NCBI GenBank assembly: GCA_016845245.1
Contig: JAERSY010000006.1
Location: 1 to 45,718 of the forward strand
DNA from: Phycisphaerae bacterium
Lineage (GTDB): Bacteria > Planctomycetota > Phycisphaerae > Phycisphaerales > SM1A02
Direction of reading: 5' to 3'
DNA: 45,718 nucleotides
Part shown: positions 1 through 45,718 of the stretch, one piece after another
Position numbering within the stretch: position 1 is the stretch's first letter
How the letters are laid out: every line of letters begins with the position of its first letter
Notes under the pieces: generated by a model
The model's input: the letters and a program-made list of their open reading frames with translations, nothing else
What the model was told of the DNA's origin: nothing
The model's database searches: none
Translations under genes and position numbers: made by a program

Positions 1-1
1 T

Positions 2-142
2 TCAGAGGGCATGACTGGCGTCAGTACGCGATATCTCCCTGAAGGCACCTCTGTGCACCAGCCCATGATGGTCGCGTGGAGCAATTCGACGCCAGATGAT
101 GATGGCTATCACTGCGGCGTATGGTTCTTTGGAAGCGACTAA
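2..142 (+). CDS. C-terminal fragment of an unidentified protein, cut by the window start
   Basis: An open frame enters from the left edge and stops at TAA 140-142, giving the last 46 residues of a protein that starts outside the window. The end reads DGYHCGVWFFGSD, rich in aromatic residues, which would suit the edge of a beta-rich or secreted domain. I do not recognise the family. The stop is followed within 25 bases by a strong hairpin, which supports this being a true gene end on the plus strand. Not enough is left to propose a function. Confidence 0.5.
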   Translation, partial: SEGMTGVSTRYLPEGTSVHQPMMVAWSNSTPDDDGYHCGVWFFGSD

Positions 143-160
143 AACCCCCCTTTTCAACAC

Positions 161-187
161 AAAAAGCCCCCATTATTGGGGGCTTCA
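161..187 (+). terminator. Intrinsic terminator-like hairpin after the truncated gene
   Basis: AAGCCCCC and GGGGGCTT form a perfect 8-bp stem around an ATTATT loop (164-185), preceded by an A tract. The T tract after the stem is short on both strands, so it may serve the plus-strand gene ending at 142. The rest of 188-373 holds a small hairpin (GTGTCT/AGACAC, 222-236) and an AT-rich stretch around 270-310 that is likely the promoter area of the next gene; I see no other gene there. Confidence 0.6.
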
Positions 188-373
188 TGAGGAGAGAAGA
201 AAAGAGAGAGGAGTCTAAGTTGTGTCTATGAGACACCCAGATAATCACTGAACTTGTATTCCATTTCACTTGTTTTCAAATTTTTTCAAAATGTTGAATA
301 ACTTATATGTGTCGACGACTTCTCTAGGGGTACTCGCGGAGTGCTTGTACCTAGACATGACAGGAAGTCGCCC

Positions 374-688
374 ATGAATGCCGACCACACCCCACTTGGC
401 CGTATTGGCCCACCGTCCCTCCCCAAGAAGGATAATGTAGCACCCTTAAAACTCCAACCCGACAACAAGGATGATCGTCTTGGTTCATTCTTTTCAGGAT
501 TGAATTGGACTGACCGCCAGATTCTTGCGTTGCACTTTGCAGAACGGCTCTCCCCATGGGAAATCCACGTCGTACTCAATCTTTCGATGAGTGATGTGCT
601 TTGCCGTATTCAACGCTTAAAACGAATTGCCCGCAAGTCGATGGAGCTTGCGAGAGCATCAGGTAAGTCAAAGTTAACACTGGGTTAA
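374..688 (+). CDS. Stand-alone sigma-70 region-4-like / helix-turn-helix protein
   Basis: A 104-residue protein whose second half (about residues 45-95) reads like region 4 of a sigma-70 factor: a WTDRQILALHF helix, a SPWEIHVVLNLS turn-helix, and a basic recognition-type helix containing RIQRLKRIARKSM. In sigma factors this domain contacts the -35 element. Region 2, needed for -10 recognition, is absent, so this is more likely a small DNA-binding regulator, anti-sigma-like partner or cofactor than a working sigma factor. The N-terminal 40 residues are polar and rich in proline and charge. The ATG at 374 is chosen because AGGAAG lies 6 bases upstream; a GTG at 341 would also be in frame but lacks such a site. 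It ends one base before the convergent HdeD-type gene. Family assignment is by eye. Confidence 0.6.
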   Translation: MNADHTPLGRIGPPSLPKKDNVAPLKLQPDNKDDRLGSFFSGLNWTDRQILALHFAERLSPWEIHVVLNLSMSDVLCRIQRLKRIARKSMELARASGKSKLTLG

Positions 689-689
689 G

Positions 690-1220
690 TTAACTTGCCT
701 GCCCGTTTCGAACTGCCCAACTGAGCGAAATGAGATACGCGCCAGTAATACAGAGGTTCATGCCTGCAATGATGCCAATGACTGCAAATGAGTCAGGCCA
801 AAGCACGAGGAGTGCAATCCCGAATAGCACGCAAATGAAACCATGAAAGAATGCCAGTGCGCAGTGATTGGGAACTCCAAATGCCGTTCGTAGCAACAGC
901 GCTGAGAGTAACTCGGCAATCCCTGCAATCAAAAAGAATATTGCCAAGATGAGCGTCACCGTTGCGAGCGCTGGCGCTGGAAGAATGAGCAAGAGAAAAC
1001 CAAAGATGAGTGTGATTAACCCGCCCCCGAAGGAAACCGGTGACCGTGCCCCACTTTGATGGGAGATGCCTCCGATGACGGCGAATAAGCCAGCGATGAC
1101 GAGTAGCCACCCAATCAACATCGCAATGGCTTCCGCCGCAATACTTGGCTGCAAAATTGCAAAAACGCCCATGACAAGCAGAAGAAACCCCTCTACACAA
1201 AACCATTTCCAATTCATCAT
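690..1220 (-). CDS. HdeD-family (DUF308) integral membrane protein
   Basis: About 176 residues forming six likely transmembrane helices in three pairs, with glycine-rich turns such as VIAGLFAVIGG and LIAGIAELLSALLLR, the internally repeated pattern of the HdeD/DUF308 family. In E. coli HdeD is tied to acid resistance; in most bacteria the role is unknown, so only the family is claimed. The start at 1220 (MMNWKWFCVEGF) is preferred because it puts the first hydrophobic helix near the N-terminus; a longer form from 1259 would overlap the divergent threonine aldolase start. No clear Shine-Dalgarno site precedes it. It is divergent from the threonine aldolase gene, with about 47 bases between starts to hold both promoters. 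Confidence 0.8.
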   Translation of the reverse strand: MMNWKWFCVEGFLLLVMGVFAILQPSIAAEAIAMLIGWLLVIAGLFAVIGGISHQSGARSPVSFGGGLITLIFGFLLLILPAPALATVTLILAIFFLIAGIAELLSALLLRTAFGVPNHCALAFFHGFICVLFGIALLVLWPDSFAVIGIIAGMNLCITGAYLISLSWAVRNGQAS

Positions 1221-1267
1221 GGATAAATAGTACACAGATTCGTGTTGCCATGCGTACAATCGTCATT

Positions 1268-2323
1268 ATGACGGCAACACCAATTGATCTACGAAGCGAC
1301 ACGGTCACGCAACCAACCCAAGGCATGAGAGACGCCATGATGGCGGCGCCACTTGGCGATGACGTTTGGGGTGATGACCCAACAGTGAATGCGCTTCAAG
1401 ACCGTTGCGCAGAAATGTTTGGAAAAGAGGATGCTTGTTTTGTGCCAACTGGAACGATGGCAAATCAGGCGGCAATCAAATCACAAACAAGACCGGGTGA
1501 TGAAATCATTATTCATGGTGAATCCCACGTCGTCCGCTATGAAGCTGGCGGTGCAGCTGCACTCAGCGGATGCAGTTTCGCAATTGCTGACGGTGCACGT
1601 GGATTTATCACACCTGAAGATGTCACGAATCTCATTAAGCCGGAAGATTCTCATTTTTGTCACACGACGCTTCTCTCCCTTGAGAACACGCACAACAGAG
1701 GCGGCGGTTCAGTGTGGCCGCTTCAACAACTCCAAGATGTCTGTGAAACCGCTCGCGCTCATGGTCTTAAAACACACCTCGATGGCGCTCGCATTTGGCA
1801 TGCGATTGTTGCCAGCGGTGTTGACGCGTCTGTTTGGGGGGCGCCGTTTGACACAATCTCTGCATGTTTTTCTAAAGGGCTTGGATGTCCCGCTGGCTCG
1901 ATTGTTGTTGGTGACCGCGATGTCATCTTTAGAGTGCGTAGAGCACGAAAACTCTTAGGTGGGACAATGCGGCAATCTGGCATTCTTGCGGGAGCTGCGA
2001 TGTACGCCATTGAACACCATATTGACCGGCTAGCGGAAGACCATGCGAATGCAACATGCCTCGCAGAAGGGTTACATAACATCGATGGAATCACTTGTCA
2101 GGTTGACGAAACGGATACCAATCTCGTCTTCTTTAATATTGACCCTTCTCTTGGAGAAGGCGATGCATTTTGCCGAAAACTTGCAGAGAAGGGTGTTTTG
2201 TCAGAAGCACTCGATCAATACCGTATTCGTTTTGTCACTCATTTAGACGTCACTCATGAACAAGTTAAGGAAGCCATTCGAATAACTCAAGAACTCTGTG
2301 AACATGCTCCATCGATTTCGTAA
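1268..2323 (+). CDS. ltaE: Low-specificity L-threonine aldolase (PLP-dependent)
   Basis: A 351-residue fold-type I PLP enzyme that splits L-threonine or L-allo-threonine to glycine and acetaldehyde in the cytoplasm. The N-terminus IDLRSDTVTQPT is diagnostic of the family. The PLP-binding lysine is K203 in FSKGLGCPAGS; H87 in HGESHVVRYE would stack on the cofactor, and D172/R175 in LDGAR match the conserved cofactor and substrate contacts. GGTMRQSG near 240 is also typical. Length fits the bacterial enzyme (about 330-350). The ATG at 1268 aligns the family N-terminus; an in-frame ATG at 1250 would add six unconserved residues. The end overlaps the next gene by about 20 bases, so the two are probably translated from one message. 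Confidence 0.95.
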   Translation: MTATPIDLRSDTVTQPTQGMRDAMMAAPLGDDVWGDDPTVNALQDRCAEMFGKEDACFVPTGTMANQAAIKSQTRPGDEIIIHGESHVVRYEAGGAAALSGCSFAIADGARGFITPEDVTNLIKPEDSHFCHTTLLSLENTHNRGGGSVWPLQQLQDVCETARAHGLKTHLDGARIWHAIVASGVDASVWGAPFDTISACFSKGLGCPAGSIVVGDRDVIFRVRRARKLLGGTMRQSGILAGAAMYAIEHHIDRLAEDHANATCLAEGLHNIDGITCQVDETDTNLVFFNIDPSLGEGDAFCRKLAEKGVLSEALDQYRIRFVTHLDVTHEQVKEAIRITQELCEHAPSIS

Positions 2324-3155
2324 CATCCTTTTACTTTTGCCACTCATTGTCTGTGTTGGGCTTGCCCCGCAAAAACAGCAATTCGTTTGGCAAGACATTA
2401 ACACTCGGGAAGTTGTTCGATGGGAAGGTGATACAGCAGTCCTCCGTCAGGGCTCTCAGATGAATGAGATTGAATGCACGTTGCGATTCGATCAGAAAGA
2501 TGTCCTCTTTGCAATGGAATCATTTGGTATTCCGGAAGCTTGGACAACAATCAGTTACACCGACCAAGACGACCTTGCGAAAAAACAACGCGCACTTGAA
2601 CACAAAGCAGGATTGCATGGCATCAAAATGCTTGATGGAGGGAACCTCTTTCAAGTTGATTATGCGTGGGTTGTTAAGCGAAGCAAGACACACTTGAAAA
2701 CTGCGGCAAAAACAATTCGTTCAGCGGCGAAGAGGCAGGGCTACCGTTCAACAAGAGAACTCGTTGGCGCATTTGCTTCTTTTGTACAAACACTTGAGTA
2801 TCGAATCCCAAGTGATTTTAGAATCAACGAAGATGGCGAAAAGATTCTGACTGCAGGTGCGATGATGCCACTCGAAACAATCACGAAGCAATGGGGTGAT
2901 TGTGACACAAAAAGTTTGTTGTTTGCTTCGCTTGTTCGTTCGATCGATTTAGTCGACGTTTGCTTTATTGTCATTGACGACCATCTGTTTGCAGGCGTTC
3001 AACTTCGTGCAGAACGAGATGACCATTCCATTCGTCATCGAGGAAAAGATTGGGTCCTTGTTGAGCTCAGCGATTCGTGGCCACTCGGAAGAATACCGCT
3101 TGACCATCACAATGGAATTGTTAAAGGAAAGTTCGACATCGTCGATTTGCCCTAA
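2304..3155 (+). CDS. Secreted or membrane-anchored transglutaminase-like protein
   Basis: A 283-residue protein with an N-terminal hydrophobic segment (residues about 7-21) and a C-terminal transglutaminase/cysteine-protease-like core. The likely nucleophile is C200 in QWGDCDTKSLLFASL, H227 lies in DDHLFAGVQL, and an acidic partner could be E254 or D257 in LVELSDSWP. That order (Cys, His, Asp/Glu) and the GDC-K motif are typical of bacterial transglutaminase-like proteins, many of which are peptidases or amidases. The substrate cannot be told. The start overlaps the end of threonine aldolase by 20 bases and the stop lies 2 bases before the sulfotransferase start, so it sits in an operon with surface-polymer genes. 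An in-frame GTG at 2298 is an alternative start. Confidence 0.7.
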   Translation: MLHRFRNILLLLPLIVCVGLAPQKQQFVWQDINTREVVRWEGDTAVLRQGSQMNEIECTLRFDQKDVLFAMESFGIPEAWTTISYTDQDDLAKKQRALEHKAGLHGIKMLDGGNLFQVDYAWVVKRSKTHLKTAAKTIRSAAKRQGYRSTRELVGAFASFVQTLEYRIPSDFRINEDGEKILTAGAMMPLETITKQWGDCDTKSLLFASLVRSIDLVDVCFIVIDDHLFAGVQLRAERDDHSIRHRGKDWVLVELSDSWPLGRIPLDHHNGIVKGKFDIVDLP

Positions 3156-3157
3156 CA

Positions 3158-4078
3158 ATGAACACGAAATCTTTAGAACGAATAGCAAGGAAAATGCCGC
3201 CTTGGGCAACACGCCTAGGCAAGCGATTCGCGGTATATGCACGCGAACGAGAACAACTCAACGCATGCCGAAGTGGCTTTAAGTCGTTCGGTAATCGATA
3301 CCCACAACCCATTCTATTCATTGCAGGATTGCCAAAGAGCGGTTCAACATGGATTGAAAAAATGGTCTCTAGTTATGAGGGATTTCATGAGTATCTTCTT
3401 CCAGCAATTGCAAAACATGAACTTGCAACGGGCGGCTCTCATGATTTTGAAATGCCACAAAACATGTTCGAACATTTAAATGATGCACTTGTACTCACCA
3501 AGATGCATTGTCATGGATCAAAAAATAACGTAGATGTTTTAGAAAAGGCGGGGATCAATTACGTTGTGCTTCACCGAGACTTACGAGACGTTGCGGTGAG
3601 TTATCATTTCTATGTTCAAAATACACCATGGCACCCTGAACACAAACACCACGTTGGCGCGACCGTCCAAGAGGGATTGACAGTATTCGCCGAACGAATG
3701 CTACCCGGTTACGTGAAGTGGGTCGAGTCATGGGATAACAATGCGAATCCTGACCACTCGATTCAAGTGAAGTATGAAGACATGCTCGAGAATCCCATTG
3801 AAGGAATGACAAAGATTGCCTCGCTTTTTGAGCTAGACAATTCCAAAGAAACGATTGAATCAATCGTTAAAGCGAATAGTTTCAAAAAAATGAGTGGAGG
3901 ACGGACACGTGGAGAAAGCTCATCAACATCGTTTGCACGGAAAGGCGTTGCGGGTGATTGGGTAAATCACTTCACGCCAGCGTTAAAGGAAAGTTATGGA
4001 TCTCATCTCTCGGCATTCCTTGTCAAACATGGATATGAACGAGATGATGCATGGATAACCGAAGAGGTTGTTAAGTAG
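3158..4078 (+). CDS. PAPS-dependent sulfotransferase
   Basis: A 306-residue sulfotransferase. The 5'-phosphosulfate-binding loop is LPKSGSTWI (58-66), the 3'-phosphate-binding segment is HRDLRDVAVSYHF (139-151) and the family's C-terminal GxxGxxK-region counterpart is RKGVAGDW (261-268), which also contacts PAPS. It would transfer sulfate from PAPS to a hydroxyl or amino group, most likely on a sugar or lipid. It has no signal peptide or obvious membrane span, so it acts in the cytoplasm. It lies 2 bases after the transglutaminase-like gene and 2 bases before a glycosyltransferase, suggesting sulfation of a glycan or glycolipid being built by that neighbour; the acceptor is inference. Confidence 0.9.
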   Translation: MNTKSLERIARKMPPWATRLGKRFAVYAREREQLNACRSGFKSFGNRYPQPILFIAGLPKSGSTWIEKMVSSYEGFHEYLLPAIAKHELATGGSHDFEMPQNMFEHLNDALVLTKMHCHGSKNNVDVLEKAGINYVVLHRDLRDVAVSYHFYVQNTPWHPEHKHHVGATVQEGLTVFAERMLPGYVKWVESWDNNANPDHSIQVKYEDMLENPIEGMTKIASLFELDNSKETIESIVKANSFKKMSGGRTRGESSSTSFARKGVAGDWVNHFTPALKESYGSHLSAFLVKHGYERDDAWITEEVVK

Positions 4079-4080
4079 TT

Positions 4081-5238
4081 ATGAAGATATTGCATTACTT
4101 TCCAACGACTCGGTTAACTGAAGGCGGCACCGTACGCGCAGCACTCGATTTATCAACTGCACTTGCACGATATGGTCATGACGTCACGTGGCTTACGACT
4201 GATGATGCAGATGTTCCAGAACAATGGGGCAAAGAACCAGATACCCCAACCGTTGTACAACTTGGGGCATTGCAAAAGTCGGGCGGCAGACTCAGTGCGA
4301 AGCAAGTTTCGCTCGCTGCTGAAGTCGCCGCACAAGCAGACATTGTTCATATACATGCGATGTGGATGCCTTCAAATGTTCAAATGGCAAGCGCGTGCAA
4401 GAAGGCAGGGACGCCGTGGGTTCTCAGCACGCATGGAATGCTAGATGATTGGTGCATGGAACAGCGAGGCATAAAGAAACGACTCTATCTTGCCACATAT
4501 GGCAAAAAACTTGTGCATGGGGCATCAACAATCTTAACAACCGCGGAAGAAGAAAAGCGGCAAGCGTCGCGATGGCTTCCAAAAGATAACGTCGTTGCGA
4601 TTCCTCTCATTGTTGATTTAGAACCCTATAAAAATGTTTCGACACCACAACTAGCTGAAGAGGCCTTTGGTTCATTTCCGAACAAGTCCGTCCTCTTCCT
4701 AAGTCGCGTCCATCCGAAAAAATCGATTGAAACGCTCATCGAGTGCGCAGCACTACTCAAACAACGTGGCGATGTGCCAACCTTCTTGATTGCAGGTACC
4801 GGTGAGAAGCAATACATCGAATCGCTTCAGAAACAAGTCGCAAAGCATGAACTCACCAATCACTTCAAGTTTCTTGGGATGGTCGTTGGAGACACGAAAC
4901 TATCTTTGTTTGCATTGGCTGATGTCTTCGCGCTTCCAACACAGCAAGAAAATTTCGGATTGGTCTATCCAGAAGCGATGTTATGTGAAACGCCAGTGAT
5001 TACAACGAAGGGAACGGATATCTGGCGTGAACTTGAAAGTGGTGGCGGTGCGATGATTATTGAACGAGACGCCGAAGCATTCGCTGACGCAATATCAACA
5101 GTGCTCGCAGATGATGATGCTCGGCTTGAAATGGGTAAAGCAGCAAGACAACATATGTTGCATTGGCTAGACACCTCTACTGTGGTGAAATCATATGAAT
5201 CAATGTATGAACAAGCCGCTACTGTACTTGCAACGTAA
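4081..5238 (+). CDS. GT-B fold glycosyltransferase, family 4 type
   Basis: A 385-residue retaining glycosyltransferase. The N-terminal Rossmann half opens with MKILHYFPTTRLTEGGTVRA, where the glycine-rich loop meets donor and acceptor; VLSTHGMLDDW is a common GT4 segment near 115-125. The C-terminal half has VLFLSRVHPKKSIETL (about 200-215) and the EX7E motif in ENFGLVYPEAM, which binds the nucleotide-sugar donor. The donor and product are unknown. It follows the sulfotransferase by 2 bases; together they look like a pair that builds and sulfates an exported glycan or glycolipid. Its 3' end overlaps the convergent chagasin-like gene by 20 bases, so no terminator lies between them. Confidence 0.9.
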   Translation: MKILHYFPTTRLTEGGTVRAALDLSTALARYGHDVTWLTTDDADVPEQWGKEPDTPTVVQLGALQKSGGRLSAKQVSLAAEVAAQADIVHIHAMWMPSNVQMASACKKAGTPWVLSTHGMLDDWCMEQRGIKKRLYLATYGKKLVHGASTILTTAEEEKRQASRWLPKDNVVAIPLIVDLEPYKNVSTPQLAEEAFGSFPNKSVLFLSRVHPKKSIETLIECAALLKQRGDVPTFLIAGTGEKQYIESLQKQVAKHELTNHFKFLGMVVGDTKLSLFALADVFALPTQQENFGLVYPEAMLCETPVITTKGTDIWRELESGGGAMIIERDAEAFADAISTVLADDDARLEMGKAARQHMLHWLDTSTVVKSYESMYEQAATVLAT

Positions 5239-5617
5239 ATGCGATTACTTTCGTGGGTTCGTCATTGTCATCCCACGGTCGCTCGTACGATGCAGTAATC
5301 TCAACTTCCCCGACCTTCAAAGTCCTAAACGTCCATAGCCCGTCACCTGCTGCACCGATGCGTCCACTTGCGTGCGCTGTGTATGAGTGACTCAACTCTC
5401 TCACGATTAAAGCATTTGAAATGTCCATCTTCCATGCGTAGCCCGTCGAGGGATTCTCTGGAAGCGTAATCTCAAACGTTTTACCCGTGTTGAGCACAAT
5501 TGTTTGCGCTGCGTCAACTTCAGAAAAAGGACGCTCAATGAGCTCTGATTGATTTGTTTGTGTTGATTCACAACTCGCAATCAAAACCATTGCGACACAT
5601 GCAAATATGAGTTTCAT
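5219..5617 (-). CDS. Chagasin-like (I42 family) protease-inhibitor lipoprotein
   Basis: A 132-residue lipoprotein: signal peptide MKLIFACVAMVLIASC with lipobox IASC and lipidated C16. The mature part has the chagasin/I42 inhibitor signature: NPSTGYAW (loop 1), a G-x-G segment GAAGDGLWTF, and a final conserved YERPW block. These loops block papain-type cysteine proteases in characterised members. The start at 5617 is chosen because it begins the signal peptide; the frame is open further upstream to 5719 but that would run into the permease gene. It lies 25 bases downstream of the second metal permease on the same strand and may be cotranscribed. The target could be an endogenous transglutaminase-like protease or an external enzyme; that is inference. 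Confidence 0.8.
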   Translation of the reverse strand: MKLIFACVAMVLIASCESTQTNQSELIERPFSEVDAAQTIVLNTGKTFEITLPENPSTGYAWKMDISNALIVRELSHSYTAHASGRIGAAGDGLWTFRTLKVGEVEITASYERPWDDNDEPTKVIAFTLQVQ

Positions 5618-5642
5618 ATCCAAAGGATACCATGAAACATAC

Positions 5643-6935
5643 TTACTCATCTTCAACTTTCGGAACTTCTGAACCATGTGGATCGTGGGTTGCTGTCCCA
5701 AGTTCTTCTTGCATCGCATCTGTTGTCACGTGTTCAAGACGTGATGCAGCATGGTGTAACTGATGCGTATCTTGTGGAAAATGCTTGTCAAGATAGACTT
5801 CCCAAAGCCGGTGTGTTCGAACGATTGACGTTGCTTGGTTCCGGCCTTCCGTCGTGAGTTTGATTGCACCATCATCTGATTGCACTGCTCCCGAGCGTTT
5901 CAAACTCATCATCGCCATTGCAAACATCAAGTGATTGGAGCGAAGAAGGTCTTGCAGATTGCGCTGCATAAGCACGGGTTGTTCTCGCTCTTCCAATCGC
6001 CACAAGACGCCAAGGACATCCTCTCTCAATATTTTAAGTCTCACGATGATGCGGTTTACAATCAATACAACAAGACCATGTCGTGGAGAACAAATCCATG
6101 CAAGAAGGAAAAGAAGACCCGCTGCAACTGCCATCGCCCCTGAAGTAACTGTCCCATTAAAACCAAACCACAACGGAATCGTGATTGCGCCAAGGTGACC
6201 AAGAAACGATGAAAGGCATGCGACAATCAATGCGACGACGATTAACATCCAGTACCGATCGGTCAAGAGATACGCGGTCGCAGGTGGAACAATAAACATT
6301 GCTACGACTAAGATTGAGCCAACTGATTCAAATGCTGCAACTGCTGTGACCGCTGTCATTGTCATCAATACATAATGCATCAGTTCAGGCCTAAACCCTT
6401 GCGATTGAGCAAGCGCTTGGTCGAATGATGCAATTTTAAACTCTTTGTAAAACAGAACAATCAAAACCGCATTCACAATGAGCATCGTTCCATTCACAAT
6501 AAAACTTCTTGGAACCATGTATCCAAACAGTGAATCTTGTTCAAAGTACGCAAACTCAATTGAACCGTACAACACGCAATCTGGATCCATATGGACGTGG
6601 TCAAGGGCTTGCCGAATGAGTATCAACCCAAGTGCAAAAAGAACCGTAAACACAATGCCGATTGATGCGCCAATTTCTACCTTTCCATACTTCTGAATGG
6701 CATGGACAAAGAGTGCTGTTAACACGCCAATGACGATTGCACCAACAAACATTGAAAATGGATCTCGGGAACCAGTGACAAGAAATGCGATTGCAATGCC
6801 CGGAAGTACTGTGTGACTGATTGCATCACCCATCAAACTCATTTTCCGCAACACTAGCAGTGTGCCCGGCAGAGCGCACGCTGAAGCGCAGAGTGCACCA
6901 ATAACAATAATCCACCAATCTATTGAGGACATCAT
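5643..6935 (-). CDS. Metal ABC importer permease fused to a C-terminal DtxR-like domain (second permease)
   Basis: A 430-residue protein. Residues 1-300 are an ABC-3 family permease (8-9 hydrophobic helices) of the manganese/zinc/iron type, with GTLLVLRKMSLMGDAISHTV (24-43) and HVHMDPDCVLYGSIEF (113-128), hallmarks of MntC/TroD/YtgD permeases. Residues about 303-430 match DtxR/MntR: a winged-helix segment ending LTTEG, then HRLWEVYL (375-382) and LHHAASRLEHV (393-403), and finally DPHGSEVP. H375, E379, H394, E401 and H402 fall on DtxR metal ligands H79, E83, H98, E105 and H106; the C102 position is S398. The start codon overlaps the stop of the first permease (ATGA). A single such fusion is known in Chlamydia YtgCR. 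The helix-turn-helix recognition helix here is more diverged than in the first permease, so this domain may sense metal without binding DNA. Confidence 0.9.
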   Translation of the reverse strand: MMSSIDWWIIVIGALCASACALPGTLLVLRKMSLMGDAISHTVLPGIAIAFLVTGSRDPFSMFVGAIVIGVLTALFVHAIQKYGKVEIGASIGIVFTVLFALGLILIRQALDHVHMDPDCVLYGSIEFAYFEQDSLFGYMVPRSFIVNGTMLIVNAVLIVLFYKEFKIASFDQALAQSQGFRPELMHYVLMTMTAVTAVAAFESVGSILVVAMFIVPPATAYLLTDRYWMLIVVALIVACLSSFLGHLGAITIPLWFGFNGTVTSGAMAVAAGLLFLLAWICSPRHGLVVLIVNRIIVRLKILREDVLGVLWRLEEREQPVLMQRNLQDLLRSNHLMFAMAMMSLKRSGAVQSDDGAIKLTTEGRNQATSIVRTHRLWEVYLDKHFPQDTHQLHHAASRLEHVTTDAMQEELGTATHDPHGSEVPKVEDE

Positions 6936-8287
6936 GATGCACTGCCTCCAAGTGGATGAGGACTGTCAATGATTTCATCTTGAGCAAGTAAGAGTTCAAG
7001 TTGACGCACCATTTCCTTCCCAAGAACGTGTTCAATCATGTCTGCATCTCTGTCAACGTGAGAAGGTGCAATGTCTGCATAGTTGATGAGATAGACTTCC
7101 CACAAACGGTGGTTGCGGACCATTCGCTTTGACTCCGAGTTACCTAACTCAGTAAACCGCACCATAGAATTGCCCGTTCTATTGAGAAAGCCAAGTTGTT
7201 GAGCGCGTTTCACGATGGCGTTCACTTGAGATAGGGACCATGAGCGTTTCGCTAGGATTTCGTGCATCGGAATGTCTTCTGATTCTCGCTCTTCAACAAG
7301 TTCAAACATTGCGCGAAGGAGGTGTTGCAGCTCAATCTTGCGATTAAGCCGAACGCGTTGCACTTGTCGTTTCAACACCCCGCTGTCCGTACCAAACACC
7401 AAACTCAACAAGAACCAAAAGCCACAAATCATGACGATGATTGGCCCTGTTGGGACTCGTGGAATAACTGCACTCACAACTGCACCAAGCCAACCACTAA
7501 GGAGCCCGATGATTGCAGCTGAAATTAACATTCGTTTAACAGAGCTCGTCCAGAACCTTGAGGATGCTGCCGGAATAATGAGTAGTGCAACAGCAAGCAC
7601 AAGCCCAACGGTTTGAAGGGCGATGACTGTCACTATTGCAACAAGCAGCATCAAAACTGTGTCGAGTAGTAAGATTGGCCACCCTTGTGATGACCCAAAT
7701 GAAGCATCAAAACATAGAACGGAGAACTCTTTAAACAAAAGTCCGGTGCTGATTGCAACAAAAAGCGCAAGCCCCACCATCATATATGTGTCGCTTGCAA
7801 TCATCGATGCGGCTTTGCCAAAGATGAAACCTGACAACCCTGCCGAGTTGCCGCTTGGTAAATCTGTTGCCAGTCGAAGCAGACAGATTCCAAGTCCAAA
7901 AAGCACACTAAGCACAATGCCGATTGCAGCATCATCTTTGAGGCGAGTCGTTGAGCGAATTGCAATGATGAGTAACACCCCAATGCAACCGAACACAAAT
8001 GCGCCCGTGAGCAAACCCGCAAGTGATTTTCCATCACCCCCCATTGCAACCATACACATAAATGCAATCACGATGCCAGGAAGTGTTGCGTGACTTAGTG
8101 CATCTGCTGTCAATGCTCGTTTCCTGAGCACAAGAAATGTACCGATTAATCCAGATGCAAGGCCGAGCGCCATCACCCCAAGAACGACAACCCTCGTGTT
8201 GTACTCCTCAAGGAGGAGCACACGTAACAATTCATCCCATGTAGGCAAGGTGATTCGCACATCTGAGAGCGTGTGCGTTGCAATCAA
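6932..8287 (-). CDS. Metal ABC importer permease fused to a C-terminal DtxR-like domain (first permease)
   Basis: A 451-residue protein: permease domain about 30-300 (GTFLVLRKRALTADALSHAT, 49-68) followed by a DtxR-like domain 317-451. The latter begins with HLLRAMFELVEE, continues with a helix-turn-helix (IPMHEILAKRSWSLSQVNAI, 339-358), a wing ending FTELG, and a metal-binding region HRLWEVYL (393-400) and ADMIEHVLG (415-423). H393, E397, E419 and H420 match DtxR H79, E83, E105 and H106; D416 takes the C102 place, and H410 lies two residues before the H98 position. The start is TTG at 8287, overlapping the ATPase stop as TTGA, which indicates translational coupling. Function: import of a divalent metal, probably Mn2+ or Fe2+, across the inner membrane; the fused domain implies cytoplasmic metal sensing or a releasable repressor. 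Confidence 0.9.
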   Translation of the reverse strand: MIATHTLSDVRITLPTWDELLRVLLLEEYNTRVVVLGVMALGLASGLIGTFLVLRKRALTADALSHATLPGIVIAFMCMVAMGGDGKSLAGLLTGAFVFGCIGVLLIIAIRSTTRLKDDAAIGIVLSVLFGLGICLLRLATDLPSGNSAGLSGFIFGKAASMIASDTYMMVGLALFVAISTGLLFKEFSVLCFDASFGSSQGWPILLLDTVLMLLVAIVTVIALQTVGLVLAVALLIIPAASSRFWTSSVKRMLISAAIIGLLSGWLGAVVSAVIPRVPTGPIIVMICGFWFLLSLVFGTDSGVLKRQVQRVRLNRKIELQHLLRAMFELVEERESEDIPMHEILAKRSWSLSQVNAIVKRAQQLGFLNRTGNSMVRFTELGNSESKRMVRNHRLWEVYLINYADIAPSHVDRDADMIEHVLGKEMVRQLELLLAQDEIIDSPHPLGGSAS

Positions 8288-9114
8288 TGTGAATTCCCTT
8301 GCCTAGCAAATCGCTCAGCAGCTTCTGAAAGCAAGGTAAGCCGGCCACCATACGTCTTTCTCAAGTTATCTTCGGTAAAGACATCCGCTACGTCACCGTG
8401 CGCAACAACTCGCATGTTGAGCATAATGACGTAATCGAAATACTCAGGAACTGTTTGCAAGTCATGATGCACGACGACGACTGTCTTTCCCGCTTGTTTG
8501 AGCTCGTTGAGCACTTCTACGATTGCACGCTCAGTCGCTGCATCGACGCTCGCAAAGGGCTCATCCATGAAACAAATGGGGGCATTTTGAGCGAGCGCGC
8601 GAGCTAGAAAGACTCGTTGTTGCTGCCCGCCAGACAATTGACTGATTTGCCTGTGCGCATACGCTTCCATTCCAACTCGTTCAAGCGCTTCCATCGCAAC
8701 TTGCTTGTCCTTCTTCCGAACAGGCAAGCACCACCCAATCTTGCTGTACCGCCCCATCGTCACTACACCGATCGCATCGATAGGGAAATCCCAATCGACT
8801 GTTTCTCGTTGCGGCACATAAGAAACCATGTGCCGTTGCGCTTTAAAGGGCTTGCCATAAAATCGAACGAGTCCACTCGCTTTTGGGACTAAGTCCATGG
8901 CTGCCTTAATGAGCGTACTTTTCCCCGCGCCGTTTGGGCCAACAATTGTGACAAGTTTTCCCTCTGGAATATCTAAATCAACATCCCACAAGACCGGTTT
9001 ACGTTGATACGCAACCGTCATGTCATGAATTGAAACAGGCGCAGTGAGCGAATGCTCACTGTGCCTGACATTCTGCTTTTTAATGTTCGACATGGGCGAA
9101 ACTGAGTTTCCCAT
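8284..9114 (-). CDS. Metal ABC importer ATPase subunit
   Basis: A 276-residue ABC ATPase that powers the importer. Walker A is GPNGAGKST (about 59-67), the Q-loop is in VPQRETVDWDFP, the signature is LSGGQQQR, Walker B is ICFMDEPFA and the switch histidine is in VVHHDLQTV. The QRETVDWDFP segment is typical of the Mn/Zn/Fe (MntB/ZnuC/YtgB) group. The start at 9114 has AAAGGG about 5 bases upstream and overlaps the 3' end of the binding-protein gene by 35 bases; an ATG at 9093 is an alternative without such a site. The first 25 residues are polar and unconserved. Gene order binding protein, ATPase, permease, permease equals ytgABCD of Chlamydia and troABCD of Treponema. Confidence 0.95.
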   Translation of the reverse strand: MGNSVSPMSNIKKQNVRHSEHSLTAPVSIHDMTVAYQRKPVLWDVDLDIPEGKLVTIVGPNGAGKSTLIKAAMDLVPKASGLVRFYGKPFKAQRHMVSYVPQRETVDWDFPIDAIGVVTMGRYSKIGWCLPVRKKDKQVAMEALERVGMEAYAHRQISQLSGGQQQRVFLARALAQNAPICFMDEPFASVDAATERAIVEVLNELKQAGKTVVVVHHDLQTVPEYFDYVIMLNMRVVAHGDVADVFTEDNLRKTYGGRLTLLSEAAERFARQGNSH

Positions 9115-10030
9115 TCAGCCCTTTGTCAGGTGCAGTACCACCGAGTGATTGTGCAACTATTGTCGCATTGTGGTCTAGCATCCCAATGTAGGTGCCTTCA
9201 TATGTTCCGCTCGCGCCCATTGCATCTGAGAACAATGTCCCGCCAATCTTGACGTTGTGACCTTTTGCTTTCGCGCCTTCAATAAGCGCCTTAATGTTCC
9301 GATCAGAAACACTCGACTCAACGAATACCGCTTCAATGTTTCTGTCAACAAGAATATCAACAAGCGTGTTGACATCTTCGATGCCTGCTTCAGATTCGGT
9401 CGACAAGCCCTGTACTCCTAGGACTTCAACATCGTACGCGCGACCAAAATAGTTGAATGCATCGTGTGCAGTGACAAGCACACGCTTATCTTTAGGAATC
9501 GAGCTGAGGACTTTTTGAGCGTATGCGTTTAGTTCAACAAGTTCTTCTTGATACGCTTTTGCATTCGCTTTGTACGCTTCGCAGTTTTCAGGGTCTTGTT
9601 CACAAAACGCTTCTGTGATTGCATCAACCGCTTTTGACCAAGCAGCCACATCGTTCCACACATGTGGGTCCCAGTGTCCTTCGAACTCTTCTGGTTCAAG
9701 AAGATACTTTTCGTCGAGCAGTTCAGTCACTGGGTAAACCACTTTACCCATTCGAGACGCTTTAAAGAAGGTATCAACCATTCGACCCTCAAGCATGAGC
9801 CCGCTGTAAAAAATAATGTCTGCTCCGAGAATGACTTTGGCATCAGCAGCAGTCGGCTTGTAAAGATGAGGGTCAACGCCCTCGCCCATGAGTGCAGTGA
9901 CGTTTGCATGGTCACCTGCAACTTGTTTAGTGATGTCTGCAACCATTGCTGTTGTTGTCACCACTTCCAGTGGCTCTTTCACCATGCCAACAGCACACAA
10001 AACAGTTAAAATAGGCGTTAAAAGTATCAT
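9080..10030 (-). CDS. Periplasmic metal-binding protein of the importer (TroA/MntC/YtgA type)
   Basis: A 316-residue cluster A-I substrate-binding protein with an N-terminal signal sequence (MILLTPILTVLCAVGMV). Four metal ligands are visible: H55 (VDPHLYKP), H123 (DPHVW), H189 (TAHDAF) and D269 (LFSDAMG). Their spacing closely follows TroA H68, H133, H199 and D279. An all-His/Asp set without a His-rich loop favours manganese (or iron or zinc as in TroA) over the classic ZnuA pattern. The ATG at 10030 is chosen because AGGAG lies 5 bases upstream; the in-frame TTG at 10054 lies inside the inverted repeat. It is the first gene of a five-gene minus-strand run and is divergent from the DtxR-type regulator. 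Confidence 0.95.
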   Translation of the reverse strand: MILLTPILTVLCAVGMVKEPLEVVTTTAMVADITKQVAGDHANVTALMGEGVDPHLYKPTAADAKVILGADIIFYSGLMLEGRMVDTFFKASRMGKVVYPVTELLDEKYLLEPEEFEGHWDPHVWNDVAAWSKAVDAITEAFCEQDPENCEAYKANAKAYQEELVELNAYAQKVLSSIPKDKRVLVTAHDAFNYFGRAYDVEVLGVQGLSTESEAGIEDVNTLVDILVDRNIEAVFVESSVSDRNIKALIEGAKAKGHNVKIGGTLFSDAMGASGTYEGTYIGMLDHNATIVAQSLGGTAPDKGLNGKLSFAHVEH

Positions 10031-10039
10031 AATCACTCC

Positions 10040-10057
10040 TTTTTGATTAGTCAAAAA
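10040..10057. promoter_or_regulatory. Perfect inverted repeat, predicted operator for the divergent DtxR-type regulator
   Basis: TTTTTGA-TTAG-TCAAAAA is an exact inverted repeat with 7-bp arms and a 4-base centre. It lies between the predicted -10 element and the ribosome-binding site of the metal importer operon, covering the expected transcription start. DtxR/MntR-family proteins bind AT-rich palindromes of about this size. That this particular protein binds it is inference. Confidence 0.6.
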
Positions 10058-10085
10058 TTATACTTCATGTTATCTTATGACGCAA
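10057..10085 (-). promoter_or_regulatory. Predicted sigma-70 promoter of the metal importer operon
   Basis: On the minus strand, a perfect TATAAT (10062 down to 10057) is preceded after exactly 17 bases by TTGCGT (10085 down to 10080), which matches TTGACA at the first three positions. The start of transcription would fall near 10050, inside the inverted repeat, and the AGGAG site of the binding-protein gene follows at 10040-10036. The -35 hexamer lies over the first codons of the divergent regulator, so the two promoters are interlocked. Confidence 0.55.
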
Positions 10086-10748
10086 CTGATGCTTACAAGT
10101 ACCGTTGAAAATTATTTGAAAGCCCTTCTGAAACTCAGCAATCAAGGCGAGAACCGAGTTTCTACGGGCGATTTGGCGAAGGCACTCCATGTGACGCCGG
10201 GCTCAGCAACGTCAATGATTAAGACGCTTGCTGAAGCAGGTCTTGCACACCACAAACCACATTATGGCGTCCTTCTGACTGAAAAAGGTCACATCCTTGC
10301 AGTCCACGTCGTTCGAAGACACCGCATCATCGAACTTTTTCTAGTGAACGTCCTTGAAATGGAGTGGGATGAAGTTCACGCCGAAGCCGAACAACTTGAA
10401 CACGTCGTTTCGGATGAAGTGATTACTCGAATGGATAAGCTTCTTGGCTACCCAACACTCGACCCGCACGGCGATCCGATTCCGACCGCCGATGGCATGT
10501 TCATCGAACGCCCCCTCCATCCTTTATCACAATGCGAAGCAGGTCAACGTGTTCAAGTTGCGAGAATCTCAGACCAAAATAGTTCCTTTCTCAAGTTCGC
10601 TGAGTCACACGGCTTAACGCTTGGTGCTACGATTGAAGTTCAGAGGAGAAATGAACATGCAGAGTCAATCACACTTCAGTCTAATGAAGAAGAAATCACG
10701 CTCGGCTTTACTGCAGCAAATCGCATTGAAGTTGAATTCGTTAAGTAA
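10077..10748 (+). CDS. mntR: DtxR/MntR-family metal-dependent transcriptional regulator
   Basis: A 223-residue full-length DtxR-family repressor. Residues 8-75 form the winged helix (STVENYLKALLKL, then GDLAKALHVTPGSATSMIK as helix-turn-helix, and LTEKG). Residues 80-135 form the metal-binding and dimerisation domain: H82 and E86 in RHRIIELFL, H101, E105, E108 and H109 in VHAEAEQLEHV, then DPHGDPIP. E105 stands where DtxR has C102, as in manganese-sensing MntR. Residues about 155-223 form an SH3/FeoA-like third domain, which B. subtilis MntR lacks. It is transcribed away from the importer genes with 46 bases between starts, so it most likely represses them when metal is plentiful. It resembles the DtxR-like tails fused to both permeases. 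Confidence 0.93.
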   Translation: MTQLMLTSTVENYLKALLKLSNQGENRVSTGDLAKALHVTPGSATSMIKTLAEAGLAHHKPHYGVLLTEKGHILAVHVVRRHRIIELFLVNVLEMEWDEVHAEAEQLEHVVSDEVITRMDKLLGYPTLDPHGDPIPTADGMFIERPLHPLSQCEAGQRVQVARISDQNSSFLKFAESHGLTLGATIEVQRRNEHAESITLQSNEEEITLGFTAANRIEVEFVK

Positions 10749-11628
10749 AACGTGTTTCATTCTTGTTCTTTGTGTAGCAAGTTGTAAAAGCAACCAGTCA
10801 TCCCAACCCTTGATTTCGCAAGCTGAGATGCTTGAAGACATCACATGGCTTTCATCAGACGAAATGAATGGGCGGCACTTTCTTTCTCTAGAAGCGAAGA
10901 AAGCGGCGAAGTTCATTGCAGATGAATGGAAAGCAAGCGGCTTTGTGCCACTCCCATCATTTGACTCGATGTACATTCCAATCGGGATACCCAACGCCGC
11001 TCCAAACGTTGCAGCTATGTGGGAAGGAAAAGAAAAATCATACGTGATTGTGATGGCGCACTACGACCACTTGAAACCAAAACGGGAAGGCGAGGACCGA
11101 ATCTTTAATGGGGCGGATGACAACGCTTCTGGAACGGCCGCCTTGATTGCAATTGCAAAAGCGATTCATACACTTAAGCCACACCTCACCTCTTCAATAG
11201 TGCTTCTTGCTACGTCTGCTGAAGAAGCAGGACTTGTTGGCGCTACGCACTTTGCGAATGAAGAATGCCTGCCGATGCACCGCATCAAAGCAGTCATCAA
11301 TCTCGACATGATTAGTCGTGGTGATCCAAACACGATTTTCCTTGAGGGCTCACCCGACGCGCCTTCAATTTCAGTTGCGCTGCAGAATGCGAACAAGGAA
11401 GTTGGACTGACGATTGTTCGGGACAAACATCCAGACTGGATGTATCGCGGTGACCAACGTCCGTTCTGGCAAGCAGGCATTCCCTCAGTCTTTTTAAGTG
11501 TTGAAGACCACGAGGATTACCACATGGTGACTGATGAGGTTGACCGCATCATTCCTGAACTTGCTGCAAAAACTGCAGAAATAACCCTTCATGCTGCTAT
11601 TGAACTTGCGGGTCCTCGTGTACCCTAA
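10657..11628 (+). CDS. M28-family zinc aminopeptidase lipoprotein
   Basis: A metallopeptidase of the M28 family, predicted to be lipid-anchored. Zinc ligands and catalytic residues are visible in order: H and D in VMAHYDHL, D in GADDNASGTAAL, the base E and ligand E in SAEEAGLVGA, D in INLDMISRG, and H in EDYHMVTDE. A lipobox LCVASC lies near the N-terminus. The start is uncertain because it lies inside the regulator gene: ATG 10657 has AGGAG 8 bases upstream but gives a long basic leader before the hydrophobic core; ATG 10684 and TTG 10732 also fit, and TTG 10732 gives the most normal lipoprotein signal length. It overlaps the regulator by 17 to 92 bases in another frame, depending on the start. 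Substrate probably N-terminal amino acids of peptides outside the cytoplasm. Confidence 0.85.
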   Translation: MQSQSHFSLMKKKSRSALLQQIALKLNSLSKTCFILVLCVASCKSNQSSQPLISQAEMLEDITWLSSDEMNGRHFLSLEAKKAAKFIADEWKASGFVPLPSFDSMYIPIGIPNAAPNVAAMWEGKEKSYVIVMAHYDHLKPKREGEDRIFNGADDNASGTAALIAIAKAIHTLKPHLTSSIVLLATSAEEAGLVGATHFANEECLPMHRIKAVINLDMISRGDPNTIFLEGSPDAPSISVALQNANKEVGLTIVRDKHPDWMYRGDQRPFWQAGIPSVFLSVEDHEDYHMVTDEVDRIIPELAAKTAEITLHAAIELAGPRVP

Positions 11629-11635
11629 AGGGTCT

Positions 11636-12592
11636 ATGAAAGCCCAATGGCTCATGTTCACGACGCTTGCATTCCTTGCAAGTTGTAGCGATACAGAAGA
11701 AAAACAACAAACGGCTCAAAAGACCGAACAAAAAGTTGTTCATGCAGGTTACGACACGTACATGATGTACTGCGCGCAGTGCCATGGTGTTACGGGTGAT
11801 GGCACAGCGACAATTGAAATCGACAGACCCGCTCGCAGTTTCATTGACGGCGGCTTCTCTTTCGGAAACACCGTGCATGCGATTTCAAAAACAACGGCAT
11901 CAGGCATTCCAGGAACACCAATGCCGCCATTTGCCGAGTTGCTTACAGATGAAGAGATTCTGAATGTCGCTGAGTACGTCCGCACATTTGCTGACGTACT
12001 TCCTGAGGCAACACTTGATGAAACTGAAATGGTCGTTGAGAACCGCCCAGTGATTGCGAGGGGACTTCTTCCTTCGCTTGGGAACGATTTAGAAACACAT
12101 CCAAGAGGTGTCATGATTGGAAACCCTGACAGGTTTTCATATGAATATGATGCAGAACCGGTGCGACTCCTCGCCATCCGGCAAGGCAACTTTCTGAGAA
12201 GAGCCGATTGGGGAAATCGAGGCGGTTCAGCCCTTGAACTTCTTGGACAGATAGTGACAACGGTCGAACAAGGAAATCCAAACCCGTTGTTTTACACTTC
12301 GGATGGCACGCCCCTCCGCACGCAACTCACAGCAACAAACACAAGTGGTCGGCTCGGCACAATCTCGTACGCATTAATGACGGAAGACGGGGAAAAAGTT
12401 GGCAGTGTCACCGAGTATTGCCAGCCAACAACTGGCGTGCGTACACTCATCGAGCAGCACTTTGAAATTGCAGTGAAAGACGCAATCACAATTCAACCAA
12501 ATGAAGGTGCGATTCTCGTCGGTGCAACTGAATTGCCTAGAGGACGTCACACCTTCAAAATCATTCACGCAGGTGTTGGGGGTGACTCATGA
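11636..12592 (+). CDS. Mono-heme cytochrome c lipoprotein
   Basis: A 318-residue lipoprotein: signal peptide ending LAFLASC (lipidated C17), then a class I cytochrome c domain with heme motif CAQCH (46-50) and a likely axial methionine in GTPMPPFAELLTDEEI. The remaining 200 residues are not a cytochrome: a region near 150-220 (NPDRFSYEYDAEPVRLLAI) resembles the beta-rich partner domains found beside sorbosone-dehydrogenase-like proteins. The start at 11636 sits 7 bases after the M28 stop. Its stop overlaps the next gene's start as ATGA. The arrangement suggests it accepts electrons from the large protein encoded next and passes them to the respiratory chain; that is inference. Confidence 0.85.
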   Translation: MKAQWLMFTTLAFLASCSDTEEKQQTAQKTEQKVVHAGYDTYMMYCAQCHGVTGDGTATIEIDRPARSFIDGGFSFGNTVHAISKTTASGIPGTPMPPFAELLTDEEILNVAEYVRTFADVLPEATLDETEMVVENRPVIARGLLPSLGNDLETHPRGVMIGNPDRFSYEYDAEPVRLLAIRQGNFLRRADWGNRGGSALELLGQIVTTVEQGNPNPLFYTSDGTPLRTQLTATNTSGRLGTISYALMTEDGEKVGSVTEYCQPTTGVRTLIEQHFEIAVKDAITIQPNEGAILVGATELPRGRHTFKIIHAGVGGDS

Positions 12593-15042
12593 TGTTGACA
12601 ACATTGTGCGTAAGCGTTCTTCTCGCTGCAAATGAAAGTGACTACTGGCAGGTTGATTTCCTCTCGCCACCAAAAGGAGCTGTGCTTGAAGTTGGTGGCA
12701 TCGGCTTCATGTCAGATGGCGCACTCATCGCAAGCACGCGAAGAGGACAAGTGTGGCGCGTAGACAATCCAAGTGCAGACAATCCAGAAGATGCAACCTT
12801 CACACTCATTTGCGAAGGACTTCACGAAGGACTTGGGCTATCAGTCATAGACGATGACATCTTCGTGCTTCAACGCGGCGAACTTTCAAAGCTCGTTGAC
12901 CTCGATGGCGATTTTGTCATCGATGAGATTCAAACCGTTACCCAAGATTGGGGCATGACTGACAACTATCATGAGTTTGCGTTTGGATTGCCAACAAAAG
13001 CTGATGGCACGATGTACGCCTCGTTCAATTTGGGTTTCTGGAATCCCCACTGGTGGCATGGAAAATCTCGCGCTCCGATGCGGGGCTGGGTCATTGAGAT
13101 TGATAAAGACGGAAATGTAACACCGTTCGCTGGTGGACTCCGTTCACCCGCGGGGCTTGGTCTTCTTGAAGATGGAACTCTGCTGGCAACTGACAATCAA
13201 GGCGACTGGATGCCAGTCTGCCCAATCTTCGCAGTCGAGCGAGGGAAGTTTTATGGTCACCCTGCATCGCTTCGATGGTTTGACGGTCAGCCAGGTGTCG
13301 AGCCAAGTGACACGCAGCCTCCTCAAGTTGAGCGTGAACACCCGCTCTTATGGATTCCCTATAAGTGGTCGCGTTCCACTGGAAACATTATTCAAGACAA
13401 GACTGGTGGGAAGTTCGGTCCATTTGAGAATCAATACTTTGTCGCTGAACTAACCAACGGGCAGATACTTCGAGCGACATTTGAAGAGGTTGATGGTGTG
13501 CGTCAGGGTGCATGCTGGCTTTCAACAAAAGGCATTGGCTCTGCATATCACATCGAGTTTGGACCCGATGGAACACTGTATGCAGGACTCACAAACAGAG
13601 GATGGGGTGGATTATCTCCCGGCCATGGGATTGCACGGATCAAATCGACCGGCAAGACTCCATTTGAAATGGAAAACATTCATCTCATCGAAGATGGCTT
13701 TGAAATCACATTCACGAAACCACTTGATTCGTTCCCAACGATTACAGCTGAAAAATATGATTACAACTGGTGGTGGGAATATGGTTCACCAAGACAACAC
13801 CTTGAAGCACTTAAAGTCAGAAACATCGCACCAAGCAGCGACGGGAAAACGCTTACTGTAAAGTTTGATGGGCTTGAAGCGGGAACATGTGTCGACCTCA
13901 ACATCGAGGGCGCTGAAACTGAAGATGGCGAACAATTGTTGCACAACGAAGTTTCGTACACAATAAATAAACTACCAACTGGTGAAGCGGTTCATGTTGC
14001 GAAGGAAGTTGCACCACCTGTTGAACGAGGTGAACGCGTCGAGGGCTGGCTCTACCTTTCTTGGCTCGATGCATTTGGCATGTGGGACAACAATGGCGTC
14101 TTCTCTTGCAACGCCGACATCAGTCGCGAAGACCCAACAAAGTTTGATACGTACACCGGCAATGGCGCACTCGTTGCCCATGAAGGCAATGGGATGACCA
14201 CAACATTCAATGTTGAAGATTGCACATTTCGCATGAACTTCATGCTCGCTGAAGGCGCAAAAGCAACGGTCGATTTACCGCAGGGCTTGCAACTGTTGTT
14301 GTCAGATTCTGAAAGTGGCTTGACTGGTTCGATTCTTGATAAAGAAAGTAAAACGCTCTACAAACCAAGCCGCAATGCATATGACGGCGCGGGAGTTTGG
14401 CATACCGTTCTTGTTGAATGTTGCAAAGACATCACGCGAGTAAAACGCGTTGAACTTGCCGGCGTTGATGTGCTTTCTGACATTCAATTTACGGGCGTTG
14501 ATGGACTAAGTCCAATCCAAATTACTTCTGTTTCAGGAGACGTTGCGTTTGGAGATGTTCGCATCAAGCAAATTGAGCCGGACTTTGACACCACTGGCTG
14601 GTCGAAGTTGGATATCGGCACAGATTGGACAACTGAGAATGGCGCAAAAGTCTGGATTGAAGATTCAGGCACAATCGTGATTGATGGGGGCATTGGCACT
14701 GCTTCGACCGATGTTCAATTCAACGGCGCAACTGAATTGCAGTTTGATGCAAAAATTCAAGGCATCGGACATTCAACCATTACCTTCGGTGATTTTGCAT
14801 TTGATATCTCAACTCATGGGAATCATCTCACTGGCGGACTTCAGTCCCACCCAGTGACTACGAATCTCATCGACCAAAATGAATGGTGCACGATTCGGGT
14901 GTCAACCCAAGATGGTTTTACGATTTACCTCAATGGGTTCCCCATCATTGAGAGCAATGACCCGATGATTCTTCACGGCAGTAAAGTGACCGTCGATCAC
15001 CGAGATTGCAAAGTTAAGTTAAAACAGTTACTCGTCAAGTGA
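12589..15042 (+). CDS. Large secreted sorbosone-dehydrogenase-like beta-propeller protein
   Basis: An 817-residue protein with a short N-terminal signal peptide (LTTLCVSVLLAANES). Residues about 20-330 form a beta-propeller of the sorbosone/glucose dehydrogenase type seen in PVC bacteria: GGIGFMSDGALIASTRRGQV, GGLRSPAGLGLLEDGTLLAT, GKFYGHPASL and IGSAYHIEFGPDGTLYAG. A middle part contains NWWWEYGSPRQHLEALKV, and about 470-817 hold two beta-sandwich segments of DUF1080/laminin-G character, one ending FGDVRIKQIEP. Such proteins are usually annotated as quinoprotein-type dehydrogenases, but activity has rarely been shown. The start overlaps the cytochrome gene by 4 bases, so the two are made together. 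It converges with the pectate-lyase-fold gene, overlapping 15 bases. Confidence 0.8.
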   Translation: MMLTTLCVSVLLAANESDYWQVDFLSPPKGAVLEVGGIGFMSDGALIASTRRGQVWRVDNPSADNPEDATFTLICEGLHEGLGLSVIDDDIFVLQRGELSKLVDLDGDFVIDEIQTVTQDWGMTDNYHEFAFGLPTKADGTMYASFNLGFWNPHWWHGKSRAPMRGWVIEIDKDGNVTPFAGGLRSPAGLGLLEDGTLLATDNQGDWMPVCPIFAVERGKFYGHPASLRWFDGQPGVEPSDTQPPQVEREHPLLWIPYKWSRSTGNIIQDKTGGKFGPFENQYFVAELTNGQILRATFEEVDGVRQGACWLSTKGIGSAYHIEFGPDGTLYAGLTNRGWGGLSPGHGIARIKSTGKTPFEMENIHLIEDGFEITFTKPLDSFPTITAEKYDYNWWWEYGSPRQHLEALKVRNIAPSSDGKTLTVKFDGLEAGTCVDLNIEGAETEDGEQLLHNEVSYTINKLPTGEAVHVAKEVAPPVERGERVEGWLYLSWLDAFGMWDNNGVFSCNADISREDPTKFDTYTGNGALVAHEGNGMTTTFNVEDCTFRMNFMLAEGAKATVDLPQGLQLLLSDSESGLTGSILDKESKTLYKPSRNAYDGAGVWHTVLVECCKDITRVKRVELAGVDVLSDIQFTGVDGLSPIQITSVSGDVAFGDVRIKQIEPDFDTTGWSKLDIGTDWTTENGAKVWIEDSGTIVIDGGIGTASTDVQFNGATELQFDAKIQGIGHSTITFGDFAFDISTHGNHLTGGLQSHPVTTNLIDQNEWCTIRVSTQDGFTIYLNGFPIIESNDPMILHGSKVTVDHRDCKVKLKQLLVK

Positions 15043-16413
15043 TGGCTTCACGCCAACGTCTTTGATTTGTTGATTTGGAAACCCTTGCTTCATGATGAGC
15101 GTTCGGTTCCCATACCAATTTGCAAAGTAACCCATCGGCCATTCGTTCAAATTCGCCACTGCGAATGGTGGACCATCCCCATTAAACACAAACTCAATAT
15201 CAACATACGCGTTTTCTCGTGCAGAATGAAGGCCTCGTTCCCACTTACCACCACTTCGAAGCGGCTGTTTGGGTTTGTCTGTGCAAATCACTTTTATGTG
15301 CTCGTGCAAGTTTCTAAATGAATAGGCACGGTGGGAATCCATTGCCAAATCAACGCCCTGCCCATGTCGAAAAACGTTGTAATGGCTCGACCATGAGATG
15401 GTGGTTCCATGAATATGTTGCGCATTGATGATGAAATCTTCGACAAGACAATGTGAACACCATGACAACGAGATTGGATGGTGCATCGTTCTCCCTTCGA
15501 TGAATATATCTTTTACAGTCGTGAATCCGCAGTTGCCTAAAAATATTCCGCTATCACCATTTTCAATTGTGATGTCTGAGACTTCGCACTGAACCGCCGA
15601 ACTCAACTGAATCGCGTTATTCCCTCGCTCCTTTAAGTGGCCGGGGTATGGGTATTCTTTAAAGTTAAACGTCAGATGTCGAATGCTTGAACCAAAGACA
15701 TGTGGAACACGACGAACTTCTACATCCCATGCTTCTTCTATTGGCAAGGGTAGCGGCGGATCTACACCCAAGGTGTCTTCTTCAACAGAAAGAACTTGAA
15801 CCCATGTAGATACACGCCTCGACGTAGAGTTTTGAAGTTCTTTTCCGAGCCGATTTTCGGGAACATGCTCACCATAAAGCCATCTAAGAAGGGAATCTGT
15901 GCCAGTGTCGTTGTACCACCAAAGTTGAACCCACTCCCCAACCTCTGGCTCTTCTTTCCAATCGACACGCAGTTGCGTTGCACCGTCTTTACAAGTCCCA
16001 GACGTGTAACCAAGGAGATCACCACTCCCTTCGGGTGAAACATTAATGAAACCAGCACTCCAAGACCAGTTAGGGTCTTCACCATAGATGTCGGCAAGCG
16101 TTTTTGGAATAGAGAGTATCGTTCCGCCGTCAGGATTTCCCATGAGGGTTGTATGCGATGACTTCACATAGACAATTGAATCGAGTTGCCATTCGCCTTT
16201 GGGGATAAGGACAGTTCCACCTGTGTCTTTGAGCTGATCGAGCGCTGCATTGATTGCGTGAGCATCATCTAGACCATCTCCTGAGACTGCACCAAAAGCA
16301 GTGACATCGACTTGGGAAGTTGGTTGATTCAGTGGGCGTTCTCTACCCGCTCTTGAAAAATCAATCCCGAGTTCGGCCATACCAACGATGGATAAAAAAA
16401 TGAGGTCAAACAA
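15028..16413 (-). CDS. Secreted right-handed beta-helix protein, pectate-lyase-3 type
   Basis: A 461-residue protein starting with a hydrophobic signal (FDLIFLSIVGMAELG). It has the typical opening of the Pectate_lyase_3/GH28-like beta-helix: VDVTAFGAVSGDGLDDAHAI, then GGTVLIPKGEWQLDSI and repeating beta-strand turns such as CEVSDITIENGDSGIFLGNC. Proteins of this kind split or bind acidic polysaccharides. The start is a TTG at 16413: AAGGAG lies 7 bases upstream on the minus strand, better than the ATG at 16380. It is divergent from the DUF1080 gene, 28 bases apart at the starts. Together with its neighbours it suggests breakdown of sulfated or uronic-acid-rich algal polysaccharide, which is inference. 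Confidence 0.75.
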   Translation of the reverse strand: MFDLIFLSIVGMAELGIDFSRAGRERPLNQPTSQVDVTAFGAVSGDGLDDAHAINAALDQLKDTGGTVLIPKGEWQLDSIVYVKSSHTTLMGNPDGGTILSIPKTLADIYGEDPNWSWSAGFINVSPEGSGDLLGYTSGTCKDGATQLRVDWKEEPEVGEWVQLWWYNDTGTDSLLRWLYGEHVPENRLGKELQNSTSRRVSTWVQVLSVEEDTLGVDPPLPLPIEEAWDVEVRRVPHVFGSSIRHLTFNFKEYPYPGHLKERGNNAIQLSSAVQCEVSDITIENGDSGIFLGNCGFTTVKDIFIEGRTMHHPISLSWCSHCLVEDFIINAQHIHGTTISWSSHYNVFRHGQGVDLAMDSHRAYSFRNLHEHIKVICTDKPKQPLRSGGKWERGLHSARENAYVDIEFVFNGDGPPFAVANLNEWPMGYFANWYGNRTLIMKQGFPNQQIKDVGVKPSLDE

Positions 16414-16441
16414 AAAAACGCTCCTTCGGTTTCACGACGAA

Positions 16442-17506
16442 ATGAATCGTAACAAGTACTATGTCGACATGCTTATCACATCAATAACACTTTCTTTACT
16501 TCTTTCATCACCGCCTCAATGGACGCCTCTGTTCAATGGGAAAAATCTTGACGGCTGGACAATTGTCAACGGCGACCAAAGCACTTGGACTGTCAAAGAT
16601 CAAATGATTGTTTGTTCTGGCAAGCCGACAGGCGTCATGCGAACAAACGAAGTGTATGAAAACTTCATCCTTGATTTTGATTGGAGACATTTGGAAACAA
16701 ATGGAAATGCTGGTCTCTTTGTTTGGTCCGCTCCCTATCCTGCAGTTGGCGTACCATTTACACAATCAATTGAAGTACAAATCATGGTCGGCAAGGAACT
16801 CGACTGGTACACAACTCACGGCGACATCTTTTCAATCTGGGGTGCGCAGATGACCCCAGATGACCCGCACCCAATGGGCGATCATATTCAACGTTGTTTA
16901 CCAAGTGAACGTCGCACAAACCCAGCACCTGAATGGAACCACTACACGGTGACGTGCATTGATGGACAAATCAATTTATCCGTCAATGGGAAGTTCGTCT
17001 CGGGCGGCTACGACATTACGCCTCGCAAAGGATATGTATGTCTCGAAGCTGAAGGCACAGAAGCACACTTTAAGAACTTGAAGATTGTGGAATTGCCTCC
17101 ATCAGCCCCTGAAGTCGAGTTTGTTCCACTTGCATCAATGGCAGACTATCGAACGCTCTTTACTGGCATCAATTTAGATGGATGGGTGACCGACGAAAGC
17201 ACACGTGAACATTGGAGCGTGGGCGACAATATGCTTTCGACTGACGGAAGTGGAACGCCACTTGAGAACACACATGCATTTGAGGATTTCTCTCTTTGCA
17301 TCGACTATCGATGTCATGACAAGGACGCAAAACCCTTCATCATCCTGAACGGAGAGAAGCAAATGCTCACAACTGAGCACGCTGGTTCCTTTCATCGGCT
17401 TCACATCAAACACCAGAAAGATGCCCCTAACAATGGGAAAATCGCCCTTGGAAGTGACAACGGTAAGGTCGAGTTCACAAACGTCTTCATCAACGAAGCG
17501 AATTAG
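16442..17506 (+). CDS. Secreted protein with two DUF1080 (3-keto-disaccharide hydrolase-like) domains
   Basis: About 354 residues: a signal peptide (MLITSITLSLLLSS core), then DUF1080 domain one (about 28-235) opening with PLFNGKNLDGWTIVNG and containing NGNAGLFVWS, and a shorter second copy (about 250-354) opening with TLFTGINLDGWVTDES. This concanavalin-like fold is abundant in planctomycetes; some members have been linked to 3-keto-sugar hydrolysis. The second domain lacks much of the first one's core and may only bind. The start could be ATG 16442 (gives a basic n-region) or ATG 16469; neither has a clear Shine-Dalgarno site. Confidence 0.8.
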   Translation: MNRNKYYVDMLITSITLSLLLSSPPQWTPLFNGKNLDGWTIVNGDQSTWTVKDQMIVCSGKPTGVMRTNEVYENFILDFDWRHLETNGNAGLFVWSAPYPAVGVPFTQSIEVQIMVGKELDWYTTHGDIFSIWGAQMTPDDPHPMGDHIQRCLPSERRTNPAPEWNHYTVTCIDGQINLSVNGKFVSGGYDITPRKGYVCLEAEGTEAHFKNLKIVELPPSAPEVEFVPLASMADYRTLFTGINLDGWVTDESTREHWSVGDNMLSTDGSGTPLENTHAFEDFSLCIDYRCHDKDAKPFIILNGEKQMLTTEHAGSFHRLHIKHQKDAPNNGKIALGSDNGKVEFTNVFINEAN

Positions 17507-17559
17507 GGGGTTTTATTGAAATGAAGGAATAGATTGCCTGCTTGTCTACTTTAGTAGCC

Positions 17560-18255
17560 ATGGCAGAACTCCCACTTGTCCAATTCCAACAACAATCTAA
17601 GAGTGGTTCTCGCAACTGTTCTCCAAACGTTCTTCTGTTTGGACTTGCGAAGGTCGCAGAGTCACGTGATGATGAGACTGGGCAACACCTAGCTCGCATC
17701 AAAACATACGCAAGAATCATCGCTGGACTGTACGCTGAAAAGTACCCCAAACGGTTGCATCATTCAATGGTGCACATCATTAGCGAGACTTCGATTGTGC
17801 ATGACATTGGCAAAGTGGGCATCTCAGATGACATCCTTAAACACAAGGGTGCGTACAGTGAATCTCAATTCGAAGCGATGAAAGCACACACAACAATCGG
17901 CGCTGACATTCTTTTGGCCCTGTCTGAGCAAATTGGGCGTGACGTGTGGATCGATACTGCAATTCAAGTCACACTCAGCCATCACGAACGATTTGACGGT
18001 GGCGGATATCCATTTGGCCTGAGTGGCGAAACAATTAGTTTGCCTGCTCGGCTTGTCACGATCGCTGATGTCTATGATGCCCTTCGCTCTAAACGAGTCT
18101 ACAAAGAAGCGTTATCTCATGAAGAGGCCATGGATATCATCAATGAAGAAACTGGTTTGCAGTTTGACCCCGAAATCGCTCTATTGGTCAACAACAATCA
18201 CAAGGTATTTAAAAATGTCTTGGCGTCAACAGAAAATCAATTAGAGAGGGTTTAG
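17560..18255 (+). CDS. HD-GYP domain protein (probable cyclic-di-GMP phosphodiesterase)
   Basis: A 231-residue protein made almost only of an HD-GYP domain. Metal-binding and catalytic residues are present: E39-x3-H43 (ETGQH), HD at 81-82 in HDIGKVGISDDIL, H110 in KAHTTIG, HH at 141-142 and the HHERFDGGGYPFGL signature, with D170 in IADVYDAL. HD-GYP proteins hydrolyse cyclic-di-GMP and so influence attachment and motility. No receiver or other sensor domain is attached and there is no membrane segment, so the input is unclear. The ATG at 17560 is used; an in-frame TTG at 17542 would add six residues. Confidence 0.9.
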   Translation: MAELPLVQFQQQSKSGSRNCSPNVLLFGLAKVAESRDDETGQHLARIKTYARIIAGLYAEKYPKRLHHSMVHIISETSIVHDIGKVGISDDILKHKGAYSESQFEAMKAHTTIGADILLALSEQIGRDVWIDTAIQVTLSHHERFDGGGYPFGLSGETISLPARLVTIADVYDALRSKRVYKEALSHEEAMDIINEETGLQFDPEIALLVNNNHKVFKNVLASTENQLERV

Positions 18256-18380
18256 TCTTCTGATTGGTTTTTTGCATCTGCATAGCAGAGCAAGCACCAA
18301 AAGAGTAGGAAGCCAAGCCAAAGCGCGTTTGTAATCAGTACGGTCATCATGACGAAGGCCGTATTGTAACTTCTTTTCAT
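18252..18380 (-). CDS. Possible small single-pass membrane protein
   Basis: A 42-residue frame with a basic start (MKRSYNTAF), one strong hydrophobic helix (VLITNALWLGFLLFWCLLCY) and a charged tail. It fills the 162-base space between the HD-GYP gene and the PqiA-like gene, antisense to both. Nothing upstream looks like a ribosome-binding site, and longer in-frame starts exist at 18398 and 18500. The composition is unlike random antisense sequence, but there is no family recognition, so it is offered as a candidate only. Confidence 0.35.
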   Translation of the reverse strand: MKRSYNTAFVMMTVLITNALWLGFLLFWCLLCYADAKNQSED

Positions 18381-18417
18381 TGCAAATGCCAATTGCATTT
18401 GATTATGATGGGCAATC

Positions 18418-19467
18418 ATGAAGAAGCAATCAATGGCAACTTGGGCAGGAAAGAAGGGGTTACTGATTCCGCTATTCCTTCTCGTGTCCCTCGTCCTCAA
18501 TATTTTTGCATTGATTCTCCCCTTCCTTCAGATTAATGAAGCCCTCCACAGCACCGTGATTTACAGTCTTCCACATTCAGTAAAACTGATGTGGGAACAC
18601 AAACTCTATGCAGTCTCACTACTCATTCTTGGGTTCTCAATCATCTTTCCCTTCGTCAAACTCATCTCACTGAATCTTGCGTGGTTTGTGCCTTGGGATG
18701 CAAAACGAAGGTCCACCTTTATCCATCTCGTTGAACTGCTTGGAAAATGGTCATTCATGGATATCTTCGTCGTCATTTTGCTCCTCGCGTTGACGAGCAA
18801 CCAAGCATTCATTCATTCGAAGATTCACATTGGCGTCTATTTCTTCATTGGTGCAATTTCGCTCAGCATGGTGCTCTCGCAAGTCATTTATTCTCTTGCT
18901 CAAAAGATGGAAAGAGATGCAAGCCCGCCCGTCACACACGATGCAAAACGACATTGGCTCATCATCGAAAACATCTATCTTGGATGGACTGTTCCAGTCT
19001 TAACATTCATTGCAATTGCAGCACTACTTGAAGCACTCCATGCACCCTTTTTGAAGATTAGCCAGTTCTTACTTGCCTCACACTCCTATAGCATTTCTGA
19101 GACCGCTTCGGTCCTTCACGACAATGGACAGATTGTGCTTTATGTCGTGATGGCAGGCACGCTCGCCATCATTCCAATTGCTCGGCTCATTCTTTTAATG
19201 TTCACTTGGATTGTGCCAATGAAAATCAAAACTCATATATGGATGAATGGCTTAACTGAAGGCATGTCACGATGGTCAATGCTTGATGTGTTTGGATTAG
19301 CGTTGTTTCTTGTGACCACTGAGGGTAAAGATTTAGTGAAAACGGAAATCCAACCCGGCCTGTACGTCGTGCTCGTTGCAATTGGCCTGTGTTACTTCCT
19401 AGGATTCCTTGCATTTGCATTGCACAAAGCAATGGTTCGTTCAGAAGTGACTATTGAAGCGAATTGA
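18418..19467 (+). CDS. PqiA-like integral membrane protein with two repeated domains
   Basis: A 349-residue protein with two halves, each of about four transmembrane helices, as in PqiA (paraquat-inducible protein A). The repeated signature is visible: PFVKLISLNLAWF and GKWSFMDIFVVILL in the first half, PIARLILLMFTWIV and SRWSMLDVFGLALF in the second. PqiA of E. coli works with MCE proteins in envelope lipid transport; no MCE gene is in this window. The zinc-ribbon cysteines of full-length PqiA are absent. The gene converges with the HEAT-repeat dehydrogenase, overlapping 17 bases. Confidence 0.8.
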   Translation: MKKQSMATWAGKKGLLIPLFLLVSLVLNIFALILPFLQINEALHSTVIYSLPHSVKLMWEHKLYAVSLLILGFSIIFPFVKLISLNLAWFVPWDAKRRSTFIHLVELLGKWSFMDIFVVILLLALTSNQAFIHSKIHIGVYFFIGAISLSMVLSQVIYSLAQKMERDASPPVTHDAKRHWLIIENIYLGWTVPVLTFIAIAALLEALHAPFLKISQFLLASHSYSISETASVLHDNGQIVLYVVMAGTLAIIPIARLILLMFTWIVPMKIKTHIWMNGLTEGMSRWSMLDVFGLALFLVTTEGKDLVKTEIQPGLYVVLVAIGLCYFLGFLAFALHKAMVRSEVTIEAN

Positions 19468-22426
19468 GATACGCAACCACATCCCTGAGTTCTTGATAAC
19501 TGAGCTTGCTCCCAATTGGAGGCATCGCAGAGTGTTCCCCAAATCCATCAGCGACAACAGCATTCGGGTCAATCATTGATTCAAGTAATGCTCGTTTTGT
19601 TAAACGTGCACCAACACCATCTAGCGCAGGTCCTGCAATCCCGCCATAATCGTTAATCTTGTGGCAACGCATGCACTGCGCATTTGTGTGTTCGTACACA
19701 AGCGTTCGTCCTCGCTGAACATGGCCACCATGAAGGAGCCATTCACCCTCAAGCGGATGCCCGAGTGCTTCTACCGCTTTCGTACTCTCTGCAAAATCAA
19801 GTGCTGTCGCTTCTGTTAGCGATTGTGTATCAATCATTGCTAAGGCGTTGTCATTCCCCTTCAGTGCTTGAATCGCCACTTGTTGTGCTTGCCAAACATC
19901 TTCATTGATTGCGTTGAGAAGCGCTTCAGTTGCGTCGTCATCGCCTCGATTAAGTTTTGCAATCCGCGCTGCGGAGCGTAAGCGCCAATCATCATGTTGT
20001 AAACCAAATGCGATTGCATCATCAGAAGCAAGTGATTTCAAACAATGCGACCGTAAAGCGATTGATTGCGATTCATCGTGAAGCAATCGTCGAGCCACAT
20101 CATCTGGAAGCGGCAGTTCATACGTTTGAGCAATCTCAAACACATTGAGAAGCACATCGCCTTCACTTGTCGCAATCAACGTTGGAAGCGCTTCCCTAAT
20201 TGGCTGAGTTGAGCGGTGCCCAAAGTGTTTCGCTGGCCACCACTTCCCTTCAACTTGTTCTCTCAGGGGTGGGGATGACCACGTTGCTAGCATTGACAAT
20301 GCAAGAGAACGAAGTCGCTCACTGTTCGATGCATCACTTGCGAATGTGACAAGTGCTTGGATGTCGTCCTCACCACCGAGGCGTTCTGCAGCGCTCAACG
20401 CGCGGCGTTGCCACGCATATGTTCGTGCAACATTGAGCGAATCTGCGAGTGCATGGAGCGCTTCCTCAACGGGCACATCATGAATTGCTCTTGCTGCTTC
20501 AGTTGCGACGTCGTCATCGTCGTCATGAAGGAAATGCGTCAACAGCGGGGATGCCTTTTTCCGTAGTGCGAGCACGGCACCGAGCCGCACTGCAGGACTT
20601 TCATGTGTAGACAAGTTTGCAATCGCCGATTCATATTGACTGTTTGCAAGCGCAACGACACCAGCGTGCCTGAGATAGACATCCTCGTTGTTGTTGCGTT
20701 CAAGAAGTTCAATCACTTCATCGATGGGGTTACCAAGATGGCCCGCAGCAATTGTTGCGGCGTATGCAACACGCGGTTGTTCATCGAGCACAGCGTTAGC
20801 GATGGCTTCGTAGGCAAACGTTGAGTCAGATTCACCAAGAATACGAATCGCCTGAGTGCGAATCTCATCATCTTCGTCATAAAGGAGTTCTGCGATGGGT
20901 TCGATTGACTCGCCTTGCTTTCGGTGAAGCATAGCAAGCGTCCACATTGCATGAATGCGTTTCAATTGATGTTCACTTCCAAGTGCATCAATCACTGCAT
21001 CTGCTGCATCTCGATTTGATAACTTTAGTTGCGCTCGAATGCGAACTCGCCGATCGTTATGTCCTAACAACTCAATGAGTTCTTCTGTACTTCGCTCAAT
21101 AAACCCATTCTCAAACAGCGTTGACACGTCGCCTTCGTGCCTATGGTTTTCATCCCAGACGCTGTAGAGCCGCCCTTCTTCATTGCCAACCCAACCAAAT
21201 CCCCAATCGCTGATGACCATCTTGCCGTCATAACTAAAGTCAACATCGACGCAAAGAACATGGTCAACAAACACGTGTTCATCTACTTTTTCAAATCCTG
21301 CACCTTTGGGTTCTACTGCAAATGAGAGCACCCGAGAGTAAGACGCGCCGCCCCTAAAGTCACAGAGAAAGAAGTGGTCGTCATATCGCTCGCTGAGCCC
21401 GCCACCAGGGTAATACACAAGACCTGAGGGACCAGATGCAATCGTATCGATCGCAGGCAGAATCCACGCGGGGCGGTTTTCCGCATGAGGGTCCCAACCA
21501 TTTTCTTGCACCCAAGGCCCTCGTTTATTTTCGCCTTCGAGCGTTTGGTACTCCATTCGCCAGCCGGTCTCGCCACCTTCAACACAGTAGACCAAGCGTG
21601 CTTGATCACCTGCATCTGAGTTGTTGTCACCCGTAAACAGATTGCCATATTGGTCGAACGCAAGTTCTTGTGGATTCCGCAAACCATGGTGGAATACTTC
21701 AAAGTTGGAACCATCTAACTCACAACGGAAGACTGCACCTTCTCCGGGACTGTGAAAGAGTTGCCCGTCGTCAAGTTCAACGTGATAGCCCCTGTCGCCG
21801 ATTGACCAATACAATCGGCCATCGAGCCCAATTGCGAGGCCATGCATGTCATGCCCGCGTAATGCAATGCGAACCCCAAACCCATCAAAGAGCCGTTCTT
21901 GCGTTTCTGCCCATCCGTCTCTGTTTGCGTCCTCTAACCGAATCAAACTCGGAATCATGGTGAGCCACACGTCATCTTCCATTGCGAGCAACCCAGCTGC
22001 GGTTCCATCAAGCGGATGGTTAAAACCATCTGCGAAGACAATCGATGTTTCAAACACGCCATCCCCATCACGATCTTCGAGTTTGCGAACTCGTTCTTCA
22101 AACTCGGAGTAAAACGCCATGCCATTTTTGCGTTGGTCTGCCCAATACTCATACATTCGTAATCGGTCTTCATTGTTCTGGCTTTGAATGTCATCGAGAA
22201 GCCAAAAGGGACTTGACCGATTGTCAGGCACTGCATTTTCTTGCCTGAACGATTCCGCGACGTAAATGTTCCCTTCGTCATCAAAACAGAACGCAACAAC
22301 ATCCATCACATCTGGTTCGGATGCGATGAGCTGTTTAGTGTATCCCTCTGGAACTTTGACCTTTTCAAACGCTTCATCTGGTGCTGGGGCAAACGATAAT
22401 AGAAGCGAAATTGCGATTAGCACCAT
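19451..22426 (-). CDS. PVC-type membrane-bound dehydrogenase with HEAT repeats and C-terminal cytochrome c
   Basis: A 991-residue exported protein: signal peptide (MVLIAISLLLSFAPA), a beta-propeller dehydrogenase-like domain (about 20-430; PEGYTKQLIASEPDVMDVVA, HGLRNPQELAFDQYGNLFTG), a long HEAT-repeat array (about 450-860, with units such as DDEIRTQAIRILGES), and a cytochrome c domain with heme motif CMRCH (918-922) and axial methionine near M968 (HSAMPPIG). This architecture is characteristic of Planctomycetota and Verrucomicrobiota. It is thought to oxidise sugars or alcohols in the periplasm and pass electrons to its own heme; the substrate is unknown. The gene start overlaps the end of the M24 peptidase gene by 10 bases, so they form an operon. 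Confidence 0.9.
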   Translation of the reverse strand: MVLIAISLLLSFAPAPDEAFEKVKVPEGYTKQLIASEPDVMDVVAFCFDDEGNIYVAESFRQENAVPDNRSSPFWLLDDIQSQNNEDRLRMYEYWADQRKNGMAFYSEFEERVRKLEDRDGDGVFETSIVFADGFNHPLDGTAAGLLAMEDDVWLTMIPSLIRLEDANRDGWAETQERLFDGFGVRIALRGHDMHGLAIGLDGRLYWSIGDRGYHVELDDGQLFHSPGEGAVFRCELDGSNFEVFHHGLRNPQELAFDQYGNLFTGDNNSDAGDQARLVYCVEGGETGWRMEYQTLEGENKRGPWVQENGWDPHAENRPAWILPAIDTIASGPSGLVYYPGGGLSERYDDHFFLCDFRGGASYSRVLSFAVEPKGAGFEKVDEHVFVDHVLCVDVDFSYDGKMVISDWGFGWVGNEEGRLYSVWDENHRHEGDVSTLFENGFIERSTEELIELLGHNDRRVRIRAQLKLSNRDAADAVIDALGSEHQLKRIHAMWTLAMLHRKQGESIEPIAELLYDEDDEIRTQAIRILGESDSTFAYEAIANAVLDEQPRVAYAATIAAGHLGNPIDEVIELLERNNNEDVYLRHAGVVALANSQYESAIANLSTHESPAVRLGAVLALRKKASPLLTHFLHDDDDDVATEAARAIHDVPVEEALHALADSLNVARTYAWQRRALSAAERLGGEDDIQALVTFASDASNSERLRSLALSMLATWSSPPLREQVEGKWWPAKHFGHRSTQPIREALPTLIATSEGDVLLNVFEIAQTYELPLPDDVARRLLHDESQSIALRSHCLKSLASDDAIAFGLQHDDWRLRSAARIAKLNRGDDDATEALLNAINEDVWQAQQVAIQALKGNDNALAMIDTQSLTEATALDFAESTKAVEALGHPLEGEWLLHGGHVQRGRTLVYEHTNAQCMRCHKINDYGGIAGPALDGVGARLTKRALLESMIDPNAVVADGFGEHSAMPPIGSKLSYQELRDVVAYLNSLQ

Positions 22427-23559
22427 GTCAACCCTTCATGCAATGTGTTGAAATTCTCTGAGCCGTCCGCAGTGACGAGCACCATGTCTTCAACGCGAAC
22501 GCCACCAATCGCGTGGCAGTACAGCCCGGGTTCAACCGTAATGACGTCACCCGCTAGCAGGGGGTGACCATTGCGGTCAAGTAGTGGCGGTTCATGAACA
22601 TCAAGTCCGATGCCATGCCCTGTGCCATGCGGAATACTGCAATATGTTGCCTCCGCATCAGCAGGCGGTAAGCCATCGTGATAGCCAGCTCCTTCAAGCA
22701 CTCTAAGCGTCTCGAGATGAATCGTCTCTCCAGTCACACCTGCTTTGACTAAAGCAGTTGATGCATGTTTTGCCTCAACAACCGCTTTATGCATGTTTTT
22801 GACTTCATCTGGAATTTCCCCATGCACAACTGTGCGAGTGCAATCGCCGTTGTACAAGGTCTTCTTATCCATCGGAAAAATGTCAATAATGACTGGCTGG
22901 GCGGTCATCAATTGACCCGCCCCGAGATGATGGCAATCGCCACCATCTGACCCGCCAGCGACAATTGATGGGACATTCTCAAAGTCTCGCTCAAGCAGGA
23001 ACAAATCAATCATGTGCCGCAAGCGTTCACTTGTCAGCGGCTGTCCATCATGAAGAAGGCAACCTTGGCCATCAGCGTCGGCCTTACCGACCGTTTCACA
23101 AGCCATCTGCATCACGTTCTCAGTGACTTGCTGGGCGTGTTTTAACCATTCAATCTCTTGGGCATCTTTGACCCTGCGGTCAATCACACCAAATGTTGGG
23201 TCAAGAGTCACCTCAATGCCTGCGTTCTTCAATGCATCACCGTACAACAACGGGAGCGTTCGATCGGCAACCACAGTTGTGACATCGTTTCGCCTCAAGC
23301 ATTCTGCGGCTGATTGAGCGGCACCTGTGTCCCTGTCGCCCGAGAGCCCGCCTTCAGGAATGAAATCGGTATACCCGAACACTTCATCGACATTTGCTTT
23401 CTGGCGGGCGCGGTCAATCTCAATCTCTCGCAAGATGAGGAGGCGCTTGCCACACTCAAGTTCAATGAAGATTGAAGCGTCATGAACCATGAACCGAATC
23501 GCTCTGTAGAGCGACTTGTTTGCCATTGGGCTTCCTGCCATGATTTTTGCTGTTGCCAT
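22417..23559 (-). CDS. M24-family Xaa-Pro aminopeptidase
   Basis: About 380 residues with the creatinase/prolidase fold. All five dinuclear metal ligands are visible: D in VIIDIFPMD, D in YNGDCTRT, H in PHGTGHGIGLDVHE, E in ITVEPGLY and E in RVEDMVL. It removes an N-terminal residue in front of proline from peptides, in the cytoplasm since no signal peptide is seen. The N-terminal domain (about 1-150) is the usual non-catalytic one. The start at 23559 (MATAKIMAGSPM) is used because AGGTGG lies just upstream and the open frame beyond it runs into the repeat region. It is the first gene of a two-gene operon with the dehydrogenase. Confidence 0.92.
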   Translation of the reverse strand: MATAKIMAGSPMANKSLYRAIRFMVHDASIFIELECGKRLLILREIEIDRARQKANVDEVFGYTDFIPEGGLSGDRDTGAAQSAAECLRRNDVTTVVADRTLPLLYGDALKNAGIEVTLDPTFGVIDRRVKDAQEIEWLKHAQQVTENVMQMACETVGKADADGQGCLLHDGQPLTSERLRHMIDLFLLERDFENVPSIVAGGSDGGDCHHLGAGQLMTAQPVIIDIFPMDKKTLYNGDCTRTVVHGEIPDEVKNMHKAVVEAKHASTALVKAGVTGETIHLETLRVLEGAGYHDGLPPADAEATYCSIPHGTGHGIGLDVHEPPLLDRNGHPLLAGDVITVEPGLYCHAIGGVRVEDMVLVTADGSENFNTLHEGLTWC

Positions 23560-23602
23560 TCCACCTAGTCTAGTGAAATTTGTTTTTGTTCGCTGATGCA
23601 GC

Positions 23603-23717
23603 GTGATTACGAAGGAAGCACAAAGCCGTCGCTTGCGACGGCTTGCGGATCCATGCAGATGGTTGACGGCAGACGAAGTCTGCCAAGTCAAGCATCAAGT
23701 GGAGCCGATCGGGCTTG
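23603..23717. repeat. 115-bp direct repeat, copy A (carries an 18-base tRNA-Ala 3' end fragment)
   Basis: This copy differs from the one at 23762-23876 at one base only (A versus C at the seventh position). Read on the minus strand it begins with the last 18 bases of tRNA-Ala(GGC), CAAGCCCGATCGGCTCCA, but the rest of a tRNA is missing. It contains an extended hairpin (TTGAC and GGCAGAC pairing around GAA, 23663-23691) and a 9-bp hairpin AAGCCGTCG/CGACGGCTT (23623-23644). The two copies lie 159 bases apart start to start; the 44-base spacer has its own perfect hairpin, GCATTGGC/GCCAATGC (23723-23743). Confidence 0.9.
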
Positions 23718-23761
23718 CGTCCGCATTGGCCGAGAGCCAATGCGCACCCTGGAAAGCACGA

Positions 23762-23858
23762 GTGATTCCGAAGGAAGCACAAAGCCGTCGCTTGCGACGG
23801 CTTGCGGATCCATGCAGATGGTTGACGGCAGACGAAGTCTGCCAAGTCAAGCATCAAG

Positions 23859-23876
<18 letters not shown>
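23762..23876. repeat. 115-bp direct repeat, copy B (overlaps the intact tRNA-Ala 3' end)
   Basis: The second copy of the repeat; its right 18 bases are the acceptor and T-arm end of the intact tRNA gene (23859-23876). The same two hairpins occur at 23822-23850 and 23782-23803. With copy A it fills the 299-base gap between the tRNA and the M24 peptidase gene; I see no protein gene there. Confidence 0.9.
23782..23803 (-). terminator. Hairpin, likely end of the glmS-folP-trxA-tRNA transcript
   Basis: On the minus strand AAGCCGTCG and CGACGGCTT form a 9-bp stem with a CAAG loop, followed by TGTGCTTCCTT, a weak T-rich tail. It lies about 55 bases beyond the tRNA 3' end. The duplicate at 23623-23644 could act as a back-up stop. 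The weak tail lowers confidence that it is an intrinsic terminator rather than a processing hairpin. Confidence 0.4.
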
Positions 23877-23931
<55 letters not shown>

Positions 23932-23940
23932 TATAATTCT

Positions 23941-24258
23941 TTACATTGCAGCTTCAAGAGCGGCGGTAAGTTCTTCCTTTGGAGAGATGCCAACAAACTT
24001 ATTGACGACTTCACCGTTCTTAAAAATGATGACGCTCGGAATTGATTGGATCCCATAATTGACAGCAGCATCTCGGTTTGAATCGATGTCGACTTTTCCG
24101 ATTTTTGCTTTGCCATCAAACTCTGTAGCAAGTTCATCAATCACTGGAGCAAGCATGCGGCATGGACCACACCACTCTGCCCAAAAATCAACCAATACTG
24201 GCTGGTCAGCATCTAACACTTCGTTTTGAAAATTGTCATCTGTAAATTCTAGGGCCAC
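23941..24258 (-). CDS. trxA: Thioredoxin
   Basis: A 105-residue thioredoxin with the active-site motif WCGPC (about residues 29-33), the preceding VLVDFWAEW strand, the buried aspartate in VDFWAEW, the cis-proline in SIPSVIIF and the final glycine in VGISPKEEL. It reduces disulfides of cytoplasmic enzymes such as ribonucleotide reductase. The start is GTG at 24258, with AGGAG 8 bases upstream. It lies 11 bases after folP and 9 bases before tRNA-Ala, as the last protein gene of the glmS-folP-trxA run. Confidence 0.98.
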   Translation of the reverse strand: MALEFTDDNFQNEVLDADQPVLVDFWAEWCGPCRMLAPVIDELATEFDGKAKIGKVDIDSNRDAAVNYGIQSIPSVIIFKNGEVVNKFVGISPKEELTAALEAAM

Positions 24259-24269
24259 AACTCTATCTC

Positions 24270-25139
24270 CTATGTGTTTGATTTGTGAGGGGGAGATTGT
24301 AGCAATTCACTGTGCATCTTGACATTGTGTACACGGAAAATATGTGCGCTTTGTAATGCCATTCGCTTAGCAACCTCTACCGATGCCTCATCACGCTCAC
24401 TGGGTTCTTCAATATTGTAGGTTGCCCCAATAAAACTCTTACGACTAGCACCCATATAAACGGGAAACCCAAGCCGAACGAATTGCTCGGTTTGGTGCAC
24501 AATTTGCCAGTTTTGCTCAACCGATTTGCCAAATCCGAGGCCGGGGTCAAGTGCAATCTGTTCAGGAAGCACGCCGCACTCGCGTGCTGCCTGCACGCGG
24601 GCGAGCAACCAAGTACACACATCTGCAACGATGTTGCCACCATCGAGCTCATCTTGATATTCATGCGAGTAGACATCTTGCTCGGGCGGCAGTCGCCTAT
24701 GCATAAGCACAAGACCTACACCCGTTTCGCTCGCAAGCGAAAACATTGCCTCATCTTCACTCCCCGCAGCAACATCATTAATGACATTTGCCCCCGCTTC
24801 AATTGCGTGTTTGGCAACTTTTGCAATCGTCGTGTCTATCGAGATTGGGATATCCGATTCGCTGCGGATTCGTTCAATAACAGGTACGACTCGCTCGATC
24901 TGCTCGTCAGCGCTCACGCGGCGAGCACCCGGACGAGTCGATTCACCACCGACATCAATCATTCCAGCGCCATCGCTAATGAGCGTTAAGGCATGTTGCA
25001 AGGACACGTCTGGATCGAGGAATTGACCACCATCACTAAAACTGTCTGGCGTGACATTGAGAATGCCAACGAGTAGCGGTTGAAACAAATCAATTGTGAC
25101 GTTTTTACATACCCAATTTTTCGTTGATGCAATTGGCAT
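24270..25139 (-). CDS. folP: Dihydropteroate synthase
   Basis: A 289-residue TIM-barrel enzyme joining p-aminobenzoate to 6-hydroxymethyl-dihydropterin diphosphate in folate synthesis. Motifs in order: GILNVTPDSFSDGG (about 25-38), DVGGESTRPGA (about 62-72), ISIDTT, NVINDVAAG, LDPGLGFGKS and GASRKSFIG near 225. The segment LVLMHRR stands where MHMQGxP is usual, a modest departure in the pterin pocket that is seen in some other phyla. It starts 9 bases after the glmS stop. Sulfonamides target this enzyme family; no resistance prediction is made. Confidence 0.95.
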   Translation of the reverse strand: MPIASTKNWVCKNVTIDLFQPLLVGILNVTPDSFSDGGQFLDPDVSLQHALTLISDGAGMIDVGGESTRPGARRVSADEQIERVVPVIERIRSESDIPISIDTTIAKVAKHAIEAGANVINDVAAGSEDEAMFSLASETGVGLVLMHRRLPPEQDVYSHEYQDELDGGNIVADVCTWLLARVQAARECGVLPEQIALDPGLGFGKSVEQNWQIVHQTEQFVRLGFPVYMGASRKSFIGATYNIEEPSERDEASVEVAKRMALQSAHIFRVHNVKMHSELLQSPPHKSNT

Positions 25140-25148
25140 CGCTACACG

Positions 25149-26984
25149 CTATTCCACCGTGACAGATTTTGCAAGGTTCCTTGGCTTATCAACATCTTTG
25201 CCGCGCAGTACCGCTGCATGATACGCAAGGAGTTGAAGCGGAACCACGGTGATTAGCGGCTGCAATGCTTCGGGTACATCAGGCACGTAGATGACATCTT
25301 TGCAATGAGCGGTAATGTTCGTATCGCCTTCAGTCGCAACTGCGATGACGTGTCCGCCGCGAGAGTTCACTTCTTCGATGTTGCCAATGACCTTTTCGTA
25401 TTGACTGCCACGCGTCGCAATAAACACAACAGGCATCCCCTCATCAATGAGTGCAATGGGCCCGTGCTTCATCTCCGCAGCTGGCATACCCTCCGCGTGA
25501 ATGTAACTAATTTCTTTGAGTTTTAATGCGCCTTCAAGTGCGACAGGATAATTTAACCCTCGCCCCAAGAAGAGCCAATTGTCATGTTTGACAACGCCTT
25601 TGGTCACATTGAGAATATGTTCTGATTCGCCGAGCACTGTTTCGATATGCCTTGGCATTGATTCGAGGTGGGAGAGCAGGTTGCTCATTTCCTCTTTTGC
25701 AAGGTGACGTCGTCTGCCGATGTACCCCGCAAGCATTGTGAGCACGGCAACTTGGCCAATAAATGCTTTTGTTGAGGCAACACCAATCTCTGGACCAACC
25801 CTTAGGTAGATGCCCGCGTCTGTTTCTCTTGCGATTGTTGAACCGACAACATTCACCGCCCCAAGTGAAAGCGCGCCGCGGCGTTTTGCTTCCTGAACCG
25901 CTGCAAGTGTGTCTGCTGTTTCACCAGATTGGCTGATGGCAACAGCAATCGTTCCTTCTTCGACAATTGGATTTCGGTAACGGAACTCACTTGCGTATTC
26001 AACTTCTGCGGGAATGCCGGCGAGCGATTCCATCAAGTATTCACCAATCATCGCCGCATGCAATGCAGTCCCCTGCCCGAGCAACAATATGCGTTTCCCT
26101 TTGGCAAGTTGATCTGCGAATTGTGCAACACCGCCAAGAATGACTTGACCGCTCGTTGCATCAACACGACCCTTCATGCAAGTTGAGAGCGTGAGCGGCT
26201 GCTCATAAATCTCTTTGAGCATGAAGTGTTCAAACTCTCCAAGTTCAATCTGCTCAAGTGAAAACTCAAGTTCTCGAATCTCGGGTGTGAGTTCAACGTT
26301 ATCAATGGTTGTGGTCCGGAAAGAATCACGAGTCAATCGTGCAACTGTTTCATCATCTAAGTGAAACGCTTGGGTCGTGTGAGCAACAATTGCGCTTGAA
26401 TCAGATGCAACAACATATTCATCGCTGCCAACTCCAACAATGAGTGGAGAGCCCTTACGAGCAACAACAAGGACATCTGGTTCCTTTTCACAAATCACAG
26501 CAATGGCGTATGCACCAGAAACCTCTTTCAGTGCGGTCTGTACCGCCTTCTCCAGATCACCGTCATACATCTCGCCAATCAAATGTGCGAGCACTTCAGT
26601 GTCCGTGTCGCTTTTGAACGTATGCCCCTTATCCTTAAGGTATGTTTTTAACGTCGCGTAGTTTTCGATGATGCCGTTATGCACCACTTTGATGCCATGT
26701 CCAGCCGAAGCGTCATCACTGTGTGGGTGTGCATTTTCCTCGGACGGCTTACCGTGTGTTGCCCACCGCGTGTGTGCAATGCCTACAGTCCCTTCAAATG
26801 CAGCATCGTTTGCAACCTTCTCTTCTAGGCCACTCACCCTACCAATCGTTCGAGCGACGTGGATACCGCCATTGATGATGGCAATCCCAGCAGAATCGTA
26901 TCCACGATACTCTAAGCGCTTAAGCCCTTCGATGAGCAATTCCTTCGTTGGTTTAAGACCGATGTATGCGACAATTCCACACAT
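25149..26984 (-). CDS. glmS: Glutamine-fructose-6-phosphate aminotransferase
   Basis: A full-length 611-residue enzyme making glucosamine-6-phosphate, the entry to peptidoglycan and LPS amino sugars. The glutaminase domain begins MCGIVAYIG with catalytic Cys2 and contains AHTRWATHG and RGYDSAG; two SIS sugar-isomerase domains follow (QGTALHAAMIGEYLMES, ISQSGETADT), and the C-terminus ends DKPRNLAKSVTVE as in all GlmS. It is the first gene of the glmS-folP-trxA-tRNA run. The 103 bases upstream are shared with the divergent cyclo-ligase; I see no glmS ribozyme there. Confidence 0.98.
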   Translation of the reverse strand: MCGIVAYIGLKPTKELLIEGLKRLEYRGYDSAGIAIINGGIHVARTIGRVSGLEEKVANDAAFEGTVGIAHTRWATHGKPSEENAHPHSDDASAGHGIKVVHNGIIENYATLKTYLKDKGHTFKSDTDTEVLAHLIGEMYDGDLEKAVQTALKEVSGAYAIAVICEKEPDVLVVARKGSPLIVGVGSDEYVVASDSSAIVAHTTQAFHLDDETVARLTRDSFRTTTIDNVELTPEIRELEFSLEQIELGEFEHFMLKEIYEQPLTLSTCMKGRVDATSGQVILGGVAQFADQLAKGKRILLLGQGTALHAAMIGEYLMESLAGIPAEVEYASEFRYRNPIVEEGTIAVAISQSGETADTLAAVQEAKRRGALSLGAVNVVGSTIARETDAGIYLRVGPEIGVASTKAFIGQVAVLTMLAGYIGRRRHLAKEEMSNLLSHLESMPRHIETVLGESEHILNVTKGVVKHDNWLFLGRGLNYPVALEGALKLKEISYIHAEGMPAAEMKHGPIALIDEGMPVVFIATRGSQYEKVIGNIEEVNSRGGHVIAVATEGDTNITAHCKDVIYVPDVPEALQPLITVVPLQLLAYHAAVLRGKDVDKPRNLAKSVTVE

Positions 26985-27087
26985 GTGATGGAAGCATACA
27001 CCACAAATTCACACCCGTCACCTGAAAAACATTCCTTTCATGTTTATCGGAGCCAAACCATCGGTTTACAATCTAAAAACACGACCG

Positions 27088-27654
27088 ATGACCAACATAA
27101 AACACGACATCCGTGCTGACATGCAGGCAGTACTTAAAGAGAAAACAGCCCAAGCGTGTCTCAACGCTGGCGAACAAGTAGCCGAACGACTGAACGCCAT
27201 CGCGAGTGTTGCCTATGCAGATACAGTGATGGTCAACTTACCCATCGCAGGCGAGATCGATTTATGCACACTCATCCAACACTGGATTGATGAATCGAGG
27301 GTCGTCTGCGTACCTGTTGTTGACTGGGATGCTCAAACGATGAAAGCGGGACTACTTACGGGTTTAAACAAGGCAGAGTTGACTTTGGATCAACATGGCA
27401 TTCATACGCCCGCCCGATTCTCACCTGTACCACACGACACAATCGAGGTCGTCATCGTGCCCGGCATTGCGTTTACAACTGATGGCGTAAGACTTGGAAG
27501 AGGCGGTGGTTACTACGACAAGTTTCTTTCAACGTTTGCCCCGCCTATTATCCTTGGCGTCTGTTTCGATGAACAAATCGTGAGTGCATTGCCCGAAGAG
27601 TCACACGACGTTCGAATGACTGCAGTCATCACTCCCACCCAAACTTACGTTTAA
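27088..27654 (+). CDS. 5-formyltetrahydrofolate cyclo-ligase
   Basis: A 188-residue enzyme that converts 5-formyl-THF to 5,10-methenyl-THF with ATP. The family signature VPGIAFTTDGVRLGRGGGYY with following DKFL is complete, and NLPIAGEIDLCTL and VPVVDWDAQ match substrate-binding parts. The ATG at 27088 is used; a possible -10 element TACAAT lies at 27067-27072, which would give a very short leader, and the in-frame ATG at 27040 would then be upstream of transcription. It is divergent from glmS, whose operon also holds the folate gene folP. Confidence 0.93.
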   Translation: MTNIKHDIRADMQAVLKEKTAQACLNAGEQVAERLNAIASVAYADTVMVNLPIAGEIDLCTLIQHWIDESRVVCVPVVDWDAQTMKAGLLTGLNKAELTLDQHGIHTPARFSPVPHDTIEVVIVPGIAFTTDGVRLGRGGGYYDKFLSTFAPPIILGVCFDEQIVSALPEESHDVRMTAVITPTQTYV

Positions 27655-27744
27655 GTTTCTCCCATTTCATCGACCAATTGCCTTACAATTCCAAGCATGG
27701 TATTACCAAGTCAAGGCGGTTATTCATCAGTACGTGGCGGGAAT

Positions 27745-28845
27745 ATGTACAGAAGGAGACGGAAACGAAGTGCCATTTCATGGCTTCTTCTCGTTGGCGC
27801 TGGTGCATATGTCACCTATCTCGTGTGGCCATCAGGCGATTCAACTGAAACTGAAACAGTTGTAGTCAGTGATACTGAGAACAACCTTAGTGAAGTGACA
27901 TTACCTTCACAAGAAATGCCAACAGTCCCTGAGATTGTTGATTTCACTCCCCCATCTGAGGCAATTGTTCAGGAAGAGCCCATCAAGGAAGAGCCAGTCA
28001 CTGTTGCAGTTGTTGAAGAAGAACCCATCGCACCAGTTGAAGAGGAACTTTTGATTAAGCCTATTCCACTTGCAACGACTGTTTCGGCAAATCTTGAAGA
28101 AGGGCTCAACCTCATTGATCAAAATCATGTAGTTGATGCAAGACGCGCGTTATCAAACGCACTCCAAAGCGGTCGACTCTCTGAGTCTGAAATTGCACAA
28201 GCGCGTGGCGTACTCACAGATATCAATGACCGAATGGTCTTCTCACCTGAAGTGATGGATGGTGACCCCTACTCAATCGAGTACATCGTGCAGGGCGGAG
28301 ATACGCTTAGCGGCATCGTGAAGAAAATGGGAGTTCAAGTCGACTGGCGATTCATCCAACGAATCAACAATATCAAAAGCGCTTCTGCAATCAGACCGGG
28401 CCAGAACCTCAAACTTGTGACAGGGCCCTTTCATGCTGAAGTAGATAAAAAGTCATACCGCATTGACCTTTACTTGGGCGAAGGTGCAAATCAAGTCTTC
28501 GTTCGATCATACCGCGTTGGGCTAGGTGAATACAATTCAACCCCTATTGGCTCATTCAAAGTCCGCCGAAACTCAAAACTGATTAACCCAACTTGGGTCA
28601 ATCCTCGCACCAGAGCGTTTTTTGCTGCAGATGACCCTGCCAACCCCATCGGAGAGCGTTGGATTGGCTTAGAGGGCATTGAAGAGCGTACCAAGGACCT
28701 CTCAGGTCTTGGCATTCATGGAACCATCGAGCCAGATACGATTGGCAAGGATGCGTCAATGGGCTGCGTACGGATGCACAGCGGCGATGTGGCTGAAGTG
28801 TATGAAGTGCTCGCAGAAGGCGTGAGCACCGTCAACATCTATTAA
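27745..28845 (+). CDS. LysM-containing L,D-transpeptidase (YkuD family)
   Basis: About 366 residues: a basic start (MYRRRRKRS) and one membrane anchor (ISWLLLVGAGAYVTYLVW), a long acidic, Pro/Glu-rich linker (about 35-130), a small helical segment, a LysM motif (YIVQGGDTLSGIVKKMGV, about 180-225) and a C-terminal YkuD domain. The catalytic pair is H in GIHGTIEPD and C in ASMGCVRM. It would form or edit 3-3 cross-links, or attach lipoproteins to peptidoglycan, in the periplasm. An in-frame ATG at 27697 would add 16 residues; a TACAAT at 27684-27689 lies too close to it, which favours the later start. The presence of this enzyme argues for a peptidoglycan cell wall. Confidence 0.88.
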   Translation: MYRRRRKRSAISWLLLVGAGAYVTYLVWPSGDSTETETVVVSDTENNLSEVTLPSQEMPTVPEIVDFTPPSEAIVQEEPIKEEPVTVAVVEEEPIAPVEEELLIKPIPLATTVSANLEEGLNLIDQNHVVDARRALSNALQSGRLSESEIAQARGVLTDINDRMVFSPEVMDGDPYSIEYIVQGGDTLSGIVKKMGVQVDWRFIQRINNIKSASAIRPGQNLKLVTGPFHAEVDKKSYRIDLYLGEGANQVFVRSYRVGLGEYNSTPIGSFKVRRNSKLINPTWVNPRTRAFFAADDPANPIGERWIGLEGIEERTKDLSGLGIHGTIEPDTIGKDASMGCVRMHSGDVAEVYEVLAEGVSTVNIY

Positions 28846-28866
28846 ATTGCCTCGATTGAAGTGAGT

Positions 28867-30306
28867 TTAGAACTCGACCTGTAGTTGTGTTCTAAAGACC
28901 CACTCTCCATTCCGATTTGGTGATCCCCGCCAGCCAAGCATTTGGTTTGTGAAGATTCCTTGCAGCTCACCAAAGTTCCATCCGAAGTCACTGGTGACTT
29001 TGAGTTGTTGCCCTTCAAGATACCAGTTTGCTCCGCTCGTCAAGATTTGAATGGTTGCCCCACCCATCTCATCTTGCATGATGCCACCACCTTCAAATCG
29101 CATAAACAACTCAGTTGTATCTGAAACGTATTTGCTTCCCTGCACGATATACGCAATCATATCTGTATTCTGAACTGAGCTGTTAAATCCCTTGATGTTG
29201 TGAAATGTTCCTGAAGCATAGAATGATGCCCCATCAAAATTCATCGACAAGTCTGCAGTAATGCCCACAGAGTCGATTTTGCCGGCGCCTCCACCAAGCC
29301 TTTCTTCATTTTGGGAATGCATTGCAATTCCAACCATTTGCGCCCGATGGCTTCCAGGTGGTGAAGTAAACTGATTGAATTGTTGCCAGTCCCCCTCAAG
29401 GAGGAACTCTGCGCGTGCAGTCATAGACCAATCTGAATCTTGTCCGAGCCCTGCCCATGGTGGTGTTGGATTGGTGTTCCCTGCTTGATTGCCACGCATC
29501 GTCAGGCCACCATTTGAGGTTGAAACAAACAATCGCATATTGTCCATGAGCCATGTGAATTGGACGCCTTGTGACCTCGCAAGCCCGACCCTGTAATCCA
29601 TCAGAGAACGGTCTACCGCAAGTTGCCTTGCATCAGATACGAGTGACTCCCTTGTAAATGGAAGCATAAAAACGCCGAGTTTCGCTGACCACTCGTCGTT
29701 AATTTTGTATTTCAGCCATGCATCCCAATACCGAGCACCGATACGAAGAAGTGGCGAGTTAGAAATTGCATTTGGATCGAGCCATCCAAAACCCGGTTGG
29801 AAAAGAAAGGTGAGGTCTTGGTCAAACAAGTGCCCGCTCAAATTGAGCCGCGTCCTGCTGTTTTCCATGCCACCTCGCCACCTGTCCCACGAGAACCCAG
29901 TTCCCACTCGGAGGTAACTTTGAATGTACCGCTCTTGTACGAGTCCTCCGATGTTTAATCGGAATCGCCCATCACTACTTGCGATAAAGAAACCATCTGA
30001 CCAACCACCTAATAAACCATCACCGACAAGTGAAGAGCGTGCGTCTGCGTCGTCAAGCAAGTCCTTGACCAGCACTCTTAAGTCAGCTGCGCGTTCTTCA
30101 GTAATCCAATCTTGTTGATTTGCTTTCAACTCATCAAGTTCGCTACGCATCGAATCCGTATTCTGCTGAACTTCAAGTACTTGTTGCCTGAGTGCGTCGA
30201 TTTGCTTCTGAATGTCATTTGTATGTGCACCCAGGAACTCCGCAGGAACCATCACGCTCATGATGAGTAAGGCAATATGTAAATGTGGTTGGACTCTTTT
30301 AAACAT
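28867..30306 (-). CDS. Outer-membrane porin, OprO/OprP-like, paralog 1
   Basis: A 479-residue protein: signal peptide (ending AEFLGAHT), a coiled coil of about 40 residues (IQKQIDALRQQVLEVQQN), a conserved bridging motif VKDLLDDADARSSL, then SDGFFIASSDGRFRLNIGGL and a beta-barrel of phosphate-selective-porin type with girdle aromatics. It ends TQLQVEF, a C-terminal phenylalanine signal for BAM insertion. The N-terminal coil probably reaches the cell wall or forms trimers. The gene lies 7 bases after paralog 2 and is cotranscribed with it. Solute specificity cannot be told from sequence. Confidence 0.85.
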   Translation of the reverse strand: MFKRVQPHLHIALLIMSVMVPAEFLGAHTNDIQKQIDALRQQVLEVQQNTDSMRSELDELKANQQDWITEERAADLRVLVKDLLDDADARSSLVGDGLLGGWSDGFFIASSDGRFRLNIGGLVQERYIQSYLRVGTGFSWDRWRGGMENSRTRLNLSGHLFDQDLTFLFQPGFGWLDPNAISNSPLLRIGARYWDAWLKYKINDEWSAKLGVFMLPFTRESLVSDARQLAVDRSLMDYRVGLARSQGVQFTWLMDNMRLFVSTSNGGLTMRGNQAGNTNPTPPWAGLGQDSDWSMTARAEFLLEGDWQQFNQFTSPPGSHRAQMVGIAMHSQNEERLGGGAGKIDSVGITADLSMNFDGASFYASGTFHNIKGFNSSVQNTDMIAYIVQGSKYVSDTTELFMRFEGGGIMQDEMGGATIQILTSGANWYLEGQQLKVTSDFGWNFGELQGIFTNQMLGWRGSPNRNGEWVFRTQLQVEF

Positions 30307-30313
30307 TGTGACC

Positions 30314-31783
30314 TTAAAACATAAATTGCAGTTGGGTTCTCAACAACACCTGATCGTCTTTTGACGTATCGGAGTGCCAGCCAGCTTGGGTGTTTGCAAA
30401 TAATGAATTGATCTCTCCAATACTGAAACCAATGTCTGCGCTGAACTTTAAGTCTTGACCGTCTAGATAGTGATTCACTCCTACTGTGAGCAGTTGAAGC
30501 TCACTGTCTCCTAGACCGGGCTGGTCGCCGCTTCCCGTTTCATATCTTGCATACAACTCAGTTTGATTTGTGATGTACGAACTTCCCTGAAGTACAAATG
30601 CGATGAAATTAACATTTGGAACGAGGGGCGTAAAGTCAGTGAGGCGAGTATACGTCATCGCTGCGAACAGGGATGCACCATCATATTGCATCGAAACATC
30701 GCCAGTGACACTCCAGAAGACTTGCCGGTCATCAAGTTCACTCAGTGGCCTTGGGTCATCGAGTTCCGTATTTTGGCGGTGCCATGCAAGTCCCACAAGC
30801 ATCCCTCGCTCACTGCCGGGCGGAGATGTAAACTGATTGAACTGATCCCAGTCGCCTAACAGTTTCCATTCCTTTCGCATCGTAAATGAATACGCTGAAT
30901 CTTTTGATAACGCTGCAAGTGGGGGGGATGCATCTTGAGCAGCCCAAATGGGGTAAAAGAAGAATGCACCTGAACCATTTGAAAGCATGAGTTTGTATCG
31001 ACTTTCAGGCGAAGACCACGTCCACTCAACACCGGTCGTTGGACCTAGTCCAAATCGATAATCGAGGAGCGACTTGTCTACCGCAAGCTGATGTTGTGTC
31101 CGAACGAGCGACTCTCTGGTAAAAGGAAGTTCAAATGAGCCCAACTTCATACTAAAATCCTGTGTGAATCTAAACTTCAACCACGCTTCCCATAAGCGGA
31201 AGGTCATAAAGTTGCCGTTGTTCGTAAGGTTTGTTGGATCAAATCGACCCCAGCCAGTCGCGAGGTAATACTCAAGTGATTTATTGTGCACATGGCCACG
31301 AAAGTTGAGTTCAGTCCTCGGTTGACTAAAACTGTATCGCCATTGGTCATATGTCTGCGCGCTTGAGTTGGTTGGTCTTACACCTTGCCAACGAGTGAAA
31401 TAGCGGGACTCGACGAGGCCACCAATTTTTAGGGAAAACCTGCCATCTGCGCTACGCATTTGGAACCCATCGTTCCAGCCAATCATCGAGTGCCCCCCTT
31501 GATGATTGAAGCGTGTGTCTGCGTCGTCTAAAACGCCTTGAACAATCTGCGTGAGTAGTTGGCTTCGAGCTTCGTCTTTCGCATCCTCATTGTGATACTC
31601 AGAAAGTGCATCATCAAGTGCAGAACGAACCGCATCGTTTGCCGCCGTTGCCTCAGTCAGTTCTTGTTGAAGTTGCTCAAGTTGCTGCGTGTAGTCGGTG
31701 TTACTCTCACCGTAAGAAAGCCCAACACTCACAATAATGTAAGAGAGTGCCGTCGCAATCCATCGCTTAAGGCGTTGATCCAT
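30314..31783 (-). CDS. Outer-membrane porin, OprO/OprP-like, paralog 2
   Basis: A 489-residue porin with the same plan as paralog 1: signal peptide (IATALSYIIVSVGLSYG), coiled coil (QLEQLQQELTEATAAN), bridging motif VQGVLDDADTRFNHQGG, NDGFQMRSADGRFSLKIGGL and a beta-barrel ending TQLQFMF. Shared blocks such as ESLV, QLAVDKSLLDYRFGL and QFNQFTSPPGS show it is a close duplicate of paralog 1 (which has QLAVDRSLMDYRVGL and QFNQFTSPPGS). The start at 31783 begins the signal peptide and has AAGG 7 bases upstream; the frame is open to 31828. Confidence 0.85.
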   Translation of the reverse strand: MDQRLKRWIATALSYIIVSVGLSYGESNTDYTQQLEQLQQELTEATAANDAVRSALDDALSEYHNEDAKDEARSQLLTQIVQGVLDDADTRFNHQGGHSMIGWNDGFQMRSADGRFSLKIGGLVESRYFTRWQGVRPTNSSAQTYDQWRYSFSQPRTELNFRGHVHNKSLEYYLATGWGRFDPTNLTNNGNFMTFRLWEAWLKFRFTQDFSMKLGSFELPFTRESLVRTQHQLAVDKSLLDYRFGLGPTTGVEWTWSSPESRYKLMLSNGSGAFFFYPIWAAQDASPPLAALSKDSAYSFTMRKEWKLLGDWDQFNQFTSPPGSERGMLVGLAWHRQNTELDDPRPLSELDDRQVFWSVTGDVSMQYDGASLFAAMTYTRLTDFTPLVPNVNFIAFVLQGSSYITNQTELYARYETGSGDQPGLGDSELQLLTVGVNHYLDGQDLKFSADIGFSIGEINSLFANTQAGWHSDTSKDDQVLLRTQLQFMF

Positions 31784-31891
31784 CCGTAGACCTTTTCTGT
31801 CTTTCGACAAAATCATTCTATCACACACAACAAATCAAGGGTGTCTGCTCCTAAAACGTACGCATACGGTGGAATCGCTGTACCACGGAGA

Positions 31892-31925
31892 CGCAGAGGC
31901 ACGGAGTAGAAATAGTGCCTCTGTG
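31892..31925. repeat. CCACGGAG-type hairpin upstream of porin 2
   Basis: CGCAGAGGCAC and GTGCCTCTGTG form an 11-bp stem (one G-T pair) around a 12-base loop, inside the tract CCACGGAGACGCAGAGGCAC. Similar CCACGGAGACAC-like tracts are scattered in intergenic DNA of many unrelated environmental bacteria. Between 31784 and 31943 this is the only clear element; the rest must hold the porin 2 promoter, where TAGAAT near 31805 could be a -10 box. Confidence 0.5.
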
Positions 31926-31943
31926 GCAATCCCCTACGCCCAC

Positions 31944-31975
31944 AAAAAAACCGGCTGGTCTTTCGACCAGCCGGT
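31944..31975 (-). terminator. Strong intrinsic terminator after the porin remnant
   Basis: On the minus strand ACCGGCTGGTC and GACCAGCCGGT form a perfect 11-bp stem with a GAAA tetraloop, followed by a run of seven T. It belongs to the lost porin copy whose last codons remain at 32015-32059. Confidence 0.9.
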
Positions 31976-32033
31976 GAATGTCAAATTAATGACCTTCGGT
32001 TTAACTTCTAAAAATTAGAAGTAGAACTGAAGT
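31975..32033. repeat. 59-bp direct repeat, copy A (porin 3' end and 3' untranslated region)
   Basis: Identical over 59 bases to 32094-32152. It spans the last codons (QFYF plus stop) of a porin and the following untranslated stretch up to the terminator stem. Copy B belongs to the intact porin 3; copy A belongs to a remnant. Confidence 0.9.
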
Positions 32034-32059
32034 GAAGCATTCAGTTCAACTTCAAGGGC
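32015..32059 (-). pseudogene. Remnant of a fourth porin gene (last 14 codons)
   Basis: The minus strand encodes ALEVELNASLQFYF followed by TAA, the alternating beta-strand and C-terminal phenylalanine typical of the last porin strand, directly upstream of its own terminator. Everything before it is gone: the codons begin immediately after the T run of the porin 3 terminator. It is not an exact copy of the porin 3 end before the last residues, so it derives from a separate paralog. Confidence 0.7.
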
Positions 32060-32063
32060 ATAA

Positions 32064-32094
32064 AAAAACTCCCTGACCAAAAGGCCAGGGAGTT
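32064..32094 (-). terminator. Intrinsic terminator of porin 3
   Basis: On the minus strand AACTCCCTGGCC and GGTCAGGGAGTT form a 12-bp stem (one G-U pair) with a TTTT loop and a following T run. It lies 40 bases after the porin 3 stop. Confidence 0.92.
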
Positions 32095-32152
32095 GAATGT
32101 CAAATTAATGACCTTCGGTTTAACTTCTAAAAATTAGAAGTAGAACTGAAGT
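32094..32152. repeat. 59-bp direct repeat, copy B (end of porin 3)
   Basis: Partner of 31975-32033. It covers the last 6 codons plus stop of porin 3 and its 3' untranslated part. Perfect identity, including non-coding bases, points to recent duplication or to homogenisation between the two ends. Confidence 0.9.
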
Positions 32153-33369
32153 TGTGTAGCGATTGTTGTAACATCGCTAGCAGCACCTGCTGCACGGTCA
32201 TCCATAGTGAGCTCTGTAGTCCACTTCGCATTTTGACCAGCGAGGTAGTTGTTGACACCAACGCTAGTCATTGAACCAGCATCGCCATCATTGTCAGTCC
32301 AACGAGCGTAGACTTCCCAGTTATCACCCATATCCATGGAGTACATGATTTGAGTTTGGTTGAAGTCGTTAGCAGCAGCTAGACCGTCTGAACCATCAGT
32401 GTATGAAACGTAGAGAGCTGAACCGCCCCATTGCATTTGAACATCAAGGTTCCAAAGATTTTGGTCTGAAGTACCACCAGCAGCAGCGTTACCGTTGTCA
32501 TTGCCAGTGTATGAGAAACCAACAAGTGTACCAGCAGCTCCACCTTCAGCGCTGTGGAATTGGTCAAATTGACCCCATGAACCACTTGCAAGGTATTCAA
32601 CGCGAACGTTGTATGAGTATGAACTGTTGTTTGCTGCAGCGCTAGCTACGCCAGCATTATCTACAACTTGAATAGTAACTCCGAGGTCATCGCTTGAGTA
32701 ATCAAGTGAAACACCTTGGCCTACGTTGTAAACCGCTTGAGCACCAACAAAACCGTTCGCACGGCGGTCTAGAGCCATTTGGTTTTCGTCACCGATGAGT
32801 GCTTCACGGCTTGAAGCCATTTTGAATGAACCCATTGTGAGATCCCAACCATCACCAATTGTAAGTGAGCCATTTGCCCAGTCACCATTGTTGCCGTTAG
32901 GATTTGCAGTTGCTGTGCCAAGGTCGTGACGAACGTCATAACCGTAATCACCAGCAATAGTACCTGAGAAGTTCAACCAACTACGGTTGTTAGTGAAACC
33001 CCAAGTTTCGTCAGCAGCAGCGTCGTTATCAACGTTTGTCCAACGAGTTTGAAGAAGTCCATTAATAGTCATGGACCAGTTGCCGTCTGCACTGCCAACT
33101 GTGAAACCACCATTGTAACCAGCAGTAGCGCCGGAACCTTGAAGTGATGCACGTGTGTCAGCGTCAGCGAGAACGTCATGTACGAGGCCACGAATTTCGT
33201 CTGCACGAGCATCGTTTAGCCAGTTTGCGTTTGTTGCAGCTGAAAGTTCTGAGATTCGAGCTTCAGCAGCATCGAGGCGAGCTTGCAGGTCAGCGTTCGT
33301 GTCGCTACCGGCAAAGCCAGCACTAGTAAGCGTCAGTGTTGCGACGCCGAGAAGGTAAAGGTGACTCAT
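32134..33369 (-). CDS. Outer-membrane porin paralog 3, probably highly expressed
   Basis: A 411-residue porin: signal peptide (LYLLGVATLTLTSAGFAG), coiled coil (LQARLDAAEARISELSAAT), bridging motif VHDVLADADTRASLQG, then NGGFTVGSADGNWSMTINGL and a beta-barrel rich in N, G, D and aromatic residues, ending TQLQFYF. It is acidic with very few lysines and more diverged than the other two. The ATG at 33369 has AGGAG 8 bases upstream. A strong terminator, a good ribosome-binding site, a long structured leader and a narrow codon choice (many GCA/GCT/AAC/CAA repeats) all suggest an abundant outer-membrane protein. Shares the ADTRxSL motif and barrel style with paralogs 1 and 2. Confidence 0.85.
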   Translation of the reverse strand: MSHLYLLGVATLTLTSAGFAGSDTNADLQARLDAAEARISELSAATNANWLNDARADEIRGLVHDVLADADTRASLQGSGATAGYNGGFTVGSADGNWSMTINGLLQTRWTNVDNDAAADETWGFTNNRSWLNFSGTIAGDYGYDVRHDLGTATANPNGNNGDWANGSLTIGDGWDLTMGSFKMASSREALIGDENQMALDRRANGFVGAQAVYNVGQGVSLDYSSDDLGVTIQVVDNAGVASAAANNSSYSYNVRVEYLASGSWGQFDQFHSAEGGAAGTLVGFSYTGNDNGNAAAGGTSDQNLWNLDVQMQWGGSALYVSYTDGSDGLAAANDFNQTQIMYSMDMGDNWEVYARWTDNDGDAGSMTSVGVNNYLAGQNAKWTTELTMDDRAAGAASDVTTIATQLQFYF

Positions 33370-33437
33370 TGTCAACTCTCCTAAATTATCGAACGCCAAT
33401 GCCGACTCCCGTGGCTTAGACGTCCTAACCATCCACC

Positions 33438-33503
33438 CGTCCGCAATACTCCAGTCAACACGACTGGAACGGACGATTGTTCCCTATCGGTTCACAGGAA
33501 CCG
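33438..33503 (-). promoter_or_regulatory. Structured leader region upstream of porin 3
   Basis: The 254 bases between porin 3 and radA hold no gene. Within them CGTCCG and CGGACG bracket an inner stem CCAGTC/GACTGG (33438-33475), and CGGTTC/GAACCG form another hairpin (33488-33503). If the promoter lies beyond 33530, both fold in the porin 3 leader RNA, where they could protect the message or control its translation. No known riboswitch class is recognised. Confidence 0.4.
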
Positions 33504-33623
33504 AAAAGTTGAAGGCGGGATAGTACCCAATCCACAAGATTTGGCTATACCTCCCGCGGAAAACATGTAAAAAAAGGTGTCATTTTGCAATTTTTTGACC
33601 TTAACTTGCTGTAAATAAACAAC

Positions 33624-35060
33624 TTAAACACTTCCATTAAAACCCGATTTTTCTCCGTCCGATAACCTGTTATTTGATGGTATTGAAATCCCATTTTTCT
33701 GAATAAAGGTCACCAGATCGCCCACTGAAGCAACGTAAGTGAGGTTTTTGTCGCCGCCCTCGTTACGAGTTATCGGAACTATGTTTTGTGAGAAACCTCT
33801 TTTTACGATCTGTTTTACCCGCTGTTCCCTATGCGGGACGTTTCTGACCCTCCCATCAAGCCCAATTTCGCCATACATCGCGACGCTTCGCGGCAAACTC
33901 ATATTTAGACGAGCACAGATAATCGCACAACAAATCGCTAAATCTGTTGCTGGCTCCCGAATTTGTAACCCGCCAACAATATTTGCGTATACATCTTGAT
34001 CAACAAACTCGAGGCCCGCATGTTGCTCGAGCACTGCCGTTAGCCGCGTGAGGCGTGAGCTATCAAATCCGGTTGCCCTTCTGCGAGCTTGCCCGAACAA
34101 CGTTCCCGCAGTGAGCGCTTGTACTTCAACAAGCAAACAACGTGACCCATGCATCACCGGACACACAATAGAACCTAAGCCCTCGTGCTCCTCTTGTAAT
34201 AGAAAGGATGCAACATCATCAACATTGTGTAATCCTTTCGCCGTCATCTCAAACAATCCAATCTCAAGCGTCGTGCCAAAACGGTTCTTAATGGACCGGA
34301 GCCCGCGCAGCGCATCATGCCTATCCCCCTCAAAGGAAAGTACGACATCAACCATGTGCTCGAGCATGCGTGGGCCTGCAACCAAACCTTCTTTAGTCAT
34401 ATGCCCAACAATACAAACACATATGCCCCGCTCGCGCGCAAGATGAATGAGCGACATGCAGCATTGCTGGATTTGCGACGTGCTTCCAATTGGTTTCTCA
34501 ACTGACGATTGATGCAACATCTGGATTGAATCAATAATGAGCATTGATGGCTCATGTGTTTCAACCGCCTGCTCGATGTTGTCAAGGTTCGTATCCGCAA
34601 TGATGTACAACTTAGAACACGCTTTTTCAACATCGCTATTTAAGCGAACGGCTCTCATTTTCGATTGATATGCAGATTCTTCGCTCGTTGCGTAGATGAC
34701 GCAGTGTTCTTCTTCAGCAATTGCCATGGATAACTGCATCATCAGCGTAGACTTCCCAATGCCGGGGTCACCGCCGATGAGTACAACTGACCCCTTCACA
34801 AGTCCGCCCCCAAGCACATTGTCAAGTTCACTTATTCCAGTCTCGAGCCGCTTTACGTTTGGCGACTGAATCTCAGCAATTTGCAAGACCTCGGTCGACA
34901 GCTCACTTGCAACACGCTCACTCCGCGTTCCAAACTTGTTCCGCGATACGACGCACTCCTTTATTGTGTCCCATTCACCGCAGGCGGAGCACAGCCCTGA
35001 CCACGAAACATATGTTTCCTCGCACGACTGGCAACGATACATTCTTTTTGTTTGAACCAT
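33624..35060 (-). CDS. radA: DNA repair protein RadA/Sms
   Basis: A 478-residue RecA-like ATPase that drives branch migration of recombination intermediates. A four-cysteine zinc finger (C10, C13, C24, C27), Walker A GGDPGIGKST (96-105), the RadA-specific KNRFG motif near 260 and a C-terminal Lon-protease-like domain (GLQIREPATDLAICCAII, GEIGLDGRVRNV) are all in place. Length fits the family (about 450-480). The ATG at 35060 is used; an in-frame GTG two codons earlier is possible. Its neighbours do not suggest an operon with repair genes. Confidence 0.96.
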   Translation of the reverse strand: MVQTKRMYRCQSCEETYVSWSGLCSACGEWDTIKECVVSRNKFGTRSERVASELSTEVLQIAEIQSPNVKRLETGISELDNVLGGGLVKGSVVLIGGDPGIGKSTLMMQLSMAIAEEEHCVIYATSEESAYQSKMRAVRLNSDVEKACSKLYIIADTNLDNIEQAVETHEPSMLIIDSIQMLHQSSVEKPIGSTSQIQQCCMSLIHLARERGICVCIVGHMTKEGLVAGPRMLEHMVDVVLSFEGDRHDALRGLRSIKNRFGTTLEIGLFEMTAKGLHNVDDVASFLLQEEHEGLGSIVCPVMHGSRCLLVEVQALTAGTLFGQARRRATGFDSSRLTRLTAVLEQHAGLEFVDQDVYANIVGGLQIREPATDLAICCAIICARLNMSLPRSVAMYGEIGLDGRVRNVPHREQRVKQIVKRGFSQNIVPITRNEGGDKNLTYVASVGDLVTFIQKNGISIPSNNRLSDGEKSGFNGSV

Positions 35061-35126
35061 GGACACAATCGTAATCGCCGTATTGACGACACCATGTCAC
35101 CCGTGCATTTGTGGAAAGTTGAGAAC

Positions 35127-35315
35127 TTACGTACGCCGCTTGCGTTTCCGCTCGCTTCGCAGTGCCCACACTGACCAGTCACGCATCGCTTTCCGCCGCT
35201 GGTCATTACTCAACGAAAACTCACCGTCCTTACCAAACGCCGTCTCTTTTCGCCACGAAAGATAACTGCCCTTTGATTGCTTCCCTTTGCATGTCACATA
35301 GAGCTTGATGGCCAT
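35127..35315 (-). CDS. Small basic protein of unknown function
   Basis: A 62-residue frame with a non-random look: MAIKLYVTCKGKQSKGSYLS, then WRKETAFGKDGEFSL, and an Arg/Lys-rich end (RSERKRKRRT) that could bind nucleic acid or ribosomes. I do not recognise it. The ATG at 35315 has GGTGG 7 bases upstream; a longer form from 35351 begins 2 bases after the nuoH stop. It fills most of the 293-base space between nuoH and radA on the same strand as both, which argues for a real gene. Confidence 0.5.
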   Translation of the reverse strand: MAIKLYVTCKGKQSKGSYLSWRKETAFGKDGEFSLSNDQRRKAMRDWSVWALRSERKRKRRT

Positions 35316-35353
35316 CAAGAATCCACCAAACTGTTCGCACAGCCGTCCCATGT

Positions 35354-36556
35354 TTATTTTGTTGCCATCTCCTGAGTCGGCGCACTAAACCGGCTGCCGA
35401 TGAGCTCAACCTTCTTATTCGTATCACTCGTTGGCAAGAGCGGTCGTGCAATCGCCATGATGGCAAGCGCGATGATTGAACCCGTCCAAAGATAATCGGT
35501 GTACCCAAGGTATACATAGATTGAAACGACTAACACGAGTAACAGTGAGGTAGGAATCATGCCTTCCCACGCAAGTCGCATGAGTTGGTCAAACCTAAAT
35601 CGTGGCAGCGTCCACCGAACCATCATTGCAAGGAAGATCAGCAAGAACACTTTGCCAAGCACAATGCCAAACTGCAACAGAATCATGAAGATTGAACCAG
35701 TCGCAGGCAAATCCCATCCAGTCACTGGATTGATCGACCACCCACCAAGGAAGAGCGTGACAAAGAATGCTGAGCCAACAAAGAGGTGAATGTACTCGCC
35801 CATGAAGAAGAGCGCCCACCGCATCGATGAATACTCTGTATGCCAGCCACCAATCAATTCTTGCTCTGCTTCAGCGAGGTCAAATGGCGCTCTGTTTGCT
35901 TCAGCAAGCAAGCAAATGTAAAACAAAATGGCAACAAGTGGTTGCTGCACAATGTTCCACTGACCACCAAGTTGTTGAGCGACGATTGTTTCAGGAAGCA
36001 ATGTTCCTGATGCAAGAATAACGCACAACAAACAGAGTCCCATGGGAATCTCATAACTAATGATTTGAGCACTTGCTCGTAATCCACCAATAAATGAGTA
36101 CTTGTTGTTAGATGCCCAACCACCAACACCAACGCCATACACGCCGAGCGAGCCGGTCGCGATGAGGTAGACAACACCAATGTTAATATTCGCCCCCATG
36201 ATTGAGACGGTGTCGCCGCTTGCAAGGACAAGCCCACCAGCCCATGGAATAACGAGAAAGCCAATCATCGCAGGAATCACTGTAAAAGCAGGCGCAAGCA
36301 CAAAGAGACCTTTGTCGACACCCTTTGGCATGAAGTCCTCTTTAAAGAACAACTTGACACCATCAGCAATGGGCTGCAACAACCCTTGGAATCCCACACG
36401 GTTTGGACCGATGCGATCTTGAACCCACGCACACACCTTGCGTTCGAGCAAAATGAGGTACGCTGCAGCTCCAAGTGCAAGGTGCAAGATGAGCAAAATC
36501 ACAATCACAGAAGTGATGACTTGCGGTGTTAAGAATGATGGGAGCCACTCAGGCAT
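35354..36556 (-). CDS. nuoH: NADH-quinone oxidoreductase subunit H
   Basis: A 400-residue, 8-9-helix membrane subunit of respiratory complex I that forms much of the quinone site. The family motif ERKVCAWVQDRIGPNRVG (about 38-55) is intact, followed by QPIADGVKLFFKEDFMP, and EANRAPFDLAEAEQELIGG (about 200-220) carries the conserved acidic residues near the quinone tunnel. It is full length or slightly longer than usual (about 320-350), the extra part at the C-terminus. No other nuo gene is in the window: carB lies 9 bases upstream and a small ORF downstream. Whether the rest of complex I is elsewhere cannot be seen. Confidence 0.95.
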   Translation of the reverse strand: MPEWLPSFLTPQVITSVIVILLILHLALGAAAYLILLERKVCAWVQDRIGPNRVGFQGLLQPIADGVKLFFKEDFMPKGVDKGLFVLAPAFTVIPAMIGFLVIPWAGGLVLASGDTVSIMGANINIGVVYLIATGSLGVYGVGVGGWASNNKYSFIGGLRASAQIISYEIPMGLCLLCVILASGTLLPETIVAQQLGGQWNIVQQPLVAILFYICLLAEANRAPFDLAEAEQELIGGWHTEYSSMRWALFFMGEYIHLFVGSAFFVTLFLGGWSINPVTGWDLPATGSIFMILLQFGIVLGKVFLLIFLAMMVRWTLPRFRFDQLMRLAWEGMIPTSLLLVLVVSIYVYLGYTDYLWTGSIIALAIMAIARPLLPTSDTNKKVELIGSRFSAPTQEMATK

Positions 36557-36565
36557 AGGTCGAAA

Positions 36566-39500
36566 TTATACAGTCGATGGGGCGGACTTTTCTTCACATT
36601 CACTCAATGTTCCGAAGTAATCCTGAAGTGCAGAAACTGACCAAGTGCCTCCACGAAGCGCTTCGATTGCAGCGACGGCTGCCTTCGCGCCTGTAATGGT
36701 TGTCAACATTGGAATTCTCGCTTCAACAGCGGTCGCTCTGATTTGGCCTTCGTCTGTTTGAGCACCAGTTCGTGTTGGCGTGTTGATGATGAGGTCAATT
36801 TCGCCATTGGCGATTTTGTCGAGAATGTTTGGTCTCGCACCTTCTGAAATTTTACGGATGAGCGTCGTGTCAACACTTTGCATCTTGAGAAGTTGATGTG
36901 TTCCGCTTGTGGTGAAGACTTCAAAGCCCATTGATACGAGGGCGCGAGCAACCGGAATCGCATGTTCCTTATCGCTCTCACGAACGGACAAGAACACTTG
37001 ACCAGAGGTTGGAAGCGAACGGCTCACTGACATCTTTGCCTTTGCAAGTGCAATTGGAAGTGAGAGGTCCATGCCCATGACTTCACCTGTTGAACGCATT
37101 TCAGGCCCAAGCACGACATCAACACCAGGGAACTTTTCAAATGGGAATGCGGGCTCTTTCACTGCGAAGAAACCAGTCTCGGAGACTTCACGAACGCCAA
37201 GTGATGAGAGCGATGCACCCATCATGACTTTCGCAGCGATGTTTGACCACCCAATGCCTTTCGCCTTTGCGACAAATGGCACCGTTCGTGAAGCCCTTGG
37301 GTTGACTTCAATCACGTAGACTTGTTCGTCCTTCACCGCGAATTGAACATTCATTAAACCGCGAACTTGCAACCGCTCTGCCATCGCGCACGCTTGTCGT
37401 TTGAGTTCATCAACGATAGACTTCGGAAGTGAGTATGGTGGCAGCACGCACGAGCTATCGCCACTGTGAATCCCCGCTTGTTCGATGTGTTCCATGACGC
37501 CGCACACAATGGCTTGCGGCGCGTCTTGAGCAATGTCCATTTGGGAAGAAGAGGTTTCCTCATGTGGCACAAAGTCTGCGACAACATCCACATCAACTTC
37601 AATTGCTTCTGATAGGAAGCGGTCAATCAGCACAGGTGCGTCTGACAAATCAGAAACGTCTACTGCAGTTTGCATGTAATACCGAAGCGCGTCTTCATCA
37701 TTACAAATTTCCATGCCTCGGCCGCCCAAAACATAACTTGGACGCACCAATACTGGATACCCAATGCCGCTTGCAATGTCGACTGCTTGTTCAAGCGAAT
37801 ACGCAATGCCGTTCTCTGGCTGTTTCAGCCCAAGTTCATCAAGCATCGCTTTAAATCTGTCGCGGTCCTCAGCCAAATCGATGGCTTCTAGACCTGTACC
37901 AACGATGGGGACGCCAGCTTTCGCAAGACCATGCGCAAGATTTAGTGGCGTTTGTCCGCCAAACTGAACAATGACGCCAACGACATTACCCGTTCGCGTT
38001 TGAGTATCAATCCCACCACCATTGAGTCGCTCCAAAATATTCAATGTATCTTCGAGCGTCAGTGGTTCAAAGAAGAGCAAATCACTTGTGTCGAAATCTG
38101 TACTCACAGTTTCAGGATTTGAATTGACCATTACGGACTCAAAGCCCATCTCTTTTGCGGCAAACGACGCTTGGCAACAACAGTAGTCAAACTCAATGCC
38201 CTGACCGATTCGGTTTGGTCCACCACCAAGGATGACGAGTTTCTGTTCGTCAGTGATTCGCACTTCATCATCGACGTAAGACGACCCATCAACTGCGTAC
38301 AGCGGTTGTTCGTACGTTGAATAGTAATATGGTGTTGCGGCTTCAAACTCTGCTGCACAAGTATCAACAAGTTTGTAGACGGGTTCAATCTTGAGCGACT
38401 TACGGAACGCTCTTACTTTTAGAATTGACTCTGTTGAAACAACCCCAAAGTAGAGATATGCAAGTTGCGGGTCTGAAAAACCGAGTTCTTTTGCCCTCGC
38501 CATGAGTGATGCGGACATCTCTTCAAGTGTATCGATTGCACACAATTCATCTTCAAACTCAACAAGTTGTTTCATTTGGTCAAGGAACCACGGATCAATC
38601 ATTGTGAGCTCATGAAGCCGTTCTACGGAATACCCGCACTTCATCGCATACCTGATGTAATACATGCGTCCTTGACTTGGCACAGTGAGCTTACGAATCA
38701 TCGTGTCTTCGTCGATGGGCCATTCAGCATCTTCATCTTGACGAGTCGAGCGAAGCCATAAGTCATTTTTATCAAGACCGTAGCCAAAGCGTTTGACTTC
38801 CATTGAACGAATCGCTTTTTGAAAACTCTCTTTAAACGTTCGACCAATGCTCATCGCTTCACCAACAGACTTCATCTGCGTCGTGAGTGTTTCATTCGCT
38901 TCTGGAAACTTTTCAAACGTCCAGCGTGGCATTTTTGTCACGACGTAATCGATGGACGGTTCAAAACAAGCCGACGTTGTTTGCGTGATGTCATTTCTAA
39001 GTTCATCAAGCGTGTAACCGACTGCAAGTTTCGCTGCAATTCGAGCAATGGGGAATCCGGTTGCTTTTGATGCAAGTGCTGAACTGCGTGAAACACGCGG
39101 ATTCATTTCAATCACGACGAGGTCGCCATCCGCAGGATTCACAGCGAACTGAACGTTAGAGCCGCCTGTGTCAACACCAACTTCACGCATGATGGCAATC
39201 GCGCCATCTCGCATTCGCTGATATTCCTTGTCAGTCAATGTTTGAATCGGCGCAACTGTAATTGAGTCGCCTGTATGAACGCCCATTGCGTCGATGTTTT
39301 CAATACCGCACACAATGACGCAGTTGTCGTTTTTGTCCCGCACAACTTCGAGTTCATACTCTTTCCAGCCGAGCAGGGATTTATCTATCAAGACTTGGTT
39401 AATGCGAGAGGCATCGATACCGCGTTTCACAATTTCTTCAAACTCGTCTCTGTTGTATGCAATGCCGCCACCGGTTCCGCCAAGCGTAAATGCTGGCCTA

Positions 39501-40018
39501 ATAATCGCAGGCAACCCAATCTCTTCAAGGAAGGCGTTTGCCTCTTCCATTGTCGAGACCGTCTCACTTCGCGCTTGGGACAACCCAGTGCGTTCAACGA
39601 CTTGCCTGAATGCCTCACGATCTTCTGCTTTGAAAATGACATCGCGAGATGCCCCAATCATTTCAACACCAAACTCTTCTAAGGTTCCAATCTCATCAAG
39701 TTCACACGCACAATTGAGTGCTGTTTGACCGCCCAATGTCGGAAGGAGCGCATCGATGGGATGCCCTGCATCAATCTCTTTTTGTAAAACACGCCTGACG
39801 GCATCAGGCGTGATTGGTTCAATATAGGTTCGATCAGAGAATTCTGGGTCCGTCATAATCGTCGCTGGATTGGAGTTCACCAACACAACACGATAGCCCT
39901 CCTCTTGAAGGGCTTTGCACGCTTGAGTGCCCGAATAATCAAATTCACATCCTTGACCAATAACAATTGGTCCAGAGCCGAGTATCAGAATCGATTGAAT
40001 ATCATCTCTACGAGGCAT
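36566..40018 (-). CDS. carB: Carbamoyl-phosphate synthase large subunit
   Basis: An 1150-residue enzyme making carbamoyl phosphate for arginine and pyrimidine synthesis. It has two ATP-grasp halves, the first opening [20 protein letters not shown] and containing [10 protein letters not shown], the second opening near 560 with [20 protein letters not shown] and containing [10 protein letters not shown], and a C-terminal MGS-like regulatory domain ([18 protein letters not shown] onwards). It is about 75 residues longer than the E. coli enzyme, partly through an acidic insertion around [12 protein letters not shown] in the second half. The small subunit gene carA is not in the window. It is followed at 9 bases by nuoH. 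Confidence 0.97.
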
Positions 40019-40097
40019 ACGAATTCAGAAGTCTGCATGCGCAAACTTGTGGCAGAATAACGACCAAATCGCTTCTCGGCTAGGATATATACAGAGA

Positions 40098-40805
40098 ATG
40101 TTGGCGATTACTGTCCTTATTGTTGTTTGGTGCCTTCTCATCGCAGTTGTGCAGCACATCATCCTTCCAATGCTTGGCAGACGAGTCATGGGTGATGGGC
40201 AAACTGCCGTCATCTGGTACTTCAATCTAGCATATGTGCACCTCATTCACCGCCTCAAGGCCGTTGGTGTAGAGATCATCCCTCAATCCATCAAGCCCGG
40301 TCCTATCGTTGTGGTTGCAAATCACCAAAGCCCAGTAGACCCCCTGCTGATTCAATCGAAATGCAGGTTTAAGATTCGGTGGCTGATGGCATCTGAATAC
40401 ATGGCGGACTCCCTTTCACTCGTTTGGGAGCTGTCTGAAGCGATCCCAGTGAACCGAGACGGGCAAGATTCCACGGCGCTCCGTTTAGCCCTGCGTCACT
40501 TAAAATCGGGCGGCGTCATCGGACTCTTTCCAGAAGGGCGCATTGAGGGCGGGCGAACTGCGATTCAACCCTTCAATGAGGGCGCTGGCGCAATGATTGC
40601 AAAAACGAATGCGAAAGTGCTCCTTGCGATGGTTGACGGGACCCCCACGAATGATGACATCGAAGATGCAATGTTTGAACGCTCGCATTCCACCGTGCGA
40701 TTCTTTGATTTCCTTTCATTCCCAGAGTCAATGAACGGCAGTGAAATAACTTCTGCATTACGAGAACGATTTGCCGAAGAAACAGGATGGCCATTGGTAG
40801 ACTAA
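40098..40805 (+). CDS. plsC: 1-acyl-glycerol-3-phosphate acyltransferase (PlsC type)
   Basis: A 235-residue membrane-bound acyltransferase with an N-terminal helix (LAITVLIVVWCLLIAVV). The HX4D catalytic motif is NHQSPVDP and the glycerophosphate-binding motif is GLFPEGRIEGG; VPVNRDG-like IPVNRDGQDS lies between them. It would make phosphatidic acid from lysophosphatidic acid. The ATG at 40098 begins the hydrophobic segment; an in-frame TTG at 40047 is the only earlier start. It is divergent from carB and leads a run with ruvA, the guanylyltransferase and ruvX. Confidence 0.88.
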   Translation: MLAITVLIVVWCLLIAVVQHIILPMLGRRVMGDGQTAVIWYFNLAYVHLIHRLKAVGVEIIPQSIKPGPIVVVANHQSPVDPLLIQSKCRFKIRWLMASEYMADSLSLVWELSEAIPVNRDGQDSTALRLALRHLKSGGVIGLFPEGRIEGGRTAIQPFNEGAGAMIAKTNAKVLLAMVDGTPTNDDIEDAMFERSHSTVRFFDFLSFPESMNGSEITSALRERFAEETGWPLVD

Positions 40806-40809
40806 TAGA

Positions 40810-41427
40810 GTGATTACGCGAATCAAAGGGAAACTCATCAACGTGCAAGCGTGTGAAGCGATACTTGAAGTTGACGCACTCACGTACGCCCTACTTGTGC
40901 CTGCAGCTGACATTCCAACGCTCCAATCTCAAATTGGTTCTGAAGTCATGTTCCATACGATTCATTACATGGAATCCCAATCACAAGGGACTTCCTTTGC
41001 ACCGCGGCTCATCGGGTTTTCAAATGAGACTAGCCGAGCATTTTTTGAATTGTTTACAACGGTCAAAGGCATTGGAAATCGTAAGGCGCTCAGGGCGCTT
41101 GTTCGACCGTTTCAAGAAACTGCGACTGCAATTGCGCAGCGAGATGTTTCTTCACTAACGGATTTGCCTGAGATTGGCAAACGGTCTGCAGAAACGATTA
41201 TCGCAGCGCTCCACGGCAAAGTGGATGCGTTCACTGGACACGCAGCATCTGTCATCGAAACGAGTGGTTCCCCGTTCTACAGCGATGCAATTGAAATGTT
41301 GATGCAACTCGGCGAGACTCGAAAAGACGCACGACTGCTCGTCAATAAAGTCATTGAAAGCGAGCCCGACATGGATTCCGCAGACCAAATTGTTCAGGCA
41401 TCATTCCAGTTGAAAGGGAAGACATGA
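40810..41427 (+). CDS. ruvA: Holliday junction DNA helicase subunit RuvA
   Basis: A 205-residue protein with the three RuvA parts: an OB-fold (MITRIKGKLINVQACEAILE to about 65), a helix-hairpin-helix core (TTVKGIGNRKALRAL and LPEIGKRSAETIIAAL, about 75-135) and a small C-terminal domain that contacts RuvB. It binds four-way junctions and loads RuvB. The start is GTG at 40810, 4 bases after the plsC stop. ruvB and ruvC are not adjacent. It overlaps the following guanylyltransferase by 4 bases. Confidence 0.95.
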   Translation: MITRIKGKLINVQACEAILEVDALTYALLVPAADIPTLQSQIGSEVMFHTIHYMESQSQGTSFAPRLIGFSNETSRAFFELFTTVKGIGNRKALRALVRPFQETATAIAQRDVSSLTDLPEIGKRSAETIIAALHGKVDAFTGHAASVIETSGSPFYSDAIEMLMQLGETRKDARLLVNKVIESEPDMDSADQIVQASFQLKGKT

Positions 41428-42497
41428 GACATGCCATGATTATGGCTGGTGGAAGTGGAACGCGGCTCTGGCCAATGAGTAGAGGTCAAGTACCCAAGCA
41501 ACTCATTCCATTATTCGATGGTGTTTCATTACTCGGCATTGCTGCCAACCGGTTAGACGGAATCGTCCCAAGTGACAGACAGTGGATTTGTGCAGGCGCT
41601 TCACATGAAGCGTCAGTTTATAACGCTGTCCCCAACCTCGAACGCGGACACCTCATCGGCGAACCAATGGGAAGAGACACGCTCAACGCAGTTGCGCTTA
41701 CCGCAGCAGTCCTCCACCATCAAGATAAAGACGCTGTGTTTGCTGTACTCACCGCAGACCACATCATCACGCCTCAAGAAGAATTCGCTCGCTGTCTAGA
41801 TGTTGGGTTCTCCCTCGCTGAAGATGCAAACAATCGATTTGTTACATTTGGCATTACACCAACGTATCCAGCAACTGGGTATGGATATGTTGAACTTGGT
41901 GCTGCGATCGGAGAGCATGCACATGCTTGCGTTCGATTCGTCGAGAAACCAGACGAAGCAACCGCGACCTCATATATAGAGTCGGGAAACTTTGCTTGGA
42001 ATAGCGGGATGTTCATCTTCCACGCTGGCACGTTCTTAGAAACGTTAAAGCGGGTCCAACCAGAAAACTACGCTGGCATCGAAACAATCGCAAGTGCGCT
42101 TGGAAGTGAAGAAGAACAGTCTGCGATTGAATCAGTCTACCCAACCCTTCCCAAAGTGAGCGTTGACTATGGCATGATGGAGCCCGCCTCAGATGACGAT
42201 GCCATCGAGATTTGCACCGTTCCAATGAACGTGACATGGCTTGATGTTGGTTCATGGCCAACCTATGGCGAGACGCTTGAAGCGGATGCGAATGGCAATC
42301 GAAGTGATACCCCAACAGTGCACCTTGATTCAGAAAACGTGCTCTCTGTCTCATCAAACAAAGAACATACGATTACAACCATTGGCTGCAAAGACCTCAT
42401 TATTGTGCACACTCCCGACGCGACGCTCGTCTTCCCTGCGAGTGAAGCGCAGCGTGTCAAGGAAATGCATTCCATCGTTGATGCATCACTTCAATGA
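41424..42497 (+). CDS. manC: Mannose-1-phosphate guanylyltransferase
   Basis: A 357-residue nucleotidyltransferase making GDP-mannose from GTP and mannose-1-phosphate. The signature MAGGSGTRLWPMSRGQVPKQ (8-27) is complete, VLTADHIITPQEEF, FVEKPDEATA and AWNSGMFIF mark the sugar-phosphate pocket. It lacks the C-terminal cupin (isomerase) domain of bifunctional AlgA/ManC, so it is monofunctional. GDP-mannose would feed glycans such as those made by the sulfotransferase/glycosyltransferase cluster at the left end. It overlaps ruvA and ruvX by 4 bases each (ATGA). Confidence 0.93.
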   Translation: MRHAMIMAGGSGTRLWPMSRGQVPKQLIPLFDGVSLLGIAANRLDGIVPSDRQWICAGASHEASVYNAVPNLERGHLIGEPMGRDTLNAVALTAAVLHHQDKDAVFAVLTADHIITPQEEFARCLDVGFSLAEDANNRFVTFGITPTYPATGYGYVELGAAIGEHAHACVRFVEKPDEATATSYIESGNFAWNSGMFIFHAGTFLETLKRVQPENYAGIETIASALGSEEEQSAIESVYPTLPKVSVDYGMMEPASDDDAIEICTVPMNVTWLDVGSWPTYGETLEADANGNRSDTPTVHLDSENVLSVSSNKEHTITTIGCKDLIIVHTPDATLVFPASEAQRVKEMHSIVDASLQ

Positions 42498-42901
42498 ATT
42501 ACCTTGCAGTTGATTTAGGGGACAAGCGAACGGGGCTTGCAGTTGGGGATGACGTCATTCAAATCGTGCAGCCCATCGTCGTCCTCGAAGTCCCGATTGG
42601 CAAGCAACTCATTGAGGAACTTCAATCCATCATTGCTGAACATGGAATAGATTGCATCGTCATGGGGCTTCCACTGAACATGGATGGAAGCGAAAGTAAC
42701 CGAAGCAAACTCACGCAATCATTTGCAGATGAACTTCAACGAGCGACTAATATTCCAATCAAATTTCAGGATGAACGCCTTACAAGTGCTGCAGCAGAAG
42801 AACATCTCAAACAGAGTGGCAAGACGCACAAACAGAAAAAGAAAATGCGTGACGCACTTGCTGCCGCTGAAATTCTTAAAGATTTTCTTCACTCAAACTG
42901 A
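42494..42901 (+). CDS. ruvX: YqgF/RuvX-family Holliday junction resolvase-like nuclease
   Basis: A 135-residue RNase H-fold protein. Its acidic active-site residues lie in LAVDLGDKRTGLAVGD (4-19), in IVMGLPLNMDGS (the strand bearing E/D in the family) and in FQDERLTS. In E. coli the homolog processes the 5' end of pre-16S rRNA; a role in recombination is also proposed. It is the last gene of the plsC-ruvA-manC-ruvX run and converges with the next gene, overlapping 26 bases. Confidence 0.93.
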   Translation: MNYLAVDLGDKRTGLAVGDDVIQIVQPIVVLEVPIGKQLIEELQSIIAEHGIDCIVMGLPLNMDGSESNRSKLTQSFADELQRATNIPIKFQDERLTSAAAEEHLKQSGKTHKQKKKMRDALAAAEILKDFLHSN

Positions 42902-43418
42902 TTGTTGATGTAAACCAAAAGACTTGCTCGTGATTTGGCAACCCTGTGGAAGCGACAAACTTTTTTCGTTCATCGGCAATCACAAGGAACATCGAACACC
43001 TATCAGCAAACGCTGGTGTGACACGGTCGACATCTTCAACACTAATCACTGCGCAATCAAAATGAACATCATCTTCAGTTTCGCTTAATGTTGTTGCGTC
43101 AATTGGATGTGCATTTTCTTCCGGCATGCCTGAGTGAAATGCAATCGTTTGGAATGCTTCTTCATCATCGCTTGTCAGTTTCCACAATTGCGTTGCATTC
43201 CACGGCATCCCTCTAAGGTCAGGGTCAACCATGAGTTGTTGATAGAGACGGTCAAGCAATTCGCTTGAACTTAAGACAAACTTGAATTCTCCGGTCGTTT
43301 CAACACAAGTAATCGCTTTTGACATGAGTTGCCGCGTCGCGCGATCGAGACGCTCATCGTCACATTCAATTGCGATAACAATGCCTTCTGGAAGTTGTTG
43401 TGCTCTCTCCTTGGTCAT
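42876..43418 (-). CDS. Diverged 6-phosphogluconolactonase/NagB-like protein
   Basis: A 180-residue protein that reads like a shortened 6-phosphogluconolactonase: ELLDRLYQQLMVDPDL, GMPWNATQLWKLTSDDEEA (PGLs have WxxVHxFWGDER here), and DRVTPAFADRCSMFLVIADE, matching the PGL block before K-x-E. The catalytic GxDGHTASLFPG segment is absent, replaced by ETEDDVHFDCAVISVED, and the GDER motif is changed to TSDDE. It may be a non-catalytic or re-purposed relative; the similarity is by eye. Its start overlaps the esterase stop by 4 bases, so they are cotranscribed. Confidence 0.55.
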   Translation of the reverse strand: MTKERAQQLPEGIVIAIECDDERLDRATRQLMSKAITCVETTGEFKFVLSSSELLDRLYQQLMVDPDLRGMPWNATQLWKLTSDDEEAFQTIAFHSGMPEENAHPIDATTLSETEDDVHFDCAVISVEDVDRVTPAFADRCSMFLVIADERKKFVASTGLPNHEQVFWFTSTISLSEENL

Positions 43419-44938
43419 GGTGCTGGCTGTGGCCCCATCTCTTTAGCTTGATGATTCGTCAACGAAAGCGTTCGTGCAAACCACTCGTCCATTTGGCGAA
43501 TCATCTGCGTGTTAAACACATGCCCATGATTGGCGTCTGGTTTGATGTAGACATGGGCGTCAAAATCGTGCGCGTCAAAAAACTCTTTTAACTCGATGAC
43601 GCCTCCTTCAAGGTAAAAGGTGTCATATTCCGCTGCAACGACGTTAATCTTTCCACGTAACTTTGGTGCAAGGGTTTCCCAGTTTGATTTAAGGAACTCC
43701 AAAATGTCATACGCCTTCCATGCCTCGGCAATCGCACTGTCAACTTCTCCACTCTCGTGATTGAACAAATGTTTTGCACGGCCATCGTCGCCCTTTGGAC
43801 TAAACACCCAATCATACATGCCAACAATGCCGCCATTTTTCACGACATCATCCTGCGCAGTCAAGCCCTTAGCCCAAACTGTTGGCGTAAGTCCGTTCCT
43901 CGCAATCGGCCGCTTGACACCCTCACTGTCGACAAACATGTTTGCTTTGTCTTCGTAGATGTCACACGTAAAGAAATGCTTGAAATGGATTGGGCTTGGA
44001 ACGAGAGACCAGACGCCTCTGAACATGTCGGGGTATTGCGTGAGCATCCACAGCGCTGCCCAACCGCCTTCTGAGTGTCCCGCAATCGCTCTTAAGTCAG
44101 CCGATTTTCCTAAGTTGTATGTTTCTTCAAGCGTTGGCAGAAACTCAGTCATGAACGCAGTGAGCCGCGAGCCATTGTTTGCTGAATCTGCGAACAAGTG
44201 GTGACCGTTATAACATTGGCTGTTTAACACGACTCTGCAAATCTGGTCGTCGTAATCAGTTCCTGTAAAGAGCGACTTCATAAATCGCCCGCCGTAATGA
44301 TCACTTCCGTACCCACCAATCCAATACATGACTGGATAGGGCTCAGCACGATTTGGGTCGTAATCGTCTGGGACAATCACGCAAGCGCCATGCGTGATCT
44401 CACGACCAAGTTCACTGCTCAGCAAATCGCTTTTCATGTGAACAAGTCGTAAGTTCTTATGTTCTTTCCAATCTCTCGTTGGAACAGGGATATCAAGCAG
44501 CATCGACATGTCGCCTGCGCTACTTGGGTTCTCAGTAATGATGACCGGCTGGCTGTACAGGCCGCCCTCGACCGCGAGACGCGAGGAGTCATTCACTTCC
44601 CTAAAAATCGCAACGGCTTTCCATGGCCCCTCGCCAATCTCGTGAGGCGGCGTATCTGTTGCATCTGCTTGTTCGTCAATTCGAAGTACGTCCCCCGCCA
44701 TCCAATCAACAACATCAATGCCGAAAAATGGTTCTGGGTTGTGTGGACTTGGTCCACTTAACGGCGGAATCGCGCCACGGGTCATGCTTACGTAGACTCT
44801 TCCAGTTAACGATTCACCACGACTCCCATCATGCCTCACTGTAAACACGAGGGGCTCGTTCACACTTGGTTCTAAAACGACTGGCTCTTGAGTCGCAATC
44901 AATACCGAGGCCAATACCGGGGCAAGCAATTCAATCAA
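43415..44938 (-). CDS. Secreted alpha/beta-hydrolase esterase
   Basis: A 507-residue exported protein: hydrophobic start (LLAPVLASVLIAT), an N-terminal beta-rich part (about 20-170) and an esterase-D/enterochelin-esterase-like alpha/beta-hydrolase from about 180. The nucleophile is S289 in GHSEGGWAAL; a catalytic histidine probably lies in ANHGHVFNTQM near the end, and the acid may be D in AAEYDTFY. VPDDYDPNRAEPYPVMYWIG is typical for this group. The substrate is unknown; deacetylation or deferuloylation of polysaccharides is one option. The start is TTG at 44938, overlapping the upstream gene's stop as TTGA. Confidence 0.82.
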   Translation of the reverse strand: MIELLAPVLASVLIATQEPVVLEPSVNEPLVFTVRHDGSRGESLTGRVYVSMTRGAIPPLSGPSPHNPEPFFGIDVVDWMAGDVLRIDEQADATDTPPHEIGEGPWKAVAIFREVNDSSRLAVEGGLYSQPVIITENPSSAGDMSMLLDIPVPTRDWKEHKNLRLVHMKSDLLSSELGREITHGACVIVPDDYDPNRAEPYPVMYWIGGYGSDHYGGRFMKSLFTGTDYDDQICRVVLNSQCYNGHHLFADSANNGSRLTAFMTEFLPTLEETYNLGKSADLRAIAGHSEGGWAALWMLTQYPDMFRGVWSLVPSPIHFKHFFTCDIYEDKANMFVDSEGVKRPIARNGLTPTVWAKGLTAQDDVVKNGGIVGMYDWVFSPKGDDGRAKHLFNHESGEVDSAIAEAWKAYDILEFLKSNWETLAPKLRGKINVVAAEYDTFYLEGGVIELKEFFDAHDFDAHVYIKPDANHGHVFNTQMIRQMDEWFARTLSLTNHQAKEMGPQPAP

Positions 44939-45716
44939 TGCACATTTCCTTTTGATTTAAATCGAACAGACCAAACGAAGCAAGTGACACTTGCTGCAAG
45001 CAGAAGCGCGCCGTTCGCTTGATGTGCTGTCGTCACTAGAACTTCGTACACGGGAATTGTGTCACCCTTATGAATCATAATTGCAATCAAAGCGCCTCCG
45101 CCTAAGAGCAGTTGTAACGAAACAAGCGAGAGTAATATTGTGCCAAGTCGTTTAAAAACTCGATGGTTCAATCCGATAAATCGAATCCCGACAATCACTG
45201 CAAGAATCAACACAATCGCCGCAAGAGCGATATGCGTGTAAAGCAAGTGCGATGTCTTTGTCGCAAGCACTTCATCGCCAAGCATATGCCTGTACAACGC
45301 GCCAAGAACGAGTTGGAGTAACATTGCGATGCAGAGAAGATGCGCAAAGAGTCTATCCTTCTTGCTCGTCAGTTCTGATGGAGTTTGCCATGCGTTACTC
45401 ATTAATGATGAGAGCCACACAAAGAGTGCAAAGATGCACTGGGCAAGAACGCCATGAACAACCCCAAGCCAAATGTTTGGTGCAAGCACACTTGGGTCTT
45501 GCGACATCGTTAAGACGCCAGTGACTCTCAATCCGCCAAGTAATCCTTGTACACAGACGAGAAGGAAAATCGCAATAACCATCACTCTCGCCTTCATGCT
45601 TTGACTCCAACGGAGTACGCAAACGAGTAACACAAGTGAGGTTAACCAACAAACATTCCTGTTAAACGGTGTGCATGTTCAAAGAACACGCCGCCATTTT
45701 CAGGATTCACCATTTC
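44935..45716 (-). CDS. ctaA: Heme A synthase (COX15/CtaA family), frameshifted and cut by the window end
   Basis: The longest uninterrupted frame (to GTG 45633) lacks the family N-terminus, but the sequence continues in another frame. From 45716 the minus strand encodes EMVNPENGGVFFEHAHRLTG and then MFVG before a stop at 45644-45642; the EHxHR histidine binds heme in this family. One extra T in GGTTAACC would join MFVG to LTSLVLLVCVLRW. Downstream are GGLRVTG, WLGVVHGVLAQ (heme histidine), SHLLYTHIAL and VTTAHQANGALLL (heme histidine), with about seven helices. The enzyme oxidises heme O to heme A for cytochrome oxidase. The break may be a sequencing or assembly error, or a real mutation. Confidence 0.85.
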
Positions 45717-45718
45717 AG

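Follow-up and report, generated by a model that had tools for sequence, protein, structure and literature searches.

A metal-uptake locus with a divergent regulator

The window analyzed here, a stretch of 45,718 nucleotides, carries an ABC importer operon on its minus strand and a regulator gene oriented in the opposite direction. The first gene of the operon (9080-10030) encodes a TroA-like metal-binding protein of the ZnuA family (PF01297), whose closest match in the PDB is TroA of T. pallidum (1k0f/1toa, E 9e-74). Its TAHDAF sequence aligns with vtahdaf of TroA, and the third metal ligand is presumably His as in TroA, not Glu as in PsaA. The remaining operon genes encode an ATP-binding subunit of the Mn/Fe/Zn transporter type (8284-9114) and two ABC-3 permeases (6932-8287 and 5643-6935), each of which combines PF00950 with PF02742. 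Both permeases carry DtxR-like metal-binding/dimerization domains at their C termini, even though a stand-alone regulator is encoded next door. Elsewhere on the minus strand of the window, three porin-like genes of related sequence stand adjacent in tandem (28867-33432).

The plus-strand gene (10089-10748, from its probable true start) encodes a three-domain metalloregulator of the DtxR family that resembles TroR and MntR. The protein has the N-terminal winged-helix domain (PF01325, 9.8e-14) and the central metal-binding/dimerization domain (PF02742, 4.3e-31) of the DtxR/MntR/TroR family, together with a FeoA/SH3 domain, and among solved structures it is closest to 5zr4, 8pvt, SloR, and ScaR. 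Residues H78, E82, H97, E101, E104, and H105 (numbered from 10089) are invariant in 29 homologs and form the ligand pattern of the family, H-x3-E and H-x3-E-x2-E-H. We take them to be equivalent to H79, E83, H98, C102, E105, and H106 of DtxR, and presumably they constitute a metal site of the DtxR family in which Glu replaces Cys102. The Mn-specific MntR of B. subtilis is marked by Asp8, Glu11, and a two-domain architecture. The protein described here instead has Asn8 (Asp in some homologs), an invariant Lys11, and the FeoA/SH3 domain, and therefore it is not an MntR of the B. subtilis type. Similarly, its best score against the NCBIfam MntR equivalogs NF047407, PRK11050, and PRK03902 is 170.5 bits, below the curated cut-off of 350.

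The same genome encodes one Fur protein and a second DtxR-family regulator (contig C107 of G000). At L162:1840-2353, the latter is located upstream of an outer-membrane protein gene, and two inverted repeats between these genes, GTAGCCACGGCTAC and GTAGCCGTGGCTAC, may be an operator pair for the C107 regulator.

The regulator next to the importer very probably starts at 10089 rather than at an ATG present at 10077, because all 13 members of the genus have an ATG at the former position and the conserved protein, with its N-terminal pattern M-x-x-STVE-x-YLK, begins there. The bases aligned to the ATG at 10077 are ATTCCG in the nearest relative (G010), whose regulator protein is 90% identical, and ATAAG, ATAAA, ATAAT, or ACAAG in the others. 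Judged from this alignment, the ATG at 10077 is a private substitution. The choice of start alters the geometry given in a preliminary description of this DNA, in that its 46 bases between the start codons hold for the interval from 10030 to the ATG at 10077, and the distance is 58 bases when the regulator starts at 10089. The importer ATG occupies 10030-10028, one base away from the start previously placed at 10031.

An inverted repeat at the importer promoter

Between the two genes lies TTTTTGATTAGTCAAAAA (10040-10057), which is, as first described, an exact inverted repeat with 7-bp arms (TTTTTGA-TTAG-TCAAAAA). On its importer side is the ribosome-binding site AGGAG (minus strand, 10040-10036), present where it had been claimed, and on the opposite side is TATAAT (minus strand, 10057-10062), the -10 element of the importer promoter. 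This hexamer abuts the palindrome, as had been stated, if the 16-bp core (10041-10056) is considered, but it shares one base with the 18-mer. The corresponding -35 element, TTGCGT (minus strand, 10080-10085), is separated from the -10 element by a spacer of 17 bp and is poor, with matches to the consensus at three of six positions. Although it had been placed within the first codons of the regulator, it sits three bases upstream of the first codon when the start is at 10089.

Palindromes of this sort could arise by chance in AT-rich intergenic DNA. The window holds 71 exact inverted repeats with 7-bp arms (gaps of 0-8), and 3.6% of shuffled versions of the intergenic sequence contain one. By itself, the inverted repeat is weak evidence, and the case for the site rests on conservation rather than on symmetry. 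In a genome-wide pattern search, the exact 18-mer pattern TTTTTGANNNNTCAAAAA occurs a single time in the 1.9-Mb genome, and the scan for TTTTTGA-N4-TCAAAAA before other metal genes, which had been suggested earlier, returned no second exact copy. The 16-mer core with at most two mismatches is found at three more sites in the genome, every one of them within a reading frame, and no wider regulon in the same genome was found by these searches.

Conservation of the palindrome and promoter within the genus

The consensus sequence TTTTGATTAATCAAAA or a near copy is present at the equivalent place in each of the 13 genus genomes, always 31-32 bp from the regulator ATG. These copies keep 14-16 of the 16 consensus bases, with perfect copies in five genomes, and the copy in the window departs from the consensus by a single change, G for A at 10050. 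In the genus alignment, the palindrome is the most conserved intergenic block (1.84 bits per base), compared with 0.76 bits per base between the palindrome and the importer ATG and 0.87 bits per base for the signal-peptide codons of the importer. The consensus is an exact TTTTGAT-N2-ATCAAAA, which is a palindrome of the TroR type. In two members of the genus, a uvrC-like ORF is preceded, at a distance of 19 bp, by TTTTGATAAATCAAAA (L163:1524 and L164:1518).

A comparison of promoter hexamers across the 13 genus genomes (L006 was also scanned) reveals that every one of them keeps a -35-like hexamer, a spacer of exactly 17 bp, and a -10-like hexamer that touches the palindrome. Most relatives pair TTGACT, TTGATT, or TTGAAT with TAAACT or TATACT, and the pair TTGCGT or TTGCGG with TATAAT is found in the species of the window and its nearest relative. 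An alternative importer promoter, TTGACT-17-TATGAT (10054-10026), was rejected because its start would fall within the coding region, and because relatives conserve the other pair of hexamers.

From the conserved hexamers, importer transcription is predicted to start near 10050. This prediction bears on the idea that the palindrome works as RNA, in the form of an importer-leader hairpin that regulates how accessible the ribosome-binding site is. The arms can pair beside AGGAG, and the leader as a whole folds with about -4 kcal/mol, but the leader fold is no better than those of shuffled sequences (z -0.15), and the left arm would be absent from the mRNA because transcription from the conserved promoter would start inside the palindrome. 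Furthermore, the distance between palindrome and regulator start ranges from 31 to ~134 bp in relatives, where the palindrome serves genes on either strand. We consider control by such a hairpin to be highly improbable.

On the regulator side of the palindrome, a conserved -10-like element (plus strand, 10071-10076) reads TATCTT here, TATCCT in the nearest relative, and TATGCT in 11 relatives. This candidate is probably the -10 element of a short-leader promoter for the regulator, with transcription expected to begin near 10083, and its conservation is an indirect sign that the regulator is likely to control its own gene.

The box beyond the genus

Exact matches to TTTTGAYTARTCAAAA are found at 22 sites in 20 of the 201 genomes of the order, whereas a reversed-letter control gives no match in the same 201 genomes. 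Together with the place and spacing kept in all 13 genus members, this conserved footprint refutes an origin by chance, an explanation to which we give almost no credence. Among the genomes scored in both the site and the regulator searches, the exact site is present in 14 of 38 that have the regulator and in 0 of 38 that do not (Fisher p 3e-5, a value that ignores kinship). Six further site-bearing genomes of the order were checked, and the regulator is present in all of them. The exact site is absent from 24 of the 38 order genomes that have the regulator, and no palindrome was found upstream of the regulators of L015, L017, L018, L028, and L030.

The genes neighboring the order sites include those for the regulator and TroA-like proteins, for DtxR/FeoA proteins followed by FeoB, for OprB-family porins, and for a Phenol_MetA_deg-like outer-membrane protein. 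A looser pattern applied at the class level also recovers NRAMP genes divergent from the regulator (L151, L153), and many matches to this pattern fall in reading frames. For regulators of ~40-50% identity from Planctomycetota, Verrucomicrobiota, and Acidobacteriota, a box in the upstream DNA is much more frequent than in shuffles. Specifically, 22 of 80 named GTDB loci, mostly from these phyla, score at least 12/14 within 300 bp upstream, and no box at this threshold and distance was found for the actinobacterial loci among the 80.

At L051, L053, and L063 (site at 1501), an exact copy of the box stands directly before OprB-family porin genes, whose products are candidate Mn/Fe porins. At L049, L055, and L056, the box precedes the gene for a DtxR-domain/FeoA fusion protein and then FeoB, which was recognized by Pfam in L049 and by eye in L055 and L056.

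The half site TTGAT resembles the half site of FNR, and the palindrome might belong to another dimeric regulator such as FNR or CRP (TTGAT-N4-ATCAA), with the nearby metal genes being coincidental. However, the conserved copies have the form TTGAT-N2-ATCAA, a spacing that is two bases short for FNR/CRP, and the site is associated with metal-uptake genes and with the presence of the DtxR-family regulator. An FNR- or CRP-like protein is thus a most unlikely occupant.

Likeness to known metal-responsive systems

In T. denticola, the TroR operator ATTTTGATATATCAAAAT is located upstream of troA, flanked by TATAAT and AGGAG, and the tro promoter/operator oligonucleotides contain TATAATCATAATTTTGATATATCAAAATAGGAG for T. 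denticola and CTTTGATGCATCAAAAT for T. pallidum (PMC2628430). T. denticola TroR is dependent on Mn2+ or Fe2+, and four changed operator bases largely relieve repression (PMC2628430). A literature search with the exact palindrome strings gave no match, and the match to TroR comes from the oligonucleotide sequences in PMC2628430. The 7-bp arms of the Treponema operators, TTTTGAT/ATCAAAA, are identical to those here, as is the order of TATAAT, operator, and AGGAG in T. denticola, and both systems comprise a TroA-like binding protein, an ATPase, two permeases, and a DtxR-family regulator. In all 13 genus genomes, the palindrome adjoins or overlaps a sigma-70-like promoter of a TroA-type importer, as is typical of the TroR type. 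The systems differ in the central two operator bases (AT or GC in Treponema, TA here), in the location of the regulator gene (troR inside the operon, divergent here), and in the DtxR-like C-terminal domains of the permeases described here. In addition, the -10 element touches the operator in our locus, whereas the T. denticola promoter is described as lying apart from the operator and the T. pallidum promoter as overlapping it.

A likeness at the protein level is offered by the MntR-like DR2539 of Deinococcus radiodurans, a DtxR-family member that likewise has three domains and carries Lys where B. subtilis MntR has Glu11, and for which a regular B. subtilis-type MntR site has been argued to be impossible and a dual Mn/Fe response reported (PMC3327659). 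DR2539 recognizes an inverted repeat in the promoter of an importer gene and responds to Mn2+ and Fe2+, properties that are predicted by analogy for our regulator. The target of DR2539 is mntH (PMC3327659), and the comparison covers the protein, its metal response, and its target gene.

Chlamydia YtgCR, encoded in the operon of a TroA-type importer, resembles the permeases of this locus in that a DtxR-like domain is attached to a permease; it is cleaved to yield an iron-dependent repressor, and fusions have been reported in 11 phyla (PMC6504234, PMC5599777). By this precedent, the operator could be real and yet be acted on, alone or additionally, by a DtxR-like domain released from the permeases (5643-8287), both of which carry C-terminal Fe_dep_repr_C domains. 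However, the fused domains match weakly (~50 bits versus 107), and no Pfam DNA-binding domain is detected in them. Moreover, the palindrome accompanies the gene of the stand-alone regulator in different genera and phyla, even beside NRAMP or FeoB, without this transporter. Whereas regulation in Chlamydia is carried out by the fused domain after its cleavage, a stand-alone regulator is also encoded next door here, and we regard action by a released domain as improbable.

Proposed mechanism of control

We conclude that 10040-10057 is, with high likelihood, a TroR-type operator through which the metal-loaded, divergently encoded DtxR-family regulator represses the importer and probably itself. 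At sufficient cytoplasmic concentrations of Mn2+ and/or Fe2+, the metal-loaded regulator would bind TTTTGATTAGTCAAAA. Relative to the predicted importer start, this site would extend from about -7 to +11, and binding would therefore exclude RNA polymerase and silence the troABCD-like operon, which runs on the minus strand from 10030 to 5643. The bound regulator would at the same time cover the -35 region of the short-leader promoter of the regulator, probably causing autorepression. When metal levels fall, the regulator would leave the site, such that importer and regulator would both be transcribed.

Binding, metal response, and repression by this regulator are proposed by analogy with TroR. 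The preliminary description suggested that a protein bound at the palindrome would block the importer and could affect its own gene, and this reading gains support from the footprint in all 13 genus genomes, the promoter geometry that these genomes share, the association with metal-uptake genes seen throughout the order, and the near-identity to a tested TroR operator. The second DtxR-family regulator, Fur, and the two permease-fused DtxR-like domains could bind the site as well. A broader and speculative proposal, which we judge rather unlikely, is that genes for ABC importers, NRAMP, FeoB, and outer-membrane porins in Planctomycetota and related phyla belong to a single metalloregulon defined by the TroR-type box, with permease-fused DtxR-like domains feeding transport status back onto the box.

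The site is well supported as an on/off switch of an already known kind for manganese/iron uptake. Its likeness ties a DNA site of an uncultured planctomycete to an experimentally studied spirochete operator, which makes the metal regulon predictable. In relatives, this box also stands at importer, FeoB, and porin genes, so porins whose cargo is unknown may prove to be metal channels.
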